The notes beneath the pieces were generated by a model. That model saw nothing but the letters and a program-made list of their open reading frames with translations, had not been told where the DNA came from and did no database searches. Positions 1-44,605 of a DNA stretch of 44,605 nucleotides are shown here, piece after piece. A program made the position numbers and the translations under genes. The DNA is from Thiofilum flexile DSM 14609. GTDB lineage: Bacteria; Pseudomonadota; Gammaproteobacteria; Thiotrichales; Thiotrichaceae. Numbering within the stretch: the first letter of the stretch is position 1; every line of letters begins with the position of its first letter. The stretch spans positions 1 through 44,605 of the forward strand of contig NZ_KB904764.1 of the NCBI RefSeq assembly GCF_000380185.1, given 5' to 3'.

Positions 1-2961
1 GATGGGTTTACTACCTTTCCAAGCTTATTCGTTAATGCTAGCAGCTACTCCCTCCCTATGATACTGACGAATACCACGGGTACGGCAGGCAGGCTGCATG
101 GTTGGATGGATCTAGATGGTAATGGTGTCTTTGATAGTGATGAATATACCAGTGTCGCCGTACCGACCGGTTCAAATAAGGCCGCGATTGCTCTAAATTG
201 GTCGAGTCTACCGGACTTGCGAGCAGGCAGTACGTTTATGCGTTTACGCCTCACGACCGGAACACTCACGGCTACCGATGCCACGACCAGCAGTAGCACG
301 ATTAATGGTGAGGTAGAAGACTATCAGATTACCGTGGTAGATCCCGACCCGGATCACGACGGCTTAACCACCGCCTTAGAGCTTGTTCTAGGGACTAATC
401 CGTTCGATGCGGATACTGATGATGATGGTATTAGTGATGGTGCGGAGGATGCCAATAAAAATGGTGTTATCGATGCGGGTGAAACCAGTCCACTCGATGC
501 TGATTCTGACAATGATGGTATACAAGATGGCACTGAGCGCGGGGTAACAACGCCGATTCCTGGAGGGATTAATCCGGGTAATCCTGCCGTGAGCTATTTA
601 GGAACGGATACGGCTGTATTTATTCCTGATAGTGATCCTACTACCAAGACCGACCCACTCGATTCTGACACCGACAATGATGGTCTGCTAGATGGTCAGG
701 AAGATGTAAACAACAACGGCAAGGTGGATGCCGGTGAAACCAATCCTTTAGATGCAGATTCTGACGATGACGGCTTAAGTGACGGTGCAGAGGATGCCAA
801 TAAAAATGGCGTAGTCGATGCTGGCGAAACCAGCCCTCTCAAGGCGGATACGGATAATGATGGCTTACAAGATGGTACTGAGAAAGGAGTGACCACTGCT
901 ATTGCGGGGGGAACTAGTTCTGGTAGCACACCCGTGAGCTATGTAGGAACGAATACCACGGTATTTATTCCCGACAGTGATTCGGCTACCAAGACTGATC
1001 CATTAGATGCGGATACGGACAATGATGGTCTATTAGATGGTCAAGAGGACGCTAATAAAAATGGAGCAGTGACTAGTGGCGAAACCAGCCCACTGGATGC
1101 CGACACGGACGATGATGGTCTGAGTGATGGTGCAGAGGATGCCAATAAAAATGGCGTAGTCGATGCTGGCGAAACTAGCCCCATTAAGGTGGATACCGAT
1201 AATGACGGCTTACAAGATGGTACTGAGAAGGGAGTGACCACCACTATTGCGGGAGGAACTAGCTCCGGTAGTACGCCGGTGAGCTATGTAGGAACCGATA
1301 CGGCTATCTTTATTCCCGATAGTAATTCGACTACCAAGACCGATCCACTGGATGCCGATACGGACAATGATGGCCTATTGGATGGTGTCGAGGATGCCAA
1401 TAAAAATGGCGTAGTCGATGCCGGTGAAACCAATCCTTTAGATGCAGATTCTGATGATGATGGCTTAAGTGACGGTGCAGAGGATGCCAATAAAAATGGC
1501 GTAGTCGATGCTGGCGAAACCAACCCTCTTAATGTTGATACCGATAGTGACGGCCTACAAGATGGTACTGAAAAAGGAGTTACCTCCGCTATTGCTGGAG
1601 GGACTAGCTCTGGTAGCACACCCGTGAGCTATGTAGGAACCGATACGGCTATATTTATTCCCGATAGTGGTTCTGCTAGCAAAACTGACCCCTTGGATGC
1701 AGATAGTGACAATGATGGTCTATTAGATGGTCAGGAAGATGCGAATCATAATGGTAGGGTAGATAGTGGCGAAACCAAGCCCTTAGATAACGACTCTGAT
1801 GAAGATGGTCTGAGTGATGGTGCGGAGGATGCCAACCGTAATGGTACAGTGGACGCAGGGGAGACTAGTCCACTGGATGCTGACTCTGATAATGACGGTC
1901 TACAAGATGGTACTGAGCAGGGCGTTACCACCGCTATGGTGGGTGGGACTAGTGATGGTACTTCTATTAGTTATTCAGGTACTAGTGCTGCATTCATTCC
2001 CGATAGCGATCCGAGTACGACGACCGATCCCCTCAATCCCGATACCGATAATGGAGGTATTTGTGATGGTAGTCTGGCGGTGACTGGGGTCTGTAAAGCT
2101 GGGGAGGATGCTAATAATAATGGCGTGATTGATAGCGGGGAAACCGACCCGAATCTGGCGGCGGATGATAGTGAGTCTACTGCGCTGAAATTACAACTGC
2201 GTGTCATGTTACAAGGCGCTTATAATCCAACGACAGGTCTCATGCGTGATGATCTACGCACTAGAGCTATCCTGCCCTTAGAGCAACCCTATGCAGCTAT
2301 CGCCGCGTATGCCTATACCGGGACTGAAACCACCAATAGTACGGTTTTAGCCGTTACAGGCTCCGATGCGGCGGTGGACTGGGTGCTAGTCGAATTGCTA
2401 GATAGCACTGGTACTACCGTGGTCGCGCGTCAAGCTGCCTTACTGCAACGTGATGGTGACTTAATGGATAGTAGTAGTGGTAGTGTAGAGTTACAGTTTG
2501 CTGGCCTTACAGCCGGTGACTATCAGATTATATTACGTCATCGTAATCATTTGGATATTCGCACCTTAAATGCGGTTAGCCTGAATACGAGTACGGTAAC
2601 CTTGGTAGATTTTACTCTAAGCAGCACTCTGACACTGGGCACCTACTCACGTCAGGAGTCGGGGAGCCTTGCTTTCATGTGGATGGGTGATGCTAATATC
2701 AATCAAAGTGTTATTGGGGCGGGGCCAGATTTGGATACGAATGTGATATTGGGTCAAGTGTTCACAGCACCCGAAAATACCAATATCAATACTAACTATA
2801 TCTTGGCGGGTTATTATACCGGGGATCTAAATCTGGATGGCGATACTATCTTTTCGGGGCCGGATAATGATGTGAATCTGATCATTGCGAATATTATGAT
2901 GCATCCATTGAATAGTACCCTTTCGGCTAACTATGTGCTTGCGGGAGGACTGAGGAAGTAA
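1..2961 (+). CDS. Secreted calcium-binding repeat protein (GEVED domain, thrombospondin type-3-like repeats), 5' end outside window
   Basis: The reading frame is open from base 1, so the first ATG at 58 is internal and the N-terminus lies upstream. The visible part starts with a GEVED-type module ending in the hallmark GEVEDY at about 307-324. A long array of Asp-rich loops of the type DxDNDGLxDG follows, as in thrombospondin type-3/OmpA-type calcium repeats (about 350-2160). Next comes a beta-rich stretch (about 2190-2670), then two dockerin-like 45-residue units at 2686-2820 and 2821-2955. Each unit has GDxN..., GPDxD and NYxLAG signatures. No membrane anchor or LPxTG follows; the protein ends LAGGLRK. 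I infer a large extracellular or surface adhesin/structural protein stabilised by Ca2+. The 3' end overlaps the convergent LysR gene by 31 bp. Confidence 0.85.
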   Translation, partial: DGFTTFPSLFVNASSYSLPMILTNTTGTAGRLHGWMDLDGNGVFDSDEYTSVAVPTGSNKAAIALNWSSLPDLRAGSTFMRLRLTTGTLTATDATTSSSTINGEVEDYQITVVDPDPDHDGLTTALELVLGTNPFDADTDDDGISDGAEDANKNGVIDAGETSPLDADSDNDGIQDGTERGVTTPIPGGINPGNPAVSYLGTDTAVFIPDSDPTTKTDPLDSDTDNDGLLDGQEDVNNNGKVDAGETNPLDADSDDDGLSDGAEDANKNGVVDAGETSPLKADTDNDGLQDGTEKGVTTAIAGGTSSGSTPVSYVGTNTTVFIPDSDSATKTDPLDADTDNDGLLDGQEDANKNGAVTSGETSPLDADTDDDGLSDGAEDANKNGVVDAGETSPIKVDTDNDGLQDGTEKGVTTTIAGGTSSGSTPVSYVGTDTAIFIPDSNSTTKTDPLDADTDNDGLLDGVEDANKNGVVDAGETNPLDADSDDDGLSDGAEDANKNGVVDAGETNPLNVDTDSDGLQDGTEKGVTSAIAGGTSSGSTPVSYVGTDTAIFIPDSGSASKTDPLDADSDNDGLLDGQEDANHNGRVDSGETKPLDNDSDEDGLSDGAEDANRNGTVDAGETSPLDADSDNDGLQDGTEQGVTTAMVGGTSDGTSISYSGTSAAFIPDSDPSTTTDPLNPDTDNGGICDGSLAVTGVCKAGEDANNNGVIDSGETDPNLAADDSESTALKLQLRVMLQGAYNPTTGLMRDDLRTRAILPLEQPYAAIAAYAYTGTETTNSTVLAVTGSDAAVDWVLVELLDSTGTTVVARQAALLQRDGDLMDSSSGSVELQFAGLTAGDYQIILRHRNHLDIRTLNAVSLNTSTVTLVDFTLSSTLTLGTYSRQESGSLAFMWMGDANINQSVIGAGPDLDTNVILGQVFTAPENTNINTNYILAGYYTGDLNLDGDTIFSGPDNDVNLIIANIMMHPLNSTLSANYVLAGGLRK
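400..2028 (+). repeat. Tandem 345-bp in-frame coding repeats (four complete units plus a partial one)
   Basis: Units begin at the Pro codon of (D/N)P(L/F)D at 400 (partial, 255 bp), 655, 1000, 1345 and 1690; the last ends at 2028. Spacing is exactly 345, 345 and 345 bp, then 339 bp. Each 115-residue unit holds three DxDNDG calcium loops and a conserved VSYVGT...FIPDS segment. Third-position differences show the units are not brand new, but long stretches are almost identical, consistent with unequal recombination or gene conversion. Confidence 0.9.
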
Positions 2962-3878
2962 GACTGTTTAAGGCAAGCTTCCCAATAAGGTTCTTGGGTG
3001 AAGTGTTGTTTTAAGAAATCAATCAATTGCCTAACCCGTTGCGATAAGTGACGGGTGGGTGGGTAAATCGCATAAAGCTGGGTTTTCTCCCATGAGTAGT
3101 GGGGTAGTAGTATTTTAAGCTGCCCCGCTTCAATGGCTTGATAGACAATGAAAGTAGGTAGAAAAGTAATTCCTTGTCCCGCTATTGCCGCTTGCATCAA
3201 AAAAGTACCATTATTAGCCGCGAGGCGGGTGCTCATATTAATGGGTATCTCCATACCTTGCTCATCACGGTAGAGTAAAATGGGACGTAAGGGAGCTAAG
3301 CTATAGCGTAATAATGGATGCTTACTCAACTGTTCTAGGTCTTGAGGCTCACCATAGTGAGCTAAATAGTCCGGGCTGGCACAAAAAACACGACTCATGG
3401 GCGCTAAGATCCGTGCCTTTAAATTAGAGTCCGGTAGAGTTCCAATGCGTAAGGCTAGATCAAACCCTTCCTCGATTAAATCCACCTGACGATCACTAAA
3501 ATCCAAATCGAATTCTAGATCAGGATGCTGCACTAAAAATTGGTTGAGCAGGGGACTAAGATGCTCAATCCCAAAGGTTAAGGGGGCAGCAATTTTAAAT
3601 TTGCCTTTTAGCTGTTGTTTGGTGGATTTGACCTCATTTTCTGCCTCTAGGACTTCATTGAGAATGGTACAGCCCCGCTCATAAAACGCTTGCCCTTCAG
3701 CGGTTAGTGTCATATTGCGCGTGGTGCGGTGAAACAGTTGCACGCCTAAATGTGCTTCTAGTTCGGCGAGGCGTCGACTCACGGCTGATTTAGCAATATA
3801 GAGCTGTTCGGCAGCTTGGGTAATCGTACCTATATCCACCACCGTTACAAAGGTGCGTAAGTTTTCTAAATAGTTCAA
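2931..3878 (-). CDS. LysR-family transcriptional regulator
   Basis: This 315-aa protein has the standard LysR length and layout. The N-terminal winged helix-turn-helix (residues 1-60) carries the TITQAAEQLYIAKSAVSRR recognition region and the ELEAHLGVQLFHRTTR wing. A periplasmic-binding-like effector domain follows (about 90-300; for example GIEHLSPLLNQFL and DLALRIG). It starts with TTG at 3876-3878, with GAGG six bases upstream, only 8 nt after the stop of the dioxygenase gene, so the two genes are probably cotranscribed. The likely role is control of the adjacent dioxygenase operon in response to an aromatic ligand; the ligand is unknown. Its 3' end overlaps the convergent repeat-protein gene by 31 bp. 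Confidence 0.9.
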   Translation of the reverse strand: MNYLENLRTFVTVVDIGTITQAAEQLYIAKSAVSRRLAELEAHLGVQLFHRTTRNMTLTAEGQAFYERGCTILNEVLEAENEVKSTKQQLKGKFKIAAPLTFGIEHLSPLLNQFLVQHPDLEFDLDFSDRQVDLIEEGFDLALRIGTLPDSNLKARILAPMSRVFCASPDYLAHYGEPQDLEQLSKHPLLRYSLAPLRPILLYRDEQGMEIPINMSTRLAANNGTFLMQAAIAGQGITFLPTFIVYQAIEAGQLKILLPHYSWEKTQLYAIYPPTRHLSQRVRQLIDFLKQHFTQEPYWEACLKQSYFLSPPAST

Positions 3879-3886
3879 TGCAGGCC

Positions 3887-4768
3887 TCAGGCAGAGAAAA
3901 TCACAGAGCGCATAGAAATAGCACTGCCATCATAGCCTTGATTGAAAAATTGGATGTTATCTTGAGTGTTTTTAGCCCCTAATACATAAAACAAAGGCCA
4001 AAAATGTTCCAGTGAGGGATGGGCTAAGGGGGTGAGGTTGGGGTTTTGGCTGAGCTGTATCAGTGCTTTATCATTATGACTTTGTAAGGCACGGGTGGCT
4101 TGGGCATCAAAATCTTGCGCCCAATCATAGGGTTTTTCATTAGACTGGTCTTCAATCCATAAATTATGCACTAAATTACCACTGCCTATAATCAATACCC
4201 CCCGCTCACGTAGTGCAGCTAACTGTTGTCCCACTCTATAGTGATAGGCGGCGGGCTTATCATAATCAATGCTCACCTGAAATACGGGAATATTGGCCTT
4301 AGGAAACATGGGCAATAATACGCTCCATGTCCCGTGATCAAGCCCCTGCTCATAATCAACCTTAGCATGAAGGGCGGCATTTTTTTTCAATAAATCAAAG
4401 GTTAATTGTGCAGCTTGAGGCGAGCCAGGACTAGGGTATTGTTGAGCAAACAGTTTGTCAGGAAAGCCACCAAAATCATGAATCGTTTCCGGTTCGGGGG
4501 TGGCCATCACCACGGTGCCATTATGACTACGCCAGTGCGCAGAGATCACTAAAATAGCGCTCGGTTGAGGGAGGGTCTTACCGATTTTTTGCCAAGTACG
4601 ATGAAATGTATTGGGCGTTATAGCATTCATAGGACTACCATGGCCTACGAACATGACCGGCATTTTAGGGGTACGTGCTAAGGTTGGTAGCGAAGCACTC
4701 TCGCCCCAAACAGACGAAGCACCAAGGAGGCTAGATAAAGAACCTAATAAAAAGGAACGGCGTTGCAT
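3887..4768 (-). CDS. DODA-type (YgiD-like) extradiol ring-cleavage dioxygenase with N-terminal Tat-type signal
   Basis: The protein (293 aa) matches the 4,5-DOPA/class III extradiol dioxygenase family. Family signatures appear in order: HGSPMN (about residue 43), SAHW, IHDFGGFP, YPSPGSP, GLDHGTWS and GNLVHNL. The histidines of HGSPM, SAHW, DHG and VHN are the expected metal or catalytic ligands. Relative to cytoplasmic YgiD it has about 35 extra N-terminal residues beginning MQRRSFLLGSLSSLLGASS. This is a twin-arginine motif plus a hydrophobic stretch, suggesting folded export to the periplasm. It is the first gene of a two-gene unit with the LysR regulator. The substrate (DOPA, catecholic or other) cannot be read from the sequence. 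Confidence 0.88.
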   Translation of the reverse strand: MQRRSFLLGSLSSLLGASSVWGESASLPTLARTPKMPVMFVGHGSPMNAITPNTFHRTWQKIGKTLPQPSAILVISAHWRSHNGTVVMATPEPETIHDFGGFPDKLFAQQYPSPGSPQAAQLTFDLLKKNAALHAKVDYEQGLDHGTWSVLLPMFPKANIPVFQVSIDYDKPAAYHYRVGQQLAALRERGVLIIGSGNLVHNLWIEDQSNEKPYDWAQDFDAQATRALQSHNDKALIQLSQNPNLTPLAHPSLEHFWPLFYVLGAKNTQDNIQFFNQGYDGSAISMRSVIFSA

Positions 4769-4892
4769 GAGTTAAAAATTCCACTAAAAAGATAATCTAT
4801 TGTGCTCGCTATACTAGCAATATTACCCACTCTATACACACACCCTTAGAGGGCGTGGGTTAAATTGGGATGGTTTTTTAAGTGCTATTTAA

Positions 4893-4908
4893 TACTAATG
4901 GATTAGTA
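4893..4908. promoter_or_regulatory. Perfect palindrome in the dioxygenase-MATE divergent intergenic region
   Basis: TACTAAT-GG-ATTAGTA is a perfect 7-2-7 inverted repeat in the 224-bp gap between the divergent dioxygenase and MATE genes, about 85 bp before the MATE start. Such symmetry suits a dimeric regulator, possibly the nearby LysR protein, though it lacks the classic T-N11-A spacing. The rest of the gap is AT-rich. It includes an imperfect GC-containing hairpin near 4827-4861 (ACCCAC...GTGGGT) without a clear U-tract. Function is inferred only. Confidence 0.4.
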
Positions 4909-4992
4909 AGGTAAGTAAGCATTCAAAGTAATCCGGATTTTTAAAAACTAAACTAATGTTTATATTTATTATAAACCCAGTAAGAGGATGAT

Positions 4993-6366
4993 ATGGCAGT
5001 CAAGATTGATCTGACTCAAGGAGAGGAAAAGGGGCATTTAATCCGCATGACTCTACCGATGATTGGTGGGCTGATTGCGATTATGAGTATGAACCTTGCC
5101 GATACTTTTTTCGTGGGGCAATTAGGGACTAACGAACTGGCAGCAATGGGGTTTACCTTTCCCGTGATTATGGTGATGAATGGCTTAGCCTTTGGGGTGG
5201 GGACAGGGGCGTCTTCTGTGATTGCGCGGGCGATAGGGCGGCAAGAGAGCGAGTGGGTGAAGAGTTATAGTACCCAATCAATTTTAATTGCCATGGCGAT
5301 TGCCTTGGTTTTTGCGGTACTAGGGTTATTAACAACGGATCCCTTATTTCGCTGGTTAGGTGCGCCAGAGTCATTACTGCCCCTCATTCATGATTATATG
5401 GATGTGTGGTATTGGGGAAGCTTTTTAATTGTCGTACCTATGGTGGGTAATGCGGGGATTCGTGCCACCGGAAATACCCGTTTACCCAGTACGATTATGA
5501 TCGTAGTCGCGGTGATTAATCTGATTTTGGACCCTATTTTTATCTTTGGCTGGTTTGGTATGCCTCGTTTAGAGCTACAGGGTGCGGCCTTAACCACTGT
5601 GGTGTCCTATTCTATCGCCTGTGTGGTGTCGCTGTATATTTTAAAGGTGAAACTCAATGTTTTAACTTGGGACACGCAATGGGCGCGTTTGGTGAAAAGC
5701 TGGCGTGATATTTTAGCAGTAGGCATTCCAGCGGCGGGTACAAATCTGATTGCTCCTATGTCCTCAGCCGTTACTACGTGGTTAGTCGCCCAACAGGGGA
5801 CGCATGCGGTGGCAGGCTATAGTGTGGGTGGGCGGATTGAGGCATTTGGCTTAATTGTGATTATGGCGCTGGCGAGTATTATAGCTCCCTTTGCCGGACA
5901 AAATTGGGGAGCGCATAAGGTTGAACGGCTGAAAGAGGCTTTACGCTTAAGTTTTAATTTCTCATTGATGTGGGGCGTATTATTGGCGGTGGTATTGTGG
6001 GTGGGGGGCGAAACTTTAGTATCCTTTTTTACAGCCGATCCTTTAGCGATTGAATCAGCTAAGCGTTATTTGCATATTGTGCCGATTACCTTTGCAGCGG
6101 TCGGGGTTATGATGATGGTGAGTAGCGCCTCGAATGGCGTAGGGCGACCTGTGGTAGCACTGGTGTTGAGTCTAGCGCGTTTAGTGGTGGTGTATTTACC
6201 GTTAGCATGGCTCTTTGCGCAAGTATTTAATCTAGGTTTAGAGGGTATCTATTTCGCTATTGCCTTATCTAATATCGCAGTAGGTGCAGGGGCTTGGTGG
6301 TGGAGTACGCAGTTTTGTAAGGGCAACACTAAGTTGGAGCGGCCTGTGAGTAGCCCAATAGGCTGA
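4993..6366 (+). CDS. MATE-family multidrug/cation efflux transporter
   Basis: This 457-aa integral membrane protein has 12 predicted hydrophobic segments and the two-fold MatE layout. The N-half motif runs MIGGLIAIMSMNLADTFFVGQLGT and is typical of NorM/DinF-like transporters. ATG at 4993 is preceded by AAGAGGATGAT, a good ribosome site. MATE proteins export organic cations or other small molecules in exchange for Na+ or H+. The gene is followed 82 bp later by the dehydroshikimate dehydratase/HPPD-like gene in the same direction and may share its transcript. A role in exporting an aromatic compound is inference. Confidence 0.92.
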   Translation: MAVKIDLTQGEEKGHLIRMTLPMIGGLIAIMSMNLADTFFVGQLGTNELAAMGFTFPVIMVMNGLAFGVGTGASSVIARAIGRQESEWVKSYSTQSILIAMAIALVFAVLGLLTTDPLFRWLGAPESLLPLIHDYMDVWYWGSFLIVVPMVGNAGIRATGNTRLPSTIMIVVAVINLILDPIFIFGWFGMPRLELQGAALTTVVSYSIACVVSLYILKVKLNVLTWDTQWARLVKSWRDILAVGIPAAGTNLIAPMSSAVTTWLVAQQGTHAVAGYSVGGRIEAFGLIVIMALASIIAPFAGQNWGAHKVERLKEALRLSFNFSLMWGVLLAVVLWVGGETLVSFFTADPLAIESAKRYLHIVPITFAAVGVMMMVSSASNGVGRPVVALVLSLARLVVVYLPLAWLFAQVFNLGLEGIYFAIALSNIAVGAGAWWWSTQFCKGNTKLERPVSSPIG

Positions 6367-6448
6367 TGTATAAGTTAACGCACTAGCTAATTGTTGATCG
6401 GAGCGGTTGCGGGCATACTGTCAGTCTAGTCTAACAGGAATACAATGT

Positions 6449-8305
6449 ATGAAATTTGCGATTGTCTCCTCCACTTTACCGGGTGATTTACCAGAAAAGT
6501 TACAAGCCGCTGCTAGGGCTGGATTTCAGGCCGTAGAGATTTTCGAGAAGGATTTACTGTATTCCGATAAATCACCTCAAGAATTACGTGAGTTAGCCGC
6601 TGAACTAGGTTTAAGTTTAATCAGTTTACAACCCTTTAGTGATTTTGAAGGGCTGCCTGCCGAGCAACGCAGCAAAGCCTTGCAACGCGCCCAGCGTAAA
6701 TTTGACCTCATGCAAAAATTGGGTATTAAACGCCTGATTGTGACGAGTTCCACCCATCCACAAGCCAGTGCTGAGCTAAGCCATATGGCACGGGATTTAG
6801 CGGAGCTAGCGGATTTAGCCGCAGAGCAGGGGCTAGAGTTGGCGTATGAACCTTTGCCGTGGGCGACGCATATTCGGGATATTGAAGCGGCCTTTGCCGT
6901 GATTCAACAAGCCAAACGCAGCAATTTAGGTCTAGTGTTAGATAGTTTTGCGTTTTTTGCCCGTGATACTGCACTGCATGCCTTAACTCCGGCCTTAGTC
7001 GAGCGCGTGATGCTAGTACAACTAGCCGATTCACCTAGCACTACTATTGACCTGCAACAAATAGACCGCCATTTTCGTTGCCATGCAGGGCAGGGTATTT
7101 TGCCGCTCGTGAGTTTAGTCAAGCAGCTACAAGCCTCCAGTTTTAACGGGATTTTCTCGCAAAAAGTACCCTGTGAAGAGTTTCGCGCCAGTAATCCCTA
7201 TCAAATTGCCCGTAATGGTTATCGCTCTTTGCAATGGTTAATCAAGCAAGCCGAGGCAGAACCTCAGCCGCAGGAGTCTTTAGTCTCTAGCATTGAGTTT
7301 GTCGAATTAGCCAGCCAAGGCGGGGAGGCGAATTGGCTAGAGCAATTATTACTGGCTTTAGGTTTTCGTAAAACCCATCAGCATCGTAGTAAAGAAGTAG
7401 CACTCTATCGGCAGGGGCAGATTAATTTCCTAGTGAATCGTGAGCCAGATAGTTTTGCCAATGCGTATTATGATCGGCATGGTACGGCAGTGTGTGCCCT
7501 TGGTTTAGGATCGCAACAGCTAGCGCAAGTGGTGGAGAATTGCCGTGAATATCGCTGTGATTTTGTGCAGTCACCACATTTACCCGATGAAATGACTTTG
7601 CCAGCGATTCGTAATGTGGGTGATGGTTTACTGTATTTGGTTGATACGGCTCAGGTCGCGCGGTTTTTTGAAGTCGATTTCATCCCTTTGCCTAATGAGT
7701 CCGTGAATCCTGTGGGTTTTGGCCTCACTCGCATTGATCATATTACTCAGGCGGTATCTTCAACCGAGTTTTTGGCGGTGATTCAATTTTATCAAATTTT
7801 ATTTGGGCTAACGGCTAATGCGGAGTATGACCTCATTGATCGCAATGGTATTGTGCATAGCCGCTCTTTAATTAATGCGGATCATAGTGTGCAATTCCCG
7901 ATTAATACCTCCCATTCGCGTGAATCCTCGACCGAACGTTTTCGAGTGGGCTTATCTGGTTCAGGGGTGCAACATATTGCTTTACAATGTGAAGATATAT
8001 TTGCAGTTGCCAAGCAATTAAATCCTAATCATATCTTACCAATTTCACCGAATTACTATGAAGAGGTTCAAGCCGATTTTCTATTAGACGATGCCTTAAT
8101 TGAGCGCCTACGAGCCTATAATATTCTCTATGATATGAATGAGCAGGGTGAATTTTTCCATATTTATACTCGCCATATAAATGGTCTATTTTTTGAAATC
8201 GTCCAGCGTAATAACTATCAAGGTTTCGGTGAAAGAAATGCCGCCGCACGTTTAGCCGCTCAAGCACGGGAGTATCAACGCATGCGAGAGCTGTTATTGG
8301 TTTAG
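6449..8305 (+). CDS. Bifunctional-type sugar-phosphate isomerase-like (3-dehydroshikimate dehydratase)/4-hydroxyphenylpyruvate dioxygenase-like protein
   Basis: I place the start at ATG 6449 (618 aa), with AGGA nine bases upstream; an in-frame TTG at 6407 has no support. The N-terminal half is a TIM-barrel of the xylose-isomerase-like family (MKFAIVSSTLPGDL, residues 1-270) with metal-site segments AYEPL, GLVLDSF and VQLADSP. The C-terminal half (about 285-610) is a vicinal-oxygen-chelate HPPD-like domain. It keeps three iron-ligand segments: GLTRIDHIT, GVQHIALQ and GLFFEIVQR. This fusion is known from QuiC-type 3-dehydroshikimate dehydratases, which make protocatechuate. The segment where these enzymes usually carry the fourth metal Glu reads FSQKVPCEEF here, with Lys at the aligned site, so dehydratase activity is less certain. 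It lies downstream of a MATE pump and near an aromatic dioxygenase. Confidence 0.82.
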   Translation: MKFAIVSSTLPGDLPEKLQAAARAGFQAVEIFEKDLLYSDKSPQELRELAAELGLSLISLQPFSDFEGLPAEQRSKALQRAQRKFDLMQKLGIKRLIVTSSTHPQASAELSHMARDLAELADLAAEQGLELAYEPLPWATHIRDIEAAFAVIQQAKRSNLGLVLDSFAFFARDTALHALTPALVERVMLVQLADSPSTTIDLQQIDRHFRCHAGQGILPLVSLVKQLQASSFNGIFSQKVPCEEFRASNPYQIARNGYRSLQWLIKQAEAEPQPQESLVSSIEFVELASQGGEANWLEQLLLALGFRKTHQHRSKEVALYRQGQINFLVNREPDSFANAYYDRHGTAVCALGLGSQQLAQVVENCREYRCDFVQSPHLPDEMTLPAIRNVGDGLLYLVDTAQVARFFEVDFIPLPNESVNPVGFGLTRIDHITQAVSSTEFLAVIQFYQILFGLTANAEYDLIDRNGIVHSRSLINADHSVQFPINTSHSRESSTERFRVGLSGSGVQHIALQCEDIFAVAKQLNPNHILPISPNYYEEVQADFLLDDALIERLRAYNILYDMNEQGEFFHIYTRHINGLFFEIVQRNNYQGFGERNAAARLAAQAREYQRMRELLLV

Positions 8306-8470
8306 TTGAGGGGGTTTAAGTGATGATTATCCTCTAGCATACTCCAAACGGTAGATTATTTAATAAGATGATAATCAAAAGCTATATAAAATCATATACT
8401 TATTTTTAGGTCTTTTAGGCGGAATCGATGCATCTATCCAATGATGATTTTTATAAGAATTTAAGGTTCT

Positions 8471-8493
8471 AGCGTTTGATAAAACCAAACGCT
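8471..8493 (+). terminator. Hairpin with T-rich tail between two convergent genes
   Basis: AGCGTTTG-ATAAAAC-CAAACGCT forms a perfect 8-bp stem with a 7-nt loop, followed on the plus strand by CTTATTTTA. It sits just before the convergent stop at 8503 and 165 nt after the preceding plus-strand stop. It fits an intrinsic terminator for the plus-strand unit. The 8306-8470 stretch holds nothing else I can recognise. Confidence 0.6.
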
Positions 8494-8502
8494 CTTATTT
8501 TA

Positions 8503-9078
8503 CTACACAGATTGAGATTCCACCAACGCACCCTTTTCATCAACATCAAATCCAAAAAAATCATGCAAAAGAATCAATGCTTTTGCTTTATTACTGGGGT
8601 CTGCCTCATACCTATAAGGAATTATAGTGTAGTTGATAATTGCATTAAATAGGCTATCCTTGACTTCTTTTGTTGGCTGAGCATTTAGCCATTTTTCAAT
8701 AATAGATAAAGATCGCGTATCCCTACAACCACCCAACCACTCAGAAATTAAAAACCGTGCCAAGTCATTAGCAATATAACCAAAGTTTTCTTCTATTACA
8801 GATAATAATATATGGTATTGTTCTTCCGACCCATCACTTACTTCTAAAATAAACTGAAAGATTTCCCATAAATATTTATCCTTATTTGGAGTCAATTTAT
8901 AAAAAGCACCTATTAGACATTTAAATATCCGGTCACTCCAACCCCAACCTCCATTGGAAGATGTGAATTCCTTATCAATATACAATCTATAAAGATCATC
9001 AACTGCCAAATCCCATTGTTCATGTTCAAGTTCATAGCAGAGTCTAAGCCTTTGTTCTTGATCCAAATTATTCTGCAT
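8503..9078 (-). CDS. Hypothetical protein, helical, immunity-like
   Basis: I do not recognise this 191-aa protein. It is acidic, soluble and predicted mostly helical, without signal peptide or membrane segments. It contains a Trp/Gly-rich turn (SSNGGWGWSD, about residues 40-49) and a regular run of helices resembling a small HEAT-like fold. ATG at 9076-9078 has no strong ribosome site. The gene is AT-rich compared with its neighbours and sits alone next to a decayed gene. This is common for orphan immunity genes of polymorphic toxins, but no toxin is adjacent, so that role is a guess. Confidence 0.6.
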   Translation of the reverse strand: MQNNLDQEQRLRLCYELEHEQWDLAVDDLYRLYIDKEFTSSNGGWGWSDRIFKCLIGAFYKLTPNKDKYLWEIFQFILEVSDGSEEQYHILLSVIEENFGYIANDLARFLISEWLGGCRDTRSLSIIEKWLNAQPTKEVKDSLFNAIINYTIIPYRYEADPSNKAKALILLHDFFGFDVDEKGALVESQSV

Positions 9079-9186
9079 AATATTTCACAGCTAGGTTCTA
9101 AAACGTACTACAGACCATTATACGCATTTGTAAGTTAAGAAAAATCGTGATATAGTTGATTGGCTATGCCCCAAATACGGTCTATT

Positions 9187-9593
9187 TTAAAAGGTATTTC
9201 TGGGTGAATGGTTAGCGTAAAACCAATCTGTATGAATGTCATATATGTCAGTGTCTTTACTATGAGGATAGATTAATAAACTATATCCTATTAAAATGCC
9301 TCTATTAAAGAGTTCTACTTTGTAAGCCAGTCCATCATTATTATATTTATAATCATATCTATGCAATTCCTCATTTAAATTGTTTCTTTCTATCCGTGAA
9401 AGAAAAATTCCACTATTTTCATCACAAATATACTGTTAAGTTGGTCATCTAAATATAAGCTGCTAATTGGTTCGCCACTGGTATCATACTCATGCATGAC
9501 ATCCAAAAATATAGTCTTGTCTTCTTTAAACTATATTGTTCGCAAAATATTTTGATTAGAGTCAATAATTTCTACATCTCCTTGTAAGTACTT
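9187..9593 (-). pseudogene. Decayed hypothetical gene (in-frame stop plus frameshift)
   Basis: No intact ORF exists here, but the minus strand reads as protein in pieces. One piece near 9530-9580 reads DVEIIDSNQNILRTI then TAG, and continues in the same frame with FKEDKTIFLDVMHEYDTSGE and ISSLYLDDQLNS. A shift of one base is then needed near 9425 to continue as DENSGIFLSRIERNNLNEEL and on to HTDWFYANHSPRNTF and a stop at 9187. The coherent composition over more than 100 residues points to a former gene. Its 5' end is unclear. It could be a relic immunity gene next to the 8503 gene. Flanking stretches 9079-9186 and 9594-9815 hold no gene. Confidence 0.55.
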
Positions 9594-9679
9594 CTCCTAA
9601 CTGGCTCGCAGAACAGAGATCATTGATTACTTTCTATTTATAATAACTAATTAAAATTCAACTCACTTAATACTTACTC

Positions 9680-9694
9680 AACCTCTTAGAGGTT
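9680..9694 (+). promoter_or_regulatory. Palindrome/hairpin upstream of smc
   Basis: AACCTC-TTA-GAGGTT is a perfect inverted repeat followed by TCTTT, about 120 bp before the smc start, with a second small palindrome (AGTAT-G-ATACT) at about 9700. It could be a terminator-like structure or an operator. No plus-strand gene directly upstream would need termination, so an smc leader or operator role is possible. The rest of the 222 bp before smc shows no gene. Confidence 0.35.
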
Positions 9695-9815
9695 TCTTTA
9701 GTATGATACTAGCCCTGTTAGTAGCCAACCTGCCTACATCTTAGTTGAAAAATGCTGAGGTTTATATCATCCTTGCGCGTTTTCTGCTTGGCTTAGCTGA
9801 AGGGAACTCAGATCC

Positions 9816-12800
9816 GTGCGTTTAGTTAAGATCCGCATTGCGGGCTTTAAAAGTTTTGTTGACCCCATGACTCTTGATTTGCGTAGTCCATTGGTGGGTA
9901 TTGTAGGCCCTAATGGTTGCGGTAAATCGAATACCATTGATGCGGTGCGTTGGGTGATGGGTGAAAGCTCGGCTAAGCACTTGCGTGGGCAATCCTTAGA
10001 TGACGTAATTTTTAATGGCTCCGCCGCCCGTAAACCCGTAGGACAAGCCTCGGTTGAATTAGTGTTTGATAATTCAGCGGGCAAACTAGGGGGCGAATAC
10101 GCGCAATATCAAGAAATTGCTATTAAGCGGGTGGCGAGTCGTGATGGTAAGTCTACCTATTATTTAAACAACACCCGTTGTCGCCGCCGTGATATTACCG
10201 ATATTTTCCTAGGCACCGGCTTAGGGCCGCGTAGTTATGCCATTATTGAGCAAGGCATGATTTCACGCCTGATTGAGGCTAAACCCGAAGAACTGCGCAC
10301 GACTTTAGAAGAGGCGGCGGGTATTTCACGTTATAAAGAACGGCGGCGTGAAACCGAATCTCGTATTAGCCACACCCGCGACAATTTAGAGCGCCTCAAT
10401 GACATTCGCTTAGAGGTCGCTAAGCAACTCACTAAACTCGAAAAACAAGCCGCTGCGGCAAATCAATATCAAACCCTACGCACCGATGAGCAACAGCTTA
10501 GTGCTCAAGTGCTGCTATTACAATTAGAGGCATTAGAGCAAGCCGAGCGTGAGCAATTAGAGCACTTAAGTACCTGTTCTGAGCGTTATAAATCTCAGTG
10601 GCAAGTCGTACAGGAGCTAGAGCAATTAGTCGAGCAACTACGTGAGCAGGTCAAAGAGGCGAATCAGCAATTTAATCAGGTACAAGGTGAGTATTACGAA
10701 GCCGGAGCGGTGATTGCCCGTTTAGAGCAGCAATTACGCCATCAAAAGGATCTCAAAGAGCGCCAACAACAATCCTTAACCCAATTAGAAACCGCCTTAG
10801 CCGAAGCTCAAACGCATCAAGCGGAAGATTTAGCCGCCTTAGCACACTGTCAAGCCGAAATTACTAACCTGACCCCACAACTACCACGCTTAGAGCAACA
10901 GCGCCAAGAACTAGACCGTGACTATAGCCAAGCGCAGCAGGCTTTAAATACTTGGCAACAGGCTTGGAATACATTACAAGCCGAGATGGAAACTCCCACC
11001 CGCACCGTACAAAGTGAGCAAGCAAAACTAGGCCAATTAGAGCGTCAGCAAATACAACAACAGCAGCGCCACAGCCGTTTAGAGCAGGAGCTGAGTGCTT
11101 TAACAGCAACAGATAGCGCTGAGGAGCAGGCTCTATTAAGCGAAGTCCTAGAAGAAACGAAGCAGCGTCGCATTGAGTTAGAAACCGAACTAAGCGCGAT
11201 GCAGACGGCAATCCCGGAGCAACGTAGCCAAGTACAAGCCTTACAAACTCAATTAGCCCAGCTACGCCTAAGCTATGAGCAGACCCAAGCCCAATGGAGT
11301 GCCTTAACCACGCTACAACAAGCGCAATTGCATAATGACTCCAGCGAGCGTCAACAGTGGTTGGGCCATAAGGGTTGGCAGTCCGCCCCACGTCTAGCGG
11401 AGCTATTAAAGGTAGAGCTAGGCTGGGAAGTAGCGTTGGAAACGGTGTTGAGTGAAGTCTTGGATGCCGTTTGTATTGAGCAGCTCCAGCGCCAGATTGA
11501 TAGTGGTTGGCCTAAGCAGGGGGTGGGGTTATTACAAACACGCGGGGAGGCTATTAAACTAGCACCCCTCGGCGAGCTAGTGCCTTTAGCGCAAAAAGTG
11601 ATTGAGCCATTGACCCTGCAGGATCAGCTCGCAGTTATCTATTGTGCGGATTCTTTGGCGGAGGCTTTTCAATATCGCGCTCAATTACAAGCCGGGCAAT
11701 CGATTATTACCCCTGATGGTTTTTGGTTAGGACAGTATTGGCTGAAATCTCCTAAAGCAGAGTTACAAGAATCGAGCACCTTGCAGCGCCAGCAACGGAT
11801 TATCGAGCTACAGGCGACTATTCAAACCCAAGAACAACAATTGAATACTTGCCAGACTGAACTCACAGCAGCACAACAGCGACTCCATGATACTGAGCGT
11901 CAGTCACAAACCCTGCAAACTGATCTGAATCAACTGCATCGTAGTGAAGCTAAGCAAACGCAGGCACTCTCGACCTTTCTCCAACAACAACAGCAATTGA
12001 CACAGCAGCGTCAACGTATTCAGCAAGACCTAAATGAGGTGCAGCAATTTATTGAAGAGTATCAGTGGGAGGCACAAGAGGGACGTGAAAATCTCTTAAC
12101 CGCACAATTAGCCTTAGAGTCATTAAGCACCGAGCGTCAGCGACTCCAAGCACAACAAGCACAGTTACAAGCAACTTTTGAGCAAATACAAGCCCAGCGT
12201 CAGGCCGCACAAAACGACTATCAACAGTTAGTGCTAAAGTTAGACTCTTGGCAAACCCAACTCATTGAACGTAATAAACAATTAGAACGTGTTACGCAAC
12301 GCCTAAATACCCTAAAAGAGCAGCAGGCACAATTACACAGTAGTTTACAGGCGCAAGCCGAGCCAATGGATGAGTGGCAAGCCGAACTGACGGAAGCAAT
12401 GGAGGCTAAGGCTTTAGTCGAGCTACGTTTACACAGTGCGCGTCAGGCGATGGAGCAGACCGAGCAAGCCGTACTAGAGCAGGATCGCAAGCGCTTACAA
12501 GCCGAGCAGTTACTCGAAAAAATTCGCTCCGAACAAGAGCAATTAAAATTGTCATGGCAGACTCTACAAGTTAAAGCTCAAGATCTAGGCGAGCAATTTC
12601 AGCAGCTAGATCTTGAGCGGGAAATATTACGTCAAGCGATGGGTGAGGAGAGTCTGCAAGGATTACAAGAGCGCCTGAATCAAATACGGGTGGCGATTAG
12701 TAAATTAGGTGCTATTAATTTAGCAGCGATTGAGGAGTTTCAGCAATTAACCGAGCGCAAGGCGTATCTCGATACTCAATACACCGATCTGACCCAAGCA

Positions 12801-13319
12801 TTAGAGATGCTAGAAACGGTGATGAAAAAGATGGATAGAGAAACCCGCGCCCGTTTTAAAGAAACCTTTGAGCAAGTCAATGCCCAATTAAGTCAAATGT
12901 TCCCGCGCTTGTTTGGGGGCGGGGAGTGTTATTTGCACATGACGGAAAATGATTGGCTCACCGCAGGGGTCGCGATTATGGTACGCCCGCCGGGGAAACG
13001 GATTAGTAATATTCAGTTGCTTTCTGGTGGCGAAAAAGCGCTAACTGCGGTAGCGTTAGTCTTTGCTATCTTTGAGTTAAATCCGGCTCCATTTTGCATG
13101 TTAGATGAAGTGGATGCGCCTTTGGATGAGGCGAATGTGGGGCGTTTTGCTGAATTAGTACGCCAAATGTCAGCACAAGTGCAATTTATTTTTATCACTC
13201 ACAATCGCGTGACTATGGAGCTTGCCGAGAACTTGATAGGTGTTACTATGCGTGAACCCGGTGTTTCGCGTCTAGTGGCTGTTGATGTCGCTGCGGCAGC
13301 ACAATTCGCTAATAAATAA
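9816..13319 (+). CDS. smc: Chromosome segregation protein SMC
   Basis: This 1167-aa protein has the full SMC layout. The N-terminal ATPase half has Walker A GPNGCGKSN (residues 31-39). A long Gln/Glu-rich coiled coil follows, then a globular hinge (about 505-635, around GHKGWQSAPRLAELLKV) and the returning coil. The C-terminal head has signature LSGGEKALTA (about 1068) and Walker B FCMLDEVDAPLDEANV. As a homodimer it compacts and segregates the chromosome with ScpAB. The start is GTG at 9816 with GAAGGGA upstream; the following MRLVKIRIAGFKSF is the canonical SMC start. Only 12 bp separate it from zipA, so the two are cotranscribed. The length is normal for gammaproteobacterial SMC. Confidence 0.97.
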   Translation: MRLVKIRIAGFKSFVDPMTLDLRSPLVGIVGPNGCGKSNTIDAVRWVMGESSAKHLRGQSLDDVIFNGSAARKPVGQASVELVFDNSAGKLGGEYAQYQEIAIKRVASRDGKSTYYLNNTRCRRRDITDIFLGTGLGPRSYAIIEQGMISRLIEAKPEELRTTLEEAAGISRYKERRRETESRISHTRDNLERLNDIRLEVAKQLTKLEKQAAAANQYQTLRTDEQQLSAQVLLLQLEALEQAEREQLEHLSTCSERYKSQWQVVQELEQLVEQLREQVKEANQQFNQVQGEYYEAGAVIARLEQQLRHQKDLKERQQQSLTQLETALAEAQTHQAEDLAALAHCQAEITNLTPQLPRLEQQRQELDRDYSQAQQALNTWQQAWNTLQAEMETPTRTVQSEQAKLGQLERQQIQQQQRHSRLEQELSALTATDSAEEQALLSEVLEETKQRRIELETELSAMQTAIPEQRSQVQALQTQLAQLRLSYEQTQAQWSALTTLQQAQLHNDSSERQQWLGHKGWQSAPRLAELLKVELGWEVALETVLSEVLDAVCIEQLQRQIDSGWPKQGVGLLQTRGEAIKLAPLGELVPLAQKVIEPLTLQDQLAVIYCADSLAEAFQYRAQLQAGQSIITPDGFWLGQYWLKSPKAELQESSTLQRQQRIIELQATIQTQEQQLNTCQTELTAAQQRLHDTERQSQTLQTDLNQLHRSEAKQTQALSTFLQQQQQLTQQRQRIQQDLNEVQQFIEEYQWEAQEGRENLLTAQLALESLSTERQRLQAQQAQLQATFEQIQAQRQAAQNDYQQLVLKLDSWQTQLIERNKQLERVTQRLNTLKEQQAQLHSSLQAQAEPMDEWQAELTEAMEAKALVELRLHSARQAMEQTEQAVLEQDRKRLQAEQLLEKIRSEQEQLKLSWQTLQVKAQDLGEQFQQLDLEREILRQAMGEESLQGLQERLNQIRVAISKLGAINLAAIEEFQQLTERKAYLDTQYTDLTQALEMLETVMKKMDRETRARFKETFEQVNAQLSQMFPRLFGGGECYLHMTENDWLTAGVAIMVRPPGKRISNIQLLSGGEKALTAVALVFAIFELNPAPFCMLDEVDAPLDEANVGRFAELVRQMSAQVQFIFITHNRVTMELAENLIGVTMREPGVSRLVAVDVAAAAQFANK

Positions 13320-13331
13320 AGGAAGTTATCA

Positions 13332-14003
13332 GTGGAGATTGTTAGTTTGGGAATTATGGTCTTAGGGTTGGTTGCGCTCTTGGCCATTTATATCATTAGC
13401 CGCATCAGCCAAAAGGATCATATGCCCAAAGGTGATATGCCTGTTGTACCCGTTAAAGACGCGGAGGGTCAAGAAATGTCTTCTATTATGGAAGATAACC
13501 CCTCCCTATACGGTAAGCCCTATAGAACGCAGGCTTTGGGTACGGATAATGATGAGCCGCTCTACGATAATCTTGCTCCAGAGGCTAGTGGAAAATTCCA
13601 ATTGCCTCCACGGTTAGTATTGTTTATCGCAGCACCAGAGGGGCAAAAATTTGAAGGTGTTATGGTACTAGAGGCACTCGCTAATGCTGGTTTGCAATTT
13701 GGTGAGATGAGAATCTTTCATCGCATGGTATTGACAGATGAGGGCGAGGTGAGTTTATTTAGTGTGGCAAATGGTGTGCCACCCTGGACCTTAGACCCAG
13801 ACGAATTAAAATACGGTGCAACACCGGGGCTATCATTAATTATTAATCTACCTAGCCCATTAGATGATAGTGAAGCGATTCATGACTTTATTTATACCGC
13901 CGAGCGCATTAATCAAGCCCTCGGCGGTATTTTAAAAGATCAGTATCAAGAGGTATTTACCCCTGAGATGCGTGATCAAGTATTACATTTTCTGGGAGTG
14001 TAG
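13332..14003 (+). CDS. zipA: Cell division protein ZipA
   Basis: This 223-aa protein has one N-terminal membrane anchor (residues 3-23, LGIMVLGLVALLAIYII), a short linker, and the C-terminal FtsZ-tail-binding domain (about 90-223). That domain contains QLPPRLVLFIAAPEG, FEGVMVLEALANAGLQFGEM, IFHR and FSVANGVPPWTLDP. It tethers FtsZ to the inner membrane at the Z-ring. It starts with GTG at 13332, preceded by AAAGGAAG. The gene order smc-zipA is usual in gammaproteobacteria, where ligA often follows. Here ligA is absent and the convergent DUF349 gene overlaps the 3' end by 47 bp. The linker is much shorter than the Pro/Gln-rich one of E. coli. Confidence 0.93.
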   Translation: MEIVSLGIMVLGLVALLAIYIISRISQKDHMPKGDMPVVPVKDAEGQEMSSIMEDNPSLYGKPYRTQALGTDNDEPLYDNLAPEASGKFQLPPRLVLFIAAPEGQKFEGVMVLEALANAGLQFGEMRIFHRMVLTDEGEVSLFSVANGVPPWTLDPDELKYGATPGLSLIINLPSPLDDSEAIHDFIYTAERINQALGGILKDQYQEVFTPEMRDQVLHFLGV

Positions 14004-16806
14004 GCGCTTCCATTGCCTCAGCAGGCACGGAAGTCACTGCCACAGGTGCTTCCGTTTCAGCGGTTTCAGTAGGCGTCACGGCTGTTAGGTTGCTTTCCGC
14101 TTTAGGCGAGGGTTTGTGTAAGCCTTGCTGGGTTTGCATAGCATCAATCGCAGCTTGAATGCGTGATTGTTGGGTAGCAAAAGCCAGCGGATCTAGTGGT
14201 AAGCGATACCATTGTTTAAAGAGCTTAAAGGCTTGTGGTTCGACCTGACGCGTTTCTTTCCGACTCAACATGCTCTCAGACATACGCTCGATTTGATAAT
14301 TCATGCGCTGCTTTTGATAAGCCTCAGGCGTTTGTAGTCCTAGTAGAATTTCTAAATCAAGACAAATAATCTCACCTTGTTGACGAATCGAGTCAGAGGG
14401 TTCATCACTTAAAACTTGATTGGCTGCAATTTGCTCTAATTGTTGCCATTGCTGTAATTGAGCCACCTGTTGTCCACGTACCTGCAGCGCTTTTTCAGCC
14501 GCTTGCCAGCGGGTTTCGAGCTTGATATGGACAGATTTAGGTAGATTACGAATCGCTTGAAAGTCTTCATATAACTGCCGCTGACGTGTCGCTACCGTCG
14601 ACCAATCCTCGACACTGGTTTGAGCTAAAGCTTCTAATTGTTCGCATAAGCCTATCTTAGTATCGATGGCTTGTTGTAACTCGCTGCGCTCGTTTTGACG
14701 CTCACTTTTTAAGCGTTCAAATAGTGTATCGATAGGGGCGCGAAATTGTTTCCATAGCCGCTGTTCTTCGCCTTGACGTGCGGGAACGGTAATAAACCAT
14801 TGGCTTTGTAATTGCTTGGCATTTTCAGTGGCCTGAGCAATATCATCTTCCTCTAATAGTGCCTCTGCTTGGGTCACTAATTGCAGACGTTCTGCCCAAT
14901 TATGTTGCCGCTCAATATCGAGATGTGCCTCTAAGGCCTCCATGGCGGCATTAAAACGGGTATTAATCGCTTGCCAGTCTTTATGACTGACCGTACCGCT
15001 TTCTTTCCAACGTTGGCGCAATTGAGCAATCTGTTTTTGTAGCGCTTTCCAATCGGGTTGTGCCCAGTCCGTTGTTTGATTGAGCTGCTCTAACTCAGCA
15101 CACAGCGCCTCGCGTTGAGTCAAATGCTCTTGGCGCAGGCGGGCTTGCTCAGCAAAATGCTGCTTACTCGGTTCATAAGCCGCCGTTACTTTACGGTCAA
15201 ACTCCCGCCATTGACGCTGCGGTTGATGAGGAGCCTGTGCGGAAAGGTTACGCCACTCATTCCGCAAGGCCTTAATACGCTTGGCGCGTTCTTGCGGATC
15301 TAACTCGGTGAGTTGTAAATGTTCAGCAGACTCGATCAAATGCTCCCGTGCTTGATCTGTGCCCCAATTGCGCCAATCAGCTAATTCACGAATCAGGGGG
15401 TACATCGCCTGAAGACGATCCCGAATGGGTTTTGCCTCTTGAGTACTCAAAAGGGGGGCAGCTTTAAGCTGCTGCTGTAGATTATGATGTAGCTCAATTG
15501 CCTGACTATAGTGTTCTTGCTCTAATGCCTGCTCTAAGTGCTGAATCTGCTGGTCAAAATCAGCTTTCAATTCCTCACGCTGTTTAGTTTCACGGGTGAG
15601 GCGAGTACTGAGTTGCCCAATCAATTGGTGAAATTGCTGCTCTAGTTCGCTTATTCGCACTCGTAATACATGCGGACGCGGAGCACTGGTCCAAGTACTT
15701 TGTAGGGCAGTGATTTTACTAGCCTGTAGTCCTTGGGGATTTTGCAGTAAGTGATCCGCCTGCTTGAGTATCTCGGTTAGGTCATTTAAAGCGCCAAAGT
15801 CCTTTTCTAGGCTAATGCGAATCTGGCGAATATTATCCAGCGCTTCTTGCCAATCCTCATTCAGGGCTGTTTGTTGCTCTAGCGGGAGCATAGGCAAATT
15901 AAGCCATTCATTGGGGGAGCTTTTTAAAAAGAGGTCAAGCTCACTAACAGCCACATATTCGGGTTGTTCGCGGAGCTGGCGATGCCATTGATTAGCCTCC
16001 GCGAGTAATTGTAAAAATTGCTCGCGTAGGGGGCGTAGGCTAGCGGTTTGCTCTTCATGAGTGGCTAAACGCTGCTTAAAATCTTCCTCAGCCGCATTAA
16101 AACGCGCCATTAAGGGGGCGGGGATATCATTAAACATTTTCCAGCGTTGTTTGAGCACCAACAATTGCGTTTTATCTTGCTCCCAACGCTCGGTAGTGCC
16201 TAGGGCTTCGACTTCAACACAGCAGGCTTCTAGGGCATGGCGAGTTGCTCTAGCTGAGTCGTGTTCGGCAATTTTGTCTTTAACCAATTGACGCAAGCGT
16301 TTATTGTTTTTGCCGTGGCGTTTTTCCAGCGTTTGTAGCTGGGTTAGATTGGTCAGAGAGGCCGCCGCTAGGGCTTGAATATCGCGTGACTCATCATCAT
16401 AGGCAATACTATAAAGTAAGTCTTGATCATCCAGCGTAGGAAGCGCGCGCTTACGCAACTCTAATAAACGCTTAGGGTCGCGGGCAATACTTTTGAGTAA
16501 AGCAGGATGCTGCTCCAGCCATTCAAAATGGTTTAAGAGTGTGGCATCATATTGCCCATCCTTAGTGACAATCACCAGCATACGTTGCCGCGCCCGCTCG
16601 GCTAAATCATTATCACCTTCTGCTAGTTTCAGCAGGGTAGGCATATGACTTAAGCGCCCAATCGCCTCAAAACGTACTGAGTTATCAGGATCGGATTCGG
16701 CGAGTTGAATCAGCTCTACCGAATCGGGTGCTAAGCTAGTTAGCCCTTGTAAACGTACTTTGGCATCTTTATGTTGCCATTTAGGTTTAAAAAATCTTGC
16801 GAACAT
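13957..16806 (-). CDS. DUF349 domain-containing protein
   Basis: The protein (949 aa) begins MFARFFKPKWQHKDAKVRLQ. It has HEAT-like helices at the N-terminus (about 1-180), then repeated DUF349 three-helix modules recognisable by spaced W-K/R motifs such as LKQRWKMFND, LRNEWRNLS and LRQRWKES. Each module is followed by an F..A...F motif (about 200-720). The C-terminal tail is low-complexity and rich in Thr/Ala/Glu. The whole is highly helical, probably coiled-coil and cytoplasmic. The molecular role is not established. ATG at 16804-16806 lacks a strong ribosome site. The tail overlaps convergent zipA by 47 bp, so the two transcripts share 3' ends. Confidence 0.88.
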   Translation of the reverse strand: MFARFFKPKWQHKDAKVRLQGLTSLAPDSVELIQLAESDPDNSVRFEAIGRLSHMPTLLKLAEGDNDLAERARQRMLVIVTKDGQYDATLLNHFEWLEQHPALLKSIARDPKRLLELRKRALPTLDDQDLLYSIAYDDESRDIQALAAASLTNLTQLQTLEKRHGKNNKRLRQLVKDKIAEHDSARATRHALEACCVEVEALGTTERWEQDKTQLLVLKQRWKMFNDIPAPLMARFNAAEEDFKQRLATHEEQTASLRPLREQFLQLLAEANQWHRQLREQPEYVAVSELDLFLKSSPNEWLNLPMLPLEQQTALNEDWQEALDNIRQIRISLEKDFGALNDLTEILKQADHLLQNPQGLQASKITALQSTWTSAPRPHVLRVRISELEQQFHQLIGQLSTRLTRETKQREELKADFDQQIQHLEQALEQEHYSQAIELHHNLQQQLKAAPLLSTQEAKPIRDRLQAMYPLIRELADWRNWGTDQAREHLIESAEHLQLTELDPQERAKRIKALRNEWRNLSAQAPHQPQRQWREFDRKVTAAYEPSKQHFAEQARLRQEHLTQREALCAELEQLNQTTDWAQPDWKALQKQIAQLRQRWKESGTVSHKDWQAINTRFNAAMEALEAHLDIERQHNWAERLQLVTQAEALLEEDDIAQATENAKQLQSQWFITVPARQGEEQRLWKQFRAPIDTLFERLKSERQNERSELQQAIDTKIGLCEQLEALAQTSVEDWSTVATRQRQLYEDFQAIRNLPKSVHIKLETRWQAAEKALQVRGQQVAQLQQWQQLEQIAANQVLSDEPSDSIRQQGEIICLDLEILLGLQTPEAYQKQRMNYQIERMSESMLSRKETRQVEPQAFKLFKQWYRLPLDPLAFATQQSRIQAAIDAMQTQQGLHKPSPKAESNLTAVTPTETAETEAPVAVTSVPAEAMEAPTLPENVILDHASQG

Positions 16807-16884
16807 AACAGTATTGCGTCCTTATTACTTTACCCGCATACCCGGCTCTGCTCCTTGATCAGGAGTCAGAATGAAAATACCACT

Positions 16885-17057
16885 CCCTGCTGTTGCAGCC
16901 AGGGCAATCGCTTGAATCAAGTTATTGATTAAATTGAGATAGTTAAAAAGTCAAAAGTAAATTTTTCATGGAAAATTGCTCTGATTACTATCTCCCATTA
17001 TGCTTAACTTCTGAAATATCATAGATTTACTTCAAGCGATTGCCCTGCTGTTGCAGC
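16885..17057. repeat. Inverted duplication of the metG 3' end in the metG-DUF349 gap
   Basis: CAGGGCAATCGCTTGAA at 16900-16916 is an exact 17-base inverted copy of the metG tail at 17031-17047. The adjoining 15 bases CCCTGCTGTTGCAGC occur in direct orientation at 16885-16899 and 17043-17057. About 114 bp separates the two 17-mers. It could fold into a long-range stem in the metG transcript or be a scar of a rearrangement. The remaining gap (16807-17018) holds no gene. Confidence 0.6.
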
Positions 17058-19022
17058 GGAGGCAGCTAAAACCATGCCCTCTGAGACACCAAAACGCATT
17101 TTGCGCGGTGCTAGATTGGCAACCATCACGGTGAGACGTCCTTCGAGGTCTTTCGGGTCGTAAGCCGATTTAATCCCCGCAAAGACATTACGTGTCTCAC
17201 TGCCTAAATCCAAGGTCAGTTGTACTAATTTATCAGCCCCTTCCACCGGAGCCGCTTTAAGAATTTTCACTACCCGTAAATCGAGTTTACCAAAATCATC
17301 AATTTGAATCGTCGGACTAATTGGATCAGCACTTAAATGACTCGGTTTTGCTGCTTGCACTGGGGCTGAAGTCGGAAGAGCTTGCTTATTATCTTCTATC
17401 ATAGCCGCAATTTTTTCAGGCTCAATCCGAGTCATTAATGGCTTAAACACGAGGACTGTATGATTGAGTAGGGGCGTTTTAATGCTATCCCACGTCAATT
17501 CGCCCGCATTTAAAAAGAGTTCGGCTTCTTTAATGAGATTAGGCAAAACAGGTTTTAAATAAGCCGCTAATACTCTAAATAATTGTACACCCTGACTATA
17601 AATCGCATGGGCTTGATCTTTGGTCGCAGGGTCTTTGGCTAATACCCATGGTTTTTGCGCATCAATATACTGATTAGCTTTATCGGCTAGCGCCATAATA
17701 TCGCGCATGGCTTGATTATAGCGGCGCTTTTCAAAGTTTTCGGCTATTTCAACACCTGCCGTCACAAACTCTTGATATAACGCTTCATCGTGTAATTGGG
17801 GGGATAATTGACTACTAGCCGATTTATTAATAAAGCCCGCACTACGGGAGGCTAGATTAACAAATTTATTGACTAAATCGCTATTTACGCGTTGAGTAAA
17901 ATCCTCAAGATTTAGATCAATATCATCAATCCCATTACTGAGTTTACTCGCAAAGTAATAGCGTAAGGCATCCGGTGGTAGATGTTTTAAATAGCTTTCG
18001 GCTTGAATAAAGGTGCCACGCGATTTAGACATTTTCTCGCCATTCACAGTGAGAAAGCCGTGGCAATTCACCCCCGTAGGCACACGGAAGTCACCACTCT
18101 CTAAGAGTGCAGGCCAGAATAAGGTATGGAAATAGGCAATATCTTTACCAATAAAGTGATACACCTCGGCTTGCGAGTTTTTAGCCCAATACTCATTGAA
18201 ATCAATGCCTTGCTTTTCACAGAGATTTTTAAAGCTAGCTAAATAGCCAATCGGGGCATCAAGCCACACATAAAAATATTTATCCGCTGTATCGGGGATT
18301 TTAAAGCCCCAATAAGGTGCATCGCGGGATACATCCCAGTCACTTAGGCCTTGATCTGATTCAAACCATTCCATTTGCTTATTGGCAATTTCTTTTTGCA
18401 CTGATCCACTGGCTAAAAAGCTTTTTAAGAAGCCTTCAAAGTCGCCGAGTTTAAAGAAATAGTGTTCGGTTTCCTTTTCAATCGGTTTAGTGCCTGAAAC
18501 GGTGGAAATCGGGTTTTTCATATCGGTAGGGGAGTAGGTCGCACCGCAGACCTCACAGTTATCCCCATATTGATCGGGCGAGCCGCAGCGTGGGCATTCG
18601 CCTTTTATAAAGCGATCCGGCAGGAACATCTGCGCGGTTGCGTCATAGGCTTGGCGAATGGTGCGCTGGGTAATGTGTCCTTTGGCTTTGGCTTTTTTGT
18701 AAATAGCCTCAGAGTAAGCCTGATTTTCAGGCGAGTGAGTGCTGTAGTAGTTGTCAAAACTAATATTAAAGCCCGCAAAATCGCGCTGATGTTCGATGGA
18801 GATACGCTCAATCAACTGTTGTGGTTCAATCCCTTCAGCTCTAGCGCGTAACATAATGGGTGTGCCGTGAGCATCGTCCGCGCACACATAATAACAAGTA
18901 TTGCCGCGCATGCGTTGGAAGCGTGCCCAGATATCCGTTTGAATGTATTCTACCATGTGGCCCAGATGAATCGGGCCATTCGCATAGGGAAGTGCGCTAG
19001 TAATGAGGATTTTTCTGGTCAT
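17019..19022 (-). CDS. metG: Methionine--tRNA ligase
   Basis: This 667-aa enzyme charges tRNA-Met. Visible features in order: the class I HIGH motif in [17 protein letters not shown] (residues 10-26); the Zn knuckle [18 protein letters not shown] (about 142-159); the KMSKS loop in [11 protein letters not shown] (about 330-340); the anticodon-binding helical domain; and a C-terminal tRNA-binding (EMAP/Trbp111-like) dimerisation domain from about 565 ([20 protein letters not shown]). The length and the four-Cys zinc site are those of the E. coli-type enzyme. It starts at ATG 19020-19022. It is monocistronic in appearance; the DUF349 gene follows on the same strand after 212 bp. Confidence 0.97.
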
Positions 19023-19257
19023 ATGAACCTAGTTTGAGCTGTCCTTAAATCGGTCAGATAAAGTAGCAGGTTTGCGGAGTTTGTGCCACCTCGGTCATAT
19101 TTGCCTCAGGGGTTATGTATTAGAATAATTAATACTGCATTAGATAGGCGTGAGGTCTAGCGAGAGCTGAGTTAGAGCTTTGCTAGGTCGCAGCTTATAG
19201 AAGGCTATAGGAAGCGGTTTCCCACAACCCAGTCGTATAATAAGGGTGATATTTATT

Positions 19258-19572
19258 ATGAAAAGTATTTTCTCATTTAGTTGTTATGCTTATTCGTATT
19301 GGGGAGCATGGGGTACTGGTATTTGCCTATCAATATTTATGTGTTTACGTATTTATTTGGGGTATGCATCAAGGCATAAGATACTAGATAAGCACTTTAT
19401 TACCGATACTAATGAGTATAATAAACGGCGTCCATTTAGCGTAGGAAGTGCTTATCCTTGGGCACCAATGTCAATGATGTCTCCATATGGAAAAATGATT
19501 TATAGTATTATGTGGATTGCCTTTTTTATTTTGGTAGTGATTACTATATTTTTGGATAAATATTGCCCTTAA
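19258..19572 (+). CDS. Small hypothetical membrane protein
   Basis: I use the ATG at 19258, with AAGGGTGA about 10 bases upstream, rather than the in-frame GTG at 19246. This gives 104 aa. There are two hydrophobic segments, one near the N-terminus (about residues 10-35, Tyr/Trp-rich) and one at the C-terminus (about 80-98), with a polar loop between them. Topology is probably N-in/C-in or the reverse. No family is recognised. The gene lies just upstream of a broken Rhs gene and is AT-rich, so it may be an immunity gene left from an earlier Rhs toxin tip; that is inference. Confidence 0.55.
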   Translation: MKSIFSFSCYAYSYWGAWGTGICLSIFMCLRIYLGYASRHKILDKHFITDTNEYNKRRPFSVGSAYPWAPMSMMSPYGKMIYSIMWIAFFILVVITIFLDKYCP

Positions 19573-20641
19573 TATTTATGTGTTCGCTCAAGTTTGTCCA
19601 CCCTTAATAATCTCACCACCAGTCAAACTTGGAGTAGCTTTGGTGAGATAGAGAGCTATAGCGCTAGTCACACTATTGTAAGTAACCTTGGTGATCTCAC
19701 AGTGGACTATGTCATCGATGGTCAAGATCGCCGCATCGGTAAAAAGGTCAATGGCGTACTCAAACAAGGCTTTCTGTATCAAGATCAACTCAATCCGATT
19801 GCCGAACTAGACGGCTCTGGTAATGTCATCGCTCGATTTGTCTACGCCGATAAGGGCAATATACCGGCTTATATGATTAAAGGTGGCAACACCTATCGGA
19901 TTATCTCGGATTATCTCGGATCATCTGGGCAGCCCGCGTTTGGTGGTTAATGCCGGAACGGGCGAAGTGGCTCAACGCGTAGAGTACGATGTGTGGGGCA
20001 AGGTGGTGAGTGACAGTAATCCTGGCTTCCAACCCTTTGGGTTTGCGGGTGGGTTATATGACCAGCATACGGGGTTCGTACGCTTTGGAGCGCGGGATTA
20101 TGACCCAGAGACCGGGCGCTGGACGGCGAAAGACCCGATACGGTTTGCCGGTGGTGATACTAATCTGTATGGGTATGTGGCGAATGATCCGGTGAATTTT
20201 GTGGATGTGAATGGAATGATAAGCGCTTTGTGCGAGGCTTTACAAAAAATTAATAACCTACAGCAAGAGCAAATGAAAAAAGGGGGATCTATTTTCAATG
20301 ATTTTGATCCCTTGACTATGGTTACTCATGAACAAGATTTTCTAAGTGCTGCGGGAGTTAGTAACTTTACAGTAGATGGTGTTGATTTGCAGTATACGGT
20401 TGTTACTCATGGTTTTGCTGAGAGAACTCATGGAGCGGGAGCTGTAGTTGCTACTATTGGATTTGGTTATTATTCCACATTAGGCTCTGCTGTCTCAGCT
20501 TACAGGAGAGGAGTGGGTTTTGATGGTTGGCTGGATGATGCAGCTGCTGACTTGAGAGGCTCAAATTTAGGTGTTGAAATTTGGGCTAGTGGAGGGCTTT
20601 CTGAGTATTTAAAGTCTAATTGTTCGGATTGCAATAAATGA
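19573..20641 (+). pseudogene. Rhs/YD-repeat protein 3' portion with polymorphic toxin tip, split by a frameshift
   Basis: The frame opens right after the stop at 19572 without a convincing start codon. It encodes the late Rhs core ([36 protein letters not shown]). A tandem duplication of ten bases shifts the frame after ISD. The alternative frame resumes with [59 protein letters not shown] and [11 protein letters not shown]. This is the classic junction where the core ends and a variable toxin tip begins. The tip (about 20213-20641, 142 aa) is AT-richer, with [15 protein letters not shown] and [19 protein letters not shown]; its family is not recognised. The upstream Rhs body is missing. It is probably an orphan or silent tip cassette. 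Its stop overlaps the next gene by 4 bp (ATGA). Confidence 0.85.
19898..19917 (+). repeat. Perfect 10-bp tandem duplication causing the Rhs frameshift
   Basis: GGATTATCTC occurs twice back to back, followed by GGATCATCTG. Removing one copy restores a continuous Rhs frame reading [12 protein letters not shown]. Because the unit is not a multiple of three, gain or loss by slipped-strand mispairing switches the toxin-bearing frame on or off. Confidence 0.85.
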
Positions 20642-21066
20642 AATATTTACCCTATATGTCATTAATTTTATTTTCATACATCTTATTAATGATTTTAATT
20701 AGTGATCTATACTATGATGAAAAAGGTCCTGTTTTCATGTTTTTTATATTTTTTATAGTTGCACTTTCATTATTTGAAAAAAGCATCAGGAAAAATAGCT
20801 TAATAGTACTAATACTAATGATTACTTTATTTATTCCCTTCTTCCAGAAGCATACTGAACTTTCTAAAGAGAATTATAAGAAATATAATATGATAGTTAA
20901 ATCTGGTAAAGTGGACTCTAGTGCCGAATCTGGTACAAGGTATGTGAAAACAGGTTTTGTGCGTAGTTCCTATAGATTTTGGAGGAAGGGTGAATGTATT
21001 AACTTTTATTTTGCACTATATGATGAATTCATGACACAGTGTTATAATACTATAGACATCCATTAA
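20638..21066 (+). CDS. Candidate membrane immunity protein for the Rhs toxin tip
   Basis: This 142-aa protein has three hydrophobic segments (about residues 4-22, 30-46, 54-70) followed by a soluble C-terminal domain with [17 protein letters not shown]. It starts at ATG 20638 inside the stop of the upstream toxin frame (ATGA overlap), the usual coupling for toxin-immunity pairs. No family is recognised. A membrane immunity protein would suit a toxin that acts at the membrane or in the periplasm. Composition is strongly AT-rich, like other exchanged tips. Confidence 0.6.
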
Positions 21067-21138
21067 ATAGCCTCTACTGTCGGATAGATTTAATCAGGCT
21101 TATAGCCATAATTATTAACCCACTAATTAAATAGGCGA

Positions 21139-21243
21139 CTAAGCCGCATAAGCGATAGCCTCATGTTGGAAGTATTGTTTTACACGCTCAGGATGTTTTT
21201 GTAAAAAACGTAACGCTTTATTGACCTGCTGCTTTAATGTTGT
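21139..21243 (-). pseudogene. Transposase C-terminal remnant (IS630-like, tentative)
   Basis: On the minus strand this reads LKQQVNKALRFLQKHPERVK then QYFQHEAIAYAA and a stop at 21139-21141, entered through a stop at 21244. The pattern RVxxYFxHxxxxYAA matches the ends of DDE transposases of the IS630 type as I recall them. Nothing of the catalytic part remains. It abuts the next toxin-tip fragment and probably marks an old insertion that removed its upstream part. Confidence 0.5.
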
Positions 21244-21545
21244 CTAGTGATAGCTCAGATACTTCTGGGGGAACGGCATTGGCCTTCGAGACTTTTGGTA
21301 GTGGAGCAGGTACATTAACTGGGCAAGGGGGAGCAATTGCTACTACGGGAAGTGTAGTATTACATGGAACAGCACAAGCCTTAAATGGAGTTAAAGCTAT
21401 CGCTCAGATGGATTATCAGCATTATATTAATACAGGTGATCATAGAAGTAAGCGTTTTGAGGGAGTTGATTGGGAAAAATATGGGGATAATTTCGAAGAT
21501 GCTTTTAAAGCATGCCCTGTAAAATGGTGCTTTATCATTTTTTAA
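21237..21545 (+). pseudogene. Orphan polymorphic-toxin tip fragment
   Basis: A 102-codon frame with no credible own start: the ATG at 21237 lies inside the transposase remnant. It begins with a Gly/Thr/Ala-rich linker (FGSGAGTLTGQGGAIATTGS) of the sort that precedes toxin domains in Rhs-like proteins. It then has DYQHYINTGDHRSKRFEG and DWEKYGDNFEDAFKACPVKW. I read it as the C-terminal part of a second displaced Rhs-type toxin whose core was lost. The toxin family is unknown. Confidence 0.5.
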
Positions 21546-21594
21546 GTTTTTTTATCATAGTAAAAGGTTTAATTAAAATATTAGATGAGAAAAT

Positions 21595-21864
21595 ATGAGA
21601 TATTTATATGAAGCCACAGATTTTGAGCTATGGATCGTAAAATATATTGTGCTCCCTTTAATGTGTATTGCTTTATTAAAAGGATGTTTTGATATCACAA
21701 ATAAAAATAATATTTGTAAAGTGGACTGTAAAAAAAGCGGTTTTGCTGGCTTTAGTTATATTCCACCCCATTCTTATGGATATGGTGGGGATAAGTGCTA
21801 TTGTTTGACAGAAGAAGATATGAAAGTAAAAAACAAAATTCCTAGAGGGGTAGAGATTTGGTAG
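21595..21864 (+). CDS. Small hypothetical protein, possible immunity gene
   Basis: An 89-aa protein with one hydrophobic segment (about residues 12-30) and several cysteines (KVDCKK, GGDKCYCL), suggesting a membrane-anchored domain with disulfides or metal. It lies 49 bp behind the toxin-tip fragment in the same direction, where an immunity gene is expected. ATG at 21595 has GATGAGAAAAT upstream. It is AT-rich and no family is recognised. The function is inferred from position only. Confidence 0.45.
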   Translation: MRYLYEATDFELWIVKYIVLPLMCIALLKGCFDITNKNNICKVDCKKSGFAGFSYIPPHSYGYGGDKCYCLTEEDMKVKNKIPRGVEIW

Positions 21865-21952
21865 GATAAGAGATATTTTTTAAAGTTTCAAAAGAGCTTT
21901 TTCGGATTACCTTTGATTATCTTAGTAGCCCGCTTTTAGTCTCCAAGCTCTT

Positions 21953-22291
21953 TTAGGCTGCATGGCGTTGTGCAATAGCCTTTCGTATTTCAGGAGGTAA
22001 AATACCTAAGCTTATTTTATCTTTCGGAATACCACATGCGATTAGTGCATTATCCAACTCATCCTCGGTATTATTGGCCTGAATTACTATTTCATCCTCT
22101 TCAATGCTAATATGTATTAAGCAGATATGAATACGTTTTTGCCCGTACCACCCGATACGCATTACCATATAATGTGAGTGGTAATCATCAAACAGCATTT
22201 CAATACGAGTTTCTGGTGTATTTAGATCACCATACTCAGAGAGCAAATTTTTTATACAAGTTTGATAATAGTTTAAAGTGGATGAATCCAT
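21953..22291 (-). CDS. xisI: XisI-family protein
   Basis: This 112-aa protein matches the XisI family (fdxN element excision controlling factor). Recognisable segments are YYQTCIKNLLSEYG at the N-terminus, ETRIEMLFDDYHSHYMVMRIGW and IHICLIHISIEEDEIVIQ, then the GIPKDKISLGILPPEIRK end. XisI is small and soluble and always travels with XisH. In cyanobacteria the pair was linked to control of DNA element excision, but most copies occur without such an element. Its start overlaps the end of xisH by 19 bp, so the two are translated as a pair. Confidence 0.85.
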   Translation of the reverse strand: MDSSTLNYYQTCIKNLLSEYGDLNTPETRIEMLFDDYHSHYMVMRIGWYGQKRIHICLIHISIEEDEIVIQANNTEDELDNALIACGIPKDKISLGILPPEIRKAIAQRHAA

Positions 22292-22692
22292 TTCAAATCT
22301 CCCTCACCTAGAATCGAATAAACAATCAGCCTCATTTGTAATTTACTGATAACCATCTTACCAATAGCTTGAGAGAAAATACCTTCATAAGCATGTATCG
22401 GGATGGCAATATAAAGAATGCGATCAGGCTCGGATTCTTGTAATAACCAACGGTATAATTCATATTGCCCCATAGCTTTTTCTAATTCTGAAACTTGCGA
22501 ATCACGCAAAAAGCTTTTTATTTCCACAGCAATTTTCTCATTGCCGCGTGTGGCAGCTATGGGGCGCTCTGCACCTAAATCAGTTGATAATTCTGGTTCA
22601 CTCCGAAAGCTCAAAGGATCATGGGTAATCTGCCAACCTTCAAGAATAAGCGCATTTTTTACAATGTCATGATACCTATCACGACGCGACAT
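22273..22692 (-). CDS. xisH: XisH-family protein, PD-(D/E)xK-like fold
   Basis: A 139-aa protein of the XisH family: it begins SRRDRYHDIVKNALILEGW. It carries a nuclease-like signature (D..L, GAERPIA... then AVEIKSF; the pattern D-x(n)-ExK at about residues 38-59) typical of the restriction-endonuclease-like fold, followed by LYRWLLQESEPDRILYIAIP. It forms an overlapping pair with xisI. Position within Rhs and transposase debris fits a mobile accessory module. A toxin-antitoxin-like or defence role is speculation; an excision partner is not visible. Confidence 0.85.
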   Translation of the reverse strand: MSRRDRYHDIVKNALILEGWQITHDPLSFRSEPELSTDLGAERPIAATRGNEKIAVEIKSFLRDSQVSELEKAMGQYELYRWLLQESEPDRILYIAIPIHAYEGIFSQAIGKMVISKLQMRLIVYSILGEGDLKWIHPL

Positions 22693-22767
22693 AAACTATT
22701 CCTTTAGAGTTATTGCCTAATCGTTTCGATTTTAACACAAACATCAGTCGCTACGCGAGATAGCGTA

Positions 22768-22912
22768 GTTGAGTGACAGTAACTCCAGCTTTGGTCTTGC
22801 TGGGGGATCGTATGACCAGCATACGGGGTCAGTACGCTTTGGAGCACGGGATTATGATCCAGAGACTAGGAGCTGGACAGATCAAACTTATAGGGATGCA
22901 GCAGCTTTCTGA
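22768..22912 (+). pseudogene. Rhs core remnant abutting leuA
   Basis: The frame reads [20 protein letters not shown] and then [19 protein letters not shown], and runs to TGA at 22910-22912. Nucleotides closely match the Rhs core at about 20004-20125 (same GTATGACCAGCATACGGGG block). The fragment has a short deletion, and its last bases overlap the leuA 3' end by 25 bp. It is a third Rhs piece, showing that the metG-leuA gap has repeatedly received Rhs DNA. Just upstream, 22751-22768 forms a perfect hairpin (CTACGC-GAGATA-GCGTAG). Confidence 0.8.
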
Positions 22913-24594
22913 ATACTCGGCTCTGTTTGCTGTCCAGTCTGTGATAGCGCAACGATGTGATGACTACGCGAGAAGGCGGTCAATACAGCCTGCAATGCCG
23001 CTGTGGAAATATCACCACTGTGGGCAACCGCCGCAATCACCTGATCATCTACCTGTAGCTCGACACAGGACATGGCCTCTGCCGTCGTGCCAACCGACAT
23101 AGAGCTTTCATCAAATTGGCTCACTTCTGGGCGTATTCCCGTGTATTTGCCCAAGGCATCACATAAGGCTTCCACCACACCATGCCCTTGTCCGTGTAAG
23201 CTTTTGCTACCGATGACAAACTCGGCTTGCACTTCCTGACCATGAGCACGTAATTCATAATGGCTTAACGTCCAGTCAGTTGGGACATAGTTAAAATGTT
23301 GCTCAAACAATGACTTGATGCGTAGAGAGGGTACTTCTTTGCCGGTAGTTTCCGATACTTTTTGTACAACTCGGCTCAAGTGTCCATGCATCCATTTGGG
23401 CAAGTGAATGCCATAGTCACGTTCTAGAATCAAGGCCACGCCACCCTTGCCACTTTGGCTATTAATGCGTACCACTGCTTCATACTGGCGGCCTAAATCG
23501 CGCGGATCAATAGGAAGATAGGCCACTTCCCAGTGTGGGAGCTGGTGGTCGGTGTGATACTTGACCGATTTACGAATCGCATCCTGATGACTACCAGAAA
23601 AGGCCGCATAAACCAATTCCCCTGCCCAAGGGTGACGTGGATGCACCGGAAGCTCGGTACATTCCTCCACCATAGTGATGATTTCCTGAATATTGGATAG
23701 ATCAAGCTTAGGATCAATACCTTGGGAGTATAGGTTCATCGCCATAGTCACCAGATCGGTATTACCAGTGCGCTCACCATTCCCCATTAAAGTCCCCTCG
23801 ACTCGATCCGCGCCTGCCAAAAGGCCAAGCTCTGCTGCTGCCACCGCACAACCACGATCATTATGGGTATGTAGACTAATCCGCACATACTGGCGCTGTT
23901 TGAGCTGGCGGCAGAACCATTCCACCTGATCAGCAAAAATATTCGGGGTCGACATCTCCACCGTAGAGGGTAGATTGATAATAGCTTTCTGACCGTGTTG
24001 CGGTTGCCAAACATCGAGTACCGCATCACAAATGTCCACTGCAAAATCAAGCTCAGTGCCGGTAAAGCTTTCGGGTGAGTACTGGAAAGTCCAATCAGTT
24101 GCTGGATATTTTCGCGCCTCTTCCTGTAACCAACGTGCGCCCTGTACCGCAATCTCACAGATACCCGCTCGATCTAGACCAAAAACCTGCTCCCGTTGCA
24201 CGGTAGAGGTGGAGTTATAGACATGCACAATGGCCTTTTTGACACCCGAAAGAGCTTCAAAACTACGCTCAATCAACTCCTTACGAGCTTGGGTCAAGAT
24301 TTGCACCGTGACATCATCTGGAATCAAATGCTCGTCTATTAATTTACGCAAAAAGTCATATTCGGTCTGAGAGGCAGAGGGGAAACCGACTTCGATTTCC
24401 TTGAATCCAAGCTGCACTAAGAGCTTAAACATGCGAGTCTTTTTCTCAATAGACATGGGATTGACCAACGCTTGATTACCGTCGCGCAGGTCAACACTAC
24501 ACCAGTGGGGGGCAGCGGTAATGGTGCGCTCAGGCCATTGGCGATCTTTAAGGCCAATGGGCTGAAAGGGACGGTATTTTTTATGGTCAAACAT
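22888..24594 (-). CDS. leuA: 2-isopropylmalate synthase (long form)
   Basis: This 568-aa enzyme condenses acetyl-CoA with 2-oxoisovalerate, the first committed step to leucine. The TIM-barrel catalytic domain shows [20 protein letters not shown] (metal Asp in DLRDGNQ, about residues 35-41), [13 protein letters not shown], and the metal-binding HTHNDRG (about 243-249). A C-terminal allosteric regulatory domain (about 430-550) follows, with [18 protein letters not shown]. The length and start [21 protein letters not shown] are those of the type found in Pseudomonas and actinobacteria. GCTCCT-type Shine-Dalgarno (AGGAGCTAACC) precedes ATG 24592-24594. It is divergent from an Lrp-family gene. The 3' end touches an Rhs remnant. 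Confidence 0.97.
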
Positions 24595-24682
24595 GGTTAG
24601 CTCCTAATGATGTTGATAAAGTTAATGATACGCCGGTTTGAGCGCAATAACCTGTGTATTATCGCTAGCATAGCTTTGAAAA

Positions 24683-24697
24683 CGCTATTTTATAGCG
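24683..24697. promoter_or_regulatory. Palindromic operator candidate between leuA and the Lrp-family gene
   Basis: CGCTAT-TTT-ATAGCG is a perfect 6-3-6 palindrome of the size bound by Lrp/AsnC dimers. A related half-pair (CGCTAGCATAGC) lies about 20 bp away at 24662-24673. It sits in the 145-bp divergent region, about 43 bp before the regulator's start. Autoregulation plus control of leuA is the simplest reading, but is inference. Confidence 0.5.
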
Positions 24698-24739
24698 CAA
24701 TATTAGTTTTTTACGCATAAAAATTGCGGCAGGAAAATA

Positions 24740-25234
24740 ATGATGGACAAGAATATAGTATTTGATCGTTTTGACCTGAAGATTTTAGAAATCTTGCAGG
24801 AGGAGGGGGCGATTGCGAATCAAGAGCTGGCGGAGCGAGTCGGACTGACAGCGGCTCCTTGTTCTCGGCGCGTCAAACAGCTAGAAGAGGCTGGGGTGAT
24901 TAGCCGTCGTACCGCTCGGCTGAATGAGCGCTATATCAATTTGCATCTAACCGTGATTTTGCTGGTGAGTATGGATAAGCATGTCAGCGAGCGCTTTGCT
25001 GTATTTGAGCAGGCTATCCGTGAGATTCCAGAGGTGGTGGAGTGTTATCTAGTAGCAGGTAATCATTCCGATTACCAGCTCAAGGTTTTGGTGCCAAATA
25101 TGGAGCGCTACCATGAACTCCTTTTAGGGCGTATTACTCGTATTCCGGGGGTATCAGGGGTACAATCATCGTTTGTGTTGAATAAGATAGTGGATACTAC
25201 AGCACTGCCACTGAGGTATGCGAATGTGGAGTGA
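24740..25234 (+). CDS. Lrp/AsnC-family transcriptional regulator
   Basis: A 164-aa protein with the family layout: an N-terminal helix-turn-helix (FDLKILEILQEEGAIANQEL, then AERVGLTAAPCSRRVKQLEE, residues 10-60). A linker and the C-terminal RAM ligand-binding domain (about 70-155) follow, with VECYLVAGNHSDYQLKVLVP, the typical G-x-x-D-Y/F ligand loop. ATG ATG at 24740/24743 follows GGCAGGAAAATA. It is divergent from leuA and may sense leucine or another amino acid. Which residue it binds cannot be read from sequence. Confidence 0.93.
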   Translation: MMDKNIVFDRFDLKILEILQEEGAIANQELAERVGLTAAPCSRRVKQLEEAGVISRRTARLNERYINLHLTVILLVSMDKHVSERFAVFEQAIREIPEVVECYLVAGNHSDYQLKVLVPNMERYHELLLGRITRIPGVSGVQSSFVLNKIVDTTALPLRYANVE

Positions 25235-25263
25235 TATTGACCTAGGAATGGCTCACTCAGTTA

Positions 25264-25319
25264 GGCTAGGCTGAGCGAGCTATTGCTAAGAGGTCTTATC
25301 CGGTTGTCAAACGACTAAA
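25264..25319. repeat. Left flanking direct repeat of the dynamin-HerA island (copy of glycosyltransferase 3' end)
   Basis: This 56-bp segment matches 32667-32720 in three exact blocks: an 18-mer GGCTAGGCTGAGCGAGCT, GAGGTCTTATCC and GTTGTCAAACG, then CTAAA. On the minus strand it reads FSRLTTG-stop, identical to the C-terminus of the glycosyltransferase at 32697, with only synonymous differences (AGT/AGC, ACC/ACT). An adjacent stem (GCTCACTCAG...CTGAGCGAGC) could be that gene's terminator. It behaves like one half of an att duplication. Confidence 0.75.
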
Positions 25320-25361
25320 TAAAGAAGGAGTTAATGCGGTGGTTTAAATCACGGTTAAATT

Positions 25362-25760
25362 TTAGCTGCTAATTTTGCTCTTCAAGTATTCTTTTAAGCT
25401 GGGAAAGATTACTCTTTTTTCTCCATCAACCCATTCATATATTTCCCCATCTTCTTTTTGTAGTATCAGTAAACCTTCTACACCTGTATTTTCCAAAACA
25501 ATAGAGTTTTTTGGAAAGGAGGCATTTCTTTGAATTTCTTTTAGTGTAACACTTACAACATTGGCATAACTATCAATATTCAAACCTGTTAATTCTGTAG
25601 AGCCAAATGATATTGCTCCAAACTGAGAAAGATATTTTTTATAGTCATCAGCAAAACGTAAGTTTAGCTGCCTTTCAGCTTCAGCAATAAGTTCATCGGA
25701 AGCTCCTTTTGTTTTGTATAATTTGAATTTTTCTTCAATAGCTTTGATTATATTATGCAT
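25362..25760 (-). CDS. SMI1/KNR4 (SUKH)-like immunity protein
   Basis: I start this at ATG 25758-25760 (132 aa), preceded by GGAGAGC; the longer in-frame start lies inside the toxin gene. SUKH-like features: the early helix IIKAIEEKF, then GASDELIAEAERQLNLRFAD and DYKKYLSQFGAISFGSTELT, then GLLILQKEDGEIYEWVDGEK near the C-terminus, followed by FPSLKEYL. SUKH proteins neutralise diverse nuclease toxins. The ATG lies within the toxin's stop region (8-bp overlap), so toxin and antidote are made together. It is the last gene of the five-gene operon. Confidence 0.85.
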   Translation of the reverse strand: MHNIIKAIEEKFKLYKTKGASDELIAEAERQLNLRFADDYKKYLSQFGAISFGSTELTGLNIDSYANVVSVTLKEIQRNASFPKNSIVLENTGVEGLLILQKEDGEIYEWVDGEKRVIFPSLKEYLKSKISS

Positions 25761-26424
25761 TTTGCTCTCCAGCATGTGCTCTTGACTTCCAGTGTGTGCT
25801 TCGTTCATTGTGAAATGCAACGCGGTCTATTTCAGATTCTTTTTTAGTATCGTGTAATATAGCATTGTTTTCTTTTCCTCTATGTTCGTTAGGAGTCAAT
25901 TCGGCAAGAGGACCATCATTCTTCTGTCCGATATGGTGTAACTCAATAGCATCCCCCTCTTGAGTAATGGGAGAAAGACCTGCCTCTGCTCTTTCTCGAT
26001 TGCTACGCCCCATAGAGTCTTTCTTTTCCCAATCAATATCATTTTTTACCAAACATTTTCTACCATTTATTTCGATCTCTTGAAGGTTAGCATTTTTATA
26101 TATTTCATATTCTTTCATTGATCTGATTGCATCAATCAATTCATTAGACCAACCTGTTTCATTTCTTATTTGTTGCTTTTCTTCATGTGTCAGTCCCCTA
26201 GTCTCTGAGTTTGAATAGTCCCTTATTTCGGTTTGCTCATGAGCACTAGTTTCTATAGCTTGAAGGGTATTTTGTATTCTTAAGCTTTCTAGTGAAGTGT
26301 TCTCGATTGTTTCAAGACTCAGTTGTAGTGGTGTTTCATTCGTGTGCTTAATGGTTGTTTCTTTTAGAGCTTCGCTGATAGGCTCAATACCTTTGTGTAT
26401 AATAGCACTGAGGTGTTCAAGCAT
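25753..26424 (-). CDS. LHH-type HNH/Endo VII nuclease toxin
   Basis: A 223-aa protein. The C-terminal nuclease domain (about 118-220) contains ING-RKCLVKNDIDW, then the diagnostic LHH (162-164) in AIELHHIGQKNDGPLAELTP, then EHRGKENNAILHD. These match the LHH branch of the HNH/Endonuclease VII superfamily found at the ends of polymorphic toxins. The N-terminal half (1-115) is helical, Glu/Thr-rich and carries none of the usual delivery domains (no Rhs, WXG, PAAR or signal peptide seen). It overlaps HerA upstream by 8 bp (ATGCTTGA) and the SUKH gene downstream by 8 bp. I infer a DNA- or RNA-cleaving effector. Confidence 0.85.
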   Translation of the reverse strand: MLEHLSAIIHKGIEPISEALKETTIKHTNETPLQLSLETIENTSLESLRIQNTLQAIETSAHEQTEIRDYSNSETRGLTHEEKQQIRNETGWSNELIDAIRSMKEYEIYKNANLQEIEINGRKCLVKNDIDWEKKDSMGRSNRERAEAGLSPITQEGDAIELHHIGQKNDGPLAELTPNEHRGKENNAILHDTKKESEIDRVAFHNERSTHWKSRAHAGEQNA

Positions 26425-29400
26425 GGGCCTGCTCCATATGATTTAGAATCTTTTGAGAAATATTTTTTATCACTTCTTTGTTTTTCGATAATAAGAATGA
26501 TGAAATGATACGTTCAATTTCCAATAAGTTAATCTCTAATTGATGTTGATATAAATAGCGAATCGTTAAGCTCTTAATAATCTCTTCAATGAAGTGATTT
26601 GCCGAAGCAGGTCTCCATAAAATGCTCAAGATATCAACTAGTTTTGCCTTGGATTCTTCACTGGGGTTTATAGAAATATTAAGAAGCGTTGTTTTTAAAT
26701 TACTAGGAATGGGGTTCTTGCGGCAATAAATGCCTTTATTTAGCAATACCATGACTTGTAAAGAAAAATAATCCGCAAACAATAAATTGTCTATTTGATA
26801 TGGAATGTCTTTTAAAGTTAATTGTTTTTTTAATTCATCTTTAGCTAAGTCTATTAGCTTAGTTAGATCATTGGATTGAGATATTATGATTGAGTTTAGT
26901 AGTTTAATAGCTAACTCTTTTCCTGCTTCTCCAATTAATGAGCTGATCTGATAAGCTTGATAACTATGTAAAGGTTTATGCAAAGATACCATTGATCTTT
27001 TGATTTTATCGTCACTTATTGCATGAGAGAGAACATCACTGAAAATAGCACACTCTACTGGACGTCCCATTCCCTCTTTATGACATAGTGCATGCCCGGT
27101 ATTGAGCCTGTTTAGATAAAGTGCATCATGATCATCTATACTCAAAGAAGCTGCTAATAGTGATTGATCATCTTTTGAAACTAGGCGATGAACAATTTTG
27201 GTATTGGAGTTTTTGATCACGTCAAGAGAGATTTTTGAGGGTATTTGCTCAACAACGGCAACACCTTGACCTAAAGATCGCATTTCAGCAAGAATATTGC
27301 AGAAAACCTCAACTGCCTTACCTTTTGGATTACCCATCATCTCGGTTGATCGTTCGGTTTCAATATTTTTAAGTAGCCGATGTGCCTCCTCAATAACCAT
27401 AAAATGACGTAAGCCTTTGTTGCCTATTCCTGGATTTACGGCTGGATTTTCTTTTTGTCGATATTCGCTGATCAGTACTAGAGTCAATCCAACAAAAAAG
27501 GCTTTATCATCGTCATCTGCAAGGCTTTCCATCTCAAGAATAGTATTTTTTGACAGAAGTTTTTCTATTGAGAAGCAGTCATGTGTATTGAACATTAAGC
27601 CTTTTGCACCAACACACAGACTTTCAAGTCGCACAATAATGGCAGTACGAATATTATCCCGCAGCTCTCCTTTGTAGTCGAGTTCTGTCTTGATATAATG
27701 ATCAACTTCATCTTTTAGATCTGCTAATGTTGGAAAGCAATAAAAATGCTCTTCAAATTGGTATCGTGCTATATCATAGTTACCTTTGCTATCAATAAAA
27801 TTAGGATGGATTCCTAAGGTTAAATCCCAGCCTTTTTTGATATATATGGAGTGCAAACATTTTTCAACAATACTGGGCATAGGGCCATAAAGTGAAAAGC
27901 TGGCATTAAAGATAGCTTTCAGATAATCAATATGTACTAGTGGGTGAACACCTTCCTGAATATAAAAAGGATTGAGCCGGATTGGACTGACAGTTGCATC
28001 TCCGATGGTAAATATATTTAGATTCTCTTTGAAAACATCATTTGCTAAAAGTTGTCGATAGTCTCGTTTAGCAGACTCTAATACCAAGAAAGGTATGGAT
28101 TTTTTTTGAGCAAGGTTTTTTAAAATATGTTTGACCGTGGTGGTCTTTCCGCTTCCTGTTAAACCACAAACGAAAAGATGCTTATTTAAATCACTTTCAG
28201 ATAGATAAATATGAGCACCTTGAATCGGATTGCCATGATCAGAAATAGAGCCTAAAACTAAATCAGCGCTGCTGCTAATATCGGTCAATGCAAGAGCAGG
28301 CATTTTTTGAATTTCATAACCTGGTATTGATTCTATGGGGGGAGAGGATACATAGGATAATTCTTCACTGGTAATGTATGAGGCCAATGATTTAGGAAAA
28401 AGGGTATTGGCGGAGCTGATTTTTGATATAAAAAGAGTTTTGTTTTCAAGAGCATCTAGATAAATACGTGGAGGAGGTAGTAGCTTATCATCTGGTTTTG
28501 AAAGCTCCCCTGCCAAAGTACCAGCTAAAATATTACTGGTGATCTTATCGTGAGTAGCAAAAGTGATTGATGTCTCCCAATAGCCTGAGCCAAACCCCTG
28601 TATCATTCTTTCGATATAGTGACTTGCGATTTTCTCTAGCTCTAAGGCATAACCGTTTTGCTGTTCAATGGAAAGGGATTGAGATTGGTTTTCTGAAAAA
28701 GTATTCGTGTTGGCCTTAGATATACTTTCGGTTTCTGTACTTGACTTATTATATGAATGATTGACGACAATACTCATAAAGCCAGTACTAGATCCATCGG
28801 TTTTTGATGTTCCACTGGTGGTAGTATTGGTTTCAGACACAGAGGTTCCTGAACCTTTGGTTTCACCCACCGTCTGTTTTGCTAGTATATGTAAACTATC
28901 CCTCATCTGGATTAATTCATGGAGAGATCGTTGCTTTTCAATCTCAGAAACGGGTTTAGAGAGGATTGCAAGTAAATATTCTTTTCCATAAAGGCTCCGG
29001 GTAACAGAGCATAAATTGAATTTTTGCTTCTTATTTTCTTTTTGCAGTGCTGGTACACCCGTTACCATACCACCATAATGGTATCCTCCGGCAAGAGAGG
29101 ATAGATTGATAGTTTCATCAAACCTAATCTTTTTTCCCGGCAAAATGCCGTTCACAATAGATTCAAAAAGCTCCGGAGCATTTTCAGTGAGAGACTCACT
29201 TTTGAGTCCAATAAAAACTCGGCTCTTACCGTTTTTACTGCTAAGTATGAGAGCTACTGATAATCCAGAATGACTTGCTGCTGCTAGTATATTCTGAAAG
29301 CGTTCATTAATGAATTGAGGAATATTTTCGTAATCAGCATTGACAGAGATTTCGCTTAAGGGAAAAAGGTAGTAGCTATCAAGGTAGCTGGTAGGGTCTT

Positions 29401-29521
29401 GTTCGGTCTGTGTTTTTAATATGTTTTTATCGATAAAAGACCACCACGGAACAAGCTTTTGTGAGGCTTCAACAAGAGCTTGTTGGCTATTTTGTGCTGG
29501 AGTGAGGGCTGTTTTATTCAT
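26417..29521 (-). CDS. HerA/FtsK-superfamily ATPase (DUF87-like) with Ser/Thr-rich insert
   Basis: A 1034-aa protein. The N-terminal domain (1-210) includes FPLSEISVNADYENIPQF and a GGYHYGGMVTGVPAL element. A strikingly low-complexity Ser/Thr/Asn segment follows (about 220-290, starting GETKGSGTSVSETNTTTSGT). The ATPase core then has Walker A FVCGLTGSGKTTTVKHIL (about 451-468), a LESAKRDYRQLL element, and Walker B FMVIEEAHRLL (about 708-718). Next come NILAEMRSLGQGVAVVEQIP (sensor/arginine-finger region) and GHALC. The C-terminal 150 residues are helical. Such hexameric ATPases pump DNA or protein. No nuclease (NurA) partner is adjacent; the partners are a dynamin pair and a toxin. It overlaps both neighbours by 8 bp. 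Confidence 0.85.
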   Translation of the reverse strand: MNKTALTPAQNSQQALVEASQKLVPWWSFIDKNILKTQTEQDPTSYLDSYYLFPLSEISVNADYENIPQFINERFQNILAAASHSGLSVALILSSKNGKSRVFIGLKSESLTENAPELFESIVNGILPGKKIRFDETINLSSLAGGYHYGGMVTGVPALQKENKKQKFNLCSVTRSLYGKEYLLAILSKPVSEIEKQRSLHELIQMRDSLHILAKQTVGETKGSGTSVSETNTTTSGTSKTDGSSTGFMSIVVNHSYNKSSTETESISKANTNTFSENQSQSLSIEQQNGYALELEKIASHYIERMIQGFGSGYWETSITFATHDKITSNILAGTLAGELSKPDDKLLPPPRIYLDALENKTLFISKISSANTLFPKSLASYITSEELSYVSSPPIESIPGYEIQKMPALALTDISSSADLVLGSISDHGNPIQGAHIYLSESDLNKHLFVCGLTGSGKTTTVKHILKNLAQKKSIPFLVLESAKRDYRQLLANDVFKENLNIFTIGDATVSPIRLNPFYIQEGVHPLVHIDYLKAIFNASFSLYGPMPSIVEKCLHSIYIKKGWDLTLGIHPNFIDSKGNYDIARYQFEEHFYCFPTLADLKDEVDHYIKTELDYKGELRDNIRTAIIVRLESLCVGAKGLMFNTHDCFSIEKLLSKNTILEMESLADDDDKAFFVGLTLVLISEYRQKENPAVNPGIGNKGLRHFMVIEEAHRLLKNIETERSTEMMGNPKGKAVEVFCNILAEMRSLGQGVAVVEQIPSKISLDVIKNSNTKIVHRLVSKDDQSLLAASLSIDDHDALYLNRLNTGHALCHKEGMGRPVECAIFSDVLSHAISDDKIKRSMVSLHKPLHSYQAYQISSLIGEAGKELAIKLLNSIIISQSNDLTKLIDLAKDELKKQLTLKDIPYQIDNLLFADYFSLQVMVLLNKGIYCRKNPIPSNLKTTLLNISINPSEESKAKLVDILSILWRPASANHFIEEIIKSLTIRYLYQHQLEINLLEIERIISSFLLSKNKEVIKNISQKILNHMEQAHA

Positions 29522-30158
29522 TTGATTTTCCCTCTAATATAAAGCCGTGAGTTGAGCAAAAGTGATGAAAATCACTTTCAAAGGCTATTCCAACTTTTTC
29601 TAGCCACTGAAGTACCTGTTCTTGAGCGGATGCGAGGTATTTATCTATATCGATCTGGATGCTTTCACGGGCTTTTTCCTGATTAAGATAAAAACCAAAA
29701 GCATAAGCCGATAACAGAATAGTAACTATTCCTGCAACAATGCCTAAAACGACATTTACGGTTACAGTGCCAAGAATAAAATTAAGCCCACTGAGAATTA
29801 AGCTCTGTTTTAGTTGACGATCATGTAAATATCTTACAATATCGGGTTCTAGTGCAATTTTATTTTCTAGTTGCTTAGTCCATTCATGGACTCGTTTACG
29901 GAAATCAGCATCAAAAAATGCATTTTGTAGTTGGATATCGGCACCTTTTATCCTCTCCCGTGCATCAGCCATAAGGTAATTTAGCTGTGTGTCTAAAAGA
30001 ACCTCTGTTTTGTAAACAATCTCTTTAGGAATATGTGTTTTTAGGAAATTTTTGGTTTGATCGACATTGAAGCCAGGTTTTAAATATGTCTGCTGTAACG
30101 TACTTTTGAGGTTTGAAAATTCAATCATGACATCTTTTTTGATATTGTTCTGATTCAT
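29514..30158 (-). CDS. Helical membrane protein partnering the dynamin-like GTPase
   Basis: A 214-aa protein with long amphipathic helices at the N-terminus (about 1-120) and two closely spaced hydrophobic segments (about 124-165, LILSGLNFILGTVTVNVVLG and IVAGIVTILLSAYAFGFYL). A helical C-terminus follows. No enzyme motif is visible. Its start overlaps the dynamin gene by 4 bp (ATGA) and its end overlaps HerA by 8 bp (ATGAATAA). I read it as a membrane anchor or assembly factor of the operon, perhaps a non-GTPase dynamin partner. No family is assigned. Confidence 0.75.
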   Translation of the reverse strand: MNQNNIKKDVMIEFSNLKSTLQQTYLKPGFNVDQTKNFLKTHIPKEIVYKTEVLLDTQLNYLMADARERIKGADIQLQNAFFDADFRKRVHEWTKQLENKIALEPDIVRYLHDRQLKQSLILSGLNFILGTVTVNVVLGIVAGIVTILLSAYAFGFYLNQEKARESIQIDIDKYLASAQEQVLQWLEKVGIAFESDFHHFCSTHGFILEGKSNE

Positions 30159-32260
30159 TTTATATCCTCCAATACTTCTATGCAGCGTAACTTCTCTGGC
30201 TGAATATCCTTTTTTTTTCTGTCTAGCTCTTTAATTTCTATAATTATGTCTTCATTAGATTGTTTTTTTGTTTTCTCTGCTTCAAGTGCTTCCTGTCGAT
30301 CACTAATCACTGAATCCATTTCTTTTGAAAAGTCGTTTAAGTAGGTATTGAGAATTTCTTTGGATTTATTCGGTATGATATTGATAATACTAGAAAGCTC
30401 ATTGCTACATTGGTGTCGGTATTCCTCAAGGTGTTTTTTTTCATCAAACACATCTCTTGTACCTACTTGTATTTTTTTCTTAAAAGCTTTAGCTCCTCCT
30501 GCTCCTGCAGCAGCTCCTGCTGATGCTATACCGAGATAGGCTAAAAATCCAAAAGGCCCAGTTGTAAGAGTAGCTATTATCCCAGCTACTGCCAAAGCTG
30601 CACCTGTAGCTCCTAAGATCGTTTTTGTTCCATCTATTTTATCCTCATAAATAGCTTCTTTATGAAAGGCTTTTGCCTTTGCATTTTCCTCTAAAGCCTG
30701 CAGATCGATCATTTTAGGAGTAGATATTTGGTATTCTGATTTGAATTGCTTGCCTGCCTCATCAAGAGCCTTTGTAAGATTTTTTGTTAATTCCATCGAA
30801 AAATCATCGATCTTTTTCTCTACGTCATTGAGAGCATCGAGAGTATTTTTTCTGGTAATTTCAATATTGTTGCTTTCTGCAATGAGTGTAATATATTTCG
30901 TTTTTAGCGTATCGATATCTTTTTGCCACGACGAGTGTCTACCAGAGTAGTTGGATTCCAGATCTTCTCTAGTTTCTCTGGTTAGAAGCTTATACTTCTC
31001 AAGAGCTGCATTAATACGGTTTATTTCTTCTTCAAACTGCTGGGGATTGACCTTCTTCTTTTCTAGTCTCTCCGTTTTTTCGGTATAGAGATTTTCCTGT
31101 TCTTCGTATCCCTCCTTAATTTTTCTCAAAATTTCTTGCAGTTGTAGATTGGGTGCTTTCATGGAAAACTCATCGACTGCAGCAAACATTTTCTCAAATC
31201 GAGAGCCTTCATAAACAATATCAATTAAATCTCGTTCTTCCTTCTCTGCTTGTTCGAGATACTCATAAAGTATTTTCTTTTTATTGTTAGATTTCTGGAT
31301 TTCTTTAACAGAAATACCATTATTAAGATCACAGTGAATTAACTTAAGCAAACTGTCCACAACCAGAATGCGATTTTCGGGTATTATATTGTGGTATAGT
31401 CGATTAGCTTCCTTATGTAATCTATCCACATCATCATTTGAGTAAAGTCCAGCATGGGTTAAAATAAGAAAAAGTGTCTCTCTACTGCGGTTAGAGATGG
31501 TAGAATTGACAAATTTTCTAAAAGATTCGGACTCAATCGGTTTGATTTGGTGTACAAATAAAATAGCATCGGCTTGTTCAAAAAACTGGAATGAAACATT
31601 CTGGACACCACCGGTTGCATTGACTCCCGGACTATCAACAATGCGAAGCTCGTCAAATTCCCACTTCAAGGGGTAACCAAAATCAATCTCTACCGGAATT
31701 TTATCTTTAGTTCTTTCGGAAATAAATTTTTCAATTACCTTATGTTTACCCTGAAGTTGTTCGCTGGATTTTTGTTCTAGTTGCCTTATAAAATCCTCAT
31801 CAACTTTTAAGACGTCAGCACTTGCAATAATACAATCATCTATCAGGGGGGTTGGTATTTCACGATACTCATCATGGATTTTGCATATTTCATGCAGTCG
31901 TGCTTTTGCATTAATACCGAGACTAGTCAATTCGTCAGAAATGCTTTCTATGGTTCCATCAGCATATTTGACTCTTAGGGAGGGAGTTTCTGATTTGAAT
32001 ATTTCTACGATAGTACTAGAAGATTGAAGTACATCAGAAGGAAGAAGTTCGGTACCTAAAAGCGCGTTAATAAATGTTGATTTACCAGCCTTCACTTCTC
32101 CGGCTATCGCTAGAGTAAATTTCCCATTTTTTAATGATTCAACCCTGTTTTCAAGAAAATTGATTTTAACACCATCATTAGTATCACCTCTTTTAATTTT
32201 ATAATTATTAAAAAGATCAATTACATTGTCTTTATGAGCTTTATAGTGCTTACCAATCAT
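30155..32260 (-). CDS. Dynamin-like GTPase
   Basis: A 701-aa protein, first gene of the operon; ATG 32258-32260 follows AAGGAATAACAA. G1 is GEVKAGKST (54-62), with a following TxxINALLG and SSST switch region. G3 is DSPGVNATGG (209-218). At the G4 position LTHAGLYSND replaces the canonical TKxD. After the GTPase domain comes a long coiled coil (about 375-500), a hydrophobic hairpin (547-592, Gly/Ala-rich, ending GAKAFKKK) and a C-terminal helical part. This is the bacterial dynamin-like protein layout: a membrane-inserting, self-assembling mechanoenzyme. A membrane remodelling or sealing role is inferred. Confidence 0.9.
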   Translation of the reverse strand: MIGKHYKAHKDNVIDLFNNYKIKRGDTNDGVKINFLENRVESLKNGKFTLAIAGEVKAGKSTFINALLGTELLPSDVLQSSSTIVEIFKSETPSLRVKYADGTIESISDELTSLGINAKARLHEICKIHDEYREIPTPLIDDCIIASADVLKVDEDFIRQLEQKSSEQLQGKHKVIEKFISERTKDKIPVEIDFGYPLKWEFDELRIVDSPGVNATGGVQNVSFQFFEQADAILFVHQIKPIESESFRKFVNSTISNRSRETLFLILTHAGLYSNDDVDRLHKEANRLYHNIIPENRILVVDSLLKLIHCDLNNGISVKEIQKSNNKKKILYEYLEQAEKEERDLIDIVYEGSRFEKMFAAVDEFSMKAPNLQLQEILRKIKEGYEEQENLYTEKTERLEKKKVNPQQFEEEINRINAALEKYKLLTRETREDLESNYSGRHSSWQKDIDTLKTKYITLIAESNNIEITRKNTLDALNDVEKKIDDFSMELTKNLTKALDEAGKQFKSEYQISTPKMIDLQALEENAKAKAFHKEAIYEDKIDGTKTILGATGAALAVAGIIATLTTGPFGFLAYLGIASAGAAAGAGGAKAFKKKIQVGTRDVFDEKKHLEEYRHQCSNELSSIINIIPNKSKEILNTYLNDFSKEMDSVISDRQEALEAEKTKKQSNEDIIIEIKELDRKKKDIQPEKLRCIEVLEDIK

Positions 32261-32335
32261 TTGTTATTCCTTAGTGTATTTTGCAAGCGGCCTATATAAA
32301 TAGAGGTATTCAAAAAATAGCATAAGTGGTTTACT

Positions 32336-32376
32336 ATACTATTATTTGAATAGTATTTATTAAAAGGTTTTTAATA
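32336..32376. promoter_or_regulatory. Two tandem perfect palindromes upstream of the dynamin operon
   Basis: ATACTATT-ATTTG-AATAGTAT (32336-32356) is a perfect 8-5-8 inverted repeat. TATTAAAA-GGT-TTTTAATA (32358-32376) is a perfect 8-3-8 one directly beside it. They lie about 75-115 bp before the first gene of the operon, in a very AT-rich 436-bp gap (32261-32696) with no gene. They suit operator sites for a dimeric repressor acting on the operon. No regulator gene lies inside the island. Confidence 0.45.
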
Positions 32377-32544
32377 GGTGAAAGATTTTATTTGTACTAT
32401 TAAATTTAAAATAATTTCATCATTATTTTTATTATTAACTTCAGCTATCAAGTCCTTATAATGGCTTAAATTATAAGTAATTGCAATATTTTTAACCTTC
32501 TTTGTGTTAGTTTTTTATCAGATCACTTACAAAAATTATATTAA

Positions 32545-32564
32545 CCTCACATGAACATATGAGG
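32545..32564. promoter_or_regulatory. Near-perfect palindrome in the island's upstream gap
   Basis: CCTCACATG-AA-CATATGAGG is a 9-2-9 inverted repeat with one mismatch, about 285 bp before the dynamin gene and about 100 bp from the right repeat. It may be a recombinase or regulator site; nothing in the sequence decides between these. Confidence 0.3.
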
Positions 32565-32666
32565 CAGTATTATATAAAAATACCGAAGTATGCGAGAGAC
32601 TGTTTAACTGATTGCATCGTGAGAGAACTGGCCTCTTGGACTACCCTCTAGTGGTAGCCCATACTC

Positions 32667-32720
32667 GGCTAGGCTGAGCGAGCTTCCTATGAGGTCTTAT
32701 CCAGTTGTCAAACGGCTAAA
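32667..32720. repeat. Right flanking direct repeat (within and behind the glycosyltransferase gene)
   Basis: The counterpart of 25264-25319: same 18-mer, then GAGGTCTTATCC, GTTGTCAAACG and CTAAA with spacers of slightly different length. It spans the last codons of the glycosyltransferase, its stop, and a downstream stem (CTCGGC...GCTGAG). A further hairpin (CTACC...GGTAG) lies at about 32641-32657. Confidence 0.75.
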
Positions 32721-33845
32721 CATAGTTTGATAACTATCCACTATCGATTGCAAGGTATAACGCTCTAAAACCTGCTGCCGAGCGCGTAGCCCACAGGCAC
32801 GGCGGGCAGTATGGCTCATATGGTAATACTCTCCCCACGCTGCTGAAAAGCATTGGGGCTGAGCATGAGGAACCAGCGTACCCGTGGCATTCACTAAAGG
32901 ATTCAAGGCTTTCACCTCAGTGGCAACCACCGGGATAGCATAGGCCATGGCCTTGATTAAAAAGGTAGGCAAATGATCTAAACGGCTGGCTAAGGTAGCC
33001 AAGTCGAAAGCGGACACTAAATCATTTAACTCACTATCCGATTGATTACCGAGTAAAAAGACATGTTGCTCTAGACCATAGTTTTTTATCTGCTGATAAA
33101 GCGCTTTATTATCATAATCTAAGCCAGAACCGGCCCAAATCCAGCGCATATTGGGATAGTGCAAACTCGCTAAAGCTGCCGCTTGGAGTAAGGTCTGATA
33201 ATCAAAACTAGGCTCAAAACGGGTTATACAACCGATTAAAAAGGTATCGTCGGATAGATGCAACCGATTTAATAATGCTTGGCGCTGAGTGTAATGATGC
33301 TGAGGATATATTTCAGGCAGATCCAGTGGGTATTTAGTTAATACTTTGGCATAGCGCACTTGATAACCTAATGCCTGATGATGGTTTAGACTCTCGATTT
33401 TCTTAAATAACAGCCGCTGTGGTTGATCCGATAACCATTGGTTTAATTTTAGAATTAACCTAGCTTTCCAACCCTTTATTTCAGGGGGCGTATGATTAGG
33501 CAAGGCCCAAATGAGATGGGCTTTACGTCCACTTAAACGCCACAAAACGGTAGCTAAGATATTACCCGCATAATCCCAGCCATGAATCACTGCCGGAGGG
33601 TGTTCGCGCCAATGCCGAATCAGGTGTTGCAATACAATCTTCGCTTTACGCGGCTGATCACGCTCTATGATACAAACGGGAACTGCAATTTGCTCAAATT
33701 GCCGCTTGAGTTCGTAGTTTAAAGGTGCAAAACAAACCACTAAGGGCGAATATTGGTCGCGTAGGGGGGAGTCGAGTAATTTGATTAACTCGTGTGTCGT
33801 GCTGTCTGTCCTTGCATTCGTTATGACATAAATACTCGCTGCCAT
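32697..33845 (-). CDS. GT4-type glycosyltransferase
   Basis: A 382-aa two-Rossmann-domain protein of GT-B fold. The N-half has IYVITNARTDSTTHELIKLL and HGWDYAGNILATVLW. The C-half (about 195-370) has FLIGCITRFEPSFDYQTLLQ, MRWIWAGSG, VFLLGNQSD, then SRLDHLPTFLIKAMAYAIPV and VVATEV. In the usual E-x7-E nucleotide-sugar motif the two positions are Asp and Lys (DHLPTFLIK), so catalysis may be altered. Likely role: polysaccharide or LPS assembly. It lies upstream of the island on the same strand as the EAL and PilZ genes but separated by 133 bp. Its 3' end is the apparent island insertion point. Confidence 0.85.
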   Translation of the reverse strand: MAASIYVITNARTDSTTHELIKLLDSPLRDQYSPLVVCFAPLNYELKRQFEQIAVPVCIIERDQPRKAKIVLQHLIRHWREHPPAVIHGWDYAGNILATVLWRLSGRKAHLIWALPNHTPPEIKGWKARLILKLNQWLSDQPQRLLFKKIESLNHHQALGYQVRYAKVLTKYPLDLPEIYPQHHYTQRQALLNRLHLSDDTFLIGCITRFEPSFDYQTLLQAAALASLHYPNMRWIWAGSGLDYDNKALYQQIKNYGLEQHVFLLGNQSDSELNDLVSAFDLATLASRLDHLPTFLIKAMAYAIPVVATEVKALNPLVNATGTLVPHAQPQCFSAAWGEYYHMSHTARRACGLRARQQVLERYTLQSIVDSYQTMFSRLTTG

Positions 33846-33978
33846 AATTACTATCCTTAGTTTATGAGGGGTTAGTAAGACTTGCCACGTCCTAACCTAG
33901 TTTAAATGTAGTCGAGCCATAAAGTTTTCGGAAAAAACTTACCGATTACTGGGGGTATCCAGCAGTTAGAGTAGGGGG

Positions 33979-35541
33979 TCATGAGGAAAGGCGCTCTAGT
34001 ATTGGGCCATACAAATAACCCACTTCGCTACTAGATAAGCGATTCATGGAGGCAATATCCACAAGACCATCCACCATAAGGGGTATTGAGTGAGGTTTTA
34101 GCGCTAATAGTAAATGATTAAGCGCATTCGGAACCGCTCGTTCCACTGCCATAGTGGCACCAATAGCCGGTGCTAACTGAATGAGTGCTACCCTAAATAG
34201 TTTGAGATAAGTCGCAAGCTGAATACTTTCAAACGTAACCTCCATTAACGCAAAACGTAGTCCACTGGCTTTTATTAGCGGAGCTGCCATTTTGACGGTA
34301 TCGGCATACTCCACTAAATCCGCATACCGCAATGCCAGTATCAGTTGTGTAGCTAAAGGGCTGCTACTGAGTTGGCTTATTAGTTGTGTGCGTAATTTGG
34401 CGCTTTTCCAAAACCATGTCCCTAATTCCAGCAATATTTGCGGGGAGGTGGCTAAGGGGTTTTTTTGATTCAAAGTAGGCAAACGTTGAATAATTTGCTG
34501 TAAGTTCCAATGATCTAATTCAATCCGCTTTCGGGGATCTGCTAATAAGCTTAATAATTCATTGCGTTGTAAGGCCTGTCCTTGACGGGTAGTGGCAAGA
34601 TTATTGGCAATATATAAAGCCGGTAGTGTTGCTGTATGTAAATTTAGAGTCTCGTGGAGCTGTAAACGCAAGAGTGATTTTTGCGGCTCATTTTGAGCAA
34701 TAGCGAGGGCTTGGTTTTGTTTTTGCCACGGATTAGCACTATTTTCTGGCTCATTTTCGAGTAGTTGCGGCTGAATAATCGGTGTCACTTGTAATTGAGC
34801 ACAGCGCTGTCCCCGATAGACTGCTGGAGTCAGGCGTATTTCACAGCGTAGCACCGCCTTGCCAATAGGGCGGAAGGAGGCAATGGTACGATGTGAGGGC
34901 AGGGCTAAGCGCTCTACCTGAGTGCTCAAGGGGATGACTAACTTTTGATCCGCCACGGGAATGAGGCTTGATAAGTGAGTCGCTTGAGCCTCTTCGCTAG
35001 AGGCGATATTCATTAAAGTTAAATAGGCCGCATTCGCATATAAATGCTGATTATTGGCAATATAGGCAAACGCTTCTTGAGCATTTTCCACTAGCCATTG
35101 ACTGCGTAGCTCAGCGAGCGAAAGTAAGTGTTTCGCCTGCCGAAAATTTTGCTTTAATTGCGCGTAGTGGAGGATGAACTCCATTTGATGATGGAGTGTC
35201 GTCTGTGCTGCAGTCGCAATAGTGAACACGTCAATGCCTTGACGGGTTCGCATCGGTTTATGCCACTTATTTGGAGTTACTCGAATAAGGCAACTATCGG
35301 ATGAATAGTGCGCTAGGGTATTTGCAAGTAATTTGCCACGGGATTGGTGTTGGTCGGCTGCATAAAACACGAGTTGAGGGGCACGTGCTAGTGCTTTGAT
35401 AAGGGCCTCGCGATTATTAGCAACAACAAACTCAACAGAAATACCTGTATTAACGAGCACTTGCTCCAAAAGATCAGTAGGCAGCTCCCCGACCGCAATT
35501 AGTAAACAAATCATGGTATGCCGCTTCATGAGGCAGACCAT
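33979..35541 (-). CDS. Degenerate receiver/PAS/EAL-like protein (FimX-like)
   Basis: A 520-aa protein. The N-terminal 120 residues resemble a response-regulator receiver (ICLLIAVGELPTDLLEQVLV, FVVANNREALIKALA) without the phospho-acceptor Asp in its usual place. A PAS-like segment follows (about 140-260, WLVENAQEAFAYIANNQHLY). The C-terminal region (about 295-520) aligns by eye with an EAL domain (ELDHWNLQQIIQRLP, then LRFALMEVTFES and SEVGYLYGPILERL) but lacks the catalytic EAL, N and E residues. It is therefore probably a c-di-GMP sensor rather than a phosphodiesterase, as FimX is for type IV pili. Alternative starts at 35529 and 35514 are possible; none has a clear ribosome site. A PilZ-like gene lies 79 bp upstream. 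Confidence 0.7.
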   Translation of the reverse strand: MVCLMKRHTMICLLIAVGELPTDLLEQVLVNTGISVEFVVANNREALIKALARAPQLVFYAADQHQSRGKLLANTLAHYSSDSCLIRVTPNKWHKPMRTRQGIDVFTIATAAQTTLHHQMEFILHYAQLKQNFRQAKHLLSLAELRSQWLVENAQEAFAYIANNQHLYANAAYLTLMNIASSEEAQATHLSSLIPVADQKLVIPLSTQVERLALPSHRTIASFRPIGKAVLRCEIRLTPAVYRGQRCAQLQVTPIIQPQLLENEPENSANPWQKQNQALAIAQNEPQKSLLRLQLHETLNLHTATLPALYIANNLATTRQGQALQRNELLSLLADPRKRIELDHWNLQQIIQRLPTLNQKNPLATSPQILLELGTWFWKSAKLRTQLISQLSSSPLATQLILALRYADLVEYADTVKMAAPLIKASGLRFALMEVTFESIQLATYLKLFRVALIQLAPAIGATMAVERAVPNALNHLLLALKPHSIPLMVDGLVDIASMNRLSSSEVGYLYGPILERLSS

Positions 35542-35620
35542 AGCAAGGATTAAGATTCGATTCAGGGATTAAGGGTTTTTTTCCGATTATCGCTCTCGAC
35601 TATAAGATAAAGTGTTGGGG

Positions 35621-37261
35621 CTATAAATCATCCCAGAGCGAGTTAAAGGATTCTGTTTCTATATTACTCTTACTCTTAAAACTGGCTTCCAGTGTTTCAA
35701 ATCTAAAGTAAGCAAAGGCACCCAACGTTTCATCTAATAATGTGAGACGCACTCGCTCTTCGCGGCCTGAAAACTGTACCACCACCTCATCAGCGGGTTG
35801 TAGGATATAAGCGGGAAGAATAAAAATGGGATCAGGGCGCACCCCCTCAATACTCGGTAGCATTAGGCCTTCGATAGGTAAGGGCTGGGTAATGGTGCGA
35901 TTCAGTACTTGTAAAATAGTGAGCGGCATCACTTTAGAAGACAGTACCTCTACCCCACAACAGAGGCCGCGCTCCCGGCTTTGTTCCATCCATTTAATCG
36001 AGCCAATAATCCACGGATTACGCTCTTGACTTGGATCACGTAGACTAATCAGTTCCCCCACCCGTGCGCCGGATAATTCACCATGAGGCCACTGTAGGCC
36101 ATAACCACTCACACTACTATTCATCACCTGCCAATATTGCACATTGACCTCGGTTTCATGGCGAATCACTTGCCCAATAGAGCGTGGTTTGCTACTAGAG
36201 CCAAACAATAAGTCTTCATCATCACGGCTATCCTGACCATATTCAGCCGTATTACGCGAGAGCACGCTAAGAATTTCAGGTAGACGTGTCACCATAGTAA
36301 TCGGCTCATTTTTAGGGAAGCGATTAAAGCTGCGATTACAGACCGTCGTGTAATGCTGAATGAGCCGTTGGGCTAAATTACGACTCAGCCCCTCTTTCAC
36401 CACAATACTCGCAGGGCCTGTTTGATTGAGCGACATTTGGGTTTCTAATTCTTTAATTAGGCGCGTTAAATCTAATACTCGAACCGTCGGGGAGCGGGGT
36501 AGATCACCGACCGGCATAATGACCGCAGGTTCATCCGAGTTGAGTATAATCGCATGCACATAGTCTTGAGCGGTGGAGGGAGGCTCTTGGCTCAGTGCCA
36601 TATAGGCTGCATCGGTCTCTAAGTAACGCGCTATTTTTAAAATTTCATCTTGGCGTAAACTATAAGGGCGAGCTAGAGCCAGCGCATTCATCTGCATATA
36701 GCGTGCTGTAATGCTAGGAGCACTAGCGCGTCCGGCGGCAAATGCGACTTGATCAAGCCCTTGTTCACTCGCGACTAAATAAAGTTGATGAATATCATGC
36801 CAAAGCGTATCGCGCGTGCGTACATAAACCGCATAACTACTGAGTAACACTTGTCCCATATAATCTAAGGCGCGATAAATAGCAATCTGTAAGCCCTTCT
36901 TAGAAATCTCATTGCGGGTCAGCATATCCAAAGCGGCGAGTTGATAGGAGCCGGCAAACTCTAAGAGCAGGGCTTGATTCAAGTCAAAAATACGTTGTCC
37001 CTTCTTGGGTAAGGGAAAGGTGCGGTAGGTGAGGTGATGCTGTAGATTACTTAGGGCTAGATCCATCGCCGGACGGAGTATTTCACTGATTTTAATACGT
37101 GTAACTGAGGGTAGTACCCGATGATTAAGATCAATTAATCCATTATAGAGGCGCTTGGTGGTTTCACCGATATCAGTCAATGGTAACTGCTGTACCCATT
37201 CCCGTGCTTTCGCTTCTGAGGTGGGAATGAGGTAGAGTGATGTTTGTTCTGCCAGCGCCAT
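35621..37261 (-). CDS. PilZ-like domain protein, candidate c-di-GMP receptor
   Basis: A 546-aa soluble protein. The first ~330 residues are helical and of no recognised family (start MALAEQTSLYLIPTSEAKAR). The region about 365-480 resembles PilZ: an Arg-containing stretch KPRSIGQVIRHETEV followed by VMNSSVSGYGLQW, which fits the (D/N)xSxxG c-di-GMP loop, then ARVGELISLR and GSIKW. A second beta-rich segment ends the protein. With the neighbouring degenerate EAL protein it suggests c-di-GMP control of motility, pili or polysaccharide. It is divergent from dsbD with a 158-bp shared gap. Confidence 0.7.
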   Translation of the reverse strand: MALAEQTSLYLIPTSEAKAREWVQQLPLTDIGETTKRLYNGLIDLNHRVLPSVTRIKISEILRPAMDLALSNLQHHLTYRTFPLPKKGQRIFDLNQALLLEFAGSYQLAALDMLTRNEISKKGLQIAIYRALDYMGQVLLSSYAVYVRTRDTLWHDIHQLYLVASEQGLDQVAFAAGRASAPSITARYMQMNALALARPYSLRQDEILKIARYLETDAAYMALSQEPPSTAQDYVHAIILNSDEPAVIMPVGDLPRSPTVRVLDLTRLIKELETQMSLNQTGPASIVVKEGLSRNLAQRLIQHYTTVCNRSFNRFPKNEPITMVTRLPEILSVLSRNTAEYGQDSRDDEDLLFGSSSKPRSIGQVIRHETEVNVQYWQVMNSSVSGYGLQWPHGELSGARVGELISLRDPSQERNPWIIGSIKWMEQSRERGLCCGVEVLSSKVMPLTILQVLNRTITQPLPIEGLMLPSIEGVRPDPIFILPAYILQPADEVVVQFSGREERVRLTLLDETLGAFAYFRFETLEASFKSKSNIETESFNSLWDDL

Positions 37262-37419
37262 AGCGGGGTCCTTGTTTTTTATTATCTATAGTATCTCAGT
37301 ATAACATGGGTTAGGAATCATCAGCGAGTATTAGATGACAGATAACCTGAGTAACTGATTTTTTGATTTTTAAAATATTAAGAGCCGCTTGAGTTCAGAA
37401 TTAATTAATGGAGTTATGC

Positions 37420-39348
37420 ATGTTAATAGTCTTACGCCTAGTATTATTAATCTCGCTGTGTTTAGTAGGAACTAATCTAGCAGCGAATAGTTTACTTTCT
37501 AATTTACTAGGCAATAATACCGTTGGAGACGACATTTTAGAGGTCGATCAAGCCTTTCAAATTAAGCCCCCTATTTATGATGGTAAACAAATTGCGGTAG
37601 GTTGGACTATTGCTCCAGGGTACTACTTATATCGAGAAAAATTTCAATTAAATCTCTTAGATGCCAAAGGTTTTACAGCCGGTGAGCTTAAAGTACCAGC
37701 CGGTGAAATTAAGCAAGATCCTGCTTTTGGTACGGTACAGGCGCTTTATAATCAAGTCGATGTAACGCTTCCATTAACGCGTGTGGATAATCAGGCAGCT
37801 AGCTTTCTATTAGAAATAGTATGGCAGGGGTGTTTTGAAAAACTGGGAGTTTGTTATCCACCCGAACGTAAAGGATTTTTAGCCACCGCTCCAGCACTGA
37901 TGGCTGGGCAAGTCATGGATGCCAATGATTTAGTATTCAATGAAACCACTCTACCCGTTGCAGGTTCGCAGCCTAATCGGGCGGTAGCAGTAGCCTCGCC
38001 TAGCCCTGCTGCAACAACGCTAGATAATAATAGCAATAATAGCGGAAGTAATGTGGTTTTATCCGAAACCAATCAAATCGCTAATATCCTAGCCGATGGG
38101 AAGATTTTATGGATTATGCTGAGTTTTTTGGGATTCGGTTTATTACTGAGTTTCACACCCTGCGTATTTCCTATGATTCCAATTTTATCCGGTATTATTG
38201 CCGGACAAAAAGATCTCAGTACCCGTAAAGCGTTTTTACTATCGCTTACTTATGTATTAGCGATGGCAGCTACTTATACCCTAGTCGGTTTATTAGCCGG
38301 GCTATTTGGTGGGAATTTACAAGCTACCTTTCAGAATCCATGGGTAATTAGCACGTTTGCTTTATTTTTTGTGCTCTTGGCTTTGTCAATGTTTGGGTTT
38401 TATGAACTGCAAATACCGGCTCATTGGCAAACTAAATTGAATCAGCTCAGTAATCAACAGCAGGGCGGTACTTTAATTGGAGTGGCGATAATGGGTGTTT
38501 TATCAGCGCTCATTGTAGGGCCTTGTGTGGCTGCACCCTTAGCGGGAGCATTAATGTATATTAGCCAGACAGGTAATGCTTTATTAGGTGGCATTGCGCT
38601 ATTTTCTTTAAGTATTGGTATGGGGCTGCCTTTATTATTAATCGGTACGTCAGCAGGAAAATGGCTACCTAAAGCAGGCTCTTGGATGGAAACCGTTAAG
38701 GCGGTATTTGGCGTATTATTATTAGCAGTTGCCTTATATCTATTAGAACGAGTATTACCTAGCACTATTTATATGCTGCTATGGGGATTATTATTCATTG
38801 TCACTGCGGTGTATATGGGGGCTGTGACAACCTTATCTGTATTAGCTTCTAATGGAGTAAAACTATGGAAAGGTTTAGCACTAGCTTTATTGGTTCAAGG
38901 TATTTTAATCCTTATTGGTGGGGCATTAGGGGGTAATGATATTGTTAACCCTTTACGTCCACTAGTCTCAAATCAAGCGAACCATACTCAAGTACAGTTT
39001 CAGCGTGTTGCTAATTTAGAGCAACTCAATCAAGCATTAGTGAGTGCAAAAGGTAAATTAGTCTTATTAGATTTTTATGCTGATTGGTGTATTTCTTGTA
39101 AGGAAATGGAAAAATATACTTTTAGCGATCCAACGGTACAGGCTGAGCTGAGTCGCTTTGTCTTATTGCAGGTTGATGTTACAAAAAATACGGCAGACGA
39201 TAAGGCCATATTGAAGCATTTTAAGTTAATGGGGCCTCCCGCTATTTTATTTTTTGATAAAAATTCTAAGGAACATCGAGAATGGCAGCAGATTGGCTTT
39301 ATTAAACCAGAACGCTTCACTGCGCATTTGCGTCAATTACAAGACTGA
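37420..39348 (+). CDS. dsbD: Thiol:disulfide interchange protein DsbD
   Basis: I choose ATG 37420 (642 aa), as GGAG lies eight bases upstream; the ATG at 37408 overlaps this site. Layout: signal peptide (LIVLRLVLLISLCLVGTNLA); periplasmic alpha domain with the Cys pair in WQGCFEKLGVCYPPE (about 130-144); an eight-helix membrane domain with SFTPCVFPMIPILSG and GPCVAAPLAGAL; and a C-terminal thioredoxin domain with FYADWCISCKEMEKYTF. It carries electrons from cytoplasmic thioredoxin to periplasmic thiol proteins. The neighbouring TlpA-like gene is a plausible acceptor. The linker before the membrane domain is Asn/Ser-rich. Confidence 0.96.
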   Translation: MLIVLRLVLLISLCLVGTNLAANSLLSNLLGNNTVGDDILEVDQAFQIKPPIYDGKQIAVGWTIAPGYYLYREKFQLNLLDAKGFTAGELKVPAGEIKQDPAFGTVQALYNQVDVTLPLTRVDNQAASFLLEIVWQGCFEKLGVCYPPERKGFLATAPALMAGQVMDANDLVFNETTLPVAGSQPNRAVAVASPSPAATTLDNNSNNSGSNVVLSETNQIANILADGKILWIMLSFLGFGLLLSFTPCVFPMIPILSGIIAGQKDLSTRKAFLLSLTYVLAMAATYTLVGLLAGLFGGNLQATFQNPWVISTFALFFVLLALSMFGFYELQIPAHWQTKLNQLSNQQQGGTLIGVAIMGVLSALIVGPCVAAPLAGALMYISQTGNALLGGIALFSLSIGMGLPLLLIGTSAGKWLPKAGSWMETVKAVFGVLLLAVALYLLERVLPSTIYMLLWGLLFIVTAVYMGAVTTLSVLASNGVKLWKGLALALLVQGILILIGGALGGNDIVNPLRPLVSNQANHTQVQFQRVANLEQLNQALVSAKGKLVLLDFYADWCISCKEMEKYTFSDPTVQAELSRFVLLQVDVTKNTADDKAILKHFKLMGPPAILFFDKNSKEHREWQQIGFIKPERFTAHLRQLQD

Positions 39349-39366
39349 TAAAGTACTAAAGATAAA

Positions 39367-39394
39367 TCAAGCGTCGCTCTGGTAGCGACCTTGA
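39367..39394 (+). terminator. Hairpin after dsbD
   Basis: TCAAG-c-GTCGCT / AGCGAC-CTTGA forms an 11-bp stem with one bulge and a CTGGT loop, 19 nt after the dsbD stop. No U-tract follows, so it is either a weak or Rho-aided terminator or a 3'-end stabiliser. Confidence 0.5.
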
Positions 39395-39424
39395 ATTCAT
39401 TCAGAATACGTTCATATATATTTT

Positions 39425-39466
39425 TGTGAAAAATGTCACAAAAATAGTAGTGAATATCAGTAAGAT
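39425..39466 (+). promoter_or_regulatory. CRP/Vfr-type binding site and class II promoter
   Basis: TGTGA-AAAATG-TCACA at 39425-39440 is an exact match to the CRP consensus TGTGA-N6-TCACA, extended to a perfect 9-6-9 palindrome (39421-39444). A -10-like TAAGAT lies at 39461-39466. A start at about 39473 puts the site centre at -41.5 to -40.5, the class II activation position. The transcript would run into the TlpA-like gene with a ~235-nt leader. The remaining 39474-39708 shows AT-rich sequence with no ORF; a small RNA there is possible. Confidence 0.7.
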
Positions 39467-39708
39467 AGTACTTGACTAATGAAATTAGCTTTTTAATCCA
39501 CTGTAGTGATAAATAATTTTAAGTTATTGATTATATTATATAATAACGAGCAAGAAATTAGTTAAAAAGCTGATTTTCAAATGAATTCTATCCAATTAAT
39601 GGCTCAACTAATGAGCTGCTGAACTAAGTACCTAGTTTTCAGAGCACTTGACTATTGTGCATTTTATGGTGAGATTGAAGGTATGCTAAGTGACTCAAGG
39701 ATTTAAGT

Positions 39709-40161
39709 ATGTCTCTGTCAAAGGTATTAAGCTATAGTTGCTTGTTGTTGGCACTAGGTATAAGTAGTGTCCAAGCCAATGGGAAACCACTGGATCTTAG
39801 CCCGTATAAAGGTAAAGTGGTTATGGTGGATTTCTGGGCGTCTTGGTGTCCACCTTGTAAAAACTCGTTTCCATGGCTGAATAAAATGGTACGAGAAAAA
39901 TCGGCTCAGGGTTTGGTGGTTATTGGAGTGAATGTGGATGAAGATAGCGCCGATGCTAAGCGCTTTTTAGCGCAGATTCCGGCTAAATTCCCTATTATTT
40001 ATGATCCTAAGGGTGATTATCCTAGTTATTATAATATTCCGGGCATGCCGAGCACGATTATTTTTGATCGTAATGGTAAAAAGCTATATATGCATCAGGG
40101 TTTTAAACTGACTAAAGTGATGCAATATGAGGCTGAACTTAATAAGGCATTACGGAAATAA
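39709..40161 (+). CDS. TlpA/ResA-like periplasmic thioredoxin
   Basis: A 150-aa protein. A signal peptide (residues 1-23, ending SSVQA) is followed by a thioredoxin fold with VVMVDFWASWCPPCKNSFPW (active site WCPPC, about 44-48), a VNVDEDSADAKRFL insert, and the cis-Pro segment GMPSTIIFDRNG. It probably reduces or delivers electrons to periplasmic proteins and would be recharged by DsbD upstream. Thioredoxin genes of this type often sit with DUF4266, DUF3570 and apbE genes, which follow here after an inserted minus-strand methyltransferase gene. Its 3' end overlaps that convergent gene by 23 bp. Confidence 0.9.
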   Translation: MSLSKVLSYSCLLLALGISSVQANGKPLDLSPYKGKVVMVDFWASWCPPCKNSFPWLNKMVREKSAQGLVVIGVNVDEDSADAKRFLAQIPAKFPIIYDPKGDYPSYYNIPGMPSTIIFDRNGKKLYMHQGFKLTKVMQYEAELNKALRK

Positions 40162-40993
40162 AAGCACTGAGTGGGCGTCCGTCGTTTAGATAGTCAATGT
40201 GATCTAAAATAATATCAGCATGGTGGAATAAATGGGCTAATTCACCGTGCTTTAGCAAAAATTTAGGATTACGTGGGCCGCCTAATACTTCACAGCCTTC
40301 CATAAAGGTTTGATATAAAAAAACACCTTTGGGTTTTAATAAGGTGGGAATAATAGAGAATAGGGGGCGATGTAAATAGCGTACTCCATAAATTAAATCA
40401 AATGAGTGAGGAGTTAGAGTGGCTAATTGATTATCAGACGTTTCTAAATCCATTTGTAGCGTAGTAACAGTAACCTGATTATGTGCCGCTAAATCTTGTG
40501 TGCGCTGTAATGCACCGCTTAAATGATCAATCCCCGTCATTTGCCAGCCGTGCTGCGCTAAATAGACTAAATCACGTCCAGCACCACAGCCCAAATCTAA
40601 GCCTTTACCCGCTGGAATTTTATAGCGTGGCATTATATCCGTCACAAAACGCTCAATTAGCGGAGCCGGTTGCCATAAAGTATGCTGTGCTGCCCCCGTC
40701 GCCCATTGTCCGGTTAGCTGTAAAGTTTGTGCTAAAGCTTCAGACCAGATTAGGGTTTGGGTGAGGGTATAGCCCTTAGTACTTAAAAAATCTTGTGCGG
40801 TGGTTTTGCTGCTGACATCGACCCATAATTCCAATGGAGTAGAGCGCATGGGCAATTCGTGCATGCGAGCAAATAATTCAGCCGCAGGAATAGAAATAGC
40901 CCCCCTTTTATGACCTGCTAGAAAGTCAGCCTCAGTACGACAATCGATAATAGCGCTCTCATGGATGAGTGGGGTTTGTGATATACTAAACAT
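40139..40993 (-). CDS. Rhodanese-like domain/class I SAM methyltransferase fusion
   Basis: A 284-aa protein. Residues 1-95 form a rhodanese-like domain (IDCRTEADFLAGHKRGAISI) with no active-site Cys at the usual loop (WVDVSSKT instead), so it is probably inactive or only binding. Residues 105-284 are a SAM-dependent methyltransferase: motif I is LDLGCGAGRDLVYLAQHGW, followed by MTGIDHLSGAL, FDLIYGVRYLHRP and FLYQTFMEGCE, similar to TehB/thiopurine-type enzymes. The fusion recurs in gammaproteobacteria as a small cytoplasmic protein. It is divergent from DUF4266 with only 38 bp between starts. The substrate is unknown. Confidence 0.87.
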   Translation of the reverse strand: MFSISQTPLIHESAIIDCRTEADFLAGHKRGAISIPAAELFARMHELPMRSTPLELWVDVSSKTTAQDFLSTKGYTLTQTLIWSEALAQTLQLTGQWATGAAQHTLWQPAPLIERFVTDIMPRYKIPAGKGLDLGCGAGRDLVYLAQHGWQMTGIDHLSGALQRTQDLAAHNQVTVTTLQMDLETSDNQLATLTPHSFDLIYGVRYLHRPLFSIIPTLLKPKGVFLYQTFMEGCEVLGGPRNPKFLLKHGELAHLFHHADIILDHIDYLNDGRPLSAFISVMPY

Positions 40994-41031
40994 ACTATTT
41001 TCTAAATCCCTATGAACGAGTGTTAAGCGCT

Positions 41032-41250
41032 ATGCTAATACGAATTGCTTTGCCAGTATTGCTAGTTTGCAGTCTCACAGCCTGTGCTAATCCAGCGGTT
41101 AAGCCGTGGGAGCGCGGCGTATTGGCGGAGCCTGCCATGACCTTTGGCTATGATGCCACAAAAGACAGTATCGCTGATCATATCTATTTTTCCAAAGAGG
41201 CCACGAGTGGTGGGCGCTCAATTGCTGGAGGAGGCTGTGGATGCAACTAA
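41032..41250 (+). CDS. DUF4266 lipoprotein
   Basis: I start at ATG 41032 (72 aa), giving a clean lipoprotein signal MLIRIALPVLLVCSLTAC with lipobox LTAC; a GTG at 41020 is in frame but adds only four residues. The mature part has KPWERGVLAEPAMTF and the family's hallmark Gly/Cys tail GGGCGCN. It is probably anchored in the outer membrane facing the periplasm. The last 10 bp overlap the DUF3570 gene, so translation is coupled. The role is unknown. The tail cysteines could bind metal or accept electrons from the nearby thioredoxin. Confidence 0.85.
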   Translation: MLIRIALPVLLVCSLTACANPAVKPWERGVLAEPAMTFGYDATKDSIADHIYFSKEATSGGRSIAGGGCGCN

Positions 41251-42455
41251 CTACTTGGCAATCCTTAGCCTTAGCCGCCGCAACGTTAGCCGGTACGTCG
41301 AGTGCTCAAGCTACACAATGGGAACATGATGCGGCTTTACTCTATTATGGTGAATCCGATGATCGGGTGCAGGCCGGTAGTGTTAAATATCAGGGCAAAC
41401 GTGAAAATGATGAGGGCGATAAGCTGACCGTCACTGCAGGTGTTGATGCACTGACTGGCGCTTCGCCTTTAGGGGTGGCTCCAAGCTATCAAGCCCAAAC
41501 TATGACTAGCCCTTCTGGTAAAACAATTACTATTCCGGCGGGTACTTTACCCTTAGATGATAGTTTTAAAGACCTACGTGTCTCTGGTGGCGTGCAGTGG
41601 GATAAAGGGATCAATGAGCACTGGCGGCATAATAGCGGCGTGTCCTTATCTAAAGAGCAAGACTATCTACACACGGGCGTGAATAGCACGGTAAGCCGTT
41701 ATCTTAATAATAAAAACACCACCTTAAGTGCAGGCTTGGCTTTGGGTTATGATCAGGTACAGCCTATTGAGGGTAAACCCGTACCGTTATCCTTAGCTGG
41801 CAGTAATCGGGAAGGGGATGACACTAAAAAGACGGGCGAGCTAATGCTAGGAGTGACGCAAGTATTGTCTAAACGCGCTATAGCTCAGCTCAATTATAGC
41901 TATAGCCAAGTATCGGGCTATCTCAATGATCCGTATAAATATATCAGCATCACCACACCCGCTGGTGTCGTGAGCGGGAATCGCTATGAGTCCCGCCCGG
42001 ATACCCGTAAAGGTCATACCTTTTATGGCGCATTGAAATACAAAGCAGGGGATAAGACCACTCTGACGAGTAGCCTGCGCTTCCATCAAGATGATTGGGG
42101 AACGGACTCCTTCACCGCCGAACAAGCCATACGTTTTGCTCTCAGTAATGAGCGCAGTATTGAGCCTAGTGTGCGCTTTTACCATCAAAAAGCGGCTGAT
42201 TTTTATAAATCCCAACTACTCACCACCGATGCCTTACCACAATATGCTTCCGCTGATTATCGTCTAGCAACGTTTGATGCCTATACCGTAGGGGCAACTT
42301 ATCGTTGGCAAGGCAGCAAGGACAAAGAGTGGCGTATTACGGGTGAATATTACAAGCAAAAGCCCAAGGCCACAGAGCTAACAGCAGGGCAAGCAGGCTT
42401 AAGCGCTAATCCGGGTTTTGAGGCGGTGATACTCTCCCTAGGAGTCAAGTTTTAG
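41241..42455 (+). CDS. DUF3570 outer-membrane beta-barrel protein
   Basis: A 404-aa protein with a signal peptide (residues 1-25, ending SSAQA) and alternating beta strands throughout, ending in a terminal aromatic strand (VILSLGVKF), as in outer-membrane barrels. Family features: LLYYGESDDRVQAGSVKYQG, DALTGASPLGVAPSYQAQT, and DTRKGHTFYGALKYK. The stop TAG shares one base with the apbE GTG start, and the start overlaps DUF4266 by 10 bp: a tight three-gene operon. The function is unknown. Conserved linkage with ApbE and a periplasmic thioredoxin points to an outer-membrane redox or metal-related system. Confidence 0.87.
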   Translation: MQLTTWQSLALAAATLAGTSSAQATQWEHDAALLYYGESDDRVQAGSVKYQGKRENDEGDKLTVTAGVDALTGASPLGVAPSYQAQTMTSPSGKTITIPAGTLPLDDSFKDLRVSGGVQWDKGINEHWRHNSGVSLSKEQDYLHTGVNSTVSRYLNNKNTTLSAGLALGYDQVQPIEGKPVPLSLAGSNREGDDTKKTGELMLGVTQVLSKRAIAQLNYSYSQVSGYLNDPYKYISITTPAGVVSGNRYESRPDTRKGHTFYGALKYKAGDKTTLTSSLRFHQDDWGTDSFTAEQAIRFALSNERSIEPSVRFYHQKAADFYKSQLLTTDALPQYASADYRLATFDAYTVGATYRWQGSKDKEWRITGEYYKQKPKATELTAGQAGLSANPGFEAVILSLGVKF

Positions 42456-43342
42456 TGCAGTGGCAGGTATTGCCTACTGAGTCGGGTTGGGCTGGGTATT
42501 TTCAGGCTATGGGTAGTCCGTGCGTGATTTTGCTAGAAAGCGATGTGTCTTATGAGGAGGCTAATGCTAGTTTATTGCGTTTAGCGCAAGAGGTTTGGCG
42601 CATCGAGGCTAAATACTCGCGCTATCAAACAGATTCAGTACTCAGCCAAATCAATCAACAGGCGGGGCAGATAACGCCTATTGACTCCGAGACTTATCAA
42701 TTGTTGCAAGTAGCACAGGGATTGTGGCAATGGAGTGAGGGGCGCTTTGACGCTACGAGTGGAATATTGCGGCACGTATGGTCGTTTAAAGGGCAAACGG
42801 TATTGCCCACTCAAACACAAATTGATGAGCTTTTGCCCATGATCGGCTGGGATAAAGTGAGTTTGACGCCTAATACTGTTGCAATGCGTGCAGGGATGCA
42901 GCTCGATTTAGGCGGAATAGGTAAGGAGTATGCGGCAGATCGTTGTGCTGAACTGGCACGTGAGATGGGGTTAGCGCCTTGTCTGATTAATCTAGGGGGC
43001 GATATTGCCACCTCGGATCGGCGGGCTATAGGAACAGCGTGGCAGATTGGCATTGAGGATTGCGAACAGATAGGGCAGGTATGGCAAACTGTGCCTTTAT
43101 TACAAGGCGGCATGGCTACGAGTGGAGATAGTTTTCGCTTTATTGAAGTAGAGGGTAAGCGTTATAGCCATTTACTTGATGCGCGTAGTGGTTGGCCTAT
43201 TAGTCATGCACCGCGCTCGGTGACGGTCGCTGCTCCGAGCTGTACTGAGGCGGGATTATTAACTACTTTGGCAATGTTACAAGGCGAGGATGCGGAGGCT
43301 TTTTTAAGGAAAAGCCAGCGTCCGTTTTGGGTGCAGTGGTGA
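42455..43342 (+). CDS. apbE: FAD:protein FMN transferase
   Basis: A 295-aa ApbE-family enzyme, which moves FMN from FAD onto Thr/Ser of extracytoplasmic redox proteins. Family motifs: MGSPCVILLES near the start, EVWRIEAKYSRYQTDSVLSQ, GRFDATSGILRHVWSF, LDLGGIGKEYAADRCAE (FAD-binding), INLGGDIAT, and the Mg site HLLDARSGWPI. The start is GTG 42455 with GGAG about a dozen bases upstream. There is no obvious signal peptide or lipobox, so it may act in the cytoplasm or use an unseen export route. It is the last gene of the DUF4266-DUF3570-apbE operon. No flavin-acceptor protein is visible nearby. Confidence 0.93.
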   Translation: MQWQVLPTESGWAGYFQAMGSPCVILLESDVSYEEANASLLRLAQEVWRIEAKYSRYQTDSVLSQINQQAGQITPIDSETYQLLQVAQGLWQWSEGRFDATSGILRHVWSFKGQTVLPTQTQIDELLPMIGWDKVSLTPNTVAMRAGMQLDLGGIGKEYAADRCAELAREMGLAPCLINLGGDIATSDRRAIGTAWQIGIEDCEQIGQVWQTVPLLQGGMATSGDSFRFIEVEGKRYSHLLDARSGWPISHAPRSVTVAAPSCTEAGLLTTLAMLQGEDAEAFLRKSQRPFWVQW

Positions 43343-43398
43343 TAGGCTGAAAATAGCCGTGCAATAATAAACATAGACACGGCTTGAAAAATAACAGA

Positions 43399-43761
43399 TT
43401 AACTTAATGCAGCACTAACTTTTTGCAGGAACACATTTTCACGGCTATCTTCGCCATCGGCTTTAATAACCGCTTCTAGCATTTCCATACATTGAGCTTT
43501 TAGGTCGCTATTTCTAAGTACCGCACATTGCGTATTGATAAACGAATCAAAGGCTGCTTCACTGATTAAAGCATTGCGCACGACGGCGGTTTCGCGCATC
43601 GCAAATAGCCCGATTTCTTTCATGGAATCCCATTGCAGGGTATTTAAGAGCTGTTTAAAGGTCTCTTCTTCTGCTAGTGATAGACGCTTATCTTGATAAC
43701 GCGCGGCTAGCATGAGTCTCACGAGTGCTTCGGTTTGGACTTGAGTCATAATGGTTGTCAT
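43399..43761 (-). CDS. TerB-like helical protein
   Basis: I start at ATG 43759-43761 (120 aa); the longer frame upstream has no ribosome site. The protein is all-helical and acidic, with LVRLMLAARYQDKRLSLAEE and EEETFKQLLNTL near the N-terminus and AVIKADGEDSRENVFLQKVS at the end. The Asp/Glu-rich helix-loop pattern resembles TerB tellurite-resistance-like domains. The assignment is by pattern only. It stands alone, 37 bp after the convergent apbE region, and downstream of the GNAT gene on the same strand. Confidence 0.55.
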   Translation of the reverse strand: MTTIMTQVQTEALVRLMLAARYQDKRLSLAEEETFKQLLNTLQWDSMKEIGLFAMRETAVVRNALISEAAFDSFINTQCAVLRNSDLKAQCMEMLEAVIKADGEDSRENVFLQKVSAALS

Positions 43762-43850
43762 GGAGTTTAGGCTCTTCTCTTCATTGATGTAGCAAAAATA
43801 AGACACAATTTAGCCGCAGTAAGCTGAATCGCACCTTGACATTAATTGGA

Positions 43851-44276
43851 TTATGGCAGGCGTCTAGTATATTTATAAGACACCTGTTTAAAACCCAAAT
43901 GCTCATAAAAGGCCTGTGCATCAGCACGTTGTAAGCCCGTTGTGAGTTCTAATATTTGACAATTATGGGCTAAAGCGCATTGTTGTGCATGGGTTATTAA
44001 ATGCTTACCAATTCCCCAACCGCGTAATCCCTCATCGACCACTAGGGTGGTAATACGGCAGTATTTTTCTACGCTAGGAAGATAATCAAAGTAAATCAAG
44101 CTAATGATCCCGACTATTTTATTATCTAATACTGCAACGTCAATGCTTTGCTCATTCGGTTGATTTAATAAGGGTTTTAATTGCTCGGCTGAAGTGTTAT
44201 AGCCCAATTGCACGAGTAAGCTGGCAACGGCAGGAGCATCTTTAGCCGTCGCAGCACGAATTGATAGACGTAACAT
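43851..44276 (-). CDS. GNAT-family N-acetyltransferase
   Basis: Starting at ATG 44274-44276 gives 141 aa of compact GNAT fold: LSIRAATAKDAPAVASLLVQ, then DNKIVGIISLIYFD. The acetyl-CoA site follows: TTLVVDEGLRGWGIGKHLIT, with the R/Q-x-x-G-x-G/A signature (RGWGIG). Then come AHNCQILELTTGL and the terminal DAQAFYEHLGFK. It transfers acetyl from acetyl-CoA to an unknown amine. Its start lies just behind the right end of a TnpB-type insertion element, which may have displaced the native promoter. Confidence 0.9.
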   Translation of the reverse strand: MLRLSIRAATAKDAPAVASLLVQLGYNTSAEQLKPLLNQPNEQSIDVAVLDNKIVGIISLIYFDYLPSVEKYCRITTLVVDEGLRGWGIGKHLITHAQQCALAHNCQILELTTGLQRADAQAFYEHLGFKQVSYKYTRRLP

Positions 44277-44303
44277 AATCGAAGTACTCAACGGTGGTGA
44301 TTT

Positions 44304-44335
44304 GACATCCTCCCCGACCTAAAGGACAGGGATTC
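44304..44335 (-). mobile_element. Right end/hairpin of an IS200/IS605-type element (possible omega-RNA 3' region)
   Basis: Behind the tnpB stop the minus strand reads CCCTGTCC-TTTA-GGTCGGGG, an imperfect GC-rich hairpin, then AGGATGTCAAAT. This resembles IS605-group right ends, where a subterminal hairpin marks the cleavage site and the guide RNA scaffold ends. The exact element boundary cannot be fixed without the left end. Confidence 0.5.
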
Positions 44336-44605
44336 CTGCTGCCAGACGCTCATATCCGAGCGCGAGAATGTTCTTGGCTGCATTAATATCTCTATCATGC
44401 AGTACCCCACACTCAGGGCAAGACCATTCTCTTATTCCAAGACCTGCTCTACCTTTCGGACTATTAGGGCTGATACAGCCGCAACACGAGCAGGTTTGGG
44501 TAGTGTACTTTTCATTGACTTCTAGAAACACACCCGACCGCGCACTCGCTTTATATTTCAGTTGTGTTTTGAGCATAAACCAACCCGCATCTAAGACAGA
44601 CTTTG
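44319..44605 (-). CDS. tnpB: TnpB/OrfB-family RNA-guided nuclease (IS200/IS605), N-terminal part beyond the window
   Basis: The frame is open to the window edge (KSVLDAGWFMLKTQLKYKAS), so the start lies outside; about 95 codons are visible. It contains the zinc ribbon TCSCCG...CPECG (four Cys), the following HDRDINAAKNIL with the third RuvC Asp, and the ESRxG-type tail LAAGIPVL. These are the C-terminal hallmarks of TnpB. TnpB cuts DNA guided by an RNA from the element's right end. The visible part is intact; whether the rest is intact cannot be seen. Confidence 0.92.
   Translation of the reverse strand, partial: KSVLDAGWFMLKTQLKYKASARSGVFLEVNEKYTTQTCSCCGCISPNSPKGRAGLGIREWSCPECGVLHDRDINAAKNILALGYERLAAGIPVL

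Follow-up and report, generated by a model that had tools for sequence, protein, structure and literature searches.

One-sided decay of the xisHI gene pair is consistent with a nuclease held in check by its partner

The stretch of DNA analyzed here (the window) comprises 44,605 nucleotides of contig NZ_KB904764.1 of Thiofilum flexile DSM 14609 and carries an adjacent pair of genes, xisH and xisI (Table 1). By family and fold membership, the window XisH fits PF08814 and the window XisI fits PF08869, and together they form an intact and unexceptional representative of a known family. Both the gene positions and the 19-bp overlap given by the original prediction were borne out, and both genes lie on the minus strand. 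The TG of the xisI start codon is borrowed from the TGG codon of xisH that specifies the invariant W135. Housekeeping genes surround the pair (those for methionyl-tRNA synthetase and isopropylmalate synthase, smc and zipA), and ZipA is a gammaproteobacterial mark.

Table 1. Positions of the xisHI pair and of the repeats that surround it in the window
Feature	Position	Strand	Remarks
Rhs-like fragment, first copies of direct repeats D3 and D1	20007..20124	+	TEN_YD-shell match below cut-off
xisI	21953..22291	-	112 aa; PF08869, 96.2 bits (cut-off 25), 2e-27; C-terminus RHAA
xisH/xisI overlap	22273..22291	-	19 nt; xisI ATG at 22291-22289, xisH TGG (W135) at 22290-22288
xisH	22273..22692	-	139 aa; PF08814, 159.6 bits (cut-off 25), 6.1e-47, profile 1-128 of 134
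Second copies of direct repeats D3 and D1, far side of xisHI	22770..22878	+	repeat comparison

The overlap between the two genes is seen in all 115 distinct adjacent xisH-xisI pairs and measures 13 nt in 98 of them; the sole selection applied to these pairs was a junction within 60 nt, and the earliest possible xisI start always lies inside xisH. Across the same pairs, XisH distances and XisI distances are correlated (r = 0.73; best of 500 shuffles, 0.12), which is no more than would be expected for any co-inherited partners. In Lyngbya, transcript mapping placed a single start site upstream of xisH, accompanied by putative LexA and IHF sites, and xisI on the same transcript (PMC2674450).

The pair had been placed in mobile debris. 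What remains of this description is a 90-nt Rhs-like repeat on each side of xisHI (20035-20124 and 22789-22878, 84% identity); as to the rest, a Pfam scan of 20 window proteins revealed no transposase or integrase. Also on the minus strand, 3 kb from xisHI, positions 25362-26424 encode an HNH nuclease domain of the LHH family (PF14411), and a SUKH-type immunity gene comes next and overlaps it, making a second toxin-immunity-like pair. Next to it (26417-32260, minus strand), three genes overlap in succession, encoding a HerA-like ATPase of 1034 aa, a protein of 214 aa to which Pfam has no match, and a dynamin-like GTPase; they match the PADLOC models mad8/HerA and LeoBC and form a possible defense operon. 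Elsewhere in the genome, which comprises 71 contigs and has a stated completeness of 100%, a second locus (C33:294-1024) is an intact xisHI pair, and at a third (C35:208405-208875) the core of xisH is lost, leaving about the first 25 codons and the tail, beside an xisI that is open over 144 aa.

The D...ExK pattern that had suggested a nuclease is confirmed as D38 and E57-I-K59; D38, E57, K59 and Q76 occur without exception in the 60 XisH that were aligned. A Planctomycetales XisH from outside this alignment (L119:10001-10417), with an adjoining XisI frame, has lysine in place of E57 (AVKIK). A model folded from the 60-sequence alignment (pLDDT 90.3) matches the XisH structures 2okf and 2inb with Z = 21.1 each (2okf: 1.6 Å, 128 residues aligned). 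Outside the XisH family, it aligns with AF1548 (Z = 9.9, 3.1 Å, 115 aligned), EndoMS (Z = 9.2, 2.8 Å, 105 aligned) and the CdiA-CT toxin domain 4g6v (Z = 8.9, 3.6 Å, 109 aligned), and at lower Z with Card1, FokI and Hjc in a list that also contains some unrelated proteins; most of the non-family neighbors we take to be PD-(D/E)XK nucleases. As judged from this predicted model, XisH is a protein of the PD-(D/E)XK-type nuclease fold with its active-site residues kept.

The model of XisI, likewise folded from a 60-sequence alignment (pLDDT 93.5), matches 3d7q and 2nlv with Z = 16.2 each (3d7q: 2.5 Å, 106 aligned), and the solved relatives of the two proteins include structures from Anabaena and Nostoc. 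Beyond XisI entries, its best fold relative (Z = 4.8, 10.1 Å, 78 aligned) is uninformative either way, and a Pfam scan returns the XisI domain alone, with no recognized DNA-binding domain. The C-terminus of XisI is unusual in composition: It is alanine in 41 of 103 XisI representatives (less than 80% identical to one another), vs. 1 of 89 XisH and 76 of 862 background open reading frames of at least 200 aa. Alanine, glycine, serine or asparagine ends 85 of the 103 XisI vs. 262 of the 862 background frames, and -AA ends 12 vs. 10, an ending frequent in XisI subfamilies without the usual tail. The tmRNA tag of this genome ends in LAA. From sequence, this suggests that the XisI C-terminus might act as a degradation signal, which is only a lead since the usual tail is simply conserved.

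Sixteen long frames were listed (XisI, 204-312 aa; XisH, 158-292 aa). Two apparent natural XisH-XisI fusions (L110 and L119) proved to be frames read through in another phase. A Nostoc locus (G073:C26:330679-331440, i.e., L206:5680-6450) does hold XisH and XisI in one real open frame, in which the XisH end is probably frame-shifted. The sites in L191, L064, L040 and L046 were read along with those in L110 and L119 and yielded no convincing extra domain.

A toxin gene should not be maintained without its antitoxin gene, and xisHI behaves in this manner: In 83 genomes, 93 of 93 intact XisH lie beside an intact XisI, and 54 intact XisI lie beside a broken XisH or none. Not one of the 25 broken XisI (nine in the order set and 16 in a 20-genome set) is beside an intact XisH. 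Here, intact denotes one match that spans nearly the whole profile and contains no stop; for XisI, the match had to start by position 6 and end from 92 in the order set, and to start by 8 and end from 98 in the 20 genomes. The order set (63 genomes of the order to which T. flexile belongs, with XisH in 17 and XisI in 20) contributes 22 intact XisH, all with intact XisI, and 20 further intact XisI of which seven accompany a broken XisH and 13 no XisH, the third locus of T. flexile (C35) among these 20. The 20 further genomes (nine cyanobacteria and 11 others by title) were all picked because XisH is present. Among their 71 intact XisH, the partner is intact by threshold in 69, and in the remaining two, both from Chloroflexi, it is divergent yet full-length; 34 intact XisI lack an intact XisH (18 beside a broken copy and 16 without XisH), after removal of one XisI that was listed twice.

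A pooled Fisher test of this asymmetry gives p = 3e-10, a value that is too small since loci share ancestry. When weighted for length, XisH being longer than XisI, the asymmetry has p = 1e-5 in the order set and p = 0.02 at a site termed B. A broken XisH without any XisI occurs at 15 loci (two in the order set and 13 in the 20 genomes). Fourteen of these were re-examined: Thirteen are fragments or interrupted, two of them with weak XisI traces, and the other (G072:C89), an uninterrupted XisH, is cut off by the end of its contig, its partner beyond judging, and is excluded from the 93. At another locus of this genome (G072:C320, in L329), the end of a broken XisH is replaced just before a frame that, by eye, reads like a transposase. 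A C-terminal scrap of XisH lies directly upstream of six of the 17 single XisI tested (of 29 loci), such that at least these six are former pairs. An independent count comes from Thiomargarita, for which the section of PMC4853749 on these genes gives four xisH and seven xisI in one genome.

The same one-sidedness is evident at a single orthologous site, next to one conserved gene, in 16 genomes of a neighboring genus of the family. Both genes are intact in three genomes (G048, G050 and G055), XisI is intact and XisH broken or missing in seven, the reverse occurs in none, and neither gene is found in six. With XisI uninterrupted, XisH has a frameshift in G062, lacks its first 42 residues in G052, retains only its last 39 residues in G051, and is not found in G060 or G053, although the single XisI of G053 has no ATG at the usual place. 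G054 and G056 carry, on the opposite strand, a different xisHI lineage in which XisI is intact and XisH is disrupted by a nonsense codon and a frameshift, respectively. The six remaining genomes showed neither XisH nor XisI within the stretch fetched, the contig of G058 ending after about 2 kb. Because these lesions mostly differ, several must represent separate events. At a second site, G060 again keeps XisI without XisH, and G061 and G059 keep the pair. Directly upstream of xisH in G055 is a 1.4-kb insertion-like element (L232, about 7829-9252), of which that genome has about 20 near-identical copies.

We consider it probable (at roughly 0.6, and judging from sequence) that xisHI is a two-gene addiction pair resembling toxin-antitoxin systems, in which a PD-(D/E)XK nuclease is not tolerated without its partner. 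Under such a model, XisH would be toxic, its nuclease activity harming a target in its own cell, and XisI would keep it in check, most simply through direct binding. Loss of XisI would be lethal for as long as XisH works, and loss of XisH would cost nothing; once XisH is gone, XisI would last for a time and then decay too. Remnants show that xisH sometimes decays without losing its end, perhaps because the start of xisI lies within it. Excision of the fdxN element in heterocyst formers would then be a specialized use of one copy. The proposed layout of a toxin-antitoxin or defense pair is supported in its first half, through the nuclease fold, the overlap in 115 of 115 pairs and the one-sided decay, and unsupported in its second half, a small sample of 15 loci showing no clear defense enrichment.

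A scan of 84,980 species genomes returned at least 571 relatives. Among the 80 that resemble the query most closely, 26 have titles that place them outside cyanobacteria, including Desulfobacterota, Chloroflexi, Acidobacteria, KSB1, Planctomycetes, Poribacteria, Runella, Armatimonadota and Deinococcales. Carriage by phages and viruses is nearly nil, with no xisHI in 50,697 phage records and, in 2.9 million viral contigs scanned with a pattern, one relative among 20 pattern matches. Plasmids carry it in 38 of 72,556 records, and the 20 that were listed are cyanobacterial. Synonymous divergence of the second T. flexile locus (C33) from another genus is at least 1.0, such that coding constraint can explain the limited match, and we make no claim of recent transfer. 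Recent transfer of a compact mobile cassette, with homology over 741-812 bp, was considered and rejected: Some of the locus pairs are the same site in two genomes. In G047, repeats of 55-63 bp flank xisHI (L230, about 9764-9818 and 10691-10753) and are scattered in congeneric genomes.

The published role of the two proteins offers a different explanation, in which they are accessory factors of site-specific recombination, XisI as directionality factor and XisH as helper nuclease, that serve some other recombinase here. Both genes are required for the fdxN element to be excised in Nostoc PCC 7120, as cited in PMC4874684; this genetic requirement and the directionality-factor reading appear in PMC4874684, PMC4853749 and PMC5311408. 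Excision of the fdxN type calls for an XisF-type recombinase in the genome, but the T. flexile genome contains no match to PF07508, the family of large serine recombinases. We take XisF to belong to this family. That the pair occurs outside cyanobacteria and without such a recombinase, as had been predicted, is accordingly true (the zipA gene and the missing PF07508 matches both bear on it), although already in print and not new: In its passage on these genes, PMC4853749 finds no xisF homolog in Thiomargarita and cites Beggiatoa likewise. Nor does the pair keep company with such recombinases in the 20 further genomes, where a PF07508 match on the same contig is within 10 kb of none of 110 XisH match rows (one within 30 kb) and of one of 126 XisI rows, a short fragment (two within 30 kb), counts that cover large serine recombinases only and from which contig ends can hide neighbors. 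Six of these 20 xisHI-bearing genomes have no PF07508 match at all, and one genome has 18 XisH match rows. We therefore regard a recombination role as unlikely, and an addiction-type nuclease with its antidote is favored over an excision role here. Another explanation is a selfish cassette, in which XisH would cut empty sites and aid its own spread in the manner of a homing nuclease with XisI as regulator. Two congeneric locus pairs share similar xisHI (812 bp at 92.6% in L021/L036, 741 bp at 84.6% in L025/L026) with flanks that were compared and did not match; however, flank homology is also lost through divergence, the one locus tested revealed no empty site with matching flanks (in G059, the two flanks that border the G047 pair are separated), and XisH is a small single-domain protein. 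We find this explanation very improbable.

A module that acts against phages by killing or stalling the infected cell would share its nuclease fold with defense effectors such as Card1, Can2 and Cap4, and would fit with the many phyla that carry xisHI and with decay like that of a toxin-antitoxin pair. Yet the neighborhoods of 15 loci show no clear enrichment for defense relative to 15 control stretches, PADLOC families numbering 76 near xisHI vs. 159 in the controls, and XisH has no PADLOC or NCBIfam match; XisI matches PADLOC weakly and partially (E = 0.009). These comparisons cover 104 of 135 neighbor proteins (leaving out XisH, XisI and the frame L240:9794-10084) and 103 of 130 control proteins (the nearest seven per stretch, five in one), proteins longer than 700 aa being absent from both lists. 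What is in excess near the 15 loci is Uma2, in five of the 104 neighbor proteins vs. at most one of 103 in the controls (where it is absent from the best 25 families), and one toxin-antitoxin-like family pair, UPF0175 and DUF3368, with two each among the 104. Uma2, annotated as a putative restriction endonuclease, was seen in the neighborhoods L230-L244, and the part of PMC2674450 on Lyngbya reports it near xisHI as well. A defense role is possible but unsupported, and an anti-phage module in particular seems quite unlikely. The asymmetry itself would likewise be expected were XisI useful on its own and XisH functional only together with XisI, as might be suspected from the low dN/dS of single XisI at site B (0.03-0.20, in pairs including one). 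Toxins of addiction pairs are often fast-evolving, and the strong conservation of XisH (pairwise dN/dS of 0.01-0.08, few pairs computed) counts against the addiction reading.

For the interpretation of xisHI as an addiction pair, what is new as evidence is the pattern of decay; the interest is in the functional reading. We found no description of XisHI as a toxin-antitoxin pair in the open-licence papers searched, and the relevant portion of PMC11297309 names XisH and XisI among the domains of predicted eCIS-associated toxins of Moorena. The wider proposal, on which we are evenly divided, is that XisHI would be an unrecognized nuclease toxin-antitoxin family extending over many phyla, with the fdxN excision factors a domesticated member, such that the family would have been named after its exception. 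Many records label xisHI as excision factors, which can mislead outside heterocyst formers, and the genes are numerous, the 18 XisH match rows mentioned above being those of a single Nostoc genome. If they are addiction pairs, their role in nonheterocystous strains, an open question in the pages of PMC2674450 that concern it, becomes testable, and developmental excision would exemplify a toxin pair adopted by its host for a purpose of its own.

Three known systems bear comparison with xisHI. The XisH and XisI of the fdxN element of Anabaena and Nostoc (2okf, 2inb, 2nvm and 2nlv) match both proteins in sequence and fold, but the genome analyzed here has neither a PF07508 recombinase nor a heterocyst context. 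CdiA-CT/CdiI and other polymorphic toxin-immunity pairs with PD-(D/E)XK domains have a similar nuclease fold (4g6v) and a dedicated partner, whereas XisH stands alone, none of the longer frames read being a convincing fusion. Finally, although in xisHI the nuclease gene comes first and XisI is without a recognized DNA-binding domain, the pair resembles type II toxin-antitoxin systems with nuclease toxins in being a small pair of overlapping genes, in its nuclease fold, and in having a nuclease gene of which no intact copy was found to lack its partner.
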